Positions 1-64,000 of a stretch of DNA of 64,000 nucleotides are shown in pieces. A program made the position numbers and the translations under genes. This stretch comes from Pseudanabaena mucicola str. Chao 1806 (lineage in GTDB: Bacteria > Cyanobacteriota > Cyanobacteriia > Pseudanabaenales > Pseudanabaenaceae), in assembly GCF_030323025.1 (NCBI RefSeq), contig NZ_CP097329.1, positions 899,001-963,000 on the forward strand, written 5' to 3'. The notes under the pieces were generated by a model. That model saw only the letters and a list, made by a program, of their open reading frames with translations, was not told the origin of the DNA and did not search any database. Position 1 is the stretch's first letter; every line of letters begins with the position of its first letter.

Positions 1-1640
1 AAACTCTTACTCCAACTCAAAGTTCGAGCGCAGGGGCTGAACCCCAAAAGACTCCTTGGTGGGAGTTCTTTACCTTTAGCGTCGATCACAAAGTAATTGG
101 AATTCAATATCTCGTTACTTCATTCATGTTTTATTTGATTGGTGGGGCGCTTGCCTCGGCGGTGCGCGTGGAACTTGCGACACCTGACTCCGATCTCGTT
201 GATCCCGCTTTTTACAACAGCCTGTTTACGATGCATGGTACGGTGATGATCTTTTTGTGGATCGTGCCTGCGGTGACGGGCGGTTTTGGCAATTATCTTG
301 TTCCTCTAATGATTGGGGCGCGTGATATGGCTTTCCCTCGTCTGAATGCGATCGCCTTTTGGTTGACGATCCCCGCAGGACTCTTGCTAATGTCGAGCTT
401 CTTTGTGGGACCCGCATCCACAGGTTGGACAGCTTATCCCCCCTTAAGCATTTTGACCAATGAGCATGTTGGGCAAGTGATTTGGATCCTCAGTATCATT
501 CTGATTGGTACTTCATCAATTTTGGCAGCAGTGAATTTCATTGTCACCATTTGGTCAATGCGTATGAAAGGCATGGATTTGTTCAGTATGCCCCTTTTCT
601 GTTGGGCAATGATGGCAACCTCTGTCTTAGCTCTCCTAGCAACACCAGTTTTAGCTGGAGCATTGATCTTACTGGGCTTTGACTTACTAATTGGGACAAA
701 CTTTTTTAATCCCACAGGGGGCGGCGATCCTGTCGTATATCAGCACCTATTCTGGTTTTACTCTCATCCTGCTGTTTATGTGATGATCCTACCTGTATTT
801 GGCATAATTTCAGAAGTGATCCCACCACATAGCCGCAAGCCAATTTTTGGCTACAAGGCGATCGCCTACTCTAGTATGATGATTTGCGCCTTAGGCTTAT
901 TTGTGTGGGCGCACCATATGTTTACCAGTGGTACTCCTGACTGGTTGCGCGTATTCTTCATGGTGGCGACTTTGCTGGTAGCCGTGCCCACAGGGATCAA
1001 GGTATTTAGCTGGATCGCAACACTGTGGGGCGGAAAGTTGCGTTTAGATAGTCCCTTGCTCTTTGCAATGGGTTTCATCTCTACCTTCTTAATCGGCGGT
1101 TTGAGCGGCGTTATGCTTGGTTCGGCTCCCGTTGATATCCATGTGCATGACACATATTTTGTTGTGGCTCACTTCCATTATGTCCTCTTTGGTGGCAGTG
1201 TATTTGGCATTTACGCAGGTCTGTATCACTGGTTCCCCAAGATGACTGGACGGATGTTAAATGAATTTTGGGGAAAGATCCATTTTGTGCTGACGTTTAT
1301 AGGAATGCACTTAACCTTTGGTCCAATGCATATCCTTGGTTTGCAAGGAATGCCTCGTCGTGTTGCCCAATATGATCCACAATTTGCACCAATTAATGTG
1401 ATCTGTACCATTGGCGCTTTTATTTTAGCGATTTCCACAATTCCCTTTGTGATCAATGCAGCTTACAGTTGGTTTAAGGGTGAGCAATCTCCAGATAATC
1501 CTTGGAATGCCCTAACCCTAGAGTGGACAACCTCTTCTCCTCCAATTCCTCATAATTGGGTTGGTGATCCTGTTTTGGCAACAGGTCCTTATGATTACGG
1601 CGAAGAATATCAGGAAGATCGTCAAGAGGTGATCGCTTAG
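1..1640 (+). CDS. ctaD: Cytochrome c oxidase subunit I, 5' end outside window
   Basis: This is the catalytic haem-copper subunit of the aa3-type terminal oxidase, which reduces O2 and pumps protons. The frame is open from base 3, so the true start lies upstream; the ATG at 126 is internal, because the preceding codons read as a normal family N-terminus (…WWEFFTFSVDHKVIGIQYLV). About 545 residues are visible, close to full length. The binuclear-centre stretch HDTYFVVAHFHY and the haem-ligand region are present. The helix carrying the covalent His-Tyr pair reads YSHPAVY rather than GHPEVY. That is the pattern of A2-type oxidases, which lack the proton-channel glutamate. ctaE follows after 79 bases in the same direction, so this is the end of a ctaCDE-type operon. 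Confidence 0.97.
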   Translation, partial: TLTPTQSSSAGAEPQKTPWWEFFTFSVDHKVIGIQYLVTSFMFYLIGGALASAVRVELATPDSDLVDPAFYNSLFTMHGTVMIFLWIVPAVTGGFGNYLVPLMIGARDMAFPRLNAIAFWLTIPAGLLLMSSFFVGPASTGWTAYPPLSILTNEHVGQVIWILSIILIGTSSILAAVNFIVTIWSMRMKGMDLFSMPLFCWAMMATSVLALLATPVLAGALILLGFDLLIGTNFFNPTGGGDPVVYQHLFWFYSHPAVYVMILPVFGIISEVIPPHSRKPIFGYKAIAYSSMMICALGLFVWAHHMFTSGTPDWLRVFFMVATLLVAVPTGIKVFSWIATLWGGKLRLDSPLLFAMGFISTFLIGGLSGVMLGSAPVDIHVHDTYFVVAHFHYVLFGGSVFGIYAGLYHWFPKMTGRMLNEFWGKIHFVLTFIGMHLTFGPMHILGLQGMPRRVAQYDPQFAPINVICTIGAFILAISTIPFVINAAYSWFKGEQSPDNPWNALTLEWTTSSPPIPHNWVGDPVLATGPYDYGEEYQEDRQEVIA

Positions 1641-1719
1641 TTTTTCCACTAGCATAGTTGAAGCAATGTTTTAGCTATCTAATTAGTATTTTTAGTCCAA
1701 ATTATCCAAACATTTACCT

Positions 1720-2340
1720 ATGCAGGGATCAATCACTACTACCACGAACATCTCCGAAGATGAAATTCATGCCCATGAGTCAACTGGTCACGCTGAACAT
1801 CCTGACTTACGAGTTTTTGGATTAATTGTTTTCCTAATTTCGGAGGGAATGCTCTTTTTTGGATTGTTCGCTGCCTATTTGACCTTTCGCTCTGTCGCAA
1901 CCTCTTGGCCGCCCGAAGGTACACCTGAACTCGAACTTCTCTTGCCTGGAATTAACACAATTATTCTGGTATCGAGTAGTTTTGTGATTCACCAAGCTGA
2001 TAGTGCGATCAAAGAGAATAAGGTTAGATCTGCTCAGCTATGGTTTCTCGCTACCTTCATCATGGGAGCAATCTTCATTGCTGGACAAATATATGAATAT
2101 CAGCATTTAGAGTTTGGGCTAACCACTAACCTATTTGCTAGTACTTTTTATGTACTGACAGGATTTCATGGGTTTCACGTTATAGTTGGCTTGACCTTCA
2201 TTGCCTCGGTGCTAGTGCGATCGCTGAAAGTGGGACATTACAGCAGTAACAGTCACTTTGGAATAGAAGCCGCCTCTATCTACTGGCACTTTGTCGATAT
2301 TGTCTGGATCATTCTATTTTTATTACTTTATATTCTTTAG
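1720..2340 (+). CDS. ctaE: Cytochrome c oxidase subunit III
   Basis: This is a 206-residue polytopic subunit III of the aa3 oxidase, which stabilises subunit I and lines its oxygen path. The segments EGMLFFGLFAAYLTFR, TGFHGFHVIVG and the terminal YWHFVDIVWIILFLLLY are hallmarks of the family. The length matches the short cyanobacterial form with five membrane helices and a charged N-terminal tail rich in His and Glu. It follows ctaD by 79 bases without an obvious promoter, so the two are probably co-transcribed. Strong palindromes follow the stop codon. Confidence 0.96.
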   Translation: MQGSITTTTNISEDEIHAHESTGHAEHPDLRVFGLIVFLISEGMLFFGLFAAYLTFRSVATSWPPEGTPELELLLPGINTIILVSSSFVIHQADSAIKENKVRSAQLWFLATFIMGAIFIAGQIYEYQHLEFGLTTNLFASTFYVLTGFHGFHVIVGLTFIASVLVRSLKVGHYSSNSHFGIEAASIYWHFVDIVWIILFLLLYIL

Positions 2341-2343
2341 TCT

Positions 2344-2447
2344 TTAAGTAGATCGGCATAATTAAAACTCAAAACAAGAGCCTTGGTCATCTGCTAATCT
2401 GGAGACAGAAGCTTCTTTTTTTAAGTTATTTATGCATAACTACTTAA
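2344..2447 (-). repeat. Diverged copy of the ~103-bp TAAGTAGCT-ended repeat
   Basis: The left end reads TAAGTAGATCGGCATAATTA and the right end ATTTATGCATAACTACTTA, giving imperfect terminal inverted repeats. The flanks of the centre (AATTAAAACTCAAAAC, AAGTTATTTATGCATA) match the copy at 28350-28450 closely and the copies at 3577, 13709 and 34239 more loosely. No ORF is present. It lies just after ctaE. Confidence 0.55.
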
Positions 2448-2477
2448 CGTTAGTTCGATTTAAGCTGGCAAATTTTA

Positions 2478-2562
2478 AAAGCCCAAAAGTAAAAGCCTTG
2501 CTAAGTAAGGCTTTTACTTTTGGGCTTTGAGAGAGGGTTTGCGTAGCAAACCCTCTCTCAAA
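2478..2562. terminator. Two back-to-back hairpins after ctaE
   Basis: The first stem pairs 2478-2499 with 2507-2528 (22 bp, core GCCCAAAAGTAAAAGCCTT). The second pairs 2526-2542 with 2546-2562 (17 bp, loop GTA). Both could end ctaDE transcription, although no clean U-tract follows. A third hairpin at 2601-2630 (TTTGTGGAAGCGCA arm) lies further on. Together with the repeat at 2344 these fill the 387-base gap to the next gene; nothing else was seen there. Confidence 0.55.
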
Positions 2563-2727
2563 GACTGTTTCAAATTATCCCGAACTCGCGTATTTTTAGG
2601 TTTGTGGAAGCGCATTTGCGTTTCCACAAACTATTTAAGATTGCTATATGCGGACTATATTCTTAAGGGATGTTAGCAAGTACGAAAAAACTTAGAGTGA
2701 TTAAAAATTGCTTAGCGCTCTTTTTAA

Positions 2728-3405
2728 TTACTTTTCTAGTTTAAAAGAAGAAATAAAACGATCAACATCTGTAGTTGCTAGCTTATCTTTGGCTCCTAGA
2801 GCAAATACCTGATAGAGGCGATTGTCTGCGAGGCAGAATCTACCCTTCATTGCCACATCTGTGGTTTTAATCTTACCGATCGCTTCAAAATCTCGACAAG
2901 GCACATCACCAAGGGCTGATTCCTTCTCCACCTTAATTTCTCCCTTGAGATTACCAACTGAGCCTTTTACAGAATCCGCTAGACCTTTTTGGACATCGGC
3001 AGGGTTGGCAATTTTATTGGGGAAATCCGCATAGCCTACAAAATAACCTGAATCATTGGCTTCAGCAATTACCATATTGAGCTTGATTGTCCCCACATCA
3101 GTTGTTTGGTCTTGAGATTGCTCCTGTGGCTTGCTAGGTAACTGTATACTAAATTTCCCAGCCGCAGATTTGTAGTCTTGCCAACCCTCCGATTTAGGTG
3201 TTGTAGCCTTTTCTGTAGCTTTAGCGCTTGAGGTTGTAGATTCTTTGGGGCTTTCTATCGGATTTTCATTTGGCTTTTCAGAGAATGTTGCTGTAGGTGA
3301 TGCCGCTTTGTTGGGAGTCGCATTATCAACTACAGGTGTAGGGGCATTACAAGCACTAACCGCAAATAAGACTAAACCAGCAGCAAGGGAAATATACTTT
3401 TTCAT
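2728..3405 (-). CDS. Hypothetical lipoprotein
   Basis: This 225-residue protein has a type II signal peptide: MKKYISLAAGLVLFAVSAC, with the lipobox cysteine at residue 19. A low-complexity Pro/Ser/Thr/Ala/Lys linker (about 20-72) tethers a C-terminal globular domain of about 150 residues. That domain begins at WQDYKSAAGKFSIQLP and ends DVDRFISSFKL. Its FSI.LP opening and closing RF..SF.L helix resemble PsbP-like or other small cyanobacterial lipoprotein domains, but I cannot assign a family. Two cysteines (DVPCRDF and GRFCLAD) could form a disulphide. It is transcribed alone, and its upstream region holds a strong palindrome and a dispersed repeat. Confidence 0.8.
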   Translation of the reverse strand: MKKYISLAAGLVLFAVSACNAPTPVVDNATPNKAASPTATFSEKPNENPIESPKESTTSSAKATEKATTPKSEGWQDYKSAAGKFSIQLPSKPQEQSQDQTTDVGTIKLNMVIAEANDSGYFVGYADFPNKIANPADVQKGLADSVKGSVGNLKGEIKVEKESALGDVPCRDFEAIGKIKTTDVAMKGRFCLADNRLYQVFALGAKDKLATTDVDRFISSFKLEK

Positions 3406-3519
3406 ATCTAATTTAAGCTATGAACTTTGATTTGGGGACAAGCATAAAGCTCGTTAGCTACTATATCGCGCCTTGAAGTCGTATTGCAGGAAATTAATAA
3501 CTCATCCTAATCCCTCCTT

Positions 3520-3570
3520 AGTCAAGAATTGGTGGTGCGGGGCAAAGTCCCGCACCACCAATTCTTGACT
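3520..3570. repeat. Perfect 22-bp-arm palindrome
   Basis: Bases 3520-3541 are exactly complementary to 3549-3570, around a 7-base loop. The palindrome lies in the 342-base space between two divergently transcribed genes (2728-3405 minus and 3748-5232 plus). It cannot be a simple terminator for either, so it is more likely a dispersed palindromic repeat. Apart from this and the repeat beside it, the gap shows nothing coding. Confidence 0.7.
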
Positions 3571-3576
3571 TTATAT

Positions 3577-3678
3577 GTAGTTAGACATAAGTAAACTAAA
3601 AAACCTATAGTTTTGTTCCGCCCGCGTAGCGAGCGGAACAAAACTCTGGTTTGGGTTTTAATTAAGTTGAGCTACTTA
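3577..3678 (+). repeat. ~103-bp dispersed repeat, copy 1
   Basis: The ends GTAGTTAGACATAAGTAAAC and TTTTAATTAAGTTGAGCTACTTA match 13709-13811 (same orientation) and 34239-34341 (opposite orientation). The centre is a stem-loop, GTTTTGTTCCGCCCGC…GCGAGCGGAACAAAAC. The imperfect terminal inverted repeats and lack of any ORF fit a MITE-like or REP-like non-autonomous element. Confidence 0.8.
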
Positions 3679-3747
3679 GTATCTATATCTATTGATTGAG
3701 AAGGGATTAATCATCTTAGTTAGCCTATAATGATTTAAGAAAGTTGT

Positions 3748-5232
3748 TTGCTCAAACCTATTTTCGATTCGACAAATGATCGCATGGCTATCCAACTACA
3801 GAACTTTGTGCAGTGGGGTTTAGCTAAGGCTGCCGAAGGCGACTGGCATGCAGCTCAACATAGCTATGATCAAGCTCTATGGATTAATCCTCGCTATGTC
3901 GATGCCTATATGGCAAGGGGCATGAATTATTTGCAGAAAGGGGATTTCGATCAAGCGTTGGCGGATTTCAACCAAGTTTTACAACTGGAGCCGATGTTAT
4001 CGGCGGGCTATTATAATCGCGGATGCACTTACTATGCCCAACAACAAGTTGAGTTGTCCCTTGATGATTTTCGGCAAGCGATCTCTTTAGATTCTCAATT
4101 TCTACCAGCCCACCAAAAGTTAGTAGAGGTTTTGAATAGCACGGGACGCTATCCAGAAGCTATTTTAGCCTATAGAGATTGGTTATCCATAGTAGGAGAA
4201 TCGGCAGAGATTTATCATAATTTGGCGATCGCTTATCGCCATTCAGGGCAATTAAGTGAAGCAGCGCAATGCTTTCAGATTGCTTTAAAAATTGATCCTG
4301 AATATATACCTGCCCGTGAAGAGATGCTCTTGTTGTATCGAGAAAATATTCAGAGTTGGCATTACTGGATGATGAATGATACGGCGCGTAATTTACCCTA
4401 TCAAGAAGCGATCGCTCGCTATGTCACTTCTGAGACTCTTGTATTGGAAATTGGTACAGGTTCGGGACTCTTAGCTATGATGGCAGCGAAGGCAGGCGCA
4501 AAGCAGGTGATTACCTGTGAATCCGAAGATCTAATTGCGGCTCAGGCAAAACAAATTATCAAAACCAATGGTTATCAAGTCCAAATTCAGGTCATAAATA
4601 AACTGTCCCATGATTTAGTTATTCCTCATGACTTGCCAGAACCTGCGGATATTTTGATCACAGAAATATTTGGAGCTTGGTTGCCGTCAGAGGGAGCTTT
4701 TGATGCGATTACCCACGCTACAAAGCATCTACTCAAACCCAATGCCAAAGTAATACCTTCAGGCGCAAATCTCTATTTGATGGCGATCGAATGTTCTGAA
4801 TTACATCAACGCTATTGGGTAGATCAGTCGCTTGGTTTCGACCTCACTGGTTTTAACGAGTTTCAATATCCTAGACCTGCTTTTATGGGACAGATTGATC
4901 AGCATATCTATCGCCCCCTCTCCGATTCTTACTGTTTTGCCCAACTTGACTTTGGTAGTGGACAGATGAAATTAACTGATCAGGTGGTTGATGTCCCTGT
5001 TGTTGCTGATGGAAGGCTTCATGGCGTTTGTACTTGGTTTGATCTGCTAATCGATGACACAGTGATGTTGACAACGGGACCACTGGGAGATGTGGGAAGG
5101 AGATCGCGTTCTTGGGGGCAACTAACCGCGATGATTTTTCCATCTCTTTGCGTAAAAAACGATGAGATTCTCAAGTTACAACTCTTGCCTTCTCTGAATA
5201 TGGTAGAAGTGATCGCTCAAATTCAGACTTAA
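3748..5232 (+). CDS. TPR protein fused to a PRMT-like SAM methyltransferase
   Basis: This 494-residue protein has about five TPR units (roughly residues 18-190) followed by a Class I SAM-dependent methyltransferase. Motif I is VLEIGTGSGLL (232-242), with the acidic ribose-binding residue in CESED. The linker WHYWMMNDTARNLPYQEAI and the later TEIFGAWLPSEG (305-316) resemble the N-terminal helix and double-E loop of protein arginine methyltransferases, particularly PRMT7/PRMT9-type proteins; PRMT9 also carries TPRs. The role is inferred to be protein methylation, with the TPRs holding the substrate or a partner. The start is uncertain: TTG at 3748 gives the full first TPR helix, and ATG at 3784 would drop 12 residues. 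It converges with rsgA across two strong hairpins. Confidence 0.8.
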   Translation: MLKPIFDSTNDRMAIQLQNFVQWGLAKAAEGDWHAAQHSYDQALWINPRYVDAYMARGMNYLQKGDFDQALADFNQVLQLEPMLSAGYYNRGCTYYAQQQVELSLDDFRQAISLDSQFLPAHQKLVEVLNSTGRYPEAILAYRDWLSIVGESAEIYHNLAIAYRHSGQLSEAAQCFQIALKIDPEYIPAREEMLLLYRENIQSWHYWMMNDTARNLPYQEAIARYVTSETLVLEIGTGSGLLAMMAAKAGAKQVITCESEDLIAAQAKQIIKTNGYQVQIQVINKLSHDLVIPHDLPEPADILITEIFGAWLPSEGAFDAITHATKHLLKPNAKVIPSGANLYLMAIECSELHQRYWVDQSLGFDLTGFNEFQYPRPAFMGQIDQHIYRPLSDSYCFAQLDFGSGQMKLTDQVVDVPVVADGRLHGVCTWFDLLIDDTVMLTTGPLGDVGRRSRSWGQLTAMIFPSLCVKNDEILKLQLLPSLNMVEVIAQIQT

Positions 5233-5241
5233 AACCTAGCA

Positions 5242-5335
5242 AAATTTTTGAAACAGAGGCTTTGTCTCTGTTTCAAAAATTTCTCCATAAATGAGAAAAG
5301 AGAGTTGCAAAGCAACTCTCTTTTCTCATTTATGG
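5242..5335. terminator. Pair of hairpins between convergent genes
   Basis: Stem 1 pairs 5242-5258 with 5266-5282 (17 bp). Stem 2 pairs 5285-5308 with 5312-5335 (24 perfect bp). They separate the plus-strand methyltransferase from the minus-strand rsgA, and the second overlaps the rsgA stop codon. A bidirectional terminator role is likely from position. Confidence 0.65.
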
Positions 5336-6406
5336 CTCTTCATCATAATCGAGATTTTGATGCTCACTACGGCGCGACTCTCGGCGATAGCGCTTTTTGA
5401 GTAGCCTTGGTTCTTGCTGTTGCTTACCATCACTAGCATCTTTTACCTTAACGGAGTCATCAGCATTTGCCGTGTTTTTGAGCTTTTGTTGATAGGCGAT
5501 CGCCTCTTCGAGATAGGTGAGGTAATGCTCGTAACGCTCCCAATCTCCACGTACTAAGCAATTCGGTTCATCACGACGATGTAAACAATTATTAAAATGA
5601 CAGAGTTCACCCGCAGTTAAGCGCTGCTTAGCTTCAGGGAAATAGTCAGCCAATTCCGTAGGAATTACAGTGAGATTTGGGTGCATAAATCCTGGGGTAT
5701 CCGCAAGATATCCACCCGCAGGTAAAGCAAACAGTTCTACATGGCGGGTCGTATGTCGCCCATGCCCTAAACGCTGAGAAACTTCACCAACGCGAACTTG
5801 TAAATTGGGAATTAATTGATTAATTAAGCTGGATTTACCAACCCCTGACAGCCCTGCAACCACAGTTATGCCAGTTCGTAAATATTGTCCTAATTCAGCA
5901 ATTCCCTCTTGGGTATAGGTACTAATTGCTACGGGTGGATAGCCCCAAGACTTGAAGCGATCACGCCATGTCAGCCAAAGTTCATCACTGATTAGATCCC
6001 TCTTATTTAGGCAAAGCAAAACCTCGACCTGAGTGCTTTCAGCTTTTACTAAGAATCGACTCACTTGATGCGGATCTAAGCTCGGTTCTGCAAGAGCAAA
6101 TACCAACAAAATGCGATCAACATTTGCCACAGTTGGTCGATCTAGCAAATTGCGCCTTATAGCTACCTCTGAGATAGCTCCTCGTTTACCATGCCAATCT
6201 GGTTCCTCGATTGTGATGCGATCGCCTACACAGATCTGCTGTCCAATTTTTTTAAGCCTTGCACGTCTGGTACAGAGCAATTCATCAATTATTTGGCTAG
6301 ATGGTTGTCCAAATTCATCTAGTAAGTCCAAACGAAATGAGCGATCCAACCTGACCCGATAAAAATTGGCTTGTACAGCCAAAACTGTACCTGTTAGAGC
6401 CAACAT
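5330..6406 (-). CDS. rsgA: Ribosome small-subunit biogenesis GTPase RsgA
   Basis: This 358-residue circularly permuted GTPase helps late 30S maturation. It has an N-terminal OB fold (LTGTVLAVQANFYRV…). The G motifs follow in permuted order: G4 NKRD, G1 GLSGVGKSSLINQL and G3 DTPGF. A C-terminal zinc-binding knuckle contains the Cys/His set of GELCHFNNCLHRRDEPNC. The last ~50 residues form a charged, low-complexity tail of Lys, Arg and Gln. It starts 13 bases after the tusA-like gene on the same strand, so those two are probably one operon. Confidence 0.95.
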   Translation of the reverse strand: MLALTGTVLAVQANFYRVRLDRSFRLDLLDEFGQPSSQIIDELLCTRRARLKKIGQQICVGDRITIEEPDWHGKRGAISEVAIRRNLLDRPTVANVDRILLVFALAEPSLDPHQVSRFLVKAESTQVEVLLCLNKRDLISDELWLTWRDRFKSWGYPPVAISTYTQEGIAELGQYLRTGITVVAGLSGVGKSSLINQLIPNLQVRVGEVSQRLGHGRHTTRHVELFALPAGGYLADTPGFMHPNLTVIPTELADYFPEAKQRLTAGELCHFNNCLHRRDEPNCLVRGDWERYEHYLTYLEEAIAYQQKLKNTANADDSVKVKDASDGKQQQEPRLLKKRYRRESRRSEHQNLDYDEEP

Positions 6407-6419
6407 AAAAATACTTGCA

Positions 6420-6653
6420 TCATGTTTTTTGGACAGTTAGTACAAAAAAGCGATCACGCCCTTCGATGCCTTTGACCTGATGTCCGTCAGAGATGAGGCT
6501 ATTGGGAACCTGCTCAATTGGCTCACCACCATCAAGCAAAACTTCTAGCAACTGGCCAGACTCTAATTTTTCTAAATGTAATTTGGCACGGACGAAACTA
6601 AGGGGACAGGGTACACCACGTAAATCGATAGATTGATTTGCCTGAATACACAT
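6420..6653 (-). CDS. tusA: TusA-family sulfur carrier protein
   Basis: This 77-residue SirA/TusA-fold protein carries the signature DLRGVPCPLSFVRAK, whose CPxS cysteine is the persulfide-carrying residue. The family relays sulfur for tRNA thiolation or other sulfur transfers. The exact partner in cyanobacteria is not evident here. It lies 13 bases upstream of rsgA and 128 bases downstream of dnaJ, all on the minus strand. The symbol is assigned by family only. Confidence 0.85.
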   Translation of the reverse strand: MCIQANQSIDLRGVPCPLSFVRAKLHLEKLESGQLLEVLLDGGEPIEQVPNSLISDGHQVKGIEGRDRFFVLTVQKT

Positions 6654-6733
6654 AATATATCTAAATGAATCATGAGATAAGTATTATAAATCTTAAAAAG
6701 TCTTTGTTTGTAAAACTTTTTAAAATTTTAAGA

Positions 6734-6799
6734 CTTATTTTTGATTACCGAACTTTACAAGACCTTCTAAAATTATCAGGCTTATTTTTGATTGCCGAA
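6734..6799. repeat. Short direct repeat duplicating the dnaJ tail
   Basis: Bases 6734-6752 (CTTATTTTTGATTACCGAA) and 6781-6799 (CTTATTTTTGATTGCCGAA) differ at one base. The second copy encodes the end of DnaJ (FGNQK-stop on the minus strand). The first would encode the same FGNQK-stop 47 bases beyond it, with no coding context. Confidence 0.6.
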
Positions 6800-7909
6800 T
6801 ATACCACCTAGAATATCGCCTATACCACCTTTAGCAGCATTACCGAATTGCCTTTCCTTAAGCTTTTCCAGTACTTCACGCTCTTCGCCGCTAATTTTGG
6901 TCGGGATATCGATTTTGACCCTGATTAAATGATCGCCACGAGCGACGGGATTGCCTAATTTCGGAACACCTAAACCTTCTAAAGTTAGTACCGTATCAGG
7001 TTGTGTACCTGCGGGAATTGTGAGTGGTTTCTTGCCATCAACTGTATTAATGGCAATTTTGTCACCAAGGATCGCTTGGAGATAGCTAATCTTAATTTCC
7101 GAGAGAATATTTATGCCTTCACGTTCAAACTCATTGTCAGCTTGAACAAACAGGTAGACATAGAGATCACCCGAAGGTCCACCACGTTGTCCTGCATCAC
7201 CTTCATTAGAAACACGTAGTCGCGTACCGCTATCAACACCTGCGGGTATGGTAATCTTTAGCTTCTTTGTAACTTGGTTGAGCCCTAAACCATTGCAATT
7301 TTCGCACTTGTCCTCAATGGTTTGCCCAGTTCCATTACAGGTAGGACAGGTCGAAACTTGGGTAAAACTACCAAAAGGCGTGCGTGTAGCTCGACGAACT
7401 TGACCAGTACCGCTACAGGTTCCGCAAGTACGAGGTCTAGTTCCTGGTTTTGCTCCTGAGCCACTACAGGTAGCACAGGTTTCCAAATGAGAAATTTTGA
7501 TCTGCTTTTCACCGCCAAAGATGGCTTCACGAAACTCTAACTTTAAGTCGAAACGTAAATCTTCACCGCGGGTTGGTCCACTGCGACGGCGAGCTTGCTG
7601 TTGCCCCGTGTTAGAAAAGCCACTAAAGAAGCTTTCAAAGATATCAGCAAATCCACCCATATCACCCATATCAGGAGCGCCACCGCCTCCCGATACGCCA
7701 GCTTCGCCAAATCGATCATAACGCGCACGAGTTTCAGTCTCTGAGAGAACTTCGTAAGCACGGTTAATTTCTTTAAATCGTTCATCTGCCCCTGGTTCTT
7801 TGTTGACATCGGGGTGATATTTTCGAGCTAAACGTCGATATGCTCGTTTGATTTCCTCTTTGTCAGTATTGCGATCGACTCCGAGAATTTCGTAATAATC
7901 ACGCGCCAT
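6782..7909 (-). CDS. dnaJ: Chaperone protein DnaJ
   Basis: This is a 375-residue type I Hsp40, the co-chaperone that stimulates DnaK ATPase and delivers substrates. The J domain (about 1-68) carries HPD in [11 protein letters not shown], and a Gly-rich linker follows. Four zinc-finger repeats are present: [24 protein letters not shown] and CENCNGLG. The two C-terminal beta domains complete the protein, including [12 protein letters not shown]. Length and order match canonical DnaJ. It heads a minus-strand run with the tusA-like gene and rsgA. A second, unrelated J-domain gene lies at 26588-27505. Confidence 0.97.
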
Positions 7910-8177
7910 AGGGGGTTTCTCTGTCGCCTAAAGGATTCATAGACAATTATTTTAATTTAACCTAGCACTTATCTTTTATTTGTAGATTTTGTAGTAAGTA
8001 CGTTTTACCGCACATCTGTAGTTTTTAGCTGTTAGCTGTTAGCCTTTAGCTCAGTCTATTTGCATGACTCTAAATTAGTTCGTATTTTTGTTAAGAACAG
8101 TATTTTGGAGGCTAGCCAGAAACTAAGCTTCAATTAAATCTTAATTAAAAAAAGCTAAAAACTTATTGCTAGTATTT

Positions 8178-8474
8178 CTATGGCTTAGTCTTGACGCTAA
8201 CATTACCATTAACTAACGTCTGACAGGCAAGACGATAGTTGGCAGGCTTGTTTTTGAGCTTTTTATTTTCAAAGTCGGTTTTAGGGGAGAGGTTTTCTAG
8301 CCCGTCCACAATCTCGACAACACAGGTAGCACATTGACCATAACCATTACAGTTAGTGAGCTTCGCAACAAATTTGTAGATATCAATATTGTTCTCGAGA
8401 GCCTTGATGCGTAGGTTTGAGCCATCCATGACGATTGCTTCCTTACTTTCATTCACAAACGTAATGTTTGCCAT
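8178..8474 (-). CDS. [2Fe-2S] ferredoxin
   Basis: This 98-residue plant/adrenodoxin-type ferredoxin is a soluble electron carrier. The cluster ligands are the C-x5-C-x2-C set in [10 protein letters not shown] plus a distal cysteine in RLACQT. The [18 protein letters not shown]-like N-terminal beta-grasp is typical. The loop is more like adrenodoxin-type or minor cyanobacterial ferredoxins than the photosynthetic PetF, which has C-x4-C-x2-C, so a specialised acceptor is likely. It stands alone between dnaJ and a divergent LOG-family gene. The 268-base gap to dnaJ shows only AT-rich sequence with short AGCTGTTAGCTGTTAGC tandem copies. Confidence 0.9.
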
Positions 8475-8605
8475 AGCTAGGTATTAATTCTTTGTTAATA
8501 TTTGTTACTTAGCTAGTATCTTATGAAATGGTCGCTTATTGCAATCTAACTAAAAACGTATAAACCCAAAGATGAGATGATAGCGTTTGGTATAAAATAG
8601 TTTAT

Positions 8606-9676
8606 ATGTCTACAATTCCTTCATCTTCAGACGTTAAAGCTCTTGCCGAAGATTTGTATAATCTAGTTGAACATCTGGAATCAACTGAACATGGGGAGCT
8701 AATTTATAGCGCTTTAAAAGTGATCGCCCAACTTAGTCAGACCGATGCCGAGCGTCTCGACTGGAAAATTTTGACGGGTTCCTTGCAGGACATGCAAAAA
8801 GCGATCGCCATGTTTTACCCCTATCGTTTTAATCGCAAGGTGAGTATTTTTGGCTCCGCTCGTACCCATGCCAATGCCTCAGAATATCGCCAAGCCTATG
8901 AGTTTGCAGAAAGGATTACCAAGCAAGGTTTTATGGTAATTACTGGCGCTGGTGGTGGGATCATGTCGGCAGGAAATGCAGGTGCTGGCAAAAATTCCTT
9001 TGGATTAAATATCAGCTTGCCCTTTGAGCAGACCAGTAACGGCTTTGTACCTGAAGACTCTCGTCTAGTTAAGTTTCGCTACTTCTTTACACGCAAGTTA
9101 TATTTTGTGAAAGAAAGTGATGCGATCGCGCTTTTCCCTGGAGGCTTTGGCACACAGGATGAATTTTTTGAATGTTTAACGCTTTGCCAAACGGGTCGTA
9201 CCACTCCTCGTCCAATGGTATTAATGGATAAAAAAGGTGGTGATTACTGGCAGCAGTGGGATGTTTTTGTCCAACAACAATTGATTGAACGGGGATTAAT
9301 AGTCAAGGAAGATCGAAGCCTCTACAAAATCACTGACGACATTGATGAAGCTTGTCAGTATATTTCCTCATTCTACAGTATTTATCATTCCTCTAGATGG
9401 GTTGGTGATTTATTTGTAATTCGCTTAAATTGCGATATTACTGACGAGCATCTAGATCGCCTTAATGATAGCTTTGACGATATTTTAATCAAGGGCAAAA
9501 TTGAGCGGAGTCATGCTCTTCCCAAAGAAGCTAATGATCCGCACATTATCAAACTGCCTCGTTTAACGATGTATTTTAATCAGCATGGCTTTGGACGATT
9601 GCAGGAGTTGATCTCGGCAATTAATGATACCTGTGATAGCGGCAATCCGATAATTTGTCATCCTGAGCAGCGTTAA
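8606..9676 (+). CDS. LOG-family (TIGR00730-type) Rossmann-fold protein
   Basis: This 356-residue protein contains a Rossmann-like LOG domain. It shows the nucleotide-binding pattern ITGAGGGIMSAGNAGAG and the family signature PGGFGTQDEFFE, related to PGGxGTxxE. Simple LOG proteins are phosphoribohydrolases that release cytokinin-type bases. This is a longer cyanobacterial form with about 100 extra residues at each end, and its substrate is unknown. The C-terminal part (VGDLFVIRLNCDIT…) is an added alpha/beta domain. It is likely monocistronic, with 139 bases to the next gene. Confidence 0.85.
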   Translation: MSTIPSSSDVKALAEDLYNLVEHLESTEHGELIYSALKVIAQLSQTDAERLDWKILTGSLQDMQKAIAMFYPYRFNRKVSIFGSARTHANASEYRQAYEFAERITKQGFMVITGAGGGIMSAGNAGAGKNSFGLNISLPFEQTSNGFVPEDSRLVKFRYFFTRKLYFVKESDAIALFPGGFGTQDEFFECLTLCQTGRTTPRPMVLMDKKGGDYWQQWDVFVQQQLIERGLIVKEDRSLYKITDDIDEACQYISSFYSIYHSSRWVGDLFVIRLNCDITDEHLDRLNDSFDDILIKGKIERSHALPKEANDPHIIKLPRLTMYFNQHGFGRLQELISAINDTCDSGNPIICHPEQR

Positions 9677-9815
9677 TCAAAAGTAAATTAAGCAGACCTA
9701 TTTAAACGAATTTTTGCTTTTAGCCCACAATTTATTGCAGAGCTTGATTACTATAAAATGGTAGACATAGCTTTCAGAGCCAATCAGTACAACAATAATC
9801 TAGGACAGGCATATC

Positions 9816-11081
9816 ATGAGAGGCGGTATCCGCATCGGCAGTATTTACGGCATTTCACTATATATTGACCCATCATGGTTTCTGATACTGAGCATTTTGG
9901 CTGTGTTATTAGGAAATGCCTATGCGAAGTTATCGCCATCCTTTTCCCTAGGCTATGGTGCGATTACTGCTATCCTCTTTTTCCTATCGATCGCTCTGAA
10001 TAAAATTGCCCATGGGCTCATGGCTAAAGCTAGGGGAGTTGCTATAAATTCCATTAATATTCAGTTTATGGGGGCTGCAAATAACGTTGAGCGGGAATCT
10101 CAAGATCCATTTTCCGTATTTAGTATTGCGATTTCAGGACCTCTAACCAGTTTAGTTTTAAGTGCGATCGGCTTTACAGTTACTTGGCTAATTGCAGGGG
10201 ATGCGATTTTATCGAGTAACCCGAAGTTGATCGAAGCTTTATCTGCTAGTATTGGTGCGTTACGCACTATTTGGACGATTATTAGTCTCTATTTTGCTCA
10301 AATCAATCTTTTTATTGGCATATTTAGCCTAATTCCTGCGCTCCCTTTTGAAGGGGGACATATTCTCAAGGCTGCCATTTGGAAATTAACGGGCGATCGC
10401 TTTGCAGGAATTAGATGGGCTGCTCGCTCAGGACAATTTTTTGGCATCTTGATAATGATTTTGGGCGGGATCATCTTGACTAGTAACTTGGGTGGACTCT
10501 TCTTAATCGTTCTCGGCTGGTTTATGTTTGGTAGTGCAGGTGGATATCTTTATCTAAATAACTTGCAACAGGCTCTTTTAGATCTCAATGCTGAAGCCGC
10601 AATGACAAGAGATTTTCGCTTGGTAGATGCTGATATTTCCTTGCGAGATTTTGCAGACAAGTTTATCTTGATGGAAGATAAGGATGCGAATCCGATCTAT
10701 GTGGCTTCAGCAAATGGACGTGATCGCGGTTTGGTATCAGCTGAGCAGATTCGTCATATCGATAGCCATGAGTGGCCATCACGATCTCTCCAAGCCCTAG
10801 TTAAGCCATTCGATGAGATTGATACGGTCGAACTTAAAGACCAAATTCTTAAAGTCATCAGTCTGCTTGAGCAAAAACAACTGCGCTATGTGATTGTGCG
10901 ATCGCCAGTCGGCTCGGTGGCAGGGGTAATTGATCGTGGCGATATTATCAAGGCTCTAGATAGCAAATTGCTGTGGCGGATTCCTTCTGAATATATTAAA
11001 CAAATTAAAGCCGATGGGAAATTTCCTCCGAACTTTCAGTTAGTGGAAATTTGCGAACAGTTAAATCAGAATAATCAATAA
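9816..11081 (+). CDS. Site-2 protease-like membrane protein with CBS pair; catalytic motifs lost
   Basis: This 421-residue protein has the layout of an M50 rhomboid-like S2P/CBS protein. It has an N-terminal beta-hairpin (GGIRIGSIYGISLYIDPSW), about six membrane segments, then a CBS pair (about 260-395). The zinc motif expected as HExxH reads NKIAH (62-66), so the first His and the catalytic Glu are gone. The expected NxxPxxPLDGG reads SLIPALPFEGG (171-181), so Asn became Ser and Asp became Glu. The rest of the fold is well kept, arguing against a decaying gene. I infer an inactive pseudo-protease that binds a substrate or senses adenylates. The start has AGGAC upstream. recG begins 14 bases after its stop. 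Confidence 0.85.
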   Translation: MRGGIRIGSIYGISLYIDPSWFLILSILAVLLGNAYAKLSPSFSLGYGAITAILFFLSIALNKIAHGLMAKARGVAINSINIQFMGAANNVERESQDPFSVFSIAISGPLTSLVLSAIGFTVTWLIAGDAILSSNPKLIEALSASIGALRTIWTIISLYFAQINLFIGIFSLIPALPFEGGHILKAAIWKLTGDRFAGIRWAARSGQFFGILIMILGGIILTSNLGGLFLIVLGWFMFGSAGGYLYLNNLQQALLDLNAEAAMTRDFRLVDADISLRDFADKFILMEDKDANPIYVASANGRDRGLVSAEQIRHIDSHEWPSRSLQALVKPFDEIDTVELKDQILKVISLLEQKQLRYVIVRSPVGSVAGVIDRGDIIKALDSKLLWRIPSEYIKQIKADGKFPPNFQLVEICEQLNQNNQ

Positions 11082-11095
11082 TTAGTCTCAAACTT

Positions 11096-13552
11096 GTGTC
11101 CCTTGATATAAATCGCTTACAGCAAGCCTTGAGTGTCGAGGCGGAAAGAGGCTTTTCAAATTTGCAGGGAAAGCAATTTTTGTTTGCTGATTTTTTGAAA
11201 GTAAGTTTACAAGAGGATTTGCCTGATGATTGGGAAATGAGCGATCGCCTCCAAGCACAGACCCTTGCTCATCAATACGCTCAGTACCATGATTTACCCC
11301 TAGGACGGAGGCAGCATCTAGTTGCCGAGACAAGGCGCTTACTTTATGAAGTGCGTCGTCGGGAACTGGCGGAGACTAATGCAGTTTCTAAGCAGAAGAG
11401 ACCTAAAACGGCAGCGATCGCAACGACGGAACCCAAAGCCGTTAAAAAATTGACTCCCGAAATCGAACTAAAAGATGTCGAGGGGGTTGGTTCATTTATG
11501 GCAGCAAGGTTTAAGCTGCTCGATTTGTATACTGTACGTGATGTACTAAGTTACTATCCTCGCGATCATATTGACTATGCGCGACAAATTCCCATTCGCG
11601 AACTGAAAGATGGGGATACAGTTACGGTCATCGGTACTGTCAAGAAATTTAATTGCTTTACTAGTCCCAAAAATCCCAATCTTACAATTGTAGAAATTAT
11701 TCTGCGTGACTATACAGGACAAATCAAATTAAGCCGTTTCTGGACAGGTAAGCGCTATGCCAATCGTGGTTGGCAAGAAACCCAGAAAAAGCTCTATCCC
11801 CAAGGTTGCACGATCGCAGCTTCAGGTATGGTTAAACAGAGCAAATATGGCTTGACCCTAGAGAATTATGAAGTAGAAGTTCTCGAACATACTCAAGATA
11901 CGATTCAGTCGAAAACCGTTGGTCGCGTCGTGCCAGTCTATCCGCTTACAGAAGGAATTACTCCTGAATCCATCCGTCGCCTTGTCGCACAATGTTTACC
12001 AGCAGTATCGCAAATTTCTGATCCGATGCCTGAGCGCTTTTTACAGGATTATCAAATGATGCCCTTGTCAGAAGCGATCGCCCAAGTGCATTACCCAGAT
12101 AGTAGCGAAATGCTGGAGCAAGCTGTAATTCGCCTAACCTTTGATAAGTATTTCTATCGCCGACTTGTGTCTCTCTATCGGCGGCAACAACAAAAGGCAA
12201 TCCATTTCGTGCCGCAGAGCAATGCGATCGCTCAACTCGAAAAAATTCTACCCTTTGAGTTAACCAATGCTCAAAAGCGAGTTGTCACCGAAATTCGCGC
12301 TGATCTCCAAGGTCAAACACCGATGAACCGACTAGTGCAGGGAGATGTTGGTTCAGGTAAAACGATTGTAGCGGTATATGCACTTTTAACGGCGATCGAG
12401 GCAGGTTATCAGACAGCGCTGATGGCTCCTACGGAAGTTCTCACGGAGCAACATTATCGCAAGATTGTGGAATGGTTTATGCAGCTAAATCTGCCCGTAG
12501 AAATTCTCACGGGTTCCACCAAAACCGCCAAGCGACGCGAGATTTTACGGCAATTGGAAACAGGGGAATTACCACTCGTGATTGGAACCCATGCTTTAAT
12601 TCAAGATGGGGTGAACTTTGCAAGATTAGGCTTAGCGGTTATCGACGAGCAGCATCGTTTTGGCAGAGATCAGCGATCGCGACTTTTACAAAAGGGCAAT
12701 GATCCCCATGTCCTGATCATGACGGCAACTCCAATTCCACGAACTCTATATCTAACGAATTCTGAAATCGAAGTTAGCATCATTGACGAACTTCCTCCCG
12801 GACGCAAACCAATTCAAACAGTTCTACTCAAACCTTCACAGCGCAAAGATGCCTATGATCTGATTAAGCGGGAAATTGCTCAAGGAAGGCAGGTCTATAT
12901 AGTGTTGCCGTTAGTGGAAGAGTCGGAGAAAATGGAAGATATTAAGGCAGCTACGCAAGAACGGGAACATTTACAGAATGTGGTTTTCCCTCACTTCCAA
13001 ATTGGATTATTACATGGGCAAATGACTTCAACAGAAAAGGATGAAGCGATTAACACTTTCCGTCGAGGCGACACTCAAATTCTAGTTGCCACAACCGTTG
13101 TGGAAGTTGGGGTCGATATTCCTAATGCTTCTGTAATGTTAATCGAACATGCTGATCGCTTTGGTTTAGCCCAGTTACATCAACTACGGGGCAGAGTCGG
13201 ACGAGGTTCATCCCAATCCTATTGCCTCTTACTGAGTAGTTCCAAATCACAAACCGCCCAAGAGCGTTTACAGGTTCTAGAACAATCGCAGGATGGATTT
13301 TTTATTGCTGAGAGAGATTTCCAGATGCGTGGCAAGGGCAAGGACGAAGGGACAGAACAATCGGGTCATGCAGGTTTCTCTATTGAGGATCGCTTGCCCG
13401 ATGAGGCAGCCCGTCAAGAGATTTTCCAAATTGCCCGTGAAGCCGCCGAACGTATTATCAAAAAAGATCCTACTTTAGAACATTTCCCTGCTCTGAAAGC
13501 CGAATTTGAAATGCACTATCAGCGCTTACAAGGCGGTGCAATCTTTACCTAA
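11096..13552 (+). CDS. recG: ATP-dependent DNA helicase RecG
   Basis: This 818-residue branch-migration helicase acts on stalled forks and Holliday junctions. After a cyanobacterial N-terminal extension of ~110 residues come the helix-hairpin and OB wedge domain, Walker A GDVGSGKT, DEQH box IDEQHRFG, motif III TATPIPRT and the C-terminal helicase lobe QLRGRVGRG. The predicted start is a GTG (MSLDI), because the next in-frame ATGs lie inside conserved sequence. It probably shares a transcript with the preceding CBS membrane protein. A DUF2809 relic begins 29 bases downstream. Confidence 0.95.
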   Translation: MSLDINRLQQALSVEAERGFSNLQGKQFLFADFLKVSLQEDLPDDWEMSDRLQAQTLAHQYAQYHDLPLGRRQHLVAETRRLLYEVRRRELAETNAVSKQKRPKTAAIATTEPKAVKKLTPEIELKDVEGVGSFMAARFKLLDLYTVRDVLSYYPRDHIDYARQIPIRELKDGDTVTVIGTVKKFNCFTSPKNPNLTIVEIILRDYTGQIKLSRFWTGKRYANRGWQETQKKLYPQGCTIAASGMVKQSKYGLTLENYEVEVLEHTQDTIQSKTVGRVVPVYPLTEGITPESIRRLVAQCLPAVSQISDPMPERFLQDYQMMPLSEAIAQVHYPDSSEMLEQAVIRLTFDKYFYRRLVSLYRRQQQKAIHFVPQSNAIAQLEKILPFELTNAQKRVVTEIRADLQGQTPMNRLVQGDVGSGKTIVAVYALLTAIEAGYQTALMAPTEVLTEQHYRKIVEWFMQLNLPVEILTGSTKTAKRREILRQLETGELPLVIGTHALIQDGVNFARLGLAVIDEQHRFGRDQRSRLLQKGNDPHVLIMTATPIPRTLYLTNSEIEVSIIDELPPGRKPIQTVLLKPSQRKDAYDLIKREIAQGRQVYIVLPLVEESEKMEDIKAATQEREHLQNVVFPHFQIGLLHGQMTSTEKDEAINTFRRGDTQILVATTVVEVGVDIPNASVMLIEHADRFGLAQLHQLRGRVGRGSSQSYCLLLSSSKSQTAQERLQVLEQSQDGFFIAERDFQMRGKGKDEGTEQSGHAGFSIEDRLPDEAARQEIFQIAREAAERIIKKDPTLEHFPALKAEFEMHYQRLQGGAIFT

Positions 13553-13581
13553 AATCCTAAAATCTAAAGGGTTAGAGCAAA

Positions 13582-13719
13582 ATGATTACCACTAAACTTA
13601 CTTTTAATCGTCAGTATTTCTATTTGACGATTTTACGCTTTCTCGTAGAAATGATGATCGCAGTTTTCGTCGATGATCAATTTATTCGTCCACTTGTTGG
13701 TGATGTATTAAGTAGCTAG
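13582..13719 (+). pseudogene. Truncated DUF2809 membrane protein
   Basis: Starting at ATG 13582, behind an AAGGG-like ribosome-binding site, the frame encodes 45 residues. It runs MITTKLTFNRQYFYLTIL… to DDQFIRPLVGDVL, which matches the N-terminus of DUF2809 proteins as I recall the family. The frame then enters the dispersed repeat at 13709 and stops at TAG 13717-13719. The rest of the usual ~120-residue domain is absent; the repeat and then an IS66 element follow. It is a remnant, not a functional gene, and lies 29 bases after recG in the same direction. Confidence 0.65.
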
Positions 13720-13811
13720 ACATAAGTAAACTAAAAACCGATATTTTTGTCCTGCCCGCTACGCGGGCGGAACAAAACTCTGTTTGGGTTTTAATTAAGT
13801 TGAGCTACTTA
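13709..13811 (+). repeat. ~103-bp dispersed repeat, copy 2
   Basis: It starts TAAGTAGCTAGACATAAGTA and ends TTAAGTTGAGCTACTTA, with 9-bp perfect outer inverted ends (TAAGTAGCT/AGCTACTTA). The central stem is CCGCCCGC-like, around TGCCCGCTACGCGGGCGG. The copy sits in the DUF2809 remnant and supplies its stop codon. Copy 1 (3577) has the same orientation and copy 3 (34239) the reverse. Confidence 0.85.
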
Positions 13812-13814
13812 ATA

Positions 13815-13822
13815 CTTTGACA
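13815..13822. repeat. Target-site duplication, left copy (CTTTGACA)
   Basis: These eight bases directly precede the left inverted end of the IS66-type element. They are repeated exactly at 15412-15419 after its right end. Eight base pairs is the known duplication length for the IS66 family. Confidence 0.9.
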
Positions 13823-15411
13823 GTAACTACTCAGGCTGGAGATTTGGGAAGAAATGGTTTCCAAGAAACACTTGTTTGAGAGACTCCAGAACATTAACAC
13901 CTTGCTTTCTGAGAGTCGAAATATAGCCACGAATGCGACAGAACATTTGAGCGCCCTCAAGAGAGCGAAAAGTGCCAGATACTTTCTGTTTGAGTTTCAT
14001 CATACGTAAATCACGTTCCGCCTGATTGTTATCAAAAGGAACACGAAAATCATACATAAAAGCTAAAACAGCCGATTGATTTTTTTGAAGACGGTCGAGT
14101 AAGTTCTTGGCTGGACTTTGTTTAAGACGACCTTTCCTTGGTGGGATATCTGGATCTATGGGAGGCGGCGGATTAGCTTTAAGTCCTTGGTCAATTAGTT
14201 CCTGATAACGTCGCTCAAAATCTGCTGATTTTTCTGAGGGTAAAGCGCTGAGTCCATCAGTTTTGGCAACTCCTATCTGGTCTTTGATTTCAACCAATAA
14301 CGAGAGCATCAACTCTGCCCATGGCTGTTGGTAACGTTCAACGATAAACGTCAATTCCCGTAAATGATGTGCATTGCACAAAGCATGTTTACAATCATAT
14401 TGGGCATAACTAGATAAACCATCATGGACACTGATACCGTCAAAGTTGGGCAGAATATCCATCGCATCCATAGCTATTTGACCCCGTTTGGTATGCATAA
14501 AGTAGTAGGTTAACCCTGATGTACTTGCCACATGCAACCACATCAGTTTTCCTTTGACCCGCATCCCTGTTTCGTCAAAATGTCCTACTTCGGCAGCTTG
14601 TATCCCCTCTTTTAGATACTGTTCTACGGTTTCTAATTGCCCATAGCAATATTCTCTTGCGTTGTAGATTGTCCCTTCCGATAGTTTGCAGTCAAATATT
14701 TCGCTGATTAGTTCCCGCACCCTCTCTGTTGGCAGTAATTGTCCCTCCATCAGATAGACTATTAATCCCTTTAGTCCTGATCCATACTGCACTACGTTGC
14801 TCACATCGGCTGGAAATTTTCCGCGATTTAATAATCCGCAGTGGTTACAGCATTTTACTTCGGCTTGATGTTCTGTTACTTTTAGGACTATTGGTGGTAA
14901 ATCATGCACTTGTCTCAAGTCCCAATTTAATATCTCTGTGCCTACTAACGAGGCTCCGCAACTTTCGCACTGGTCTACCCGATGCACGATGGTTTCATCG
15001 ATTTCTTCTCGCCACTCTAAGGTGTTGCCTTCATGCCCAATTTGTCCTCCGCTTTGCCGTTCACTTTTTCCTCGCAAGCTTTTTGTTCGCTTTCCAAATC
15101 CGTCACTTGATGGTGGTTTGCTACTGTTTTGACTATCTTTCTTTGCCTGATTTTCTAATACTTCTAATCGCTCTTCTAGTTGCTCTATCTTGTGCAATAG
15201 TCCTTCCACCAAAGCAATAACAGCTTCTTCGCCTTGTTGATAGATCCCTCGGATCTCTTCTCTACTGATTCTTTGCTTTGGTGGACTCTCTTTCATCTCG
15301 ATTACGATTCGCTCTGGCTTTATTCTTCAAATCCTACTTCTTCCTTGATTACTTCTTGGAAAATATTATTAAATCTTTAGCTTGAATTAAATCTTTAGCC
15401 TGAGTAGTTAC
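13823..15411 (-). mobile_element. Complete IS66-family insertion sequence, 1589 bp
   Basis: The element is bounded by inverted ends GTAACTACTCAGGCT (13823-13837) and its exact complement (15397-15411). It is flanked by the 8-bp duplication CTTTGACA. It carries a single transposase gene on the minus strand and no tnpA/tnpB accessory ORFs, as in the ISBst12-like subgroup. Intact ends, an intact ORF and a perfect target duplication indicate recent insertion. The right duplication abuts the stop codon of the M48-like gene, so that gene was left complete. Confidence 0.95.
13827..15296 (-). CDS. IS66-family transposase
   Basis: This 489-residue DDE transposase has an N-terminal coiled coil (EQLEERLEVLENQ), a Ser-rich PPSSDGFGK linker and a four-Cys zinc finger (CESCGAS…CNHCG). 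The catalytic core has Asp in FDETGMRVKGK, Asp in SVHDGLSSY and Glu in NNQAERDLRM, followed by the C-terminal RIRGYISTLRKQG segment. Full length, no frameshift. It is the only gene of its element. Its stop codon lies only 4 bases from the inner edge of the left inverted end. Confidence 0.96.
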   Translation of the reverse strand: MKESPPKQRISREEIRGIYQQGEEAVIALVEGLLHKIEQLEERLEVLENQAKKDSQNSSKPPSSDGFGKRTKSLRGKSERQSGGQIGHEGNTLEWREEIDETIVHRVDQCESCGASLVGTEILNWDLRQVHDLPPIVLKVTEHQAEVKCCNHCGLLNRGKFPADVSNVVQYGSGLKGLIVYLMEGQLLPTERVRELISEIFDCKLSEGTIYNAREYCYGQLETVEQYLKEGIQAAEVGHFDETGMRVKGKLMWLHVASTSGLTYYFMHTKRGQIAMDAMDILPNFDGISVHDGLSSYAQYDCKHALCNAHHLRELTFIVERYQQPWAELMLSLLVEIKDQIGVAKTDGLSALPSEKSADFERRYQELIDQGLKANPPPPIDPDIPPRKGRLKQSPAKNLLDRLQKNQSAVLAFMYDFRVPFDNNQAERDLRMMKLKQKVSGTFRSLEGAQMFCRIRGYISTLRKQGVNVLESLKQVFLGNHFFPNLQPE

Positions 15412-15419
15412 CTTTGACA
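15412..15419. repeat. Target-site duplication, right copy (CTTTGACA)
   Basis: Exact match to 13815-13822. It ends one base before the TCA (stop codon TGA on the minus strand) of the M48-like gene. Confidence 0.9.
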
Positions 15420-17480
15420 TCAGAATAAGCGAGAAGTTAGTAATAAGATCGTCAGACCTAATAGCACGAGAATGGAACTAAAGATATTATTCCAAAACTG
15501 GTGATAGCTGATTAGCGAGGCTCTATGCTTAGGGCTATCCTGCATAATCGGCTGTAAAGTGGATAGATCAATAATGGGAAACTTACCACGACGAAACCAA
15601 CCAGAAGCTAGTACTGAGCGATCGCATAGCAACTCTAAATTCTTAATAGTATTGGAAGGATCAATAATCCATTGACGGAAATTGGGAATGTAGTTTAGGA
15701 AAGCTAATCCTCCTTGATCTTCTAAACGTAATGAATAGCCGATGTAAAACTCATCAGTTCCATATCCCAATAATTCCCCTGGAATTTGTACAGGTGCACC
15801 TTGAACATAGCTAGCATAGGGATCGATCAATAAACTCACCAGATCTGTATCAGCAACTTTCCGAAAATCTGGATAGCGGAGGCTCCCTTGAAACATAAAG
15901 CCTAAGCCTAAACCAATTAATGAGAAACTCAGTAATAACCATCGATTAAAGAGTTGATATAACAACATGGAAGCAATGATGGCGATCGCTACACCGATAA
16001 ATGGAGAAATCTGAATGAACAAATCGCGCCAAAAGTTTTGATATAGCCGCTTTTTATTCAATTTTTTCTCTTCCTTCAATAATTCTGCAAAATCATATTC
16101 CGTGAGTAGTCCTAATTGTTTGGAATAGCCTGACAGAAATCTTAGACGCTTGCCAACTAAGGGATGGGTGGAATGGACTTCTAGCCAACGTCTCCAAGGA
16201 TTGAATAGTTCCCAAAGAAATACGCGGTAAGGATCTTGATCTGTTTGTCCTGCGTGGGCAATTTCCATTGCTAGCCCAATCGCCGTCATCGTTTGGCGAT
16301 CGCAAATCCCCAATGCTCGCGTCGATTCTAAAAGACGATTAGTGGGCATGGCAGGTTGATTGTAAGGCAACATTTGCCTTGCCATTTTAGGTAAGGCGCG
16401 GGCGAGGGCATTAGGATTTCCCGTCATCTCTGCGGCAAAGCGATCGCTGACAATCGTACTGGCATGGGAGAGCCAAACCAACAAATAATTACTGAGGCAG
16501 TAGAACACATTCGCAAAAGTTGCCGCAATTTGCCAGATTTGCTTAGCACTTTTAGCACGATAGCTTTGGCGGCTGAGCAATACATAGAGGTAATAGAGAA
16601 CTTGGACAGGTGCAGAAATAAAGGTCAGTACGGAAAAACTTTTATTACGAATTCGCCCTAATTGATAGGCATAAACTGTGGCAATTTCATCATCATCGAG
16701 ACACTCAAATAGACCGCGACTCACGACAATGCGTGCAGAATTAGAAATTACCCCATAAGTAAAGGCAACAGGTGCATCATCTTCAATCCATCCTAAACGC
16801 GGTACGAAAATATTATATTTCTCACAAAAATTCTCAATGATTTCCACAGCCTCAGGACTTTTTTCATCCAAATCTGCTAGCGTAATCCATTGAATACGGT
16901 GATACTGTTTCTGAGTGATATCAATAATCCATGGCGACATGAAAAATAGCAAAATGCTAACTACGAAAGTCACTATTGAAATAGTCGTTAACCAAGCATT
17001 CGTAAAGGTAGTGGTAAAAATCAGGGAAATTCCATAGCCAATTAAGAATTGTAAGCCAATGATTGCGAGGATTGTAAATAGAATTGAGGCAATAAGAAAA
17101 TATGTATAAAGAGATGGGAGTGCTAGGGTGACATTTTTTTTACGATAGCGGCGAGGTGCAGACTTGATCACCGAGGCAACATCTTCATTCCGCCTAATAC
17201 GATCATCGAGTGGCTCATCAAGAGATGCTCGCAGAGTAACTAGGGATTTTTGCGCCCATTGTTGTAGCTGTGGGTCAGCATAGGTCTCTAATTGTTCACA
17301 AATTGAGATCGCTTTATCCGCACGTCCTGTTTTTTTGTATGCCGAAACGAGCCAAATCTGAGATTGCACGTAGTCTTTGGACGTGGGATCTGCACAACCT
17401 TGGCTATATTCAGTCAAGATGGCAATCGCTTCAGTATAGTGTTTTCGCAACAATGCCTCTTTACCAGCTTTTAGTGACAT
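15420..17480 (-). CDS. M48-like membrane protein with TPR N-terminus; zinc motif lost
   Basis: This 686-residue protein has TPR-like helices (1-90), then two membrane segments (about 125-185), then a domain laid out like the M48 (HtpX/Ste24) peptidases. Where HELGH is expected after DDDEIA, the sequence reads AYQLGRIRN (271-279). His, Glu and the second His are Tyr, Gln and Arg. The third-ligand Glu before SDRFAAEMTGNP is also missing. More membrane segments and a C-terminal region (from ~530) follow. Fold-level conservation without zinc ligands suggests a pseudo-protease with a scaffold or regulatory role; that is inference. It runs divergently from the small gene at 17901. The 420-base gap between them holds AT-rich sequence with no ORF or strong repeat. 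Confidence 0.8.
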   Translation of the reverse strand: MSLKAGKEALLRKHYTEAIAILTEYSQGCADPTSKDYVQSQIWLVSAYKKTGRADKAISICEQLETYADPQLQQWAQKSLVTLRASLDEPLDDRIRRNEDVASVIKSAPRRYRKKNVTLALPSLYTYFLIASILFTILAIIGLQFLIGYGISLIFTTTFTNAWLTTISIVTFVVSILLFFMSPWIIDITQKQYHRIQWITLADLDEKSPEAVEIIENFCEKYNIFVPRLGWIEDDAPVAFTYGVISNSARIVVSRGLFECLDDDEIATVYAYQLGRIRNKSFSVLTFISAPVQVLYYLYVLLSRQSYRAKSAKQIWQIAATFANVFYCLSNYLLVWLSHASTIVSDRFAAEMTGNPNALARALPKMARQMLPYNQPAMPTNRLLESTRALGICDRQTMTAIGLAMEIAHAGQTDQDPYRVFLWELFNPWRRWLEVHSTHPLVGKRLRFLSGYSKQLGLLTEYDFAELLKEEKKLNKKRLYQNFWRDLFIQISPFIGVAIAIIASMLLYQLFNRWLLLSFSLIGLGLGFMFQGSLRYPDFRKVADTDLVSLLIDPYASYVQGAPVQIPGELLGYGTDEFYIGYSLRLEDQGGLAFLNYIPNFRQWIIDPSNTIKNLELLCDRSVLASGWFRRGKFPIIDLSTLQPIMQDSPKHRASLISYHQFWNNIFSSILVLLGLTILLLTSRLF

Positions 17481-17900
17481 CGTTTCGCCTCAATCTCGCA
17501 ACTTTAAAGTTTATTTTGACATTTACCGAGCCTGATTAACTACCAAATAGCTATGCGTAGGTAACGTTAAAAACCTAGAAACGTGGGTTGCCTTTTATGT
17601 GATATATGGGCGAACTACGTTTATGGAATTTTTAATTATAATGAACTAATTAGAGTGTTTAAAAAACGATTATTTGTGGATTAGCAAACGTCCTCACAAA
17701 TAATCTTTACAGCACATTATGCAATAAATCCTCCTTAGGAATGAACTAATTATTCATTGGCTCCATACGTCAATTTGGCAACAATAGAGATTTTTAAGGT
17801 AACTATATTTACAGAATTTAATATTTAGATTACCACAATTGGGTTAGCAATTAGCTCATATTGATTGCTTTAATTGCCAATAAATAATTAGGAGGAGTCT

Positions 17901-18107
17901 ATGTCTAATATACCAACTGGTGGTCAAATGTGCTGGAAGCGTGAAGATGGTGAGCCTGTCTTGCACTTGCGTCATAGCCCATTAGAACAATGGCGCAACT
18001 ACGAAGAATTTCCTGAATATGCTTTACAAGATCCCGATGGATTTTCTAAAGGCATCACAACATTTAGAGCATTACTAAAGAGAGACTGGGTCTCGATTAA
18101 GTCATAA
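17901..18107 (+). CDS. Small conserved hypothetical protein (68 aa)
   Basis: This 68-residue soluble protein (MSNIPTGGQMCWKREDGEP…) is rich in Trp, Arg and acidic residues. No signal or membrane segment is present. A very strong Shine-Dalgarno, AGGAGGAG, lies 6-13 bases before the ATG, unusual for this window and a sign of efficient translation. The motif pattern W.R.DGE.VL.LR…L.QW is not one I can tie to a named family. It stands alone, with a 420-base AT-rich upstream space that must contain its promoter. The hairpin GCTTCGACTT…AAGTCGAAGC (18181-18228) follows. Confidence 0.75.
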   Translation: MSNIPTGGQMCWKREDGEPVLHLRHSPLEQWRNYEEFPEYALQDPDGFSKGITTFRALLKRDWVSIKS

Positions 18108-18260
18108 ACTTTTAGAGAGAGATGCTAAGTGACTCTCTCTAAAATTAGGGACTTGCCATTAATTAAAGTAAAGTGACTGTGGCTTCGACTTCACTCAGCC
18201 AACGTTAGCTAAGCGAAGTCGAAGCTAGATAACATTGGTGGGACATTATCCGCAAAAGCT

Positions 18261-20021
18261 TTATTCATCCCAGTCCTTCCACTCCACTTGATTAATTTCC
18301 AAATAAGCATCTACGGCTTGTCCAATTGTGGGGAAAAAGTTTTCTTTGCCTAAGGTGTTAAACAGTCCATAGCGCTTGAGACGATCCTTAGTCGGTCCTT
18401 TCATTTCCGCAAAACATAACTCGATTCCTGCTTGACATAGAGTTTTATCAAGTTCAGCGATCGCATCTGCTGCGGTTAGATCGATATCAGTTACAGGCTC
18501 GGCAGCGACAAGTACCCAATTGGTGATCGTGGGGGCTGCTACTACAGCTTGCACTACTCGTTCGCAGAATGTTTCAGCATTCGCAAAAAATAAAGGCGCA
18601 TCCCAACGAAAAATTACTAAGCCAGGGATGCGTCTGGCTTCAGGATGACGAGAAACATCGTGATAGCCCTTAATTCCATCAACACGCCCGAGGACGGCAT
18701 AATGTGGTCGCCATGCACTCCATACAAATGCGAAGAGTGCTAAACCAACTGCAATAAAAATACCTTGAACCACGCCAAGGAAGGCTACACCTGCAAAACA
18801 AACAATTGATAGAGCAAACTCAAATCTTCGTAACTTATACAGTCGCAATGTCCCCGAAATCTCGAAGATGGCAATCCCTGATGAAATGACGACGGCACTG
18901 AGCGCTGATTGGGGCAGATTTTGCAATAGCATGGGTGCAAACAATAGAATGATCGCAATACAAATTGCGCCAACGAGACCTGTAATTTGGGTTTTGGCTC
19001 CTGCCGCCTCGGCTACTGGTGTGCGCGAAGCACTACTGCTAACTGAAAAACCTTGAAATAATCCTGCGGCAATATTAGCAAGACCAAGGGCTATTAATTC
19101 TTGATTGCGATCAACTTTATAACCACCCCTAATCGCAAAAGTCCGAGATAGTAAACTCATATCCGTAAAGGAAACTAGGGCGATCGCCAAGCCACTCGAT
19201 AATAAGGTTTGTAAATCTAATGGTGTAATCTTGGGGATTTGCAAAGTCGGTAAACCCTGTGGTAATACACCAATCACAGAGATACCTGCCTGATGCGACA
19301 GATCAAACAGAGAGCTAATAATGGTTGCCCCAACTACGGCGATCAATACCCCCGAAATCTTGGGCGCAAGCTGTCTTAAAACCAAAATTACGCACAAACA
19401 AGCTAAGCCAATCGCGAGAGCCGTATGATTAGTTTTGCCATCATGGACATTTTGAATAAAAAGCCTCAGTTCTTCCCCCATTGAATTAGCATTAATCGAG
19501 AAGCCAAATATTTTCGGCAATTGACTAATAATCACGCTGAGAGCAATGCCATTAAGATATCCATAGCGAATGGGTTTAGAAATTAAATCGGTTATAAAGC
19601 CAAATCGGGCAATCCCAGCAATAATGCACATGCCCCCCGAAAGAATGGCTAACATACCAGCGATCGCGATTGCCTTAATGGGATCACCATTGGCTAGTGG
19701 TAGCACAGTTGCCGAAATTAGCGGAATCAGTGCGGAGTCGGGACCGAGGACTAAAATTCGACTAGGACCAAAAATGGCATAGGCAATTAAGGGTGTAATG
19801 GTGGCATAGAGTCCATAAATGGCTGATAAATTAGTAGCCTCAGCATAACCCATGCCTGCGGGGATTAAAATCGCTGTCAGGGCTAATCCAGCGCCAATGT
19901 CTTGCATCAGCCAAGATCGTTTGTAATTCCGTAACACGGCAATTAATGGGAACCATCGCGCTAATCCATGGGGACGCGATGCGAGAGCAAAAGGAGCGAT
20001 CGAGTGAGGATTGGTCAACAA
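18261..20021 (-). CDS. SulP-family inorganic anion transporter with STAS domain
   Basis: This 586-residue SLC26/SulP permease has about ten to twelve membrane helices. They include the family stretch DIGAGLALTAILIPAGMGYAEATNLSAIYGLYAT and the later SVSSSASRTPVAEAAGAKTQ. A C-terminal STAS domain (from ~440) contains NWVLVAAEPVTDIDLTAADA. Family members move sulfate or bicarbonate; the substrate cannot be told from this sequence, and it is not clearly BicA. The start is TTG at 20021 with a GAGGTG ribosome site seven bases before; the first in-frame ATG lies inside the conserved first helix. It is divergent from rpsN. Confidence 0.9.
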   Translation of the reverse strand: MLTNPHSIAPFALASRPHGLARWFPLIAVLRNYKRSWLMQDIGAGLALTAILIPAGMGYAEATNLSAIYGLYATITPLIAYAIFGPSRILVLGPDSALIPLISATVLPLANGDPIKAIAIAGMLAILSGGMCIIAGIARFGFITDLISKPIRYGYLNGIALSVIISQLPKIFGFSINANSMGEELRLFIQNVHDGKTNHTALAIGLACLCVILVLRQLAPKISGVLIAVVGATIISSLFDLSHQAGISVIGVLPQGLPTLQIPKITPLDLQTLLSSGLAIALVSFTDMSLLSRTFAIRGGYKVDRNQELIALGLANIAAGLFQGFSVSSSASRTPVAEAAGAKTQITGLVGAICIAIILLFAPMLLQNLPQSALSAVVISSGIAIFEISGTLRLYKLRRFEFALSIVCFAGVAFLGVVQGIFIAVGLALFAFVWSAWRPHYAVLGRVDGIKGYHDVSRHPEARRIPGLVIFRWDAPLFFANAETFCERVVQAVVAAPTITNWVLVAAEPVTDIDLTAADAIAELDKTLCQAGIELCFAEMKGPTKDRLKRYGLFNTLGKENFFPTIGQAVDAYLEINQVEWKDWDE

Positions 20022-20181
20022 TACACCTCAGGTTTAAGGTTCACTGATAGATATTCCAGATTACTATTGCATTTAAAAAATTTATACTCAATAACCTGTC
20101 TATTTAGGTTATGATCGGTAACTGTCGCGAATTGTATTAAATTTTTAGACTTTTACCTCTACATCACCTGATAGAACCGCA

Positions 20182-20487
20182 ATGGCTAAGAAAAGCATGA
20201 TCGAGCGCGAGAAAAAACGCGCTAAGTTAGCTGAAAAATATGCAGCTAAGCTCGAAGCACTTAAAGAAAAGTTTGCCAGTCCTGAACTGACACAACAACA
20301 AAAGATCGCTGTACATCGCGAAATTCAACAAATTCCTCGTAATGCTAACCCTACCCGTCACCGCAACCGTTGCTGGTTGACTGGCAGACCCCGTGGCTAT
20401 TACAAAGATTTTGGTGTGTGCCGCAACGTTTTACGTGAAATGGCTCATCAAGGACTATTACCTGGTGTTGTGAAATCTAGCTGGTAG
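20182..20487 (+). CDS. rpsN: 30S ribosomal protein S14
   Basis: This 101-residue S14 is the zinc-independent long form usual in cyanobacteria and chloroplasts. It has the N-terminal [13 protein letters not shown], the RNA-binding [22 protein letters not shown] core and the terminal [11 protein letters not shown]. As is normal in cyanobacteria it stands alone, away from the main ribosomal protein operons. A very strong palindrome follows six bases after its stop. Confidence 0.98.
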
Positions 20488-20492
20488 TTTCA

Positions 20493-20545
20493 CTGCATCT
20501 AAAATAAAAGGCGGCGCTAAGCGCCGCCTTTTATTTTAGATGCAG
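20493..20545 (+). terminator. Strong hairpin terminator after rpsN
   Basis: Bases 20493-20517 pair perfectly with 20521-20545 (25 bp, loop TAA). The GC-rich tip is GGCGGCGC…GCGCCGCC and the lower stem holds an A/T run (CTTTTATTTTAG), so it acts as a rho-independent terminator. The remaining gap to 20801 holds a possible structured stretch: ATGGG 20667-20671 with CCCAT 20703-20707, and TGCTTA with TAAGCA at 20686-20700. Nothing coding was seen. Confidence 0.8.
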
Positions 20546-20801
20546 ACTAGTGATCGCTTTGTGTTGATTCTTGCCTGTCACCTTAAGAGCGAAGTCGAAG
20601 CCATACAAACTCGGTAGTACTTTGTTTCTCGTCAGGTCCGTTAACATCGCAATTACGAACTGCTCAATGGGTAAGATTTCGTAACTGCTTAAGCTAAGCA
20701 TTCCCATTTAGCGATAAATTCAGAGGCGTATCGGAGTATATTTTTACGCAAAGTCAGAAGTCATCAAATCTGTAAATGTCTGATCCTATTAAGGCTATTC
20801 A

Positions 20802-21644
20802 ATGAATAACTTGCAATCCCGATTAAGCGCATATCTTGAAAAAACTGTGATTGAGCGTAATCCTTACTACGCCTCAGCAGGACATTTATTTGCGAGGGAA
20901 TATATCCGATCTCATTTCGCCAAATTCGGTGAAGTAGTGACTCATGAGTTTGAGGTGAATGGCAATAAGCACCAAAACTTGATTTTGCAAATTGCAGCTA
21001 AAGATCAACAACAGCGATCGCCTCTGATTATTGGTGCACATTATGATACGGTTCCTGCTTGCGTTGGTGCAGATGACAATGGCTCAGGTGTAGCTGTACT
21101 TTTGGAACTTGCGGAATATCTCTCTACCAATCCCATCAAATATCCTGTTCACTTAATCGCCTTTGATATGGAGGAGTATGGCTTATTGGGAAGTCATGCC
21201 TATGCCAAGAAGCTCAAGGGTGATCGGCAAAAGCTGCGCCTGATGATTTCCTTGGAGATGTTAGGCTACTGCGATCGCAATCCTCACTCACAAAGCTATC
21301 CCGCAGGTTTAGACAGGTTTTATCCCAATACAGGCGACTTTATTGGTTTGATCGGCAACATTGCCACAATTCCCGATCTGATCCATTTGCAGCATCATAT
21401 GAAATCAACAGTCCCCAGTGAATGGCTCCCCGCAGGTTGGCGTGGTTTGGCGATACCCGATACGCGCCGCAGCGATCATGCTCCTTTCTGGGATGCAGGC
21501 TACAAGGCTTTAATGATTACGGATACAGCCAATATGCGAAATCCCCACTATCACAAAAGTAGCGATCGCCTAGAGACTCTCGATTTAGAATTTCTCACCA
21601 ATGTTTGCCAAGGCTTAATCGCAGGAATTACATCTCTGAAGTAG
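20802..21644 (+). CDS. M28-family zinc aminopeptidase-like protein
   Basis: This 280-residue M28 peptidase is predicted to release N-terminal residues using two zinc ions. Visible ligands and catalytic residues are GAHYDTVP (His, Asp), GADDNGSG (bridging Asp), AFDMEEYGLLGS (catalytic and metal Glu), and a late His in RRSDHAPFWDAG. There is no signal peptide, so it is probably cytosolic. The M3 oligopeptidase gene starts 104 bases downstream in the same direction, suggesting joint peptide turnover. Confidence 0.92.
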   Translation: MNNLQSRLSAYLEKTVIERNPYYASAGHLFAREYIRSHFAKFGEVVTHEFEVNGNKHQNLILQIAAKDQQQRSPLIIGAHYDTVPACVGADDNGSGVAVLLELAEYLSTNPIKYPVHLIAFDMEEYGLLGSHAYAKKLKGDRQKLRLMISLEMLGYCDRNPHSQSYPAGLDRFYPNTGDFIGLIGNIATIPDLIHLQHHMKSTVPSEWLPAGWRGLAIPDTRRSDHAPFWDAGYKALMITDTANMRNPHYHKSSDRLETLDLEFLTNVCQGLIAGITSLK

Positions 21645-21748
21645 TCTTTTGAATTTGAGCAGTCTGATCTCTATGGGATAGGCTTCCTCAAACCTTTCAG
21701 GATTGCGATATAATCAAATCAGATATTTACAAATCTTAAAGATTATTT

Positions 21749-23833
21749 ATGAGTGAAGTTTCTAACCCTCTTTTAATTGGTAAAGGTTTACCACCATTTC
21801 CAGAAATTAAACCAGAACAAGTCATCCCTGCGGTGACGCAATTACTTGAAGAAGTAAATGCGGGCTTAACTGCTCTCGAAACAACTCTCGAACCCACATG
21901 GTCTGGATTAGTGGAGCCACTAGAGCGCCTCACTGAGCGCATCGGTTGGGCATGGGGTGCGATCGAGCATTTGCTCAGTGTCAAAAATAGCGTAGAACTT
22001 CGTGATGCTCACAAAGTTGTTCAGCCCAGTGTAATCAAATTCTTCAACCGCTTCAGCCAAAGTCAGCCAGTTTATAAGGCTTACAAAGCTATCTATACAT
22101 CCACACAGTGGGATAGCCTCGATCCTGCCCAAAAACGCATCATTGAAGCAGCCATCCGCGATGCTGAGCTATCGGGTGTCGGCTTGGAAGGTGAAGCGAA
22201 AGAGAAGTTTAACGCTATTCAAATGGAACTAGCAGAACTATCAACAAACTTCTCTAATCATGTGCTAGATGCCACCAAAGCCTTTAGCATGACTCTCACC
22301 TTGCCCGAAGAAATCGAAGGTTTACCACCCAGTTTGTTAGCTCAAGCCGCCCAAGCCGCAAGACTTGATGGTGATGACAAAGCCACACCCGAAAATGGAT
22401 CTTGGTGTATTACCCTTGACTTCCCTAGCTATGTACCCTTCATGCAGCATAGCCGCCGTCGTGACTTGCGCGAAAAGCTTTATCGAGCTTTTGTCAGCCG
22501 TGCTGCAAGTGGTGAATTTGACAACTCTCCATTGATAGATCGCATTCTTGAATTGCGTCAACAAAAGGCAAATTTACTCGGCTATGCCACCTATGCAGAA
22601 CTGAGTCTCGCTCGCAAAATGGCTCCTAATGTCGATGCTGTGGAGAAATTGCTGGAGGAATTGCGCCAATCAAGTTACACTGCTGCCGTTGCCGAATTTG
22701 CCGAATTAAAGGAATTTGCTAAATCTCAAGGTGAAACAGAAGAACTCAAGCATTGGGATACCGCCTACTGGGCAGAACGTCAACGCGAAACTAAGTTTAA
22801 CTTTACCGTTGAAGAATTGCGTCCCTATTTCCCATTGCCCAAAGTCCTCGAAGGTCTCTTTGCCCTTGTGAATCGCTTATTTGGTGTTACCGTAGTTCCT
22901 GCGGATGGTAAAGCTCCCATTTGGCATGAGAGCGTGCGCTTCTTTGAGATTCAGAACGAAAGCAATGAAGCGATCGCCTATTTTTACCTTGACCCCTATA
23001 GTCGCCCAGCCGAGAAGCGTGGTGGCGCATGGATGAATGACTGTATCGGACGCGCTAAGGTTATTGAAGAGGGTAAAACGATCACTCGTTTACCCGTTGC
23101 CTACCTCATTTGCAACCAGACTCCTCCTATTGATGGTAAGCCTAGCCTGATGACCTTTGGCGAAGTGGAAACCCTCTTTCATGAGTTTGGACACGGCTTA
23201 CAGCATATGTTGACCAAGGTTGACTATTCGGGTGCTTCAGGCATCAATAATGTGGAATGGGACGCTGTCGAACTGCCCAGTCAATTTATGGAAAACTGGT
23301 GCTATGATCGCGCCACCTTGTTTGGAATGGCAAAGCATTACGAGACAGGCGAAACATTACCAGAAAGCTATTACCAAAAGCTTGTTGATTCCAAAAACTA
23401 CATGAGTGGCTCAGCAATGTTGCGTCAGTTGCATTTTAGCCTCGTGGACATTGAGCTACACCATCGTTATCAAGTCGGTAGTGGCGAGACTCCCATCCAA
23501 GTGCGATCGCGCCTTGCTGAAAAAACCATGGTTATTCCACCATTGCCTGAAGATAATTTCCTCTGCTCCTTTGGTCATATCTTCGCAGGAGGCTATGCCG
23601 CAGGTTATTACAGTTATAAGTGGGCTGAAGTTCTAAGCGCTGACGCTTTTGCTGCCTTTGAGGAAGCAGGACTAGAAAATGAAGAAGCGATCGCCTCAAC
23701 TGGTAGACTCTATCGCGATACAGTTTTAGCTCTTGGTGGTAGTAAGCATCCAATGGAGGTCTTTAAAACATTCCGAGGACGTGAGCCTAGCACCTCACCG
23801 TTACTGCGTCACAGTGGCTTAGCCAAAGTTTAA
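21749..23833 (+). CDS. prlC: M3-family oligopeptidase A
   Basis: This 694-residue zinc oligopeptidase degrades short peptides in the cytosol, including cleaved signal peptides. The zinc motif is LFHEFGHGLQHML, and the third ligand lies in ASGINNVEWDAVELPSQ. Flanking marks such as MNDCIGR, PSLMTFGEVE and the C-terminal FGHIFAGGYAAGYYSYKW agree with OpdA/PrlC. Length is normal. It follows the M28 gene. Hairpin 23893-23924 (CCAATTGC…GCAATTGG) lies 60 bases after the stop. Confidence 0.95.
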   Translation: MSEVSNPLLIGKGLPPFPEIKPEQVIPAVTQLLEEVNAGLTALETTLEPTWSGLVEPLERLTERIGWAWGAIEHLLSVKNSVELRDAHKVVQPSVIKFFNRFSQSQPVYKAYKAIYTSTQWDSLDPAQKRIIEAAIRDAELSGVGLEGEAKEKFNAIQMELAELSTNFSNHVLDATKAFSMTLTLPEEIEGLPPSLLAQAAQAARLDGDDKATPENGSWCITLDFPSYVPFMQHSRRRDLREKLYRAFVSRAASGEFDNSPLIDRILELRQQKANLLGYATYAELSLARKMAPNVDAVEKLLEELRQSSYTAAVAEFAELKEFAKSQGETEELKHWDTAYWAERQRETKFNFTVEELRPYFPLPKVLEGLFALVNRLFGVTVVPADGKAPIWHESVRFFEIQNESNEAIAYFYLDPYSRPAEKRGGAWMNDCIGRAKVIEEGKTITRLPVAYLICNQTPPIDGKPSLMTFGEVETLFHEFGHGLQHMLTKVDYSGASGINNVEWDAVELPSQFMENWCYDRATLFGMAKHYETGETLPESYYQKLVDSKNYMSGSAMLRQLHFSLVDIELHHRYQVGSGETPIQVRSRLAEKTMVIPPLPEDNFLCSFGHIFAGGYAAGYYSYKWAEVLSADAFAAFEEAGLENEEAIASTGRLYRDTVLALGGSKHPMEVFKTFRGREPSTSPLLRHSGLAKV

Positions 23834-23892
23834 GCATAGGCTTAGCGACATTTCATATATTAATCTTAAATAAACATGAGTTCTATAGTGCC

Positions 23893-23924
23893 AATTGCAC
23901 CGTGCGAAGCGCGGCGCAATTGGA
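23893..23924. repeat. Short palindrome after prlC
   Basis: The arms CCAATTGCACCG and CGGCGCAATTGG bracket TGCGAAGCG. It lies between convergent genes (prlC and the membrane protein at 23962), so it may terminate both. The GCGAAGCG loop type recurs in other palindromes of this window. Confidence 0.5.
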
Positions 23925-23961
23925 GGGAAATCGTCTAACTGACGTTGACCCAAAATTAAGT

Positions 23962-24471
23962 TCAATAAGGCTTGACTGTATAACTATCGAGAATCTCGCG
24001 TCCGCGACGAGTTAAAGTTTCTGACCCCTCAAGCATTAATAGATATTGTCCTCGATCCAAGCAATTTCGGCAGGAAATTGAAAGGCTACTCTTAAAAAAC
24101 CATCCATACAAAGTTCCAATCACCCCCCCAATCGCAATACCAATAATTCCTGAGGTTGAGGCGATCATTAGTAGTGTTTGATGCCAATCAAGATTAGGCA
24201 ACTGCAAGTTAAAAATCAAATGCAAAAACATCCCCATGAGAATGCTGAAGGTTCCCACCCAAAACATTCCCCGCTTTGCATAACGCCATGTCGTGTGTGT
24301 GGGATTAAAAAGTCCAACACTATCGGGGCTGCTGTAGCCCTTGCCAACTAGTGCTAAATTTTCTGGAGAAATACCATGACATTGAAGAAGACGATATGCT
24401 TCAAAGGCTGAGGATTCGTCAGGTAAGACAGCAATCATCAGGCGGGAGTGTTTAGATCGATTGTATGTCAC
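23962..24471 (-). CDS. Hypothetical two-TM protein
   Basis: This 169-residue protein has an N-terminal cytosolic domain (SRLMIAVLPDESSAFEAYRLLQCHGISPENLALVG) shaped like the small ferredoxin-like domain of general-stress and magnesium-related membrane proteins. Two membrane segments follow (about 90-112 and 122-145), the second Gly-rich (GIIGIAIGGVIGTLYGWFF), and then a short C-terminal tail. The start is a GTG codon. The function is unknown. The 294-base gap to the Hsp70-like gene holds only the terminator described next. Confidence 0.75.
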   Translation of the reverse strand: MTYNRSKHSRLMIAVLPDESSAFEAYRLLQCHGISPENLALVGKGYSSPDSVGLFNPTHTTWRYAKRGMFWVGTFSILMGMFLHLIFNLQLPNLDWHQTLLMIASTSGIIGIAIGGVIGTLYGWFFKSSLSISCRNCLDRGQYLLMLEGSETLTRRGREILDSYTVKPY

Positions 24472-24723
24472 AAGTGCTGCCTGCTATCTTCTGAAAATTA
24501 TAGTGTTTTACAAATCTAGAATCAGAACGTTAGGATATAGATTCTTAGATTCTACAAAATTTCAGTCAATTTAAGCTAGGCATAAGCTTAAATCAAACCC
24601 AAATTTCTATTACAACGCTTTACGCTGAACTAAATAACAAAGAAATTTTTTGCAGTCGAGGCTTCGCCGTGATTTCAAAAATTTCCCTAGGATGTGCAAA
24701 AAGTTATGCTTTCATAAAATCCA

Positions 24724-24770
24724 AATAAATTTTTCAAAGGATTGCAAATTAATCCTTTGAAAAATTTATT
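24724..24770 (-). terminator. Terminator of the Hsp70-like operon
   Basis: A 20-bp stem pairs 24724-24743 with 24751-24770. It overlaps the last bases of the minus-strand Hsp70-like gene, whose stop codon is at 24766. Its AT-rich base gives a U-run on the minus strand. Confidence 0.6.
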
Positions 24771-26415
24771 CTAATTTGGCGATCGCTTGTTGATTTATTA
24801 ACAATTTGTCAGTAAGTAAGTCTTTAATCGTCGCGATCAAGACTCGACGCTCATCAATGGCAAAGTCCACAGCAATGCGATCGCTGCCTAATTGTCCGAG
24901 GGGTTCGAGCCGCGCAATGCAAACTTGATTTGATTCAGATTGATCCTGATTAATTACCTTATGGTCAGCTTCAGAGTTATGTCTAGGGACGTTTCTGCTA
25001 TTAATTGAGAGGGAACGGAAATCGGACTGCTTTAACAATTGACTGCTGGTCATGCGCCCTAGAGCATCATAGGTAACTTCAGATTGGGAAATATCCGCAA
25101 CTTCACCAATGTCTAGCCAGATTTCTGCTTGTGCTGCGATCGCTGCTTGGAGGATCAGTGGTTCGGGACGCTGACAAGGATATGTTGTCCCCTTCTCAAA
25201 TAAGGTATAGAAAGAATATTGATTGAGGTATGGTTCCCATAGGCGAATCGCATAACTATGACGGAGATGATCTTCGATGGCGATCGCCTGTCCTAAAACT
25301 AAGGCTCCATGAGAAACTGCTTCAAAAGGTTTACCGAGTTTGACTTTAGATTTACCGAAATAGGAAATTACTAATTGCTGAATGGCGACAATTTGACAAC
25401 TTCCTCCCACTAAGAGAACTTGCTCAATGGCTGCCTTGCTTGTGCCTTTATTCAAGGCAAGTGTTAGCACTTCATCAATAGCCTCACGTAACTGATCGAG
25501 CATCTGATTTTGTTCGAGAATATCAGTCAATTCTGCTTGTGAAAGGATCATTTCACGGGTCATCATCTGCTCATCTAGCCAAGTTTCAGTTACTTCCGTC
25601 ACTAACGACAATTTAATTTTGATCTGTTCTGCAAGTTTTAAAATTTTTAGCCAATCATTTTCACTAATTTGTGATCGCGTTATTCCCCATTGTCGCAAGA
25701 AATGTTCTGCTATCCAGCAATCAAAATCGATCCCACCAATATGAGCATCGGATTTGGCAATCACTTCGGCTTTAGTAAATTGAGAATTTTTATTAATGGG
25801 TGCAGTTCGCACCAAACTGAGATCCAATGTTCCACCACCAAAATCAATTACTAATACCAACGCATTGGGGCGAGTTACGGCATAGCCTAAGGCGGCTGCC
25901 GTAGATTCATCAATTATTTTTAGACTCGGAACTTGAATTTTGTCTGCAAAGCTATGAAACCAGTTGAGGTATGCCTCAAAAGCACCGACAGGCACAGTTA
26001 AGATTAATTGGGTTGGTTCAATATTTTGTGATCTTAAGCGTTGCCATATTTCCATCAAAAATATTTCAGCGATCGCTTCCACGTCGTAACGTTCACCATC
26101 AATCTCGCGATCTGGTGATCGGAAATTTGCAACAATATCTCGCTTAAAGCTTTGAAATAAACGCTTTGAATGATCCTGCTCTTTAACTTGCGATCCTGCT
26201 TTTTTTTCCACCTGTTTACCAAAGAGAAATTGTTGCTTGCCACTGACATAGACCAAACTTGGTACAAGAGAAGCTATACCTTCAGATGTGACAAAATCAC
26301 GGGAAATGTCATCAAAGCATAAAGTTTTGGGCTTATCTATATCCCAATCATCTTGAGAAGTGAGGATGGCGATCGCCGTATTACTTGTCCCAAAATCAAT
26401 CGCAATGATCGACAT
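24766..26415 (-). CDS. Hsp70-like protein with divergent substrate domain
   Basis: About 549 residues. The actin-like ATPase fold is clear: phosphate 1 IIAIDFGTSNTAIA, phosphate 2 VLVIDFGGGTLDLSLV, IIDESTAAALGYAV and the adenosine motif QVLLVGGSCQIVAIQQLV. The region after ~390 is not a normal DnaK substrate domain and lacks the helical lid and EEVD-like tail. The reading frame runs to a TTG at 26427, but the ATG at 26415 (MSIIAIDFG) has GGATTAAAG in front and fits the family start. It lies downstream of a J-TPR gene on the same strand, with only a palindromic repeat between them. I infer a dedicated J/Hsp70 pair acting on a specific client. Confidence 0.85.
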   Translation of the reverse strand: MSIIAIDFGTSNTAIAILTSQDDWDIDKPKTLCFDDISRDFVTSEGIASLVPSLVYVSGKQQFLFGKQVEKKAGSQVKEQDHSKRLFQSFKRDIVANFRSPDREIDGERYDVEAIAEIFLMEIWQRLRSQNIEPTQLILTVPVGAFEAYLNWFHSFADKIQVPSLKIIDESTAAALGYAVTRPNALVLVIDFGGGTLDLSLVRTAPINKNSQFTKAEVIAKSDAHIGGIDFDCWIAEHFLRQWGITRSQISENDWLKILKLAEQIKIKLSLVTEVTETWLDEQMMTREMILSQAELTDILEQNQMLDQLREAIDEVLTLALNKGTSKAAIEQVLLVGGSCQIVAIQQLVISYFGKSKVKLGKPFEAVSHGALVLGQAIAIEDHLRHSYAIRLWEPYLNQYSFYTLFEKGTTYPCQRPEPLILQAAIAAQAEIWLDIGEVADISQSEVTYDALGRMTSSQLLKQSDFRSLSINSRNVPRHNSEADHKVINQDQSESNQVCIARLEPLGQLGSDRIAVDFAIDERRVLIATIKDLLTDKLLINQQAIAKLE

Positions 26416-26492
26416 CTTTAATCCCAAAAATTAATCCCAAAAATTCTAGTCATAATTTTTATTTTACTGAAGACATAATAAAAATTAAGGTG

Positions 26493-26560
26493 GTCATGCA
26501 ATGTAATTGGGTTGTGGGAGCGAAGCGCCCGCAATCCAATTACTAAAAAAATTACTTTGC
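26493..26560. repeat. ~68-bp palindromic repeat, copy 1 (GTCAT…ATTAC type)
   Basis: It starts GTCATGCAATGTAATTG and ends CAATTACTAAAAAAATTAC. The central stem is GTTGTGGG…CCCGCAA around AGCGAAGCG. It matches 57008-57076 base for base over most of its length. It lies between the J-TPR gene and the Hsp70-like gene, which should be co-transcribed, so it would be carried in their mRNA. Confidence 0.75.
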
Positions 26561-26587
26561 AGCACTACCTGCTAGAGAAAATATAAA

Positions 26588-27505
26588 TTATTTTTTTCCC
26601 CATCCAAATAGACCACCCTTCTTTTCAGGAGCCTTGGCAGGTGCTGGAGTTGCACTCACTTGATTAATATATTTCAGTGCAGTTGGTTCTTTGGGATCAA
26701 GCTTTAGTGCTTTTTGGAAACTTGCCTTCGCGATCGCTGTCGCATTTTGGTTCATCTGCACTAAACCTTTGAAAGCATAGATTTTGGCATTATTGGGATC
26801 TAGTTTCTCGGCGGCAATTAACTCCTTGAGCGCATCCGTCCATTGCTTCTTGGCAATAAATAGTTCCGCCATATTTAGGTTCCGCAGTGCGGGAGATTGG
26901 GCAGGTTTTGGAGCAACATAGGGCTGAGCATTGACATTTTGAGCTACCGTTTGACTAGGCTGATTTGAAATGGGAGCAACCGATGCAGCACTGCTAACTG
27001 TCGTAAAGCTGAGGCTAGATTGTGTTATTAAATACACAAGATTTAATTCGCTGAGAGTTGCTGTATATTCTAAAATCGACTCTAGAGTTTCGTATTGTTT
27101 CGGGGCAACCTGTTCCACAAATTGTGTATAGGTGATTTCGTGGGGGAGCCGATATAGTTTCTGAGCAATTTCCGAACTCAGGGTAAGTGCAGTACCTTTT
27201 AGTTTCTGAGATTGAGCAAATATTCTCAAGGTGGCTAAGTATTCACCGCGATCGCGATCATTATTGAGGACTTGATAGGCAGGACTAACCATCTTAGAAA
27301 AATATTTGGTTGCGATGTCCTTTTCTTCATCAGTGCGTCCAAAAATATCGGGATGCAAGATCTTAGCCAGTTTCAAAAATTTTTTGCGAATGTGAGCAGC
27401 ATCGGTATTTAACGGTAGACCGAGTACGGCGTAATAATCGCTAACACCGAAGCTGGCAAGTCCTTTGCCGATTTTAAAGTTTTCTGGCTTTCCCACAGGT
27501 TCCAC
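26588..27505 (-). CDS. J-domain protein with TPR repeats
   Basis: This protein of about 305 residues has a J domain near residues 23-90 (DYYAVLGLPLNTDAAHIRKKFLKLAKILHPD, HPD intact), a middle helical domain, a Pro/Ala/Gln linker, and TPR-like units from ~210 (NMAELFIAKKQWTDALKELIAAEKLDPNNAKIYAFKGL). The tail ends KKGGLFGWGKK. The start is a GTG at 27505 or a GTG at 27496 preceded by AGAGGTGG. Either way the 5' end overlaps the solute-binding-protein gene by 88-97 bases in another frame. The J domain starts only ~20 residues in, so the overlap is real. It probably works with the Hsp70-like protein downstream. Confidence 0.87.
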   Translation of the reverse strand: MEPVGKPENFKIGKGLASFGVSDYYAVLGLPLNTDAAHIRKKFLKLAKILHPDIFGRTDEEKDIATKYFSKMVSPAYQVLNNDRDRGEYLATLRIFAQSQKLKGTALTLSSEIAQKLYRLPHEITYTQFVEQVAPKQYETLESILEYTATLSELNLVYLITQSSLSFTTVSSAASVAPISNQPSQTVAQNVNAQPYVAPKPAQSPALRNLNMAELFIAKKQWTDALKELIAAEKLDPNNAKIYAFKGLVQMNQNATAIAKASFQKALKLDPKEPTALKYINQVSATPAPAKAPEKKGGLFGWGKK

Positions 27506-28314
27506 CTCTTAAGTATCTGTTCGAGTTTACCGTCTTGAATCATCTCAGTTAAAGCCTTATCGATCGCTTTTTTTAGGGATACATCATCCTTGTTGATGAT
27601 CGCTACTAGACGAATCGGGATTAAAGGCTCACCGACAATTATAAAGTTAGGATTGTTCCGTACCTGCCATACTGCTACTGGCTCATCTAGTATCATCGCA
27701 TCAAGTTGGCGATCACGTAATTGGATAATCATCCGATCAAGATCCCTTGAGGAGAATAGTCGAATGGCATTACCCCTATTTTTATTATATGTCTCCGCGA
27801 TCGCTGCACCACCACTATTAGCAACAACTCCTACCCTCTTACCGATCATGTCACGCAAGGATTTAACTTGTGTCCCATCAGATCGAATTAGCAATCGCTG
27901 GGCACTGCGATAATAGGGCAAGGATTCTATAAATTTACCCTTTGTATCACCATTTTCTAGCGCCCCCTCTTCCCGCGCACTCAGCAAGAGATCAACCTGT
28001 CTTGACGATAAATTCTCAGGCTGAGTTGTCCAAGGAATATTAATCGGACGTGGCTCAATATTTAATCTGGCTGCAATTTCTTGAAGGATTTCTAGCTCAA
28101 AACCATCATAAAATTGAGTTTGAGCATTCCAGAACATATAAGGGCCACCAATTGCGGCATCAATTCCTACTCGCAAGTGCCCCCGACGCATCACAATCCC
28201 TAGGCTACTATCTTCGGCATATGTGGGATCGGAGAATGGGGCAATGTTGGTGATAATACTAAAACTTATGCCTACATAGACTGCCCAACAAGTGAATTTT
28301 TGGATGTACTTCAT
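27409..28314 (-). CDS. Family 3 extracellular solute-binding protein
   Basis: This 301-residue periplasmic binding protein of the polar amino-acid type has an N-terminal signal peptide ending near PTYAE. It then shows LRVGIDAAIGGPYMFW, the YDGFELEILQEIAARLN family signature and a C-terminal EQILKRWNLW. No permease or ATPase gene is adjacent, so it may feed a transporter encoded elsewhere or serve as a sensor. It is the first gene of the three-gene minus-strand run with the J-TPR and Hsp70-like genes. Its last 88-97 bases overlap the J-TPR gene. Confidence 0.87.
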   Translation of the reverse strand: MKYIQKFTCWAVYVGISFSIITNIAPFSDPTYAEDSSLGIVMRRGHLRVGIDAAIGGPYMFWNAQTQFYDGFELEILQEIAARLNIEPRPINIPWTTQPENLSSRQVDLLLSAREEGALENGDTKGKFIESLPYYRSAQRLLIRSDGTQVKSLRDMIGKRVGVVANSGGAAIAETYNKNRGNAIRLFSSRDLDRMIIQLRDRQLDAMILDEPVAVWQVRNNPNFIIVGEPLIPIRLVAIINKDDVSLKKAIDKALTEMIQDGKLEQILKRWNLWESQKTLKSAKDLPASVLAIITPYSVYR

Positions 28315-28349
28315 TATTCAATCTACTTGTAATTTGCTTCCTTTAGAAA

Positions 28350-28450
28350 GTATGCTCAGCATAATTAAAACCCAAAACCAGAGTGTAGATCGTCCAGGTA
28401 GCGGGTGACCCACGCTTCTGATGTATAAAGTTATTTATGCATAGCTATTA
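28350..28450 (-). repeat. Diverged copy of the ~103-bp repeat
   Basis: GCATAATTAAAACCCAAAACCAGAG at the left and AAGTTATTTATGCATAGCTA at the right match the copy at 2344-2447. The centre differs, with a CAGGTAGCGGGTGACC stem. It lies in the 551-base gap (28315-28865) before the large kinase gene. Confidence 0.5.
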
Positions 28451-28509
28451 ACTACCGATCTCGGCAATTTTAAGGATATCTTTTTTCTCTATGGGTTATG
28501 CGATTTAAT

Positions 28510-28538
28510 TTAGTACAGGACAAAAAAGTTGCAAAAGT
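28510..28538. mobile_element. Solo end of an IS4-type element
   Basis: The sequence from TTAGTACAGGACAAAAAAGT to GCAAAAG repeats, with one extra A, the sequence at 60876-60903 that precedes the IS4 transposase fragment. Only the end remains here; no transposase coding follows. The rest of this 551-base gap shows no ORF. Confidence 0.5.
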
Positions 28539-28865
28539 TGAGATGAAGCTAACCATGTAAACGCTTTCGACTCTGCCTTCACAAAAATACTTGCTTGATG
28601 CTAGTCAGAAATTCGTTTGCTCCTTTGGCTGCAACAGTTCGGCAAGCTTGCTAACTCATAGAGATAATCTCTTGACTATCGCCCCTTTACGAAGTATTGT
28701 TTGCTTCATTAGTTAGATTTTGTAGTATTTCATCCTTGGCTCGGCGTTAAACCTTAAAAGTTCTCTTGTGAAAATACTTAGATAAAAGAGAAAAAATCAA
28801 AGTAAAACTTGTGATAGTGAAAGGTTCGCTATAGATTTCATAAAATTTTAGAGTCAGTCAAGCCT

Positions 28866-31800
28866 ATGTCTGCACAAAATGAATGGGTATATATGGAACA
28901 GGCAATTGTGCTTGAACCATTAAAGATTTCTGCGAATGCGACAGTTGCTGATGCGATCGCTTTAATGATTTCAAGCACAAAAAACTGTAGTCTAATTGGC
29001 AACAATGACTCAGAGCTAAATTTGCAATTATCATATGCTCAAAATAGTTGTATTTTGGTGACAGAGGCAAACCATTTAGTGGGGATTTTGACCAAGTGGG
29101 ACTTAATTAAGCTCTGTGGTCAGATTGAAAATGCTGAGCGTAGTGCAGGGGCGTCTCTAGGACACAACCTACTGGGAACAGTGATCGCAGAGGTCATGAC
29201 ATATCCTGTTTATTCGTTGTTGGAACAGGAATTTACTGATGTATTTGTGGTAATTAACCGATTTCAACGTTATAACGTCCGTCATCTACCACTAGTCAAT
29301 GAGAATGGTGAAGTTTTAGGACTAATTAATTACTCAAGTTTGCGACAACTGCTGTACCCCATTGATATGTTTGATATGTTGCGTTTACTGGCGGTTAATA
29401 AGGTAATGATTACAGATGTTGTCTATGCTCAGACAACTGATTCAGTCGCCCAAATCGCTAATTTAATGTCCTCACGTAAAGTTAGTTCTGTCGTAATTGT
29501 GGAGTCACGAAACCATGCTTTAGTGCCCCTAGGAATTATTACCGAGAGTGATATCGTTCAATATTTAGCTTTAAAGTTAAACCTTGCACAGACTCAAGCC
29601 CAGATGGTAATGAGTTTTCCTGTTATCTCGGTACTACCAGATGAGACGCTCTGGAACGTACATGAGATTATGCAAGAACGGATGACAGATCATGTAGTTG
29701 TGACTAATCCTAATAGTGAAATGCTAGGAATTGTTACCCCAAGTTCCATTCTCAAAACTCTACAACCTATGGAGGTTTACAAGTTAGTCTCACAGCTAGA
29801 AATGAAAATGTCGCGGCTAGAGCAGGAAAAAATTGAACTTCTAGAAAGTCGCAATAGGTTATTGGAAGGTCAAATCAAAGAAAGCAAGGATGCTCTAATT
29901 GATAGTAATGATATGTTTCGTCAATTTGCGGAAAATAATCAGAGTGCTATTGTAATTCGTGAAATTGCTTCTGGTAAGGTATTATATGTGAGTCCAGCTT
30001 ATGAGAACATATGGGGTAAATCCTGCGAAAGTCTCTATCAAGATCCAACTTCTTGGTTATCTTCTCTTCATCCTAGTGATTGTAATCGCATTATCCAACT
30101 CTATACAGCCAAAGCTCATGTAGGCCAATTTAGCGAAGAGTATCGGGTTATCAGTCCTGATGGTTTGATACGTTGGGTCTGGGGAAGATGTTTTTCTGTC
30201 AAAAATGCCCGTGGTGAAATCTATCGCATTGCAGAAATTATCGAGGATATTAGCGATCGCAAAAAAGCGGAGATTGCCTTAAAAGAGAGCGAACAACGTC
30301 TTAAAGCTAGTGAATTTCTATTAAGTAGTATGTTTGAACGCTCTGCTGTTGGAATGGCGATTACCGATAGTGATGGTAAATTTATAAGGACTAATCCTTG
30401 TTATCAGCAAATGGTTGGCTATTCTGAAAGTGAATTGCAGCAGATGCTATTTACTGACAATATGCTACCCGAAGATATACAAGACAACTTGCGACTACGA
30501 GAACGTGTCCTAACAGGGGAAGATACAAGCTACCAAATGGAAAAGCGTCTCCTTCACAAAGATGGTCATATTATTTGGGTAAGAACTACAAGTTCTAAAA
30601 TTGCTGATGATAGTGATAGTGATGCACAGCCTCTTTTTATCGGGGTTATTGAAAATATTAGTGATCGCAAACAAGCCGAAGAATCTCTTCAAAGTTTGGT
30701 GGAAGGATCTTCAACACAAATTGGTGATAATTTCTTACCAGCCTTAGTAGAATACATTGCAAATATTTTAGAAATTCACTATGTATCAGTTGCCAAGTTA
30801 AATGAAGATCACTTTGAATCAATTGCTGTTTGGTCAGATGGACAGCTACAACCAACATCAGAAACTATTCCTTTGGTGGATTCTCCATGGGCTATTACTA
30901 TTGCTGAAGGTGAGTTTTACTTTGAAGATAATCTACAGCAGCAATTCCCAGATTGTAATTATATCAAACAGCTAGATGCAACTTCTTATTTAGGGATTGC
31001 CATTAATAATAGCAAAGGCGATATGATTGGCTGTCTATGTATCCTTAATAATCAACCTATTCAAAATATGCAACGTGCAAATGCGATGTTACAGGTATTT
31101 GCACCTAGAGTCAGTGCAGAGATGGAGCGTCAAGAAGCGATCGCAGAACTGTATCATCTCAATCAACAATTAGAGTCAAGGGTAGAACAGCGCACGCGTG
31201 AACTCAAATTTGCGAACCAACAGCTTATTGTCGAAATGGCTGAACGCCAAAAACTAATTACGTTAGTAGAGAATAGCACTGACTTTATTGCTCTAGCTGA
31301 TTGTGATGGGCGACTTAACTATGTAAATGGTGCGGGGCGAGATCTCTTAGGACTACCTGCTAATACTCAGTTCCTATCGATATTTGACCTGCACTTTCCT
31401 GAAGATCATCAAGTAGTAAAACGCAATATATTAGATTTAATTTCTCAGGATGAAACATGGGAAGGAGAGTTTCGTTTGCGTCATTACCAAACCTTTGATG
31501 CAATACCCGTGCTGTTTAGTGCATTCCCAATCCAAAATTCTTGGATTGATGAGACTTTGTCCCTTGCCTGTATTGTTAGAGATATTAGTGATCGCAAAAA
31601 ATCTGAGGAAATACTGCTCGCCACCAATGAAGAACTAATTCATGCTAATAGAGAGTTAGCTCGTGCAACAAAATTGAAAGATGAATTTCTCGCGAATATG
31701 AGCCATGAACTACGAACTCCTCTGAACGCGGTCTTAGGGATGTCTGAGGGACTACTATCTGGCGTATTTGGTGATTTGAATGAGCGACAAAAGCGATCGC

Positions 31801-32885
31801 TAAACCTAATTGAAAGTAGTGGACGGCATTTACTAGAGCTAATCAATGACATCTTAGATGTTGCTAAAATTGGCGCAGGTAAGATGAAACTAGATATTGC
31901 ACCTATCTCAATCGAATATCTTTGCAAGTCAAGTATTAGCTTTATCAAGCAAATGGCAAGCCAGAAAAATATTCAACTGCGCTTAGATATCCAACCTGAC
32001 TTAGGCTTGATCGAACTTGATGAAAGACGCATCCGTCAAGCTCTAATTAACTTATTAAGTAATGCCGTTAAATTTACGCCTGTATCGGGCAAAATTTGCT
32101 TAGAAGTTAAGTTCATTAATTCTAAAGACACAATCTTACCAGAAAATATCAATTTCCCCTATGCATTGATCTTCTCAGTCATTGACACAGGTATTGGTAT
32201 AGCTCCAGAAGATATTGGTAAACTATTTCAAACTTTTGTCCAGATCGATAGTAGTTTAAGTCGACAATATACAGGTACAGGGCTAGGGCTAACGCTTGTT
32301 AAACAAATTGCAGAGTTACATGGCGGTTGTGTTGGTGTAAAGAGTCAAGTTGGCGCAGGTAGTTGCTTTTCCATCGCGCTACCACACACGGGTAAACTTA
32401 GCCCCAATACTAACGACGATCACTTTACCTATGCTCTTGTCAACCAAAAAACCAACCATAATTTGGAGGACAATCTAGACACAGATGATTTAATTTATCC
32501 CTTGATTTTATTAGCAGAAGATAACCCAACCAATGTGGAAACTTTTGCCGATTATTTGTCTAATCGTGGATATTGCTTAATCGTAGCTGCTAATGGACAA
32601 GAAGCCGTAGATATGGCGATCGCTCACGTCCCTGATTTGATTTTGATGGATATTCAAATGCCTGTATTAGATGGTTTAGGAGCAATTAAGCAAATTCGAG
32701 CCAATATTGATATCCGCCATATTCCCATCGTCGCTCTGACATCTCTAGCAATGAAAAGTGATCATGATAAATGCTTACAAGCAGGTGCGGATGAATTTCT
32801 CACTAAACCAGTTAAACTTTCACATTTAGCTACTACTATCCAGCAGCAGATCAACAAATCTCGAAATTACGGAGCTTTGCGCTAG
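28866..32885 (+). CDS. Hybrid histidine kinase: CBS×4-PAS×2-GAF-PAS-HisKA-HATPase-REC
   Basis: This 1339-residue soluble sensor kinase has two CBS pairs (about 12-160 and 172-300) and a coiled coil. PAS1 (about 345-465, AENNQSAIVIREIASGK), PAS2 (about 480-605), a GAF domain (about 610-755) and another coil with PAS3 (about 790-905) follow. The HisKA has H-box NMSHELRTPLNAVLGMSEG. The HATPase shows N-box NLLSNAVKFTP, G1 VIDTGIGI and G2 GTGLGLTLV. The C-terminal receiver has phospho-acceptor LILMDIQMPVLDG. No membrane segment is present. CBS domains bind adenylates, so energy status is a plausible input; this is inference. A REC-kinase gene follows after a 146-bp repeat. Confidence 0.92.
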   Translation: MSAQNEWVYMEQAIVLEPLKISANATVADAIALMISSTKNCSLIGNNDSELNLQLSYAQNSCILVTEANHLVGILTKWDLIKLCGQIENAERSAGASLGHNLLGTVIAEVMTYPVYSLLEQEFTDVFVVINRFQRYNVRHLPLVNENGEVLGLINYSSLRQLLYPIDMFDMLRLLAVNKVMITDVVYAQTTDSVAQIANLMSSRKVSSVVIVESRNHALVPLGIITESDIVQYLALKLNLAQTQAQMVMSFPVISVLPDETLWNVHEIMQERMTDHVVVTNPNSEMLGIVTPSSILKTLQPMEVYKLVSQLEMKMSRLEQEKIELLESRNRLLEGQIKESKDALIDSNDMFRQFAENNQSAIVIREIASGKVLYVSPAYENIWGKSCESLYQDPTSWLSSLHPSDCNRIIQLYTAKAHVGQFSEEYRVISPDGLIRWVWGRCFSVKNARGEIYRIAEIIEDISDRKKAEIALKESEQRLKASEFLLSSMFERSAVGMAITDSDGKFIRTNPCYQQMVGYSESELQQMLFTDNMLPEDIQDNLRLRERVLTGEDTSYQMEKRLLHKDGHIIWVRTTSSKIADDSDSDAQPLFIGVIENISDRKQAEESLQSLVEGSSTQIGDNFLPALVEYIANILEIHYVSVAKLNEDHFESIAVWSDGQLQPTSETIPLVDSPWAITIAEGEFYFEDNLQQQFPDCNYIKQLDATSYLGIAINNSKGDMIGCLCILNNQPIQNMQRANAMLQVFAPRVSAEMERQEAIAELYHLNQQLESRVEQRTRELKFANQQLIVEMAERQKLITLVENSTDFIALADCDGRLNYVNGAGRDLLGLPANTQFLSIFDLHFPEDHQVVKRNILDLISQDETWEGEFRLRHYQTFDAIPVLFSAFPIQNSWIDETLSLACIVRDISDRKKSEEILLATNEELIHANRELARATKLKDEFLANMSHELRTPLNAVLGMSEGLLSGVFGDLNERQKRSLNLIESSGRHLLELINDILDVAKIGAGKMKLDIAPISIEYLCKSSISFIKQMASQKNIQLRLDIQPDLGLIELDERRIRQALINLLSNAVKFTPVSGKICLEVKFINSKDTILPENINFPYALIFSVIDTGIGIAPEDIGKLFQTFVQIDSSLSRQYTGTGLGLTLVKQIAELHGGCVGVKSQVGAGSCFSIALPHTGKLSPNTNDDHFTYALVNQKTNHNLEDNLDTDDLIYPLILLAEDNPTNVETFADYLSNRGYCLIVAANGQEAVDMAIAHVPDLILMDIQMPVLDGLGAIKQIRANIDIRHIPIVALTSLAMKSDHDKCLQAGADEFLTKPVKLSHLATTIQQQINKSRNYGALR

Positions 32886-32932
32886 AAAACAAACCAAAAA
32901 GTTTTTTAAAAGTGCTAATTTGTTTAGAGTTT

Positions 32933-33078
32933 GGACTTACGCAAAATAACCAAGAACTCAAGTTCTTTGCTGAAAGCTAAAGTCAGATAAAGTAGACTAA
33001 GGAAACCCTATAATCAACCCGTTTCAACGGATTTAAGCTTTCAGAACGTAATTTATTACAGGGCTATTGCGTAAGTCC
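32933..33078 (+). repeat. 146-bp MITE-like element with GGACTTACGCAA ends
   Basis: GGACTTACGCAA at 32933-32944 is exactly inverted at 33067-33078. The interior has no ORF. The element lies between two kinase genes and ends 15 bases before the ribosome-binding site (AAGGA) of the second. The same terminal sequence appears at 39308, 53896 and 57121. Confidence 0.75.
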
Positions 33079-33103
33079 TAAAATAATTGTTTAAGGACCA
33101 TGT

Positions 33104-34174
33104 ATGAAAAAATATCCTGCAATTCTAATCGTTGACGATGAGCCTAATAACTTTGATGTAATTGAAGCTCTTTTAGATAATGAAGGTTATGATCTCAACT
33201 ATGCTTCTAGTGGTTTCAAAGCATTGGAACGGTTAGAGATATTCCATCCTGATGTAATCTTACTAGATGTGACGATGCCTGAATTGAATGGAATAGATGT
33301 TTGCAAAAAGATTAAAAGTAATCCTCTGTGGAGAACCATTCCGATCATCATGGTTACAGCTTTAACATCTAAAGAAGACATGGCTCAATGTTTGGATGCA
33401 GGAGCGAGTGATTTTTTAAGTAAGCCTGTCAATGGCTTAGAGTTACGGGCAAGAATCAAATCGATGATTCGGATTAAGCAACAGTATGAGGATCTCCAAT
33501 CTCTCTTAAAGATGCGAGAAGATATGGTGCATATGATTGTCCATGATTTACGCAATCCATTGTCAACAATTTTGCTATCCTCAGAACTCCTAAGCGATCC
33601 ATATCTGCCTGAGTCTCGAAGACCTGAAAAAATTGAGCGTATTAACCGTAGTGGTTATCGACTACAATCTCTCATTGATAGTCTTCTGATAATGGCAAAA
33701 ATAGAATCGGGAAAGATGGTTCTCGAGTATATGAGTGCTGATATCAATCAAATGTGTACCTCAGTAATTAAAGATTTTGAAATGATCGCTTCTCAAAAAA
33801 AATTAAAACTGAGCCTAAATCTACCAGAGGGTAAGTTAGTTAATATAGATTTGCCTGTATTTCGTCGCATTCTCGATAATCTCCTCTCCAATGCTATTAA
33901 ATTTTCTCCTTCAAATAGTCAAATTACAGTTAGCGTCAACTATCCTGATGACGGCGGTGTAAGTATTAGCGTTGCAGATATGGGCGTAGGAATTAGTGAT
34001 AGCAAGAAGTTAGTAATTTTTGAGAAATACGAGATTGGTACTCCTATTCAAAGTACCTCACAGCTAGGTTTGGGTTTAGCTTTTTGTAAATTAGCGATCG
34101 AGGCTCACGGCGGCAACATCACTGTTCAAGAGAATAAACCTAATGGTTCTATTTTTACTATTTCCATTCCATAG
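33104..34174 (+). CDS. REC-histidine kinase (response regulator fused to HisKA/HATPase)
   Basis: This 356-residue protein has an N-terminal receiver (about 5-120) with LIVDDEPNN, acceptor Asp in VILLDVTMPELNG and Lys in FLSKPV. A short coil leads to a HisKA with H-box IVHDLRNPLSTILLSSELL and an HATPase with NLLSNAIKFSP, VADMGVGI and LGLGLAFCKLAIEAHGG. REC-HK proteins of this type relay or tune phosphate from another kinase. Its upstream neighbour, a hybrid CBS-PAS-GAF kinase in the same direction, is the obvious partner, but a repeat element now sits between the two. Confidence 0.92.
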   Translation: MKKYPAILIVDDEPNNFDVIEALLDNEGYDLNYASSGFKALERLEIFHPDVILLDVTMPELNGIDVCKKIKSNPLWRTIPIIMVTALTSKEDMAQCLDAGASDFLSKPVNGLELRARIKSMIRIKQQYEDLQSLLKMREDMVHMIVHDLRNPLSTILLSSELLSDPYLPESRRPEKIERINRSGYRLQSLIDSLLIMAKIESGKMVLEYMSADINQMCTSVIKDFEMIASQKKLKLSLNLPEGKLVNIDLPVFRRILDNLLSNAIKFSPSNSQITVSVNYPDDGGVSISVADMGVGISDSKKLVIFEKYEIGTPIQSTSQLGLGLAFCKLAIEAHGGNITVQENKPNGSIFTISIP

Positions 34175-34238
34175 AAGCATTGCTAAGCAATACCTTTGCG
34201 GGATTTTCCTATAGAATCACTTGATGAAACAATCAGTC

Positions 34239-34341
34239 AAGTAGCTCAACTTAATTAAAACCTATAACTAGAGTTTGTTCCGCCCGCGTAGCGGGCGGAA
34301 CAAACTTCTCTGTTTTTAGTTTACTTATGTCTAGCTACTTA
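34239..34341 (-). repeat. ~103-bp dispersed repeat, copy 3
   Basis: It is inverted relative to copies 1 and 2, starting AAGTAGCTCAACTTAATTAA and ending TTTACTTATGTCTAGCTACTT. The centre is TTTGTTCCGCCCGC…GCGGGCGGAACAAA. Outer bases ACAATCAGT and ACTGATTGT extend the inversion. It sits between convergent genes (REC-HK and murF) and may terminate both. Confidence 0.85.
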
Positions 34342-34352
34342 ACTGATTGTTT

Positions 34353-35738
34353 TTATTGCCAATTTTTGCGAAATGCTTCTACAACTCGATCCATTCCGAC
34401 TGATCGTGAAGCTTTAAACAGAATTCGATCACCACTTTTGACTTTTTGCAATAGAGTTTGAGTAATATCCTCATAGGAATGACAGGCGATCGCGTATTCT
34501 AGCGAACCATTCGCCCCAGCAAGAATTGCATCCGCTTCGCCATCAGCTAAAACAATTGCCCCTTCTATTCCCAAATTACTAATTGACTGTCCAACTTGGC
34601 GATGGAGTTGTGTAGACATCTCGCCTAATTCCTTCATCGTGCCAAGTACTACCCAATGCCGTTTTGCTGGCATATCTGACAATTGTCGCAGTGCTGCCAA
34701 CATTCCTTCGGGAGAGGCATTATAGGTCTCATCCAAAATCACGACATCATGGGGGAGTTGATATAGCTGGGCTCGACCAAATGGTAAATCAAGCTTACCA
34801 ATTCCTTGAGTTGTTTGTTGCCAATCAAGATTTAGAGCTTTGAGTACTGCTAATCCTGCAAGAAAATTTAAGGCATTGTGACGACCAGGTAGAGGGAGAT
34901 CCCATGTTAAATTTCCCACCTGCAAGCGATCGCCGATCAGTTCCCCATTGATATCACCCACACCGAGACCATAGGTAATTGTCTTGCCTTGCCAAACTTT
35001 ACTTGCCATTTCTAGCAAGAGGGGATTGCTGGCATTTAATATAGCTGTGCCATCGGTAGGAGTTTCCGCAAGAAGTTCACATTTAGCCTGTGCGATCGCC
35101 TCCCGTGAGCCTAATCTACCGATATGGGCTGTACCGACATTGGTAATAACACTCACAGTCGGTAAAGCAGTGCGGGCTAGGCGTTCAATTTCTCCTAAAC
35201 CGCGCATTCCCATTTCGACAACCACAAAATCATGCTGCTCAGGAGCGATCGCCAATAGGGTTTGAGCAACACCAATGTCATTGTTATGGTTGGCTTGACT
35301 TTTGTGGACTTGCTTATGTGGTGAGACATAGCAAGCCAACATACTGGCAATAATTTCCTTAGTTGTGGTTTTGCCAACGGAGCCTGTTACAGAAATTACT
35401 GGTTGCTGAAATTGTGTTCGCCACCATCTTGCTAAATCTTGATAAGCAGTAAGTGTATTCCTAACTGCAAGTACAGGCAAGCCTTTGGCAGCTTCCGACT
35501 TTGCCCATTCGTGACTAACTATTGCAGCAACTGCCCCCTGTGCGATCGCGGCTGCCACAAATCCATGACCATCAAAATTTTCGCCCGTTAATGCGACAAA
35601 TAATTCACCAGTTTTGAGTTTGCGACTATCAGAAACAATGCCGAATATCTCGATATTTTTTTGTGCGGTTTCATCAATATTAGCTACTGTTGCTGATGTA
35701 ATTGAGATCGCTTTGCTAATCGTACAAATACGGGTCAT
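34353..35738 (-). CDS. murF: UDP-MurNAc-tripeptide–D-alanyl-D-alanine ligase
   Basis: This 461-residue Mur ligase adds D-Ala-D-Ala to the cytoplasmic peptidoglycan precursor. It shows the N-terminal binding domain (FGIVSDSRKLKTGELFVAL; read here as IFGIVSDSRK), P-loop SVTGSVGKTTTKEI, the metal/carbamate region KSQANHNNDIGV, and LDETYNASPEGMLAAL of the C-terminal domain. Length matches MurF. It is not in a dcw cluster, as is usual in cyanobacteria. Its 5' side is a 431-base gap containing a structured RNA candidate on the other strand. Confidence 0.96.
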   Translation of the reverse strand: MTRICTISKAISITSATVANIDETAQKNIEIFGIVSDSRKLKTGELFVALTGENFDGHGFVAAAIAQGAVAAIVSHEWAKSEAAKGLPVLAVRNTLTAYQDLARWWRTQFQQPVISVTGSVGKTTTKEIIASMLACYVSPHKQVHKSQANHNNDIGVAQTLLAIAPEQHDFVVVEMGMRGLGEIERLARTALPTVSVITNVGTAHIGRLGSREAIAQAKCELLAETPTDGTAILNASNPLLLEMASKVWQGKTITYGLGVGDINGELIGDRLQVGNLTWDLPLPGRHNALNFLAGLAVLKALNLDWQQTTQGIGKLDLPFGRAQLYQLPHDVVILDETYNASPEGMLAALRQLSDMPAKRHWVVLGTMKELGEMSTQLHRQVGQSISNLGIEGAIVLADGEADAILAGANGSLEYAIACHSYEDITQTLLQKVKSGDRILFKASRSVGMDRVVEAFRKNWQ

Positions 35739-35967
35739 GCTTAATTTTTTCTATTCTTAGCTGTTCTGCGCTTTAGATATATTGCTTGGGACTCAACACA
35801 AAGCTAGATTTTGGTTACCCTAGAAATGAAATTTTAGTTAAACCAAAAATACCTTTAGCTTTATTATTATCAGGCTTCAGGCAGCATTTCATCGAAAAAT
35901 TTAATTAGCCATCCCCATTCTTCTATGACGGCTTTATATTGACTATATTACTTCACAGAATAGATAC

Positions 35968-35973
35968 TATAAT
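35968..35973 (+). promoter_or_regulatory. Perfect −10 box upstream of structured leader
   Basis: TATAAT occurs here, about 19 bases before the first stem of the candidate RNA at 35992. No good −35 element lies 17 bases upstream: TTGACT at 35939-35944 is 23 bases away. The position suits a transcript starting near 35980. Confidence 0.45.
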
Positions 35974-35991
35974 GTGAATATGACACAAAAA

Positions 35992-36093
35992 ACTTTCAAG
36001 TACTGATTCTATAGGAATCCAGAGAAAGTAGCCTTGCTGAAAAGGAAAACGGGTTGCGCTTGATTGGTGTATAACCGCACCTTAGCCGCAAGG
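35992..36093 (+). ncRNA. Candidate structured leader or small RNA before the MOSC gene
   Basis: Stem A is ACTTTC (35992-35997) with GAAAGT (36024-36029), enclosing GATTC/GAATC (36005-36009/36015-36019). Stem B is CCTTGC (36032-36037) with GCAAGG (36088-36093), enclosing GGTT/AACC and GGTG/CACC pairings. A TATAAT box lies just upstream, and the MOSC start is 77 bases downstream. I do not recognise it as a known riboswitch class, including the Moco motif. It could equally be a free small RNA. The rest of the 431-base gap shows nothing. Confidence 0.35.
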
Positions 36094-36169
36094 ACTGAAC
36101 TATTTATTCAGAATGAGATGTTTAAGGATTCGCTAAATTTCCTAAAAAATATCTAGTTTTTGGCATTTT

Positions 36170-36976
36170 ATGGCAATTCTCAGCAGAATTCTAGTTTTTC
36201 CTATCAAATCTCTTGATCCGATCTCTTTAGATGAAGTCACTATTACATCGGGTGGATCATTAACAGGTGATCGCGAGTTTGCCATATTTGATCAAAATGG
36301 ACATTATGTTAACGGCAAGCGTAACTCCAAAATTCATTTAATTAGGGCAAGTTACGACTTAGATAATCGGATGGTGAGTTTGCACATCCAAAATCAGAGT
36401 GAAGTATGTACTTTCCATTTAGATAAAGAAAGAGCATCCTTAGTTAATTGGTTCAGTATTTTTTTTGGTAAACCCGTAGAACTGCGACAAAACGTGACCA
36501 ATGGATTTCCCGATGATCCTGACGCATGGGGAGCTACGGTTGTCTCAGAAGCCTCTCTAAAAACAGTTCAGAGCTGGTATGAGCATTCCCAAATTGACCT
36601 CGAACAGATTCGTCGGCGATTCCGCACTAATTTAGAAATTGCAGATACGGAAGCTTTTTGGGAAGATCAGCTATTTGCCAAGTCTGGAGAAACTGTTCCC
36701 TTTACAATTGGTGATGTCCAGTTTCTCGGCATAAATCCCTGTCAACGATGCTCCGTCCCTACCCGCGATCCCTTCTCTGGCTTAGTTTATCCTGAATTTC
36801 AAAAGAATTTTACTAGTCAAAGAGAATCGAGTTTGCCAGACAATGTGGAGCGATCGCGCTTCAATCATTTCTATCGTTTTGCCTTAAATACACGAATTCC
36901 CCTAGCCGAAGCGGGAAAAGTTTTGCGATTAGGTGATGCTGTATCTTTTAGAAGTGCTAAGAAGCAGCGTTTCTAA
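36170..36976 (+). CDS. MOSC-domain protein
   Basis: This 268-residue protein has an N-terminal MOSC beta-barrel (LSRILVFPIKSLDPISLDEVTI…LTGDREFAIFDQNG) followed by a MOSC domain with the conserved cysteine in FLGINPCQRCSVPTRDP. MOSC proteins bind a molybdenum-cofactor sulfur or act as mARC-type reductases. Length and the P-C-x-R-C pattern fit the stand-alone two-domain form. The stop lies 5 bases from the convergent moaB stop, so both genes concern molybdenum cofactor. A structured leader precedes it. Confidence 0.9.
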   Translation: MAILSRILVFPIKSLDPISLDEVTITSGGSLTGDREFAIFDQNGHYVNGKRNSKIHLIRASYDLDNRMVSLHIQNQSEVCTFHLDKERASLVNWFSIFFGKPVELRQNVTNGFPDDPDAWGATVVSEASLKTVQSWYEHSQIDLEQIRRRFRTNLEIADTEAFWEDQLFAKSGETVPFTIGDVQFLGINPCQRCSVPTRDPFSGLVYPEFQKNFTSQRESSLPDNVERSRFNHFYRFALNTRIPLAEAGKVLRLGDAVSFRSAKKQRF

Positions 36977-36981
36977 AAGAT

Positions 36982-37497
36982 TTAATGTAATCCTTTTAGC
37001 TGGCGCACTAAATGGATAATCTCTGGCAAAATAAGTTGTTCGATCGCTAGTTTCACTGCATTACTCGACCCAGGAAGCGAAAATACTAATTTGCCTTGAT
37101 AAATCCCAGCTTCAGCCCGTGAGGCGATCGCCCTTGAGCCTACTTCCTGCCAACTCAGATACCGAAACATCTCCCCAAACCCAGGCAAGGTCTTTTCGAG
37201 CAAAGCTGCGATCGCATCATAGGTCGTATCTCTTGGCGCAATTCCCGTTCCGCCATTGAGAATAATTGCATCCAAATCAAAGATTGCTGCCAACTGGTGC
37301 ATTTGCGATCGAATCTCATCAGGTTCATCCTTGACAAGCGTGTAGTGTTCTAGCAAATGCCCTGCATTAATCATGGACTGTTTGATAAAGTTGCCGCTTT
37401 TGTCGGTTTCAGGTGTGCGGGTGTCGCTAACTGTGATCACTGCAAAACGAACTTGATAAGACGGGGGATCGGGGCATGGGTTTTGAGAAGGTTTCAT
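36982..37497 (-). CDS. moaB: Molybdenum cofactor biosynthesis protein B
   Basis: This 171-residue MoaB/MogA-like protein acts in molybdopterin adenylylation. The signature NGGTGIAPRDTTYDAI and a late SLPGSSNAVKLAIEQLILPEI are visible. Length matches MoaB rather than the longer MoeA or Cnx1 G domain fusions. It is convergent with the MOSC gene, five bases apart. Upstream lies the inverted repeat GTTCTTCGCC…GGCGAAGAAC near 37540. Confidence 0.93.
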   Translation of the reverse strand: MKPSQNPCPDPPSYQVRFAVITVSDTRTPETDKSGNFIKQSMINAGHLLEHYTLVKDEPDEIRSQMHQLAAIFDLDAIILNGGTGIAPRDTTYDAIAALLEKTLPGFGEMFRYLSWQEVGSRAIASRAEAGIYQGKLVFSLPGSSNAVKLAIEQLILPEIIHLVRQLKGLH

Positions 37498-37569
37498 AAT
37501 TTTGGGAATTAATATCTATCTAATAATTGGGGGGCGAGTTCTTCGCCAAAGGCGAAGAACCTAGGTAAT

Positions 37570-38367
37570 TTAAAACTGACGACGGGCAAAAATGAGAATA
37601 GAGAGCGCGAGAGTTAATAACGCATAACTCAGGATATACACACCATTGCTGAACATATCGGCTAAGCTTGGCAGGATATTATATACTGCTTCATTCTTGA
37701 GGTTAGCACGGGATAAATCAGGCAAAATCATATAGAAAGTACGAGTTACTGATTGTAAACTAGGATTTTTCGAGATTTCCCCTAAAAGCAGTAAGTCACG
37801 GCTAAAGTTGCCAATCAAATAAGCTGCAAGGGTAAGCAAAGAGGCAATGAGAGAACCCGTAAATGTGCCAAAGAAAATAGCGATCGCCCCCAACAGCATA
37901 ATCTGCCAAAAGATGAAAAAGTTTGCTGTGAGAATTGCAGAAATCGGAATCGCAATTTGTTTGATAGCCATCAAGATAATAAAAATGATGCTCATAATTG
38001 ATACGAGCGCACCGACTACGGCTGTCAATCCTAGATGCTTACCAAGGACAAACTCAGCGCGATGCATTGGTTTCGCAATGAGAATAAAAATGGTTCGCTT
38101 ATCGATTTCTTTATTGATCAGATTTGTCCCAACCAAAACCGCCACAATTAAGCTCACCACCTCGATCGCGGCAATACCCGTATCGACAATCATTTTTGCC
38201 GAGGAGTCATAGGAAAACTCTGGCAACAACATCATTGCTGATACCACAATTAAGGTGTATAGCAAGGACAGATAAAGCACCTGCTCACGCACTGTTTCGC
38301 GAAAAACATTGGTAGCGATCGCCCAAATGCGACCTAAACTTAGACTAAGGCTCAGGCTAAAGTTCAT
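37570..38367 (-). CDS. ABC-2 type transporter permease
   Basis: This 265-residue membrane protein has about six helices and an amphipathic start (MNFSLSLSLSLGRIWAIATNVFRETVREQ). The loop GTNLINKEIDKRTIFILIAKP matches ABC-2 permeases, where the charged KE(I/L)xxxT element contacts the ATPase. The cargo is unknown. No ATP-binding gene is adjacent, so the partner must be elsewhere. It lies between moaB and cobH on the minus strand, with 72 and 117 bases of spacing. Confidence 0.85.
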   Translation of the reverse strand: MNFSLSLSLSLGRIWAIATNVFRETVREQVLYLSLLYTLIVVSAMMLLPEFSYDSSAKMIVDTGIAAIEVVSLIVAVLVGTNLINKEIDKRTIFILIAKPMHRAEFVLGKHLGLTAVVGALVSIMSIIFIILMAIKQIAIPISAILTANFFIFWQIMLLGAIAIFFGTFTGSLIASLLTLAAYLIGNFSRDLLLLGEISKNPSLQSVTRTFYMILPDLSRANLKNEAVYNILPSLADMFSNGVYILSYALLTLALSILIFARRQF

Positions 38368-38484
38368 GGGTCTCCAAAATCCTCATAAGTCCTAACATCA
38401 TGACATTTTACAGCGATTTGAGTATGACTCTTAAGGATGCACTTACTACAGTGATTTGAGTAATTACGCCCCTTGCGGATGTGC

Positions 38485-39108
38485 TCAGTATCCTACATAG
38501 GTGCCATAAGCTTGCCATGCTAAGCTCACCAATGCATTAAATATGGCAGAGGCTGCGATTGCATTCCCCTTACGCCCATCGACCCGAATATGGGGGATTT
38601 GTGAATCATTGAGCCGTGACTTAATCACATCATTGTCAATAAAGCCAGCAGGTGCACCAATCACTAAAGCAGGCTTCACTTCTTCAACTTCGATCAAATC
38701 TACTAGAGTTGTCAATGCAGACTGCGATTCCCCAATCACAAATATGGCTTCAGGATAGCGCTTTGCTAAGGTCTCGATTCCCCAAGCAGCTTGAGTTTTA
38801 CCTTTTTGCGGACGAGTGATCGCATCAACACCACAATAAATCGGATTGGCAAAGGTATCGCAGACCTTGGGAAAGATAGCCGCATGCACAGTAGGAACAT
38901 CGACAACAATGGTAGTACGGGCTGCTAGAGCTGAGGCTCCCGCTTGCAAAGCCTGCTCGGAAAACCTTACAAGATGTTTATACTCAAAATCTGCTGTGGC
39001 ATAAATTACTTGGCGCACAATCTCATATTCGGATGGTGATAGTGAGTGTTCACCAATTTCTTGATCAATGATTGCTAAGCTTTGTGCATCAGTAATATGC
39101 CATTCCAT
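38485..39108 (-). CDS. cobH: Precorrin-8X methylmutase
   Basis: This 207-residue CobH/CbiC enzyme moves the C-11 methyl group to C-12 to form hydrogenobyrinic or cobyrinic acid in the B12 pathway. The catalytic histidine-type motif in the strand near HAAIFPKVC, the PTVHAAIF segment and GAPAGFIDNDVIKSRL mark the family. Length is normal. It is alone on the minus strand. No cobalamin riboswitch was seen upstream. Confidence 0.93.
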   Translation of the reverse strand: MEWHITDAQSLAIIDQEIGEHSLSPSEYEIVRQVIYATADFEYKHLVRFSEQALQAGASALAARTTIVVDVPTVHAAIFPKVCDTFANPIYCGVDAITRPQKGKTQAAWGIETLAKRYPEAIFVIGESQSALTTLVDLIEVEEVKPALVIGAPAGFIDNDVIKSRLNDSQIPHIRVDGRKGNAIAASAIFNALVSLAWQAYGTYVGY

Positions 39109-39307
39109 AGATTTGGTTCAACATCTAAATTGAGTATTTATTTGAATTATGAACTTACCATGAGTTGCAAGCAAAGTTAAGGCATTGTAGAGTTTTCCAA
39201 GCAATTCAGTTATAGCATTGCAAAAGCTGCTTAGGACATAAACCTCAAATTAAAGTTGGGTTGCTTCGCGTTGATACTTTAATTGGCTTCTATCTATCCC
39301 TTACAGT

Positions 39308-39400
39308 TAGGACTTACGCAAACCGAACGAATTTATTACGCATTGGGTAGATGTGATGCGGGCTTCGCCCGCATCACATCTACCTCAAGCCTAAGTCCTA
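39308..39400 (+). repeat. 93-bp element with TAGGACTTACGC ends
   Basis: TAGGACTTACGC (39308-39319) and its near-exact inverse GCCTAAGTCCTA (39389-39400) flank a 16-bp stem, GTAGATGTGATGCGGG, looping at CTTCG. It shares ends with the elements at 32933, 53896 and 57121. It occupies the 410-base gap between cobH and the GGDEF gene. Nothing else was seen there. Confidence 0.7.
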
Positions 39401-39518
39401 ACAGTGCTATCTAAAGGCTTTTTTCTCTGCCAAAGACGGGGAGACTAATCAGTATTTTACGAGACGCTATAACTAAAGCAAAAGTAGAAGAAGATTTGGT
39501 AGGAATAATTTTCTGCTT

Positions 39519-40547
39519 TCAATCATTTACTAAGTCACTTTGACGTACACAATTGCGTCCTTCTGCTTTGGCAACATATAAAGCACGATCAGCAGATTTA
39601 AGAAGTAAATTGATTGCCTGAGTATGTTGATGGGGAAACAGTGTTGCTACGCCACAACTAATCGTTACATAGGGGGCAACTTCAGAATAATCATGGGGTA
39701 TCTGGAGCGATCGCACCAATTCTGTCGCCTTCACAGCAATGTTCATGCCGCCCTCTTGATCTGTATTCGGTAATACAATCACAAATTCTTCCCCCCCATA
39801 ACGAGCAACTAAATCCGCAGGACGGTTAGTAGCTTTGCTAATTGATTGAGCAACAGCTTGTAAACAAAGATCCCCTTCTTGATGTCCGTAATTGTCGTTA
39901 TATTTCTTGAAAAAATCGATATCACATAAAACTAAGGAGATAGGGATTTTTTCTCTACAAGAACGCTTAAATTCTTGTTCTAGATATTCATCTAAACATC
40001 GGCGATTGGCAACCTGAGTCAAGCCATCGATGGAGACTAATCGTTGAAGTTCTTTGATAACTACAGCCAAACGTCGATTCGCGGACTCTAATTTCTGGCG
40101 CAAATTTGCTTGTTCAAGTAAACGCCTTACCCTGTGGCGTAATACTGCCCAATGAATTGGTTTAGCCACATAATCTGAAGCGCCCACTTCATAGGCTCGA
40201 TCAACAGATTCACGATTCTCAAGTGCAGTGATGATTAAAATAGGAGTATGATCCCCCTGCGGTAATTTTTGGAGCCTTAAACAGCATTCAAAACCATCCA
40301 ATACAGGCATCACCGCATCTAGCAATATCAAATCTGGTTGATACTCTTGGAAAAGTTTCAATGCTTCTAATCCATTGGCTGCTTCAACAACTCGATAGTT
40401 TTCGCGCTCCAAATAACGCACCAAAATTTTCCGCATAAATATATCATCATCCACAATTAAAATTAGCGCGGGTTCGGATGCTGTTATCTCAGAAATAATT
40501 TCTTCTTGAGGAGGATGCTTATTGTTATCGCGATCTTCGGTTGTCAT
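39519..40547 (-). CDS. Response regulator with GGDEF domain
   Basis: This 342-residue protein has an N-terminal receiver (about 30-145) with VDDD, acceptor Asp in LILLDAVMPVLDG and Lys in VAKPI. A coiled linker leads to a GGDEF domain (about 175-335) with RYGGEEF; the active-site motif is intact (GGEEF). It is therefore predicted to make c-di-GMP when phosphorylated. The product-inhibition RxxD site could not be confirmed. It lies 46 bases after the large PAS-GAF-HK-REC-Hpt kinase, on the same strand, which is its probable phosphodonor. Confidence 0.94.
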   Translation of the reverse strand: MTTEDRDNNKHPPQEEIISEITASEPALILIVDDDIFMRKILVRYLERENYRVVEAANGLEALKLFQEYQPDLILLDAVMPVLDGFECCLRLQKLPQGDHTPILIITALENRESVDRAYEVGASDYVAKPIHWAVLRHRVRRLLEQANLRQKLESANRRLAVVIKELQRLVSIDGLTQVANRRCLDEYLEQEFKRSCREKIPISLVLCDIDFFKKYNDNYGHQEGDLCLQAVAQSISKATNRPADLVARYGGEEFVIVLPNTDQEGGMNIAVKATELVRSLQIPHDYSEVAPYVTISCGVATLFPHQHTQAINLLLKSADRALYVAKAEGRNCVRQSDLVND

Positions 40548-40593
40548 TACATAACTGCACGATATTGGACAAAACTAGGCAGTAAGATTTGCA

Positions 40594-43500
40594 TTAATTG
40601 TATTTTTTATGTTCTAACTCAGTCTTAACCCTTGCGTACTCGTCAGCTATCTTATTGATTTTGATATCTAAACCTTTATGGTTTTGATTACTTAGATTTA
40701 TCTCGAGATCCCGACATAGTTCTGATAAATCCTCTGCACCAATCATACCGCTACTAGATTTTAAGGTGTGGACTGTACGCAACATCAAATCAAAATTTTG
40801 CTGTGCAAAGCTAGTATATAACTCTTGAAGGAGTGATCGCGAATTATCCAGATAACTATCGATTAGTTCACTCAAAAAGGACGAATCTTCACCACCAATA
40901 TCGTTAGCAGTTTCAATCAGAGTCCCAATGTTAATCGATAATGGCGTAGATATATTTGGCGTAACTGGTTGAGACTCTAGCAAAACTCTTACCAGTTCAG
41001 CATTTTGAATTGGTTTACTTAGGTAATCATCCATACCTGCTGCTAAACAAACTTCGCGATCACCTTGCATGGCATTTGCTGTCATCGCTACTATACGCGG
41101 TCTATAAATCAGATTTCCAGTTTGTAAGTTCTTATATATTTGTCTAGTTGCCTCTAAACCATCCATTTCTGGCATTTGCATATCCATAAAGACAACATCA
41201 TAGGTTTGATGACAGAGAGCAGCTAAGGCTTCTAATCCATTTGCCACAACATCAGCTTGATAGCCCATCCTCTGTAAGATATGGATAGTAACCTTTTGAT
41301 TGATCACATTATCCTCGGCTAATAAAATTCGTAATGGATGATTTCTTGCCATCCTCGGATCAAAAGAATAGTTTTGCTGATAGCGTTCATAATTAATATG
41401 CTCAATAGTTGAGCCTGTGAATGGATATTTAGTTACAAAAGATCTATCATCGTTACTGTGTGAATAGGAAAAACTTGTTTCAGGGACAGTAATCGTAAAG
41501 TAGAAAGTAGAACCTTTTAGATGCTGACTTTCTATCCACATTGTGCCTCCCATGAGTTCACATAGGCGCTTGCTGATTGCTAAGCCGAGACCAGTACCTC
41601 CATATTGTCTGGTTGTTGACGCATCTACTTGGCTAAAGGGTTGAAAAAGTCGATGTAAGCGATCGCTGGGAATACCGAGACCAGTATCTTTGACCGCAAA
41701 CTGGATTGTCCGCAATAGCTGTGATTCCTCGTGTTGATTTCTGAGATCACAGCGCTCATAATATGAGGCCGGCGACTGGGTGACTGAAATATTAACAGAA
41801 CCGTGACTTGTAAATTTAATCGCATTATCAATCAAATTAGCTAATACTTGGCGCAATCTGGTCATATCACCAATTACGAGAAGTTCCACATCAGGATGGA
41901 TTAGATAACCTAACTTAATACCTTTTTCTATAGCCTTTACCGATAGCAACTCAATAGTATCTTCTAAACAGACCTGTAAATCAAAGCTTTTTTCTTCTAA
42001 TTCTAAATGCCCTGATTCAATTTTAGAAAAGTCCAAAATATCATTAATAATTGTCAGCATAGTGTTGCCCACATTCTTGACAATTTCCACAAATTCTCGC
42101 TGTTCCTTATTTAAGTTGGTATCGAGTAAAACACCTGTTATACCGATCACTGCATTCATCGGAGTCCGAATTTCATGGCTCATTGTTGCTAAAAATTCGC
42201 TTTTAGAACGATTAGCAGCTTCAGCAATGATTTTTGCTTCTTCTAATTCAGTATTTTGCTTAATTAATTGTTGCTTTTGACGAGTTTCCTGCATTAGCGT
42301 ATGAGCATGAGATAGAGCAATGCTAACTTGATTTGCTACTAATTCTAGTAATTTCTTTTCCTCGATTGTCCATTCATGAAAACTATTACAATAGTGCAAG
42401 ATAATAATCCCATTGGTTAATCCGTGGGATGATGTGCGGATGGTTAATAGAGATCGCAAATGCATCCGATAAAATAAATCGCCAAATTCATCTAACTCAG
42501 GTTCGGTGTAAACATTAGTAATCGCGATCGCATGATCTTGGCTAGCGATCTTTTGACCAAAAGTACTATTTAATAGAGGTATTTCAAGATCTTTAACTGA
42601 AAAAGCACTTTCGGATAACTGTTCCGACATGAGAGAGATGGTTGGTTGAGAGAATTGTGTTTGCTCCTGATTAACTGATGGATATTCCAATCGATAGATG
42701 AGACAACGACTTGCATGAAAAGCTACCTGGATCTGGTGAGCCGCAGTTCGGAAAATATTGTCAACATCTAGACTCTGATGTATTTCATTGGTAATGCGAT
42801 TAAATAAAGTGGTAAGGCGCATTTGCCTCTTTAAATCTTTCTTATCTTCTTTGCGTTCAGTGATATCTGTCTGAATACCAATAAAATGCGTTAGTTTACC
42901 ATGTTCATCAAAGATGGGAGAAATACTGAGTTCATTCCAAAATAATGTGCCATCTTTGCGATAATTTCTTATCACGACCTTACAAGGATTTCCCGCAGCA
43001 ACTGCTTTGCGGATTATCTCTTTTTCAGGTTGAAAAACATCATCACCCTGTAAAAAACGACAATTCTTTCCCATTACATCACTAGCAGAATAGCCAGTGA
43101 TTTTTTCAAAGGCTAGATTGACAAAAACAATGGGATTGTTAGGCATACGACTGTCTGTAATCACAATTCCATCGTGGCATGCAGCAATCGCCCGTTCCCT
43201 TAAGCGCAAGATTTCTTCAATGTGTTTACGATTACTAATATCAAAGAGAATTGCGAAGTATTGAGTAGGTTTACCATGTTCATCCTGCAAAGGGATGATA
43301 GTACTGTCAGTCCAATAATAATTGCCGTTTTTAGCTTGATTCCGAATTTCGCCACGCCAAACCTTGCCAATGGCGACCATATCCCATAAATCAGTAAAAA
43401 ATTCTTGGGAATGATATCGAGAATTAATTAGTCGATAGTTTTGACCTAATAGCTCTGCTTCAGTATATCCAGATATTTCACAAAATCTGCTATTGACATA

Positions 43501-44121
43501 GGTAATATTTCCATTTAGATCGGTCACAACAATCATTGCCACTTGATCAAGGGCAAATTTCTGAAATGCTAATTCATGTAATATCTTTTGGAGTTTTTGC
43601 TCAGATTGCTTCTGTTTGGTAATATCATTGGCAATGACGAGGAATCCAGTAATTTCATTGTCTCCATCACGCAATACAGAGATAGCAAGGGTTACAGGAA
43701 ACCTTGAGCCATCTTTACGAATATATGTCCAGTCCCCTTCATCGATTTTTCCTAGTTTTGCCTTAGCTACAAGTACTTCAAAATCTGCGTTAATAGGAAC
43801 TCCTAGTTCTTCAGACAATGCGATCGCCTTTTGTTTGATTTCTTTCAGATCATGAAAACACTCAGGGGTAAACTTACCGACTATTTCCGAAGCGGAATAT
43901 CCCAACCAATTCTCCGCTGTTTTGTTAAAAACACTAATTACCCCATCTACGGTTGTGGCAATAATTGAACAGTTTGCGCTATCCAAAATTGCTTGATGTA
44001 ATCCTAAAGACTCGTGAATATTTTTTTTTGATGATGATTTTTTGGTAGTAACTTTTTTAGAAGATTTGCCACGATGGCTTTCTGGGTAAGTTGGTAGGTC
44101 ACCATTCATAAGTGTCATCAT
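40594..44121 (-). CDS. Hybrid kinase PAS×3-GAF-HisKA-HATPase-REC-Hpt
   Basis: This 1175-residue soluble hybrid kinase carries three PAS domains (about 38-165, 175-300 and 305-430, with [20 protein letters not shown] and QTDITERK boundaries). A GAF domain (about 435-610) and HisKA (H-box [15 protein letters not shown]) follow. The HATPase has [15 protein letters not shown] and [10 protein letters not shown]. The receiver has [19 protein letters not shown], and the C-terminal Hpt has the phosphorylatable His in [15 protein letters not shown]. All relay residues are present. It is predicted to pass phosphate His-Asp-His to the REC-GGDEF protein encoded just downstream. Confidence 0.95.
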
Positions 44122-44377
44122 AATTCAATAAAACCCAGATGCAAAATTGCTCAGAACATTTATGAGACATTAGCTATAGGTAATGAGCATGAAGCCTTGA
44201 AAAGCTATCCCCATTAGTATCAAATATGCTTTTTATCCCCAATCTACAGCTATTTAGTCTTGCAATTATTCTAATTCTATTTTAATTCTTATGAATCAAT
44301 AATTATCCAAAAAATCAATGAAAGTTTGCTTTAATCAGGTTTAAATAGCTGAGTAAAATTACATATAAAACCCAAAA

Positions 44378-44467
44378 ATCTGTGGTGCGCGCAGCGTGTG
44401 CGCCACAGATCAAGACTCAAAATTTTTTGGTGTGATCTTGACCACACCAAAAAATTTTGAGTCTTGA
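44378..44467. repeat. Two palindromes between a kinase and mnmE
   Basis: The second palindrome pairs 44410-44434 with 44443-44467, 25 perfect bp around an 8-base loop. The first pairs ATCTGTGG with CCACAGAT at 44378-44410. They sit in the 407-base divergent gap between the kinase and mnmE. A TAGACTTGCGTAAGTTCTA stretch at 44494 resembles the GGACTTACGCA end. Otherwise the gap holds nothing. Confidence 0.6.
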
Positions 44468-44528
44468 TTAAATCGCAGAACCTTAAATTCGTTAGACTTG
44501 CGTAAGTTCTATTTATATATGAGTTTAA

Positions 44529-45917
44529 ATGAGTCTATCTGATACGATCGCGGCGATCGCTACGGCGATTTCCCCACAACAAGGTAGTGTGGGCATTGTG
44601 AGATTATCGGGTGATCGCGCTGAGGCGATCGCTAGGCAAATCTTTTACGCAGGCGGCAAACAGGTATGGGAAAGCCACCGTATTCTCTATGGCTATATCA
44701 AAAATCCCTTAACCAAAGCCACAATTGATGAAAGCCTATTGTTATTGATGAAGGCTCCTCGTTCCTTTACCCGTGAGGATGTGGTGGAATTTCATTGTCA
44801 TGGAGGCATTATAGCAGTGCAACAGGTACTGAATCTGTGTTTAGAGCAAGGTGCAAGACTAGCGGAAACAGGAGAGTTTAGTTTACGTGCCTTTCTTAAT
44901 GGCAGAATCGATCTTACGCAGGCTGAAAGTATTAATGATCTAGTAGGCGCGAAATCTGCACAAGCAGCCCAATCAGCGATCGCCTCTCTACGAGGTAAAC
45001 TCGCACATGCTCTTAAATATTTGCGAAATAAATGTTTGAATGTCTTAACTGAAATTGAAGCAAGGATTGATTTTGAAGATGATTTACCACCGCTTGACGT
45101 GGAATGGATAATGACAGAAATTGGGATAGTTGTACAAGAGTCACAACAAATTTTAGCAACTGCGGATCGAGGTGAGCTATTACGCACGGGTTTAAAGGTT
45201 GCCATTGTTGGTCGTCCCAATGTAGGTAAATCAAGTTTGCTGAATGCATGGAGCCGCAGCGATCGCGCAATTGTGACAGATTTACCTGGAACAACTCGTG
45301 ATGTGGTGGATTCGCAATTAGTAGTTGGGGGTATTCCTATTCAAGTCCTTGATACAGCAGGAATTAGGGAAACAGAGGATGTCGTCGAGAAAATTGGGGT
45401 AGAGCGATCTCGACAAGCAGCCCAGTCGGCGGATTTGGTCTTAATGGTGATTGATGCGAGTGTTGGCTGGATTGAGAAGGATACAGAAATTTATAATATC
45501 GTTAGCGATCGTCCCTTGATTTTAGTAATAAATAAGATAGATGTCGCACTCGCATCTAAGATCCATCTTCCACAAGAGAATGGGCGGAGATGTAAAAGTA
45601 TTCCCATTGTCAAAACTACAGCTTCTCAAAATATAGGTATTGAAGACTTGGAAGCAACTATTCTTAAATGTATTCAGCAAGATGCGATCATGGCAGCGAA
45701 CCTTGATGTTGCAATTAATCAACGCCAAAAAGCTTGTTTACTCAGGGTTGTGCAATCTTTAGATAATGTCAAAATGGCAATTACGGATCAGTTACCCCTT
45801 GATTTTTGGACTATTGATTTACGATCTGCCATTAGTGCGATCGGTGAAATTACAGGTGAAGAGGTAACAGAATCAGTGCTCGATCAAATCTTTAGTCGCT
45901 TCTGTATTGGTAAGTAA
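44529..45917 (+). CDS. mnmE: tRNA modification GTPase MnmE
   Basis: This 462-residue GTPase works with MnmG to modify U34 of certain tRNAs. The N-terminal formyl-THF-binding domain ([23 protein letters not shown]), helical domain, and G domain with [29 protein letters not shown] and NKID are in order. It ends in the required FCIGK, whose cysteine is catalytic. Length and architecture are normal. It stands alone and is divergent from the large kinase. Confidence 0.97.
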
Positions 45918-46176
45918 AACTTGCTCATTAATTGGTGCGGCGAAACTGCGCCTTTTGCTACAAGCCTATTAGAAAATTTGTGGAACTTAAGCCAAGGTAC
46001 AGATGCCAAATATGGTTGGTACGATCATTGTATCCACATGCCACTTTGCGGAGCTTTATTGGGTGGATATTAGGGATGATGAATGGGCGAGCAAATTTTG
46101 GGTAAAGCACAAAAAATATCTGACCTAGGTTATTAGGATTAGTCTGGCGATCACTTTTGCTGCTTTCTATGGATAA

Positions 46177-46281
46177 TATAGCGGTTTTCAAATGAGTACT
46201 CACTCATTTGAAAACAAAAAATTAGTCCCAGTAAGAGTTTTGAGTTTTCATTTTGCCAACGGCAAAATGAAAACCGCTATA
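46177..46281. repeat. 105-bp element with 14-bp perfect inverted ends
   Basis: TATAGCGGTTTTCA at 46177-46190 is exactly inverted at 46268-46281. Inside lie two hairpins: GTTTTCAAATGAGT/ACTCATTTGAAAAC (46184-46215) and CATTTTGCC/GGCAAAATG (46249-46269). It sits in the 520-base gap 45918-46437. The rest of that gap has no supported gene; the 81-codon minus-strand frame at 45958 runs into this repeat and looks spurious. Confidence 0.65.
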
Positions 46282-46437
46282 CATTAGAGCGATTAGTTAT
46301 CAGTAATAGTCTGAAGAGAATAGTTTAAGTAGACATACCGTACTGAGCAGATAACAGGTGATGAAGTCCTGAATCGTCCATTTCACACTGGCAAGAAAGA
46401 CACAAACATTCGATCACTTTTTAAGTGTCCATTGCTC

Positions 46438-46698
46438 TTAGTCTAGTTTTTCTAAGCTAGATTTTTGGGTTTGCTTTTCTTTAGTTAATACCCAGATTCC
46501 ATGTACGAGAATTAATATTGCCCAGATCACAGCAACCCATACAGACCAGATCCATACTTTTTCAGTGATAGATTGGATAAACCACATGCAGGTACTGCAA
46601 GCAGAATAGATAGCGAGGTGTAGATAAAAATTAACTCTACGTTCGAGATTTTGGTATTCAGGATCATTAGGATCTGGCGGCTTGGATAGCTTCGGCAT
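46438..46698 (-). CDS. 2TM-domain small membrane protein
   Basis: This 86-residue protein has a charged N-terminus (PKLSKPPDPNDPEYQNLERRVNFYLHL) and two membrane helices (about 26-46 and 53-73, WSVWVAVIWAILILVHGIWVL). This is the pattern of the small 2TM domain family of unknown function, often found near kinases or in cyanobacterial genomes alone. It is divergent from the MacB-like permease, and its last codon ends in Leu-Asp. No function is assigned. Confidence 0.75.
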   Translation of the reverse strand: MPKLSKPPDPNDPEYQNLERRVNFYLHLAIYSACSTCMWFIQSITEKVWIWSVWVAVIWAILILVHGIWVLTKEKQTQKSSLEKLD

Positions 46699-46901
46699 AG
46701 AAAATTATGAATTGAGTCAGGTTCAACTAAAACTTATGCTAACTCAAAATCTGATACAGCGTTTCGCATTGACTTGAAACCTAAAGAAATTTCGCTCTAT
46801 GAGACGATGTTAAATCCAGAGTTTAGTGGTAATTTCCAATAAGTATCTAAATGACGCTTTGCGCCTTGGCAATATATAAAAATAAATCAGGAAATTTCAG
46901 G

Positions 46902-48128
46902 ATGGATACTTGGGAAAGCCTACGCATGGCAGGGAAAACTCTTGCGGCTAATCGATTGCGAAGCACATTAACAATGCTAGGTATTATCATCGGTAATGCT
47001 TCAGTAATTTTAATGGTGGGTGTTGGTCAAGGTGCTCAGAAATATGCCTCACAACAGTTTCAGGCGTTGGGGACAGACGTAATCTTTGTAATTACAGGAA
47101 CTGACAATGCCCGTCGTAATGTGATCGCGCCGCCCAATCGCCTTGTCCTTGCCGATGCCGAAGCGATCGCTGCTCAAGTACCAACTGTCCGCAGTGTCGC
47201 CCCCCAGATCAATGGTTCAGAACTAGCGATCGCAGGTAACAACACCAAACGCGCCACGTTGATTGGCACAACCGATAACTATGTAAAAGTAAGAACTGCG
47301 GATGTTGGGTCAGGACGCTTTTTTAATGCAGAAGATATTAAACGGAATGCAAGGGTGGTGACTTTAGGCTCAGCGATCGCCAAAGATTTATTTCCGCAGG
47401 GTAACGCTCTTGGACAGACAGTGAGAATACGCAGTACTAGCTATGAAGTAATTGGCATCATGTCAGAGAAAGGGGCATTTTTGGGGACTAACCAAGATGA
47501 CACCATCTTTCTGCCGATTTCAACGATGACTAGTCGTCTCACGGGTAAAACCTCACCCTATGGCGTTGCGATTGCAGTGATTAACGTATCCGCAACCAGT
47601 AACGATAATGTCAGTGCAGCCCAGTTCCAAATTGCTAACCTCTTGCGATTACGTCATCGTACTTCTGATACTAAAGCCGAAGATACCTTTACGATTCGTA
47701 CCCAACAGGACGCTTTAGAAATTGTCGGTAACATTACAAGTGCATTAACGATCATGCTTGCTGCGATCGCAGGGATTTCGCTCCTAGTCGGTGGCATCGG
47801 TATTATGAACATCATGCTCGTATCCGTTACCGAACGTACCAGCGAAATTGGACTGCGTAAAGCGATTGGCGCTTCCCCTAGCGACATCCTCACGCAATTC
47901 ACCATTGAAGCAGTAATTTTGTCACTACTAGGTGGAGTGATCGGCACGGCGATCGGGATTGGTGGCATTCTTTTAATCGCCGCAGTTTCGCCACTCCAAG
48001 CAGGTGTGTCCATCAGTGCCATTTGTTTAGCTGTTGGAGTATCTGGGGGCATTGGTCTATTTTTCGGTATTTTCCCAGCCCGCCAAGCCGCCAGACTCGA
48101 TCCAATTGTGGCTCTTAGAAGCATTTAA
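46902..48128 (+). CDS. MacB-like ABC transporter permease
   Basis: This protein of about 408 residues is a four-helix MacB/FtsX-type permease. Its N-terminal helix (RSTLTMLGIIIGNASVILMVGVGQGAQKY) is followed by a large periplasmic domain and three C-terminal helices with IGIMNIMLVSVTERTSEIGLRKAIGAS. The frame is open from ATG 46851, but the ATG at 46902 (MDTWESLRMAG) is the usual start of the family, and it is preceded by TCAGG. The ATPase gene follows after 112 bases. Together they probably export a lipid, peptide or drug. The AAGTACC-like periplasmic part lacks a recognisable substrate clue. Confidence 0.9.
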   Translation: MDTWESLRMAGKTLAANRLRSTLTMLGIIIGNASVILMVGVGQGAQKYASQQFQALGTDVIFVITGTDNARRNVIAPPNRLVLADAEAIAAQVPTVRSVAPQINGSELAIAGNNTKRATLIGTTDNYVKVRTADVGSGRFFNAEDIKRNARVVTLGSAIAKDLFPQGNALGQTVRIRSTSYEVIGIMSEKGAFLGTNQDDTIFLPISTMTSRLTGKTSPYGVAIAVINVSATSNDNVSAAQFQIANLLRLRHRTSDTKAEDTFTIRTQQDALEIVGNITSALTIMLAAIAGISLLVGGIGIMNIMLVSVTERTSEIGLRKAIGASPSDILTQFTIEAVILSLLGGVIGTAIGIGGILLIAAVSPLQAGVSISAICLAVGVSGGIGLFFGIFPARQAARLDPIVALRSI

Positions 48129-48174
48129 TTAAGGAAAAAGTAAAAATTCTCAAGTCACCAACCACCAAAAGCAA

Positions 48175-48201
48175 ATTACGAATTACGAATTACGAATTAC
48201 C
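48175..48201. repeat. Tandem 7-bp repeat (AATTACG)
   Basis: Four units of GAATTAC-type sequence lie between the MacB-like permease and its ATPase gene. The 112-base spacer shows no terminator, so the two are still probably one transcript. Confidence 0.7.
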
Positions 48202-48240
48202 AAAAAGCTAAAAGCTAAGCCCTAATCACCAAATAACTTT

Positions 48241-48996
48241 ATGCTAACCAACGAACTCATCACTCCTATTCCTAGCATCTCTGATTCAAGACGCGAGATT
48301 GTCCGCTTGAATGAAGTTTGTAAATACTATGGTCAAGATGACACCTTGGTCAAAGCCTTAGATAATGTCAGCTTTGTGATTAAACAAGGGGAGTATTGTG
48401 CGATCATGGGCGTTTCAGGTTCGGGTAAGTCCACTTGTATGAATATCATTGGCTGTCTCGATAGCACTACCTCTGGTCAATACTTTCTCGACGAAGAAGA
48501 TGTCTCAGACATGGAAGAGAAGGATCTGGCTAAGGTTCGCAATCTCAAGATTGGCTTTGTGTTTCAGCAATATCACCTCTTGCCACAGTTAACAGCTCTA
48601 GAGAATGTCATGTTGCCTATGGCTTATGCCAATGTGCGTCCTAAGGAACAAAAAGAACGGGCCTCGGCAGCGCTGGAACGGGTAGCGATGGGACATCGCC
48701 TCAATAATCGTCCCAATCAGATGTCAGGTGGTCAACAGCAAAGGGTGGCGATCGCCAGAGCGCTCGTCAATAATCCCGTAATGTTACTTGCCGATGAACC
48801 AACTGGGGCACTTGACTCACATACAACTGCAGAGGTTATTGAACTATTTGGCAAATTAAATGACAGTGGCATTACTGTCGTGATGGTCACACATGAAGCA
48901 GATGTTGCTAGAAATACCCAACGGATTATCTGGTTTCGAGATGGTCAAATTATTAATGATCGCTTATCCCCTAATGATCTTAACCATGTAATTTAA
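48241..48996 (+). CDS. ABC transporter ATP-binding protein (MacB/LolD type)
   Basis: This 251-residue ATPase has Walker A GVSGSGKST, signature MSGGQQQRVAIARAL, Walker B LLADEPTGALDS and H-loop VVMVTHEAD. Its MEEKDLAKVRNLKIGFVFQQYHLLPQLTALENV region is typical of the MacB/LolD subfamily that pairs with FtsX-fold permeases. The N-terminal 15 residues are extra. It is encoded directly after its likely permease partner. The start is ATG at 48241. Confidence 0.93.
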   Translation: MLTNELITPIPSISDSRREIVRLNEVCKYYGQDDTLVKALDNVSFVIKQGEYCAIMGVSGSGKSTCMNIIGCLDSTTSGQYFLDEEDVSDMEEKDLAKVRNLKIGFVFQQYHLLPQLTALENVMLPMAYANVRPKEQKERASAALERVAMGHRLNNRPNQMSGGQQQRVAIARALVNNPVMLLADEPTGALDSHTTAEVIELFGKLNDSGITVVMVTHEADVARNTQRIIWFRDGQIINDRLSPNDLNHVI

Positions 48997-49034
48997 TAAG
49001 TTGCAGTGTCAAGCACCACAACTAAACCTTAAGC

Positions 49035-49592
49035 TTAAGACTTCTCTTCAAAATTAGGTGCGTAAGCTTGAAGTAAATTGCTCAGTTGAGAAAGTAAAGA
49101 GTCTTTATTTACGGAACCAAAGGTAGACCGATCGGGGAAGAATTCAGGAAGATCAAGATTGTGTTCGAGTGCTTCTTTAACCTGCTGAGCAATTAAATGT
49201 TTTAAATCTGCCATAGCCCTTTCTCTTTGGTAATTTGCGCCCTGCTCAGTGGTGGCATATAAGGGAGGTAGACGGTTGAGTGCATAGGCGGCAATATCAC
49301 CCAAGTCCAAAACTTTATTACTATTTGTCTCAATCTCGGCAACCCTTGCTATTGCTTCACTGAGCACTAAATCTTCCATCACGTTGATAAATTGCTTACG
49401 TGGGACAGCAACTACTTCCCCTGTTAGCAAAGCACCCATCAGTCGATCGAGTGCCATGTATTCTTCTACCGACAGTTCAAACGCGCTATCACAAATCCGT
49501 CCAACCTCTGCTTCCATTGCGGGAGTGAAGTAACGATCTTGCAATGCTTGTTCGACAATTGACTCAATACTGGTCTTTTCTGGGTTTTCCAC
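49035..49592 (-). CDS. comFB: ComFB-family protein
   Basis: This 185-residue protein has a ComFB-like domain (about 75-165) marked by FINVMEDLVLSEAIARVAE and AAYALNRLPPLYATTEQG. Published work on cyanobacterial ComFB-type proteins reports binding of cyclic dinucleotides or cAMP and links to competence or cell size, so it is a plausible second-messenger receptor here; I have not tested that. The start is a GTG preceded by AAAGAGA. It lies 24 bases downstream of the GH57 gene on the same strand, which may make a two-gene operon. Confidence 0.8.
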   Translation of the reverse strand: MENPEKTSIESIVEQALQDRYFTPAMEAEVGRICDSAFELSVEEYMALDRLMGALLTGEVVAVPRKQFINVMEDLVLSEAIARVAEIETNSNKVLDLGDIAAYALNRLPPLYATTEQGANYQRERAMADLKHLIAQQVKEALEHNLDLPEFFPDRSTFGSVNKDSLLSQLSNLLQAYAPNFEEKS

Positions 49593-49616
49593 TGTTATCT
49601 CTTTAATAACGTAACT

Positions 49617-51836
49617 CTAAGGTACTTCAATGGGAATTATCGTATACTCAGGTAAGGATATCTGAAAATGCTCTTTTTGGCTGAGCATAATCACTAATCT
49701 TGCAACGGATTGAGGCTTGACTGCCAAATCACTCCAAGGTATGGCTATTTCTAAACATTGTTCTAAACCTATTTTCGTATGAGTTGCTATGGTTTCCCAC
49801 TGAAACTTTTCTAAAGATTCTTGAAGCAGAACTGATTTATTGGCAAAATCAATCACTAGGTGATGGCGAAATAAATAATTTAGTGGTGATACATCAGGCA
49901 TATTAATAAGCCTTACTGGACTATTAGGGTGAATGCGACTTGGATAAAACCACAACAGATGTAACTTACATTGAGCAATGCTCTCTAGATTACTAAATTC
50001 TAGGCGCAAGTAGCAATAAAAATGATCGTATCCATACCATAGGCGTTTGACGGGTGCATTTTGGTGCATTGCCCCTCGCGCTCCGCTAATTTCAATTTTA
50101 CCTGCACCTTGCCAATCGTCATTTTCAAACCTGCCATTAATTAGAGGGTGAATTGGTCTTGTGGGGCGATCATTAGTAGAGATATCATTGGGTTCGAGGG
50201 GATAGAGCAAAGCATGGGGAACTGGTTCATTTAGGGCACGATAAATTACTTGTAAATGTTCACGAAATAAGCGATCGAACATGGCATCGTCATTAGAGCT
50301 ATGTCCTTCCCCAAACCACCAAAACCAGTCAGAGCCTTCGGCTGCCATTAGACTTTCCCAAGCTTCAGGATTATTCTCACAAGTGGCTTCAGGGTGTTGC
50401 GCTAAAACTTGGCGAGCCTCGGCAAGTAATTCCCATGCCCGATTTTTGACTGGATCACCAATCCATGTCGTAAAACTGGAGTCAATCCATGAGCCACCAT
50501 GTAACTGATGAGGCGGAATTTTTTCAATGGGTGGATATTTAGCTAAATACTCCGAGGGAGTGACTAGCTTTAGGTTGTGATTATTAGAAAGGGTTTCATA
50601 CAGAGTCTGTAAAAATGGGTTGCCATCTTGGGGATAAAATTCCCAGCAGTTTTCACCATCGAGGGCAATTGTCACTAGCCAAGGTTGACCATCGGGATGC
50701 TCAGCTAAATATTCATTTTGCTGTTTTTGGATTGTCATCAAACGATCGCATAAATCGTCACTAGCCGCTTGAGGTAAAAGTGCCCCATAGCTAAAGCCAA
50801 TAAGATCCGAAAGCAGGCGATCGCGGAAAATAATTGCTAAGTCTCCATATACAGTTTCGAGGCGATAGGGCTGGTAGAGCAAATGAGGAGCATCGATCAC
50901 CCCACGCTCATCACGGCGGAAATAATGCCCAAGACTCCAGCCCAATACCCCCTCATCTGAGCATAACCACGAGAAACCTTGCTTGGAGATATGGGGCAAG
51001 ATGGCGGGACTAACTGATTGCTCTGATGGCCATAAACCTTTAGGGGCGTAACCGAAATTTTGACGATAAAGTTCTTTAGCTTTTTCTAAATGCAGATTAA
51101 TGTCTGACTCCCATCGAAAGCGGGTATTTGGCAAATACATTTGCGGCACGGCAATACGTCCTGCCTGCGTATCAGCAAGGAGGGGCATGATCGGATGCGT
51201 ATAGGGCGTAGTCGTAATCTCTAACTGTCCCTGTTTTTGCATTTGCCGATGTTGAGGCAAAATGCGACTAATAATTTCGCGTTGTTTGCTGTAGATTCTT
51301 TGACGATCAGCGAGGGTGAAATCTCTACCACGCTCATACCACTCCGCAATTTCGAGATCGGCTTCACGAAAGAGGGGGTCAATCCATGTCAGGTTATGCC
51401 ATGCTAGTAAATCGCTAAAATCAGGCGCTTGCCAATGATTCACGCACCACTCAATACCGTAGGCTTGCCGTTGCGCCAAGAGATCGGCATAGCGATGATA
51501 TGGCTCGATCATTGTCTGGTGATTGGCATCAAAGAAATGTTCGACAATAAAATACTTTTGCGATCGCGTGAGATTATCAACAGGCGTTAAGGTCAATGAC
51601 AAGTAGGGATCAAACGCCTTCCCCTCTACATAGTCTTGCAGTTGTAAAATGAGAGATGGTACAAGATTGATCGTTTGATGTAGCTTTGGGTATCTTGACA
51701 ACATCAATACGAGATCCAAATAATCTTTTACGCCATGCAGCCTCACCCAAGGCAAGAGATACTTGCCAGAGATCGCGCTTTTATAGAGAGGTTGATGTTG
51801 GTGCCAGATAAATACGACATGTAGAGGAAAAGACAT
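49617..51836 (-). CDS. Glycoside hydrolase family 57 protein
   Basis: This protein of about 739 residues belongs to GH57, which holds amylases, pullulanases and glucanotransferases. The opening FPLHVVFIWHQHQPLYKS matches the first GH57 motif. The catalytic (beta/alpha)7 barrel continues through WLVTIALDGENCWEFYP and SDWFWWFGEGHSSNDDAMFDRLFREHL, and an additional C-terminal beta domain follows. The frame is open from 51914, but those residues are not family-like. The ATG at 51836 (MSFPLHVV) fits. Its start codon lies 3 bases from the DUF192 start codon on the other strand, so each promoter lies in the other gene. Likely glycogen or glucan metabolism. Confidence 0.88.
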   Translation of the reverse strand: MSFPLHVVFIWHQHQPLYKSAISGKYLLPWVRLHGVKDYLDLVLMLSRYPKLHQTINLVPSLILQLQDYVEGKAFDPYLSLTLTPVDNLTRSQKYFIVEHFFDANHQTMIEPYHRYADLLAQRQAYGIEWCVNHWQAPDFSDLLAWHNLTWIDPLFREADLEIAEWYERGRDFTLADRQRIYSKQREIISRILPQHRQMQKQGQLEITTTPYTHPIMPLLADTQAGRIAVPQMYLPNTRFRWESDINLHLEKAKELYRQNFGYAPKGLWPSEQSVSPAILPHISKQGFSWLCSDEGVLGWSLGHYFRRDERGVIDAPHLLYQPYRLETVYGDLAIIFRDRLLSDLIGFSYGALLPQAASDDLCDRLMTIQKQQNEYLAEHPDGQPWLVTIALDGENCWEFYPQDGNPFLQTLYETLSNNHNLKLVTPSEYLAKYPPIEKIPPHQLHGGSWIDSSFTTWIGDPVKNRAWELLAEARQVLAQHPEATCENNPEAWESLMAAEGSDWFWWFGEGHSSNDDAMFDRLFREHLQVIYRALNEPVPHALLYPLEPNDISTNDRPTRPIHPLINGRFENDDWQGAGKIEISGARGAMHQNAPVKRLWYGYDHFYCYLRLEFSNLESIAQCKLHLLWFYPSRIHPNSPVRLINMPDVSPLNYLFRHHLVIDFANKSVLLQESLEKFQWETIATHTKIGLEQCLEIAIPWSDLAVKPQSVARLVIMLSQKEHFQISLPEYTIIPIEVP

Positions 51837-51839
51837 AAG

Positions 51840-52493
51840 ATGACTGGCAATATGACTGGCGATACTTCTAGAAATTGTGACACACCTGTTCATAGTTCGA
51901 TCCAAATCCTCCAAAGAGTTTGTATAAAGCTATGTACGATTAGCCTGAGTTTGTCGATGATTGCTTGTAGCTCCCCTGCGGTGTCAGACAGTACTAAGCC
52001 ATCAATAAACCCATCAATTCCCGTAACAACTTCACCACAAACTGCCTCATCTCAGTTCACTCCCCAAACTAAACCGAAACCAGTCTCTGAACTAGGACAA
52101 TATTTGCCAATTACTGCTATTGCTAAGATCGCAGGACGAGAGATTCAGCTAGAGGTAGCTAATACACCTCAAGAACAAGAAAAAGGATTAATGTTTCGTC
52201 CACCCCTAGCCGATGATCGTGGGATGTTGTTTCCTTTCAATCCTGCGCGTCCTGTTGCCTTTTGGATGAAAAATACGCCTTCCCCCCTCGACATGATCTT
52301 TTTGCTTGATGGCAAGGTCGTAGCGATCGCTCGTAATGCTACTACTTGCAACGCTAACCCTTGCCCGATCTATCCAGAAAATGGGGTTGTGGCAGATAAT
52401 GTCATCGAAGTTAGGGCTGGACTCACCACAGAAATGGGTTTACAAGAAGGGGATCAAATTAACGTTAAATTCTTGTTGCCAAAAAATCAATGA
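51840..52493 (+). CDS. DUF192-domain lipoprotein
   Basis: This 217-residue protein has an N-terminal segment ending in a lipobox (CTISLSLSMIAC, cysteine near residue 44) and a Ser/Thr/Pro linker. A DUF192 domain (about 95-215) follows, with QEKGLMFRPPLADDRGMLF and PVAFWMKNTPSPLDMIFL. The function of DUF192 is not established; it is a small beta domain often secreted. The start is ATG 51840, with ATG 51852 the alternative. It is divergent from GH57, the two start codons being separated by only three bases. Confidence 0.85.
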   Translation: MTGNMTGDTSRNCDTPVHSSIQILQRVCIKLCTISLSLSMIACSSPAVSDSTKPSINPSIPVTTSPQTASSQFTPQTKPKPVSELGQYLPITAIAKIAGREIQLEVANTPQEQEKGLMFRPPLADDRGMLFPFNPARPVAFWMKNTPSPLDMIFLLDGKVVAIARNATTCNANPCPIYPENGVVADNVIEVRAGLTTEMGLQEGDQINVKFLLPKNQ

Positions 52494-52658
52494 CCATTAT
52501 AATTCTAGGGTTAGAAATTACTTATATTTACTTTGGTCTTTACTCAGAGTAAGCATTTAGTAAAAAATTCCAAAATGTTCAAAAAACACTTGGTAATTTC
52601 TACGTGAAAGTGCTACAAGTAGCAGTGGTGAATCTTGAGTGAGAGAAGAGTTAAGAAA

Positions 52659-53174
52659 ATGACAGCTAGCAGAGCGCGAATGCCTGATCCACAACGATCA
52701 CCACAACATCTAGATCGGCAGAGTAAGCGCCTGCCTGTGAGTCGCAAATCTTTAACTAGCGAGTCTGCCCCCAATAAGAACGTTAAGCGTCTTCCTCGCG
52801 CTAACTCTTTTCCTTTGCCACTCTGGTTACGACTGCTGATGTCCACCCAGAAACTTTCGATTGTAGTTACAGTTTTACTAACACTTTCTGTATTTGTGAT
52901 TTATGGCTGGACAGTCTATGCCCAAGAGCAGTGGAACCAGCAGTATAAGAAACTAGAGCAGTTTAAACGCCAAGAGCGGCAATTAACTACTGCTGAAAGT
53001 TCTTTTAATAATGAATTGATTCGGTCAGCAGAAAAGAACCCAGGGGAACTAGTACGTGAGCGCCCTGAGCAATCAATTTTTTTACAAGCTGCTCCTCTCC
53101 GTCCCAAGCGTGATGTGCCTGCCACTGTATCTGAGCTTCCCAACAACAAGCAAAATGAAAGTCGAGGCTATTAA
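52659..53174 (+). CDS. Bitopic membrane protein, possibly FtsL-like
   Basis: This protein of about 171 residues has a basic, Pro/Ser-rich cytosolic N-terminus and one membrane helix (LSIVVTVLLTLSVFVIYGW). A short coiled region (QWNQQYKKLEQFKRQERQLTTAESSFNNELI) and a Pro-rich tail with IFLQAAPLRPKR follow. Topology, the leucine-zipper-like segment and the size resemble FtsL/DivIC-type cell-division proteins, but the sequence similarity is weak and I did not identify a diagnostic motif. The frame is open from a TTG at 52635; ATG 52659 (MTASRARMPD) is the better start. It stands between the DUF192 and VOC genes. Confidence 0.65.
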   Translation: MTASRARMPDPQRSPQHLDRQSKRLPVSRKSLTSESAPNKNVKRLPRANSFPLPLWLRLLMSTQKLSIVVTVLLTLSVFVIYGWTVYAQEQWNQQYKKLEQFKRQERQLTTAESSFNNELIRSAEKNPGELVRERPEQSIFLQAAPLRPKRDVPATVSELPNNKQNESRGY

Positions 53175-53308
53175 ATAGATTATTGTGAAGCAGGAGTCAC
53201 CATAATCTGGGTTTGATTTATAACTATGCTGAGCTACTCAAGCCCAGCAATTAATTTAGCTAGTTGTTCGGGGGATAGACCATTTCCCTACCTCCTGCCC
53301 GATAAATT

Positions 53309-53710
53309 ATGAAATACCACCATATCGCGATCAAAACGGCAGATATTTTTCAGGCGATCGCCTTTTATGAGGCGTTAGGTTTTGAAGTAATAGAACGCTT
53401 TACGGCAGGAATTACACTGGCTTGTTGGATGCGAGGTGCGGGCACTCATCTAGAACTCATGCAAGTCCCTGAACCAAAGAATATCCAGAATCCCTTTGGT
53501 GACGAGTATTACGTGGGCTACTATCATTTATCATTTCATGTGGAAAATCTAGAATCCTATTTACAAGATCTCGTGAATAAATTAGGTAAAGTCAAATTGC
53601 TTTTACCGCCTAGAGAACAAACTATTGGTGATCGCACTTATCGAGTTGCCTTTATCGCCGATCCCGATGGATTACCAATTGAATTGATGCAACCCACATT
53701 CCGCTCCTAA
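53309..53710 (+). CDS. VOC-family (glyoxalase-like) protein
   Basis: This 133-residue protein has two βαβββ units of the vicinal-oxygen-chelate fold: KYHHIAIKTADIFQAIAFYEALGFEVIERF and YHLSFHVENLESYLQDLV…VAFIADPDGLPIELMQP. The His in KYHHIAIK and the Glu in PIELMQ sit at the metal-ligand positions of the fold. Substrate unknown; glyoxalase or dioxygenase activity is possible. No partner gene is adjacent. Confidence 0.88.
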   Translation: MKYHHIAIKTADIFQAIAFYEALGFEVIERFTAGITLACWMRGAGTHLELMQVPEPKNIQNPFGDEYYVGYYHLSFHVENLESYLQDLVNKLGKVKLLLPPREQTIGDRTYRVAFIADPDGLPIELMQPTFRS

Positions 53711-53895
53711 TGGAAGTGTAAAATAATTAAAAAAAGGGTGGTGTTTCAAAGTTGTTGGAGCAGAAAATTGGATAAAAACTGAAAAAAAAGTTAGCTAATG
53801 ATCCTAACTTCCAAGTTTTATTTGTTCCCCAACAAGTCTGAAACATTACTAGGAGAATATTTAGGATTAGGAATTAAGGATTTCTTTGTTGACTT

Positions 53896-54007
53896 TAGGA
53901 CTTACGCAGAAGTTGCTCAATCCCTCACCCCCCCGATCCCACTACCAAAGAGCGAGGAGTAATTCTTGTTCCCCTTTCCCTTGGGGAGAAGAGCCAAGGG
54001 TGAGGGT
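53896..54007 (+). repeat. TAGGACTTACGCA end with inverted CCCTCACCC/GGGTGAGGG
   Basis: It begins TAGGACTTACGCA (53896-53908) and holds a loose stem, TCCCTCACCC (53921-53930) with AGGGTGAGGG (53997-54006). It sits just after the lipoxygenase stop on the other strand. The 300-base space before the lipoxygenase holds nothing else. Confidence 0.5.
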
Positions 54008-54010
54008 AAT

Positions 54011-55885
54011 TTAGATATTAATACTTTGGGGAATGCGTGATGGTCGGAGATAGCTATAGTCCAAGATTCTTTGTTCATTACGGGACTTGATCGTTGATTC
54101 GATCGCTTTCAAATCGTCTTGAAAATCCCGTAGGGGCTGCTGAATGCGATCATCTGTGAAATATGCATTGCCATAATCACCTAACGTCGTGTAGTAGACT
54201 GAACCCAGAATATAGGTCATGGTCAACTGACTCTTTGCCTGATCAATCGCAGGTAGCATCGCAAAGAAGTCCTCTTCAGTCGCACCTGTAGTACTGGTGG
54301 GGGCTGGCGTATAGCCCGCTAAGGGAGTTGCAGGGGCATAGGTCATCAAGTCTCCTTGAGGGAAATTCACGGCTGCGTGCTGGGCACTGCCTGTGAAGAT
54401 CAGCAATGTGACGGCATCAATCAAATAAGCAAGGGTGCGAATCTGTCCATTTTGTCCAAAGCTAGTTACGCGACCACCTTCATCTGAGATGATTTCCTTT
54501 GCCCATGCTTGTAATTCTGCATCTTTAAATATGTCATTGTCATTGGCATAATAGATCGATAGATAGTTCTTCACCCAAGTAGAGATCGCTTCCCAAATTA
54601 ATAGAGCATCATCGCGGTAGGGATAGTCGGGTAAGAGGCTTGGATCATCGACACCTCGTTTTTTCAAAGCGATCGGTAATAGCGACTCATTAAAGTTAAA
54701 GGTTTTCACCCCATGCACTGACAAAGCCCTTGCTGAACCGATTGTACCTGCCAAGAGCTTATCAACCGTCCCCCCTGGACTGATTAATCCAGACTGAGCG
54801 GCATCGTTAATGGCGAGAGTGCCTTGGAAATGGGGTTTGAGTAAAATGTAAAGCGGATGGTTGCTAGCTAATTGGCGATTGGTCGCAATTACAAAAGGTT
54901 CAATGACCAAATGCGTTCTCGCCAAGTGACTAATCAATTCGTGATAGTTGGCATCGGCAATCTGCACGACGGTTTTGGCAATTAACCAGTTTGGTTCGTC
55001 ATCAGCTTGCGCCACAAAGATCGGATGGGTACTAGGATCTTGACCGAGTTGAATTGCGATCGGGATTAGGCTCTTTTTACCTTTGGGAATCGCAAAGAGG
55101 ACCAGGGGCGCATTGATATATTTCTGTTTACCATTCGGGAAAGTACTACCAGCGATCGCTTCTAGTTCTGCATAATCCGCCAAATACAATCGCCCCTCCG
55201 CACCTGCTGCTGCCAGCGAATCATTGGCTAAAACCGATTGAAACTGCGCCTCGGTTACAGGAAACTTCGCATCAAGCGTGTTTACTCGTTGAATCATCAG
55301 AGGATTAAAGCCTGCCACCCGCAATCTGGCAAATTCAGCATTACTAATAAAGTATTGACTGATCGCAGGCAGGGAAATAATCCAAAAGAGATCATTGTAC
55401 TCTTGGATATTGGAGCCTTCTAAATCAATGGGATCATCCGCGAGAATATCTGGCAAATCGGCAAGCAATTCCATTAGAGCATTGTCAGACTTGGACATAC
55501 TCGCCTCCAGTAATTTTTTGGAAAATTCAAGTTGTTTCGCCTTGGACTTGTCCTTGTCAATGAATGCTGAGGGATTTGCGAGATCGTTAAGTAGCACCTT
55601 AACGACCACCTTACCCACCAGCAATCCCCACGATAAAGTAAATCGCTCACATGTGGGGACTTTCTCCACCATCGGTAGCGATTCAACGTAGGTGTAGTTG
55701 TATTGATAAAGCTCCCGTGACTTATTTAGGGCTGCTCGACGCTGGTCAATTTCAGGATCATTCTGGGGTAATAGAGGATATTTACTCGAATGCGATGTCT
55801 TGGAGATGAGATCGGCTAAGTCCGCTAACTTATCTGAAAGAAAATTTAATAATCTGGCAACACCGCTTAAAATTGAAAATATCAT
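54011..55885 (-). CDS. Lipoxygenase
   Basis: This protein of about 624 residues belongs to the plant/animal-type lipoxygenase superfamily, non-haem iron dioxygenases of polyunsaturated fatty acids. Iron ligands are visible: H-x4-H in SHLARTH followed by IEPFVIATNRQLASNHPLY, His and Asn in SAQHAAVNF, and the C-terminal Ile (RIPQSINI). The open frame extends to 56026, but that part overlaps a palindromic repeat. ATG 55885 (MIFSILSGVARLL) has AGG at −11 and a hydrophobic N-terminal helix, so I use it. An oxylipin product is inferred. It is rarely found in this kind of cyanobacterium. Confidence 0.9.
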   Translation of the reverse strand: MIFSILSGVARLLNFLSDKLADLADLISKTSHSSKYPLLPQNDPEIDQRRAALNKSRELYQYNYTYVESLPMVEKVPTCERFTLSWGLLVGKVVVKVLLNDLANPSAFIDKDKSKAKQLEFSKKLLEASMSKSDNALMELLADLPDILADDPIDLEGSNIQEYNDLFWIISLPAISQYFISNAEFARLRVAGFNPLMIQRVNTLDAKFPVTEAQFQSVLANDSLAAAGAEGRLYLADYAELEAIAGSTFPNGKQKYINAPLVLFAIPKGKKSLIPIAIQLGQDPSTHPIFVAQADDEPNWLIAKTVVQIADANYHELISHLARTHLVIEPFVIATNRQLASNHPLYILLKPHFQGTLAINDAAQSGLISPGGTVDKLLAGTIGSARALSVHGVKTFNFNESLLPIALKKRGVDDPSLLPDYPYRDDALLIWEAISTWVKNYLSIYYANDNDIFKDAELQAWAKEIISDEGGRVTSFGQNGQIRTLAYLIDAVTLLIFTGSAQHAAVNFPQGDLMTYAPATPLAGYTPAPTSTTGATEEDFFAMLPAIDQAKSQLTMTYILGSVYYTTLGDYGNAYFTDDRIQQPLRDFQDDLKAIESTIKSRNEQRILDYSYLRPSRIPQSINI

Positions 55886-55970
55886 GAATGTACCTAAAAA
55901 AAATCTGTACATCCATATATAAAACCTGTCAGCATTAAATAAGATAAAGTTTTTTAAACTACAGCCTATT

Positions 55971-56036
55971 GAGGCTTTGAGTAGTACAGAAATACTTTTG
56001 AAAGTGTTGCTTCGCGCCACTTTCAAAAATATTTCT
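55971..56036. repeat. ~66-bp palindromic repeat, copy 1 (GAGGCTTTGAGTAGT type)
   Basis: GAGGCTTTGAGTAGTACAGAAATACTTTTGAAAGT leads to a stem closed by ACTTTCAAAAATATTTCT (given as ends; interior GCTTCGCGCC). It matches 57187-57252 with changes only at the loop and a few bases. It lies directly upstream of the lipoxygenase and covers the spurious part of its open frame. Confidence 0.75.
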
Positions 56037-56115
56037 GGGGTTTAAGTAAGCGCAAAGCGCTGTATTGCTAGTCCTCAACAAATAAGCTACGGCGTTTACC
56101 AGTCTGGTGAAGTAT

Positions 56116-56156
56116 AGGTTTGTTTCCCCCCGCCAAAGGCGGGGAAAACAAACCTA
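56116..56156. repeat. Palindrome near the NarL-type regulator
   Basis: ATAGGTTTGTTT pairs with AAACAAACCTAT across CCCCCCGCC/GGCGGGG. It lies between the lipoxygenase start region and the stop of the response regulator (56208), so it can serve as the terminator of the latter. Confidence 0.55.
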
Positions 56157-56207
56157 TGGAAATCGCTTGCTTGAAAAACGCTGTATGCATTGCACAGCTT
56201 ATTTGTT

Positions 56208-56897
56208 TTATTTAACTAAGCCTGCTCTCAAAGCACGAACTGCGGCTTGTGTGCGATCGTCAGCACAGAGCTTATTCAAAATATTACGGACATGTGTTTT
56301 AACAGTACCAACGGTAATGTAAAGCTTTTCGGCGATTTCTGCGTTGCTATTGCCATTAACAATCTCTGAGAGGACTTCTAACTCTCGCTCAGTCAGGGGT
56401 GTGGCTTCCAGCACCTGTTTATAATCAGCTTCTGCTGCAGCGATCTCGACAGTCGCCTCCTTGCGGCGTACCTGTTGTAAAACCACATTAGCGATCGCAG
56501 GATCAATCCATGAGTTGCCCTCCGCTGTTAATTTCAGCGCTTGCACTAAGTTTTCAGAGCTAATATCCTTGATGCAGTAGGAGTCAGCACCTGCGGCAAA
56601 TGCCGCAAGTACAGTCTCTTGGTTATCAGTGAGCGTTAAGATCAAAACCTTAGTTGCTTTGCTTGCTTCAGTGTTTGCTGCCTTGATTTGGCGTGTTACC
56701 TCTACGCCATCCATATCGGGCAAACCTAAATCAACGATCGCGACATCAGGTTGTTGGCTGTTTACCAATGCCACACCTTCCGCACCCGTCGCTGCTTCAC
56801 CAACAAAGACAAGCTCTCCTTGTTGTTGCAACGCAATCTTCATGCCCATGCGGGTCAGGTCATGGTCTTCAATTAGGACAACACGAATCGAACTCAT
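56208..56897 (-). CDS. NarL/FixJ-type response regulator
   Basis: This transcription factor of about 229 residues has a receiver (about 5-122) with acidic pocket LIEDHD, acceptor Asp in VAIVDLGLPDMDG and Lys in YCIKDI. The C-terminal LuxR-type helix-turn-helix is LTERELEVLSEIVNGNSNAEIAEKLYITVGTVKTHVRNIL. The frame opens at a GTG (56903), but the ATG at 56897 (MSSIRVVLIE) is a normal start. No cognate kinase is adjacent. The lipoxygenase downstream in the same direction is a possible target, inferred from position only. Confidence 0.92.
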   Translation of the reverse strand: MSSIRVVLIEDHDLTRMGMKIALQQQGELVFVGEAATGAEGVALVNSQQPDVAIVDLGLPDMDGVEVTRQIKAANTEASKATKVLILTLTDNQETVLAAFAAGADSYCIKDISSENLVQALKLTAEGNSWIDPAIANVVLQQVRRKEATVEIAAAEADYKQVLEATPLTERELEVLSEIVNGNSNAEIAEKLYITVGTVKTHVRNILNKLCADDRTQAAVRALRAGLVK

Positions 56898-57007
56898 AAG
56901 CACTTTTGCAAATTATGCAGGGTCTGTATTGATACCAGAATCTCACAGAAGGGGCAATAAAAACTAAATACATCTCAATTGGCTGGGGAAAGTAACGATA
57001 AAAGTTA

Positions 57008-57076
57008 GTCATGCTATGTAATTGAGTTGCGGGCGCGAAGCGCCCGCAACTCAATTACTAAAAAAATTACTTTATA
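57008..57076. repeat. ~68-bp palindromic repeat, copy 2 (GTCAT…ATTAC type)
   Basis: GTCATGCTATGTAATTG at the left, TTGCGGGCGCGAAGCGCCCGCAA in the middle and CAATTACTAAAAAAATTAC at the right. It is closely similar to 26493-26560. It lies in the 455-base gap before the Tab2-like gene, together with two further repeats. Confidence 0.75.
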
Positions 57077-57120
57077 TGACCGTGATTTCTTGCCATTGTT
57101 AAAGAGGAAATAATCACCTA

Positions 57121-57181
57121 TAGGACTTACGCAAAGTTGTTTTACTGTAGGGGCAATTCATGAATTGCCCCTACAGTAAAA
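57121..57181. repeat. 42-bp perfect palindrome behind a TAGGACTTACGCA end
   Basis: The half-sites at 57140-57160 and 57161-57181 are exactly complementary with no loop bases, centred on TTCATGAA. They follow TAGGACTTACGCAAAG at 57121, the same terminal motif as at 32933, 39308 and 53896. Confidence 0.75.
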
Positions 57182-57186
57182 TGAAA

Positions 57187-57252
57187 GAGGCTTTGAGTAG
57201 TGCAGAAATATTTTTGAAAGTAGCACGAAGCGCTACTTTCAAAAATATTTCT
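57187..57252. repeat. ~66-bp palindromic repeat, copy 2 (GAGGCTTTGAGTAGT type)
   Basis: Near-identical to 55971-56036 apart from the loop (GCACGAAGCGC). Three repeat families lie back to back in this gap (57008-57252). Beyond them, the upstream region of the Tab2-like gene shows no strong promoter. Confidence 0.75.
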
Positions 57253-57358
57253 ATATTAGGTATCAGTGAAGGATAATAGCTGGCTGAGAAAGATACGATC
57301 GCGATAACATGAGGTGAGGAAAGCAGTGTTACCAAAGTCAGGGTAGAACTTAATATTT

Positions 57359-58210
57359 ATGTCGAAAATTTGGGAGTTAGATTTTTATTCCCGTCCTTTA
57401 CTGGATGCTAATAATAAGAAGGTTTGGGAATTGCTGATCTGCGATCGCGAGCGTCAGTTTGAATGGATACGTGAATGTCCATCTAATGAAGTCAACTCTG
57501 AATGGTTAGCTAAGCAACTGACAGAATGTGTGGAAACAACGGGTCAAACTCCGATTAAAATCCGCTTCTTCCGTCCGAGCATGACCAACATCATTATTCG
57601 AGGCTGTACGCTCGCAGGCATTACAGGGCAAGCCTCACGGCGCGTCTTTACAATGTCCTCATGGCTCGCCGAGAGAATGGCAAGTATTTATCCCAATCGT
57701 GAGGGATTTCAGGCAGTTGATCCTAATCCATTACCCTTAAAAGTATTAGCAGCACAAGATCCTAAACCTATTCCCGATGCTCTGATGGGTGAGAGTTGGA
57801 TTTTAGTATCTCTCAAAGCAGGAGACTTTACCGATGCCAGCGAATGGTCGATGGACTTTAGTGAACTTCTCGATATCAGCCATCTTGATCCCGAAACCAT
57901 TGTCTCAGGAATTATCATTATTTCCTCAAGGGCAACGGCTTTAGCAGCTTGGATGTCAGGTGTTGATCCCGTGTTTATCAAATTTGAGAGATTACTAGGC
58001 GATCGCACCCAAATGCTGTTAGAAGCCAGTGCCGATGCGCGGTGGGTATTGGCTAATTTACAAGCACCGAAGGATAAAAATGCGATTACACAAGGGACAT
58101 CTTTTGAACATTCCAAACAAAATTCGCAAGGATTTCATTTCTTAGCAGTCCAAAACAAACCTGAAGAAGAACATTTTGCGGGATTTTGGATGCTGAAAGA
58201 GATAATTTAA
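57359..58210 (+). CDS. Tab2/Atab2-family RNA-binding protein
   Basis: This 283-residue protein begins WELDFYSRPLLDANNKKVWELLICD and contains IRFFRPSMTNIIIRGCTLAGI, features of the Tab2-like (DUF1092) family. In algae and plants its members bind psaB leader RNA and are needed for photosystem I subunit translation; the cyanobacterial role is inferred to be similar or a general RNA-binding one. A helical C-terminal part follows. No signal peptide is present. It stands alone, behind a cluster of repeats. Confidence 0.85.
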   Translation: MSKIWELDFYSRPLLDANNKKVWELLICDRERQFEWIRECPSNEVNSEWLAKQLTECVETTGQTPIKIRFFRPSMTNIIIRGCTLAGITGQASRRVFTMSSWLAERMASIYPNREGFQAVDPNPLPLKVLAAQDPKPIPDALMGESWILVSLKAGDFTDASEWSMDFSELLDISHLDPETIVSGIIIISSRATALAAWMSGVDPVFIKFERLLGDRTQMLLEASADARWVLANLQAPKDKNAITQGTSFEHSKQNSQGFHFLAVQNKPEEEHFAGFWMLKEII

Positions 58211-58330
58211 AATGCGCTCTGGAAAATGCTTTGACAGTAAGTCAACCAGAACTCGTAATTTTGCTTCCGTACCGAGTGATAATTCCTTGGATTTACGATG
58301 TGCAAGCCTTCTAATCTCAGAAAGGCAAAC

Positions 58331-58455
58331 ATGGAACTAGAAAAACTAGTGAATATCGATGGCTTAACCCAAGTTGCTAATCGTCGTTGCAAGAGCCATC
58401 GCTCCTGATTAAGCAAGCGGATATCACCCTCTATCATGCTAAGCAACAGGGCTGA
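58331..58455 (+). pseudogene. Remnant of a GGDEF protein
   Basis: ATG 58331 opens MELEKLVNIDGLTQVANRRC, the start of a GGDEF domain (compare LQRLVSIDGLTQVANRRC in the intact protein at 39519-40547). It stops at 58406. From 58402, in a different frame, comes LLIKQADITLYHAKQQG, which is the end of a GGDEF domain. The RYGGEEF core between them is missing. The original gene lost its middle and is a relic, just upstream of galT. Confidence 0.75.
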
Positions 58456-58495
58456 AATCGATCTATAGTTTTTGTGGAATAACCAGTAAACCACT

Positions 58496-59500
58496 ATGTC
58501 TCACCTACGCCAAAACGTGATTACTAAGGATTGGGTGATTTTTGCTACCGAGAGGGCAAAACGTCCCCATGAGTTTGCGAGATCGCAGGATGATATACCT
58601 CCCGAATTACCCAGTTATAAGCATACTTGTCCTTTTTGTCAGGGCAATGAAAATACTACGGAACCTGAATACCTACGCATAGAAGATGATCGTGGTTGGC
58701 GAGTGCGGATTATTCCAAATAAATATCCCGCGCTGTCACCAGTTGGGGAACGGATCCGTCATAGTGAAGGAATTCATCGCTCTATTACAGGTATAGGCTA
58801 TCATGAAGTGCTAATAGAGCATCCCGATCATAATGCGACACTGGCTCTGATGGAACTTGACGATGTGATTAATATTTTTCGGGCTTACCGTCAGCGCTAT
58901 AAGGTAATTAGTCATGACAAACGCATTGAGAGCATCATCATCTTTAAAAATCATGGTGAGGGAGCAGGTACTTCTCTTGAACATCCCCATTCTCAAATTA
59001 CAGCAACGCCAGTTGTTCCTTCCCAAATTCGTTACCGCTTAATTGAGGCAACTAATTATTTTGATGATATCGGTGAATGTTTATTTTGCCATACCCTCCG
59101 TGATGAACTAAATGCCAAGGAGCGCATTGTTTTAGAAACTGAGCATTTTGTAACCTTCATTCCCTATGCGGCATTGTCCCCTTTCCATATGTGGGTATTT
59201 CCACGTCGGCATAGTTCCTGCTTTAGTGAGATTACCGATCCTGAGTTAGAAGATCTTGCCTATAACCTCAAAACTGTACTCGCTAAACTATTCTATGGGC
59301 TCAATAATCCTGCGTACAATTACACGATTCGCTCTATGCCTACTGATGAGAAACAAGCTGATTATTTCCATTGGTATTTAGCGATTGTGCCGCGTGTAAC
59401 TAAAGCTGCAGGTTTCGAGTTAGGCAGTGGTATGTATATCAACACTGCGATGCCTGAGGATAGTGCGAGTTTTTTACGTGAGATTGAGGTTCCTAAGTGA
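58496..59500 (+). CDS. galT: Galactose-1-phosphate uridylyltransferase-like protein
   Basis: This 334-residue HIT-superfamily nucleotidyltransferase starts SHLRQNVITKDWVIFATERAKRPHEF. Zinc-type cysteines are in CPFCQGNE. The catalytic motif reads EHPHSQI, following IIFKNHGEGAGTSL. This HPHS form, rather than the HPHGQ of E. coli GalT, is shared with some bacterial GalT and with ADP-glucose phosphorylases. The substrate could therefore be UDP-galactose chemistry or ADP-glucose; symbol assigned on family grounds. The C-terminal half carries CLFCHTL and HMWVFPRRH. It converges with an HtrA-like gene. Confidence 0.85.
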   Translation: MSHLRQNVITKDWVIFATERAKRPHEFARSQDDIPPELPSYKHTCPFCQGNENTTEPEYLRIEDDRGWRVRIIPNKYPALSPVGERIRHSEGIHRSITGIGYHEVLIEHPDHNATLALMELDDVINIFRAYRQRYKVISHDKRIESIIIFKNHGEGAGTSLEHPHSQITATPVVPSQIRYRLIEATNYFDDIGECLFCHTLRDELNAKERIVLETEHFVTFIPYAALSPFHMWVFPRRHSSCFSEITDPELEDLAYNLKTVLAKLFYGLNNPAYNYTIRSMPTDEKQADYFHWYLAIVPRVTKAAGFELGSGMYINTAMPEDSASFLREIEVPK

Positions 59501-59526
59501 TGCTATGTGGAAGCTTACAAGCCCCT

Positions 59527-59598
59527 AGTCCCTCTCCCATTTTTGGAGAAGGTAACAAGAAATTCAGATTACTCTTTCCCTTAATGGGAGAGGGGACT
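59527..59598. repeat. Inverted repeat between galT and the HtrA-like gene
   Basis: AGTCCCTCTCCCATT (59527-59541) pairs with AATGGGAGAGGGGACT (59583-59598), with one bulged base. It is between two convergent genes and may terminate both. Confidence 0.55.
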
Positions 59599-59635
59599 AT
59601 AGGAGGAGGGCTACATTTGCTAAACAGGTATCACA

Positions 59636-60646
59636 TTAAAACTTGATTTGATAATTAGTAATTCCTGTATTTTTCGCTACGGTTAATAATACTTCAGATG
59701 GTCGTTGTGAGAGGTAACCGATAATTTGCTTAGCATCTCTAATGGGTATGCCATTTAAACTCACAAGGCGATCGCCTTTTTGTAAACCCATCCGACTAGC
59801 AAGAGAATTGGGACGTACTTCATAAACAGTAAGGCTATTAGTCAGTACCACTCCTAGCAAATATCTTTCTGTGGTGGGAGTTGCCGTTGATGGAATAGTT
59901 CGAGGAGAATTTGAAGACGGAATATTTGCTTGAGAAAGAACTGCAATATTCGGAGAGGTTTTATTTGTGGGGATGAAAGCCGCACTGCGAGTGATAAATT
60001 CCTTCGCACTAGTAGCACTAGTGGCAAAGCCAATGCCCGTACTTGATCGCCCATCTAGACTAAGGATAGATTTGTTTACGCCAATAATTTCACCACGGGA
60101 GTTGAGCAAAGGACCGCCCGAGTTACCAGGGTTCAGTTTCGCATCGGTTTGAAGATCGCCATTAGATGCGACACGACTGAGAATGCCAGTGGTGAGAGTT
60201 CCCGATAAACCAAAGGGACTACCGATCGCAAATACTTTTTGTCCGACCAGAATGCTACCTTGATCAGCGAATGACAATGATGAGAAGCGATCGTTACTGA
60301 TAATCTTGACCAACGCTAAATCATTTTTCCGATCTATCGTCAAAACCTGTCCGTTATAGATCTTGCCATCAGTATTGATAATTTTGACATTGCCGTTTTT
60401 AGCTTCACGAATAACATGTTCGTTAGTAATTACTAAGCCTTCAGAGGTAATGATGCAACCTGAGCCAGTACTAGTTGTTGATTTAATTGTTACTACAGCA
60501 GGATTTGATGAACGATAGACTTCCATTGTGATTTTTTCTTCGATATCAAAGTCCTGAGGCGTAGCAGCATGAACGGCTTTACTAAAGCTAGGAATGTAAA
60601 CTAGGATGGCGGATACGAGGCTTAAAGCGATCGCGCTAGATTTCAT
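59636..60646 (-). CDS. HtrA-like serine protease with PDZ domain
   Basis: This protein of about 336 residues is a secreted trypsin-like protease with a C-terminal PDZ domain. The catalytic triad sits in VITNEHV (His), NDLALVKI (Asp) and LNPGNSGGPLL (Ser). The PDZ starts at YEVRPNSLASRMGLQKGDRLVSLNG. The frame opens at 60715, but ATG 60646 gives a standard signal peptide (MKSSAIALSLVSAILVYIPSFSKAVHA). Such proteases degrade damaged extracytoplasmic proteins. Its upstream region borders the insertion-sequence mosaic, and the gap 60647-60953 holds no other gene. Confidence 0.92.
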   Translation of the reverse strand: MKSSAIALSLVSAILVYIPSFSKAVHAATPQDFDIEEKITMEVYRSSNPAVVTIKSTTSTGSGCIITSEGLVITNEHVIREAKNGNVKIINTDGKIYNGQVLTIDRKNDLALVKIISNDRFSSLSFADQGSILVGQKVFAIGSPFGLSGTLTTGILSRVASNGDLQTDAKLNPGNSGGPLLNSRGEIIGVNKSILSLDGRSSTGIGFATSATSAKEFITRSAAFIPTNKTSPNIAVLSQANIPSSNSPRTIPSTATPTTERYLLGVVLTNSLTVYEVRPNSLASRMGLQKGDRLVSLNGIPIRDAKQIIGYLSQRPSEVLLTVAKNTGITNYQIKF

Positions 60647-60875
60647 GGCTGTCTGTATAATTCCTGAGATATCAAACTCTGACGGGAAGAGTGATCGCAC
60701 AGTTCCAGCCAGCATCTACGCTATTTATCGTAAGTATTGGGTTGCCCCTGTAGCGAGCAGACCAAAGCTCTGGATTAGAAGTCCTATGTTTCTTCTTGAG
60801 GATTATAAATAGATCAGCATAAACTAAAGATCAGCATAAACTAAATTCAAATTGGTGTTTTGTACGCATAGCGTC

Positions 60876-61271
60876 TTAGTACAGGACAAAAAGTTGCAAA
60901 AGTAGGCAGGAAGGGGTTTTATAAAAGATAATCACATCACAAATAAAACCCCTATGAAAGAGATTAGCGTATTTCGCGAAAAGTTGCATGAACATCTGCA
61001 ATGGAATAGAGCAAGACTCTTATTTGTGTCGATGTTCCTGATCGCACTAATGCGAGTAAAGACAGTAAACCTAGACGAAATCGCTACAGGATTTAGAGGT
61101 GAAGCCAAAGTCGAATCACACTATAAGAGATTACAGAGATTTTTTCGAGAATTTGAAGTGGACTATGAAAGCATCGCTTTAATGGTCGTCAAAGTGATGA
61201 AAATACCTGAACCATGGGTAATCAGTATCGACCGCACCGATTGGAGATTTAGTAAGACAGTAATTGTCTAA
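60876..61271 (+). mobile_element. IS4-type element, truncated (left end and N-terminal transposase)
   Basis: TTAGTACAGGACAAAAAGTT at 60876 is a terminal sequence also found alone at 28510. It is followed at 60954 by a 105-codon frame reading like the N-terminal half of an IS4-family transposase (LQWNRARLLFVSMFLIALMRVKT) as far as SIDRTDWRFSKT. It then stops at 61271 in unrelated sequence. The DDE core and right end are absent. Confidence 0.8.
60954..61271 (+). pseudogene. IS4-family transposase, N-terminal fragment (105 aa)
   Basis: Only the helical N-terminal domain and the first catalytic Asp region (ISIDRTDW) are left. Family members are normally about three to four times longer. The junction near 61258 leads into sequence without similarity to the family. 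Confidence 0.8.
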
Positions 61272-61335
61272 GCCTGAAACGCCGAGTTTTTGTTATAAGT
61301 ATTTATGCTTAGCGCCAAAGTGGAGACTGTCAAGC

Positions 61336-62636
61336 AAAGTGTGTAAAGTCTAGAAGCTAGAGATGGAGCCGATCCTCGAAGAGGATCGCAAAGCGATTGA
61401 GAGCAGGTTTCCAATCGCGAATGGGCATAGTCCATTTCTTAGAAATATTCCGCATAGCCAAGTAAACTAGCTTGAAAGCAGCCTCATCGGTCGGAAAAAT
61501 CTGCTGAGACTTAATCACCTTCCGCAAACTGCTATTCATCGACTCAATCGCATTAGTCGTATAAATCGCCCTGCGAATCTCAAGAGGAAACGCAAAGAAG
61601 GGGATAATGTTCGCCCAATGACTACGCCAAGATTTGGAGATCGAGGGATATAGTTTGTCCCATTTTTCAGCAAAGAGTTCAAGGTTAAACTCCGCCTCCG
61701 ATTCCGTCGTCGCCGCATAAATCGCCTTGAGATCGGCACAAACCTGCTTGCGTTGTTGCCAAGGTACAAAAGCAACCGAGTTTCTGACCATGTGGACAAT
61801 GCACAACTGCACCTGCGTTTTAGGAAATACCGTTTCGATAGCATTGGGAAAACCAGTCAAACCGTCAACGCAAGCAATCAAAATATCTTTGACCCCACGG
61901 TTACGAATTTCGGTGAGTACCGATAACCAGAATTTTGCACCCTCATTCGGTGAAATCCACATACCCAATAATTCCTTGTATCCGTCCATATTCACCGCCA
62001 AGGCAAAGTACAGGGACTTGTTAATCACCCTGCCATTGTCTCGCACTTTGATGACTAGACAGTCCAGAAATACAATCGGATAAACCGCATCAAGGGGACG
62101 GTTTTGCCATTGTTTCACCTCATCGATCACTTCATCAGTGACATTGGAAATCAGGGTCGGTGATACCTCGACACCATACATTTCTTGCAACTGGGACTGG
62201 ATATCCCTGACACTCATCCCTCTGGCATATAGGGCAATGATCTTCTCGTCTAGTCCTGACAAGCGGCTTTGCCCTTTCTTTACCATCTGTGGTTCAAACT
62301 CGCCTTGGCGATCGCGTGGTATTGCAATTTCGGCTATGCCAAAGTCGCCTTGGACTTTTTTCTGGCTATAGCCGTTACGACTGTTGCTTTGTCCTTCTGG
62401 TCTGGATTCGTGCTTCTTGTACCCTAGATGCGTTGATAATTCTGCTTCTAATGCTCGTTCCACCAGTGCGGTGGTTAGTTGTTTCAGGATTCCTCCTTCT
62501 CCGAATAGGTCGGGTGGTGTTTTACATTCTTGCAGCAATTCGTCTAGCAATTCTTTGCGGATATTCATCGGTTTTATTGTTGGTAATTGTGTGTCTTGAT
62601 CATCTCTCTATATATATCCCAGACTTTACACACTTT
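61336..62636 (-). mobile_element. IS256-family insertion sequence, 1301 bp
   Basis: AAAGTGTGTAAAGTCT at 61336-61351 is inverted exactly at 62621-62636. The interior is one intact transposase gene on the minus strand. The flanking 8-9 bases (…CTGTCAAGC and AATTTACAC…) are not duplicated. The element has therefore lost or rearranged one border, or was inserted between unrelated older IS fragments. Confidence 0.85.
61357..62568 (-). CDS. IS256-family (mutator-like) transposase
   Basis: This 403-residue DDE transposase is intact. Catalytic residues are Asp in [13 protein letters not shown], Asp in [14 protein letters not shown] and Glu in [16 protein letters not shown]. The N-terminal [24 protein letters not shown] and the C-terminal [26 protein letters not shown] are typical of the family. 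It is the only gene of its element and is probably functional. Confidence 0.96.
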
Positions 62637-63034
62637 AATTTACACTCTCCCAAAGTGGGATGCTCCCGGGGAAGGTTCTCGCCTACGCGAGTGTAAACCT
62701 CATCTCCCTCTATTGTTATATCCCCTCCTGCTGGCGCATCTGGACTCCATTGCTGTGATTGGGCTGCCACTTTTTGCTCCCATCTCATGATACTTGTATG
62801 AGATTTTTCTAGTACTCTCCCACTCGCTCTAATTCCCATCCCCTCACTCCTCATTTTCAGTCCAAACGAAACTATGCTTGCTGGCTTTCTCAGCCTTGAC
62901 ATTGGCGTTCCTGTACGTTCACTAAATCTCTTGCCGCATCCTTTACACAAATAGTTCTGGATAGCTTTGCCATCTTGGTGGTGATGTTTGCCATTTTTGA
63001 TGATCTTTTCGCTTTGGCAGTGCGGGCATTTCAT
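62600..63034 (-). pseudogene. IS1-like transposase, N-terminal fragment (144 aa)
   Basis: It begins MKCPHCQSEKIIKNGKHHH, with a zinc-binding pair CPHC and CKGCGKRF, then GIRASGRVLEKSHTSIMRW (helix-turn-helix) and EGDEVYTRVGENLP (catalytic region). The next residues (REHPTLGECKLKC) no longer match IS1 proteins as I recall them. The frame crosses into the IS256 end and stops at 62600. It is incomplete, with the C-terminal catalytic residues missing. Confidence 0.75.
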
Positions 63035-63086
63035 TGCTTTTTCCTTGTCTTTTCCTCTATTTTCTCACATCACTAATTTACTGACC
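62637..63086 (-). mobile_element. IS1-type element fragment
   Basis: From the GGTCAGTAAATTAGTGATG-type end near 63086 (minus strand) the fragment carries the 5' part of an IS1-like transposase, up to the IS256 boundary near 62637. The transposase lacks its C-terminal half. I infer that IS256 or a rearrangement cut it. Confidence 0.65.
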
Positions 63087-63123
63087 AGTGCCCGCCGCGC
63101 AAATAGCGTTATCGAACTCATGT

Positions 63124-63158
63124 AAAAAAAGACCCACGTTAAGCGTGGGTCTTTTTTT
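63124..63158 (-). terminator. Rho-independent terminator of the CHAT gene
   Basis: GACCCACG (63131-63138) pairs with CGTGGGTC (63144-63151) and is flanked by A7/T7 runs. On the minus strand it directly overlaps the stop codon of the CHAT gene (63157) and ends in a U-run. It is a clean terminator. Confidence 0.9.
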
Positions 63159-64000
63159 AGAGCCAATTACCCACCAAAACAAAGGAAGCCCAAAAGTACG
63201 GATGTTTGAGGTTTATATTACCTGTAACCTGACTAAGAGGAATTGCAGGTAGATTACCAACTCCCTTGATTTGTCCAGATTCAACTCGCACTTTGCCTTC
63301 TAACAAATCTAATTGCGCTTGCTGAATTGCGATCGCCTTACTCTTAGAAGTTGGGTAATAACTGTAAAAAGACAACATCAAGGGCGTAGTGCCTGCATCA
63401 CTAACTGTCCATAATGAGGCAAGTACACTCTTAGATTTATACACAAGAGCCACTCCACTCAACCCCAAGTTTTTCCCCACTGCGGTCTCACAGGCACTCA
63501 AAGTCAACATTTCAATTGGCTCTTCTCCCAATCTAATTGAGCGAAGATCGTTAAGCGAAAGCCGCTCATTCCAAAATTGAATAAAAGCACCATCAATGTT
63601 ATCGCTCAAAAATTGTGCATGAGTCGCTAAATGGACAATTCCATAGTTGTTTTTACTTTGCTGCTTCTTGAGATTGTCAATTGTAAAGTCTTGGTTGAGA
63701 AACAGATTACCTTGCAAAATCCTAGCGGCGATTACCTTAGTTTCAACTTCCACATTCGGTAAAGCCGTAAACCCTTGCTGTGCTTGAGTTAATCCCATAA
63801 CCAGTATGCTCGAACGGCGGCGATCACGTAACTGTAAATTAACCAAACCCATTGATGGGATGGTTGCTGTGGCATATTTCTGAACTACGAATTTATTACC
63901 ATCATGCAAAGCACTAATTGGAATCGACCTTAAAGAGCCATCCATCACAAAAATTAGAGTTTTGATGCCCTCTGACTGTAAATCTTCATCTATTGGTCGG
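63157..64000 (-). CDS. CHAT-domain protein, N-terminal part outside window
   Basis: The frame is open to the window edge, so this is the 3' part of a longer gene; the GTG-ATG at 63948 is internal (upstream codons read IRPIDEDLQSEGIKTLIFVM-like sequence). The visible 281 residues form a CHAT protease-like domain. The dyad is His in IVHLATHAQF and Cys in MLTLSACETA, with the typical SVLASLWTVSDAGTT and the terminal HPYFWASFVLVGNWL. Cyanobacterial CHAT proteins usually carry N-terminal TPRs and are caspase-like, often in stress or defence contexts. Its substrate is unknown. A rho-independent terminator follows. Confidence 0.92.
   Translation of the reverse strand, partial: RPIDEDLQSEGIKTLIFVMDGSLRSIPISALHDGNKFVVQKYATATIPSMGLVNLQLRDRRRSSILVMGLTQAQQGFTALPNVEVETKVIAARILQGNLFLNQDFTIDNLKKQQSKNNYGIVHLATHAQFLSDNIDGAFIQFWNERLSLNDLRSIRLGEEPIEMLTLSACETAVGKNLGLSGVALVYKSKSVLASLWTVSDAGTTPLMLSFYSYYPTSKSKAIAIQQAQLDLLEGKVRVESGQIKGVGNLPAIPLSQVTGNINLKHPYFWASFVLVGNWL

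Follow-up and report, generated by a model that had tools for sequence, protein, structure and literature searches.

A bacterial TPR protein of Pseudanabaena mucicola with a methyltransferase core of the PRMT7/PRMT9 branch

Introduction

To our knowledge, protein-arginine methyltransferases (PRMTs) have been described almost entirely from eukaryotes. Among them, PRMT1-type enzymes belong to type I and animal PRMT9 to type II. The PRMT7 of T. brucei (TbPRMT7) is a monomethylating enzyme with a single PRMT domain, for which we know of no report of TPRs. In the making of streptozotocin, the nitrosourea is built by SznF and the methylarginine is supplied by SznE. The latter has been called the arginine methyltransferase of the streptozotocin cluster, and a homologue of it sits in the cluster for saskemycin, an antibiotic that contains N-methylagmatine (PMC12637814). 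PRMTs are defined by the two glutamates of the double-E loop, which clamp the guanidinium group (PMC8623767), and PRMT7 is placed in class III, the monomethylating PRMTs (PMC7224190). PRMT9 begins with three TPRs, which are believed to serve contacts with other proteins, and its methyltransferase domains number two, in tandem (PMC10984984).

Here, we describe a gene from a stretch of 64,000 nucleotides of P. mucicola str. Chao 1806 (contig NZ_CP097329.1, positions 899,001 to 963,000; hereafter the window), which an initial annotation had read as a TPR array fused to a PRMT7/9-like methyltransferase. Its product, the window protein, is compared below with PRMT9, TbPRMT7, PRMT1-type enzymes and SznE.

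Results

Domain layout and predicted structure

The features of the locus are collected in Table 1. Both possible start codons are kept in an 85%-identical homologue; ATG 3784 is the likelier start than TTG 3748, and residues of the window protein are counted from it.

Table 1. Features of the TPR-PRMT gene and of its surroundings, in window positions
Feature	Position	Strand	Basis or remark
TPR-PRMT open reading frame	3748..5232	+	494 aa from TTG 3748, 482 aa from ATG 3784
Five TPR helix pairs, residues 2-170	3787..4293	+	Pfam TPR_1 6e-30; model helices
Capping helix joining TPR array to catalytic core, residues 175-188	4306..4347	+	model
Rossmann methyltransferase domain	4351..4761	+	PDB search, model, residue alignment
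PRMT helix X, WHYWMMNDTARN, residues 192-203	4357..4392	+	alignment to mouse PRMT2
Double-E loop, ITEIFGAWLPSEGAF, residues 292-306	4657..4701	+	alignment
PRMT beta-barrel, residues 327-482	4762..5229	+	PRMT_C match, model, structural alignment
THW-loop equivalent RSW, residues 442-444	5107..5115	+	Trp kept, His replaced by Ser
Lipoprotein gene, weak PsbP_2 match	2728..3405	-	one flank of insertion site
60-bp palindromic repeat upstream of TPR-PRMT gene	3600..3659	.	MITE- or REP-like
rsgA	5330..6406	-	other flank of insertion site

The reading of the open reading frame as a TPR array with a PRMT7/9-like methyltransferase was borne out by Pfam, by the PDB search and by an AlphaFold2 model. The TPR_1 match reached 102 bits against a cut-off of 27.8, and PRMT_C was matched at 5.9e-6 (26.8 bits, just below the cut-off of 27). 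When the C-terminal 300 residues were searched against the PDB with phmmer, PRMTs filled all of the best 60 rows, led by TbPRMT7 (2.8e-40), with PRMT9 at 6e-36, both far beyond chance. The comparison with PRMT families that the initial annotation had proposed gave the same picture, as a profile of the bacterial family reached PRMT9 at 1.5e-90 and PRMT7 at 1.1e-83.

The model, built on 62 aligned sequences, had a mean pLDDT of 94.3. It is composed of five TPR helix pairs (residues 2-17/21-34, 39-52/55-68, 73-85/89-102, 107-119/123-137 and 141-153/157-170), the capping helix, a Rossmann domain and a beta-barrel, and so holds the Rossmann SAM domain and PRMT beta-barrel that mark the PRMT fold. 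In Foldseek, the first match was bovine PRMT9 (PDB 8rbk, Bos taurus; E 9.2e-27), with the TPRs and the catalytic core aligned jointly over 462 columns. The PRMT9 likeness noted at the outset is thus one of architecture and not of a motif alone. With VIA-align, TbPRMT7 was the best match (Z 32.6, 31% identity), aligned over model residues 176-479 with the TPR domain outside the aligned region. Bovine PRMT9 gave Z 30.3 (401 residues, model 67-482), and PRMT1-type enzymes, which share the overall fold, gave Z about 28-30. The structural alignment to TbPRMT7 and PRMT9 covers residues 176-482, including the beta-barrel. The TPR array and the core that follows it keep the same relative placement as in bovine PRMT9, and this joint superposition argues for, but does not prove, a shared architecture over an independent fusion.

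The initial reading holds in observation and interpretation alike, within limits: only one PRMT domain is present against the tandem pair of animal PRMT7 and PRMT9, the THW His is lost, and a protein is the presumed substrate. Compared with the three TPRs and paired methyltransferase domains of PRMT9, the window protein has five TPRs and a single domain. It is therefore not PRMT9 itself, because the open reading frame ends after one methyltransferase domain and the second is missing.

Conservation of the PRMT active site

In helix X, M196 and R202 of the window protein correspond to M127 and R133, the SAM contacts described for mouse PRMT2 (PMC8623767). The helix reads WHY.MMND, in contrast to the YFxxY of PRMT1-type enzymes, and shares the WH..MLND..RN pattern with PRMT9. 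Motif I (VLEIGTGSG) occupies residues 220-228, and E246, which lies further along and is assigned to the SAM ribose, is kept. The sequence first singled out as double-E-loop-like, TEIFGAWLPSEG, falls exactly on the PRMT double-E loop. Its glutamates, E294 (4663-4665) and E303 (4690-4692), have the same spacing as in mouse PRMT2 and are invariant across the 62 aligned sequences; both are likewise there in PRMT9, and the comparison of the window protein with TbPRMT7 sets SEIFG...GES against TEIFG...SEG in this loop.

The position of the THW loop reads RSW in the window protein, SHW in the closest outgroup (L031), MQW in TbPRMT7 and TCW in PRMT9. The divergent Pseudanabaenaceae relatives mostly carry TCW like PRMT9, with SHW in L027. 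Because PRMT9 has TCW and TbPRMT7 has MQW, the THW motif is not strict in the PRMT7/9 branch. By its fold and active site, the window protein is a PRMT. The outcome named beforehand as telling against this reading, namely that the closest match would be a family other than the PRMTs and that the pocket glutamates would be missing, did not occur.

Placement within the PRMT7/PRMT9 branch

A careful tree of 54 rows separates the PRMT1-type enzymes, with support of 100/99, from a group in which the bacterial family joins eukaryotic PRMT7 and PRMT9, and the same main split was recovered in a quick tree of 92 rows. The core of the window protein belongs to the PRMT7/PRMT9 branch. Within it, the window protein clusters with L030 and L031 (100/96), and the SznE-type proteins form a clade of their own (99/93) that excludes the window protein. 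Deeper in the branch, the link of the window protein to TbPRMT7 is weak (63/37), and a clade of the window protein and PRMT9, absent from the best tree, is not rejected by the AU test (p 0.145). Nor is a grouping with SznE (AU p 0.183).

A scattered bacterial family

Among the 84,980 prokaryote species scanned, relatives turned up at no fewer than 245 loci, 80 of which were retained; the count is a lower bound because the scan was pattern-based. They are spread over Proteobacteria, Bacteroidota, Cyanobacteria, Bdellovibrionota, Myxococcota and others, and TPR_1 was matched in 41 of the 53 aligned members. In cyanobacteria they are rare: only 3 of 373 sampled genomes gave a match below 1e-100 to the family profile, one of them SznE-type. 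Among the family loci examined, the TPR forms had no conserved neighbour beyond lineage-level synteny, and clpP, glmM, radC and dnaJ were judged to be coincidental, lineage-level neighbours. SznF, the sole recurrent neighbour of note, accompanies the short forms. The sole match in a viral collection spanned 54 residues; as far as seen, the TPR-PRMT is therefore not phage-borne. We found no description of a bacterial TPR-PRMT in the literature searched, which is weak evidence of absence, given that few subscription journals and preprints were covered and some queries were broad.

The conserved neighbour gene shared by nine loci with a short N terminus, lacking TPRs, encodes a Haem_oxygenas_2 domain, which is joined by Cupin domains in most of the neighbours scanned. 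One such neighbour was identified as SznF (3.2e-162, PDB), so that these short relatives are SznE-type by context. At one position of the double-E loop, Cys occurs in 10 of 10 SznE-type proteins but in only 2 of 58 forms with a long N terminus; the window protein has Ala there.

Other PRMT-like proteins were seen in cyanobacteria. The Pseudanabaenaceae genome G390 holds four PRMT-like genes (L024, L026, L027 and L028), three of them TPR-PRMTs. PRMT-like domains also lie inside cyanobacterial NRPS proteins, between adenylation and carrier parts (L012:153-2972 and L011:682-3117), where both double-E glutamates are kept (SEIVGAIGGSEG); the one in L012 matches Pfam PRMT5 at 1.1e-9. In the PRMT-like proteins L005, L006, L009, L013 and L028, the double-E loop lacks one or both glutamates (SDLRGILPLFEQ, SVFTGNFLIEED), and some of them extend further at the C terminus, with a stretch that, judged by eye, resembles PqqD. 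Finally, L008:1429-2535 is of the PRMT1/PRMT10 type, with SEWMGSLLLKESM and NHW, and matches an Arabidopsis PRMT (3r0q) at 1.5e-61; more than one PRMT branch is therefore present in cyanobacteria.

Insertion and selection in Pseudanabaena

Among the Pseudanabaena genomes, the gene occupies this site in only three (G000, G398 and G401), and in 15 others the site is empty, with the lipoprotein gene directly adjoining rsgA. Six other genomes hold a divergent copy (about 39-40% identity), which lies beside clpP and/or glmM in the loci examined. Given the empty sites and the divergent copies elsewhere, the simplest account is that, within one Pseudanabaena clade, the gene entered a site where the lipoprotein gene and rsgA had adjoined each other, repeated loss being less likely. 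Compared with the 85%-identical homologue of G401, dN/dS was 0.163 overall, 0.132 in the catalytic domain and 0.23 in the TPRs; the overall value is a sign of purifying selection, and the gene is therefore maintained. The 60-bp repeat upstream of the gene has 76 matches on both strands, at about 40 dispersed places in the genome. A near-perfect palindrome at 3518-3577 (TGGTGGTGCGGGGCAAAGTCCCGCACCACCA) is single-copy in the genome.

Discussion

As far as its anatomy tells, the window protein works in the manner of PRMT7 and PRMT9. We propose, with a probability of about 0.62, that it is an active protein-arginine N-methyltransferase, probably monomethylating, whose TPRs recruit the substrate. 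The five-TPR array would bind a protein partner or substrate and keep it close to the groove of the active site, which lies between Rossmann domain and beta-barrel. There, an arginine side chain would have its guanidinium gripped by E294 and E303, and the SAM that donates the methyl group would be bound through motif I, E246 and R202. Omega-N-monomethylarginine in a protein is the most likely product, a leaning that follows from TbPRMT7 being a monomethylating enzyme, and symmetric dimethylarginine is the second possibility. The protein presumably dimerises. That the substrate is a protein is something we infer, since the bacterial relatives include SznE-type enzymes that methylate free arginine.

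Those relatives, the best understood in bacteria and the closest there with a known pathway, count against the proposal, as do the lack of a partner or substrate gene travelling with the TPR forms, the Ser in place of the THW His and the AU result for a grouping with SznE. The strongest alternative is that the window protein methylates free L-arginine or a small guanidine compound like SznE, with the TPRs merely docking to another protein. SznE shares the PRMT7/9-like bacterial family and has identical catalytic residues, nine relatives without TPRs adjoin SznF homologues, and the saskemycin cluster includes an SznE homologue (PMC12637814). In contrast to the window protein, SznE-type proteins are without TPRs, stand beside SznF, carry the double-E loop Cys and form their own clade. 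Moreover, no SznF homologue was detected in the three genomes searched (that of the window, G401 and G390), whereas the positive control, G101, gave 3e-289, and the immediate neighbours of the gene (cox genes, the lipoprotein gene, rsgA and dnaJ) do not make up a biosynthetic cluster. We therefore consider action on free arginine unlikely.

The replaced THW His, together with the patchy occurrence, could also suggest a scaffold protein that keeps the PRMT fold but whose catalysis is weak or lost. This appears more improbable still, as all of the checked residues contacting SAM and the guanidinium are present, purifying selection is stronger on the catalytic domain (0.13) than on the TPRs (0.23), and TbPRMT7 likewise lacks the His. 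A protein methyltransferase whose target is not arginine, such as one with PrmA-like lysine or N-terminal methylation, is suggested by PF06325 PrmA, the best Pfam match of the catalytic domain (3.2e-10, 40.4 bits) and also that of all 53 relatives. This match, however, covers the generic SAM-binding stretch alone (221-339, numbered from the TTG), whereas the PRMT matches span the whole core including the beta-barrel, and the double-E glutamates are invariant. The PrmA identity was rejected as generic, since the fold and the searches, both by profile and against the PDB, point to PRMT7/9, and we regard a non-arginine target as very improbable.

For the family as a whole, its scattered but widespread occurrence suggests that some bacteria methylate protein arginines. 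It is conceivable, though doubtful, that several bacterial phyla carry out PRMT9-like, TPR-guided protein-arginine methylation, and that the animal TPR-PRMT came from, or shares its ancestry with, the bacterial family. A bacterial family with the PRMT9 active site and the same build of TPRs and core makes protein arginine methylation in bacteria testable in culturable strains. Its members may serve as single-domain models of PRMT9 and offer a route to the origin of PRMT7 and PRMT9.
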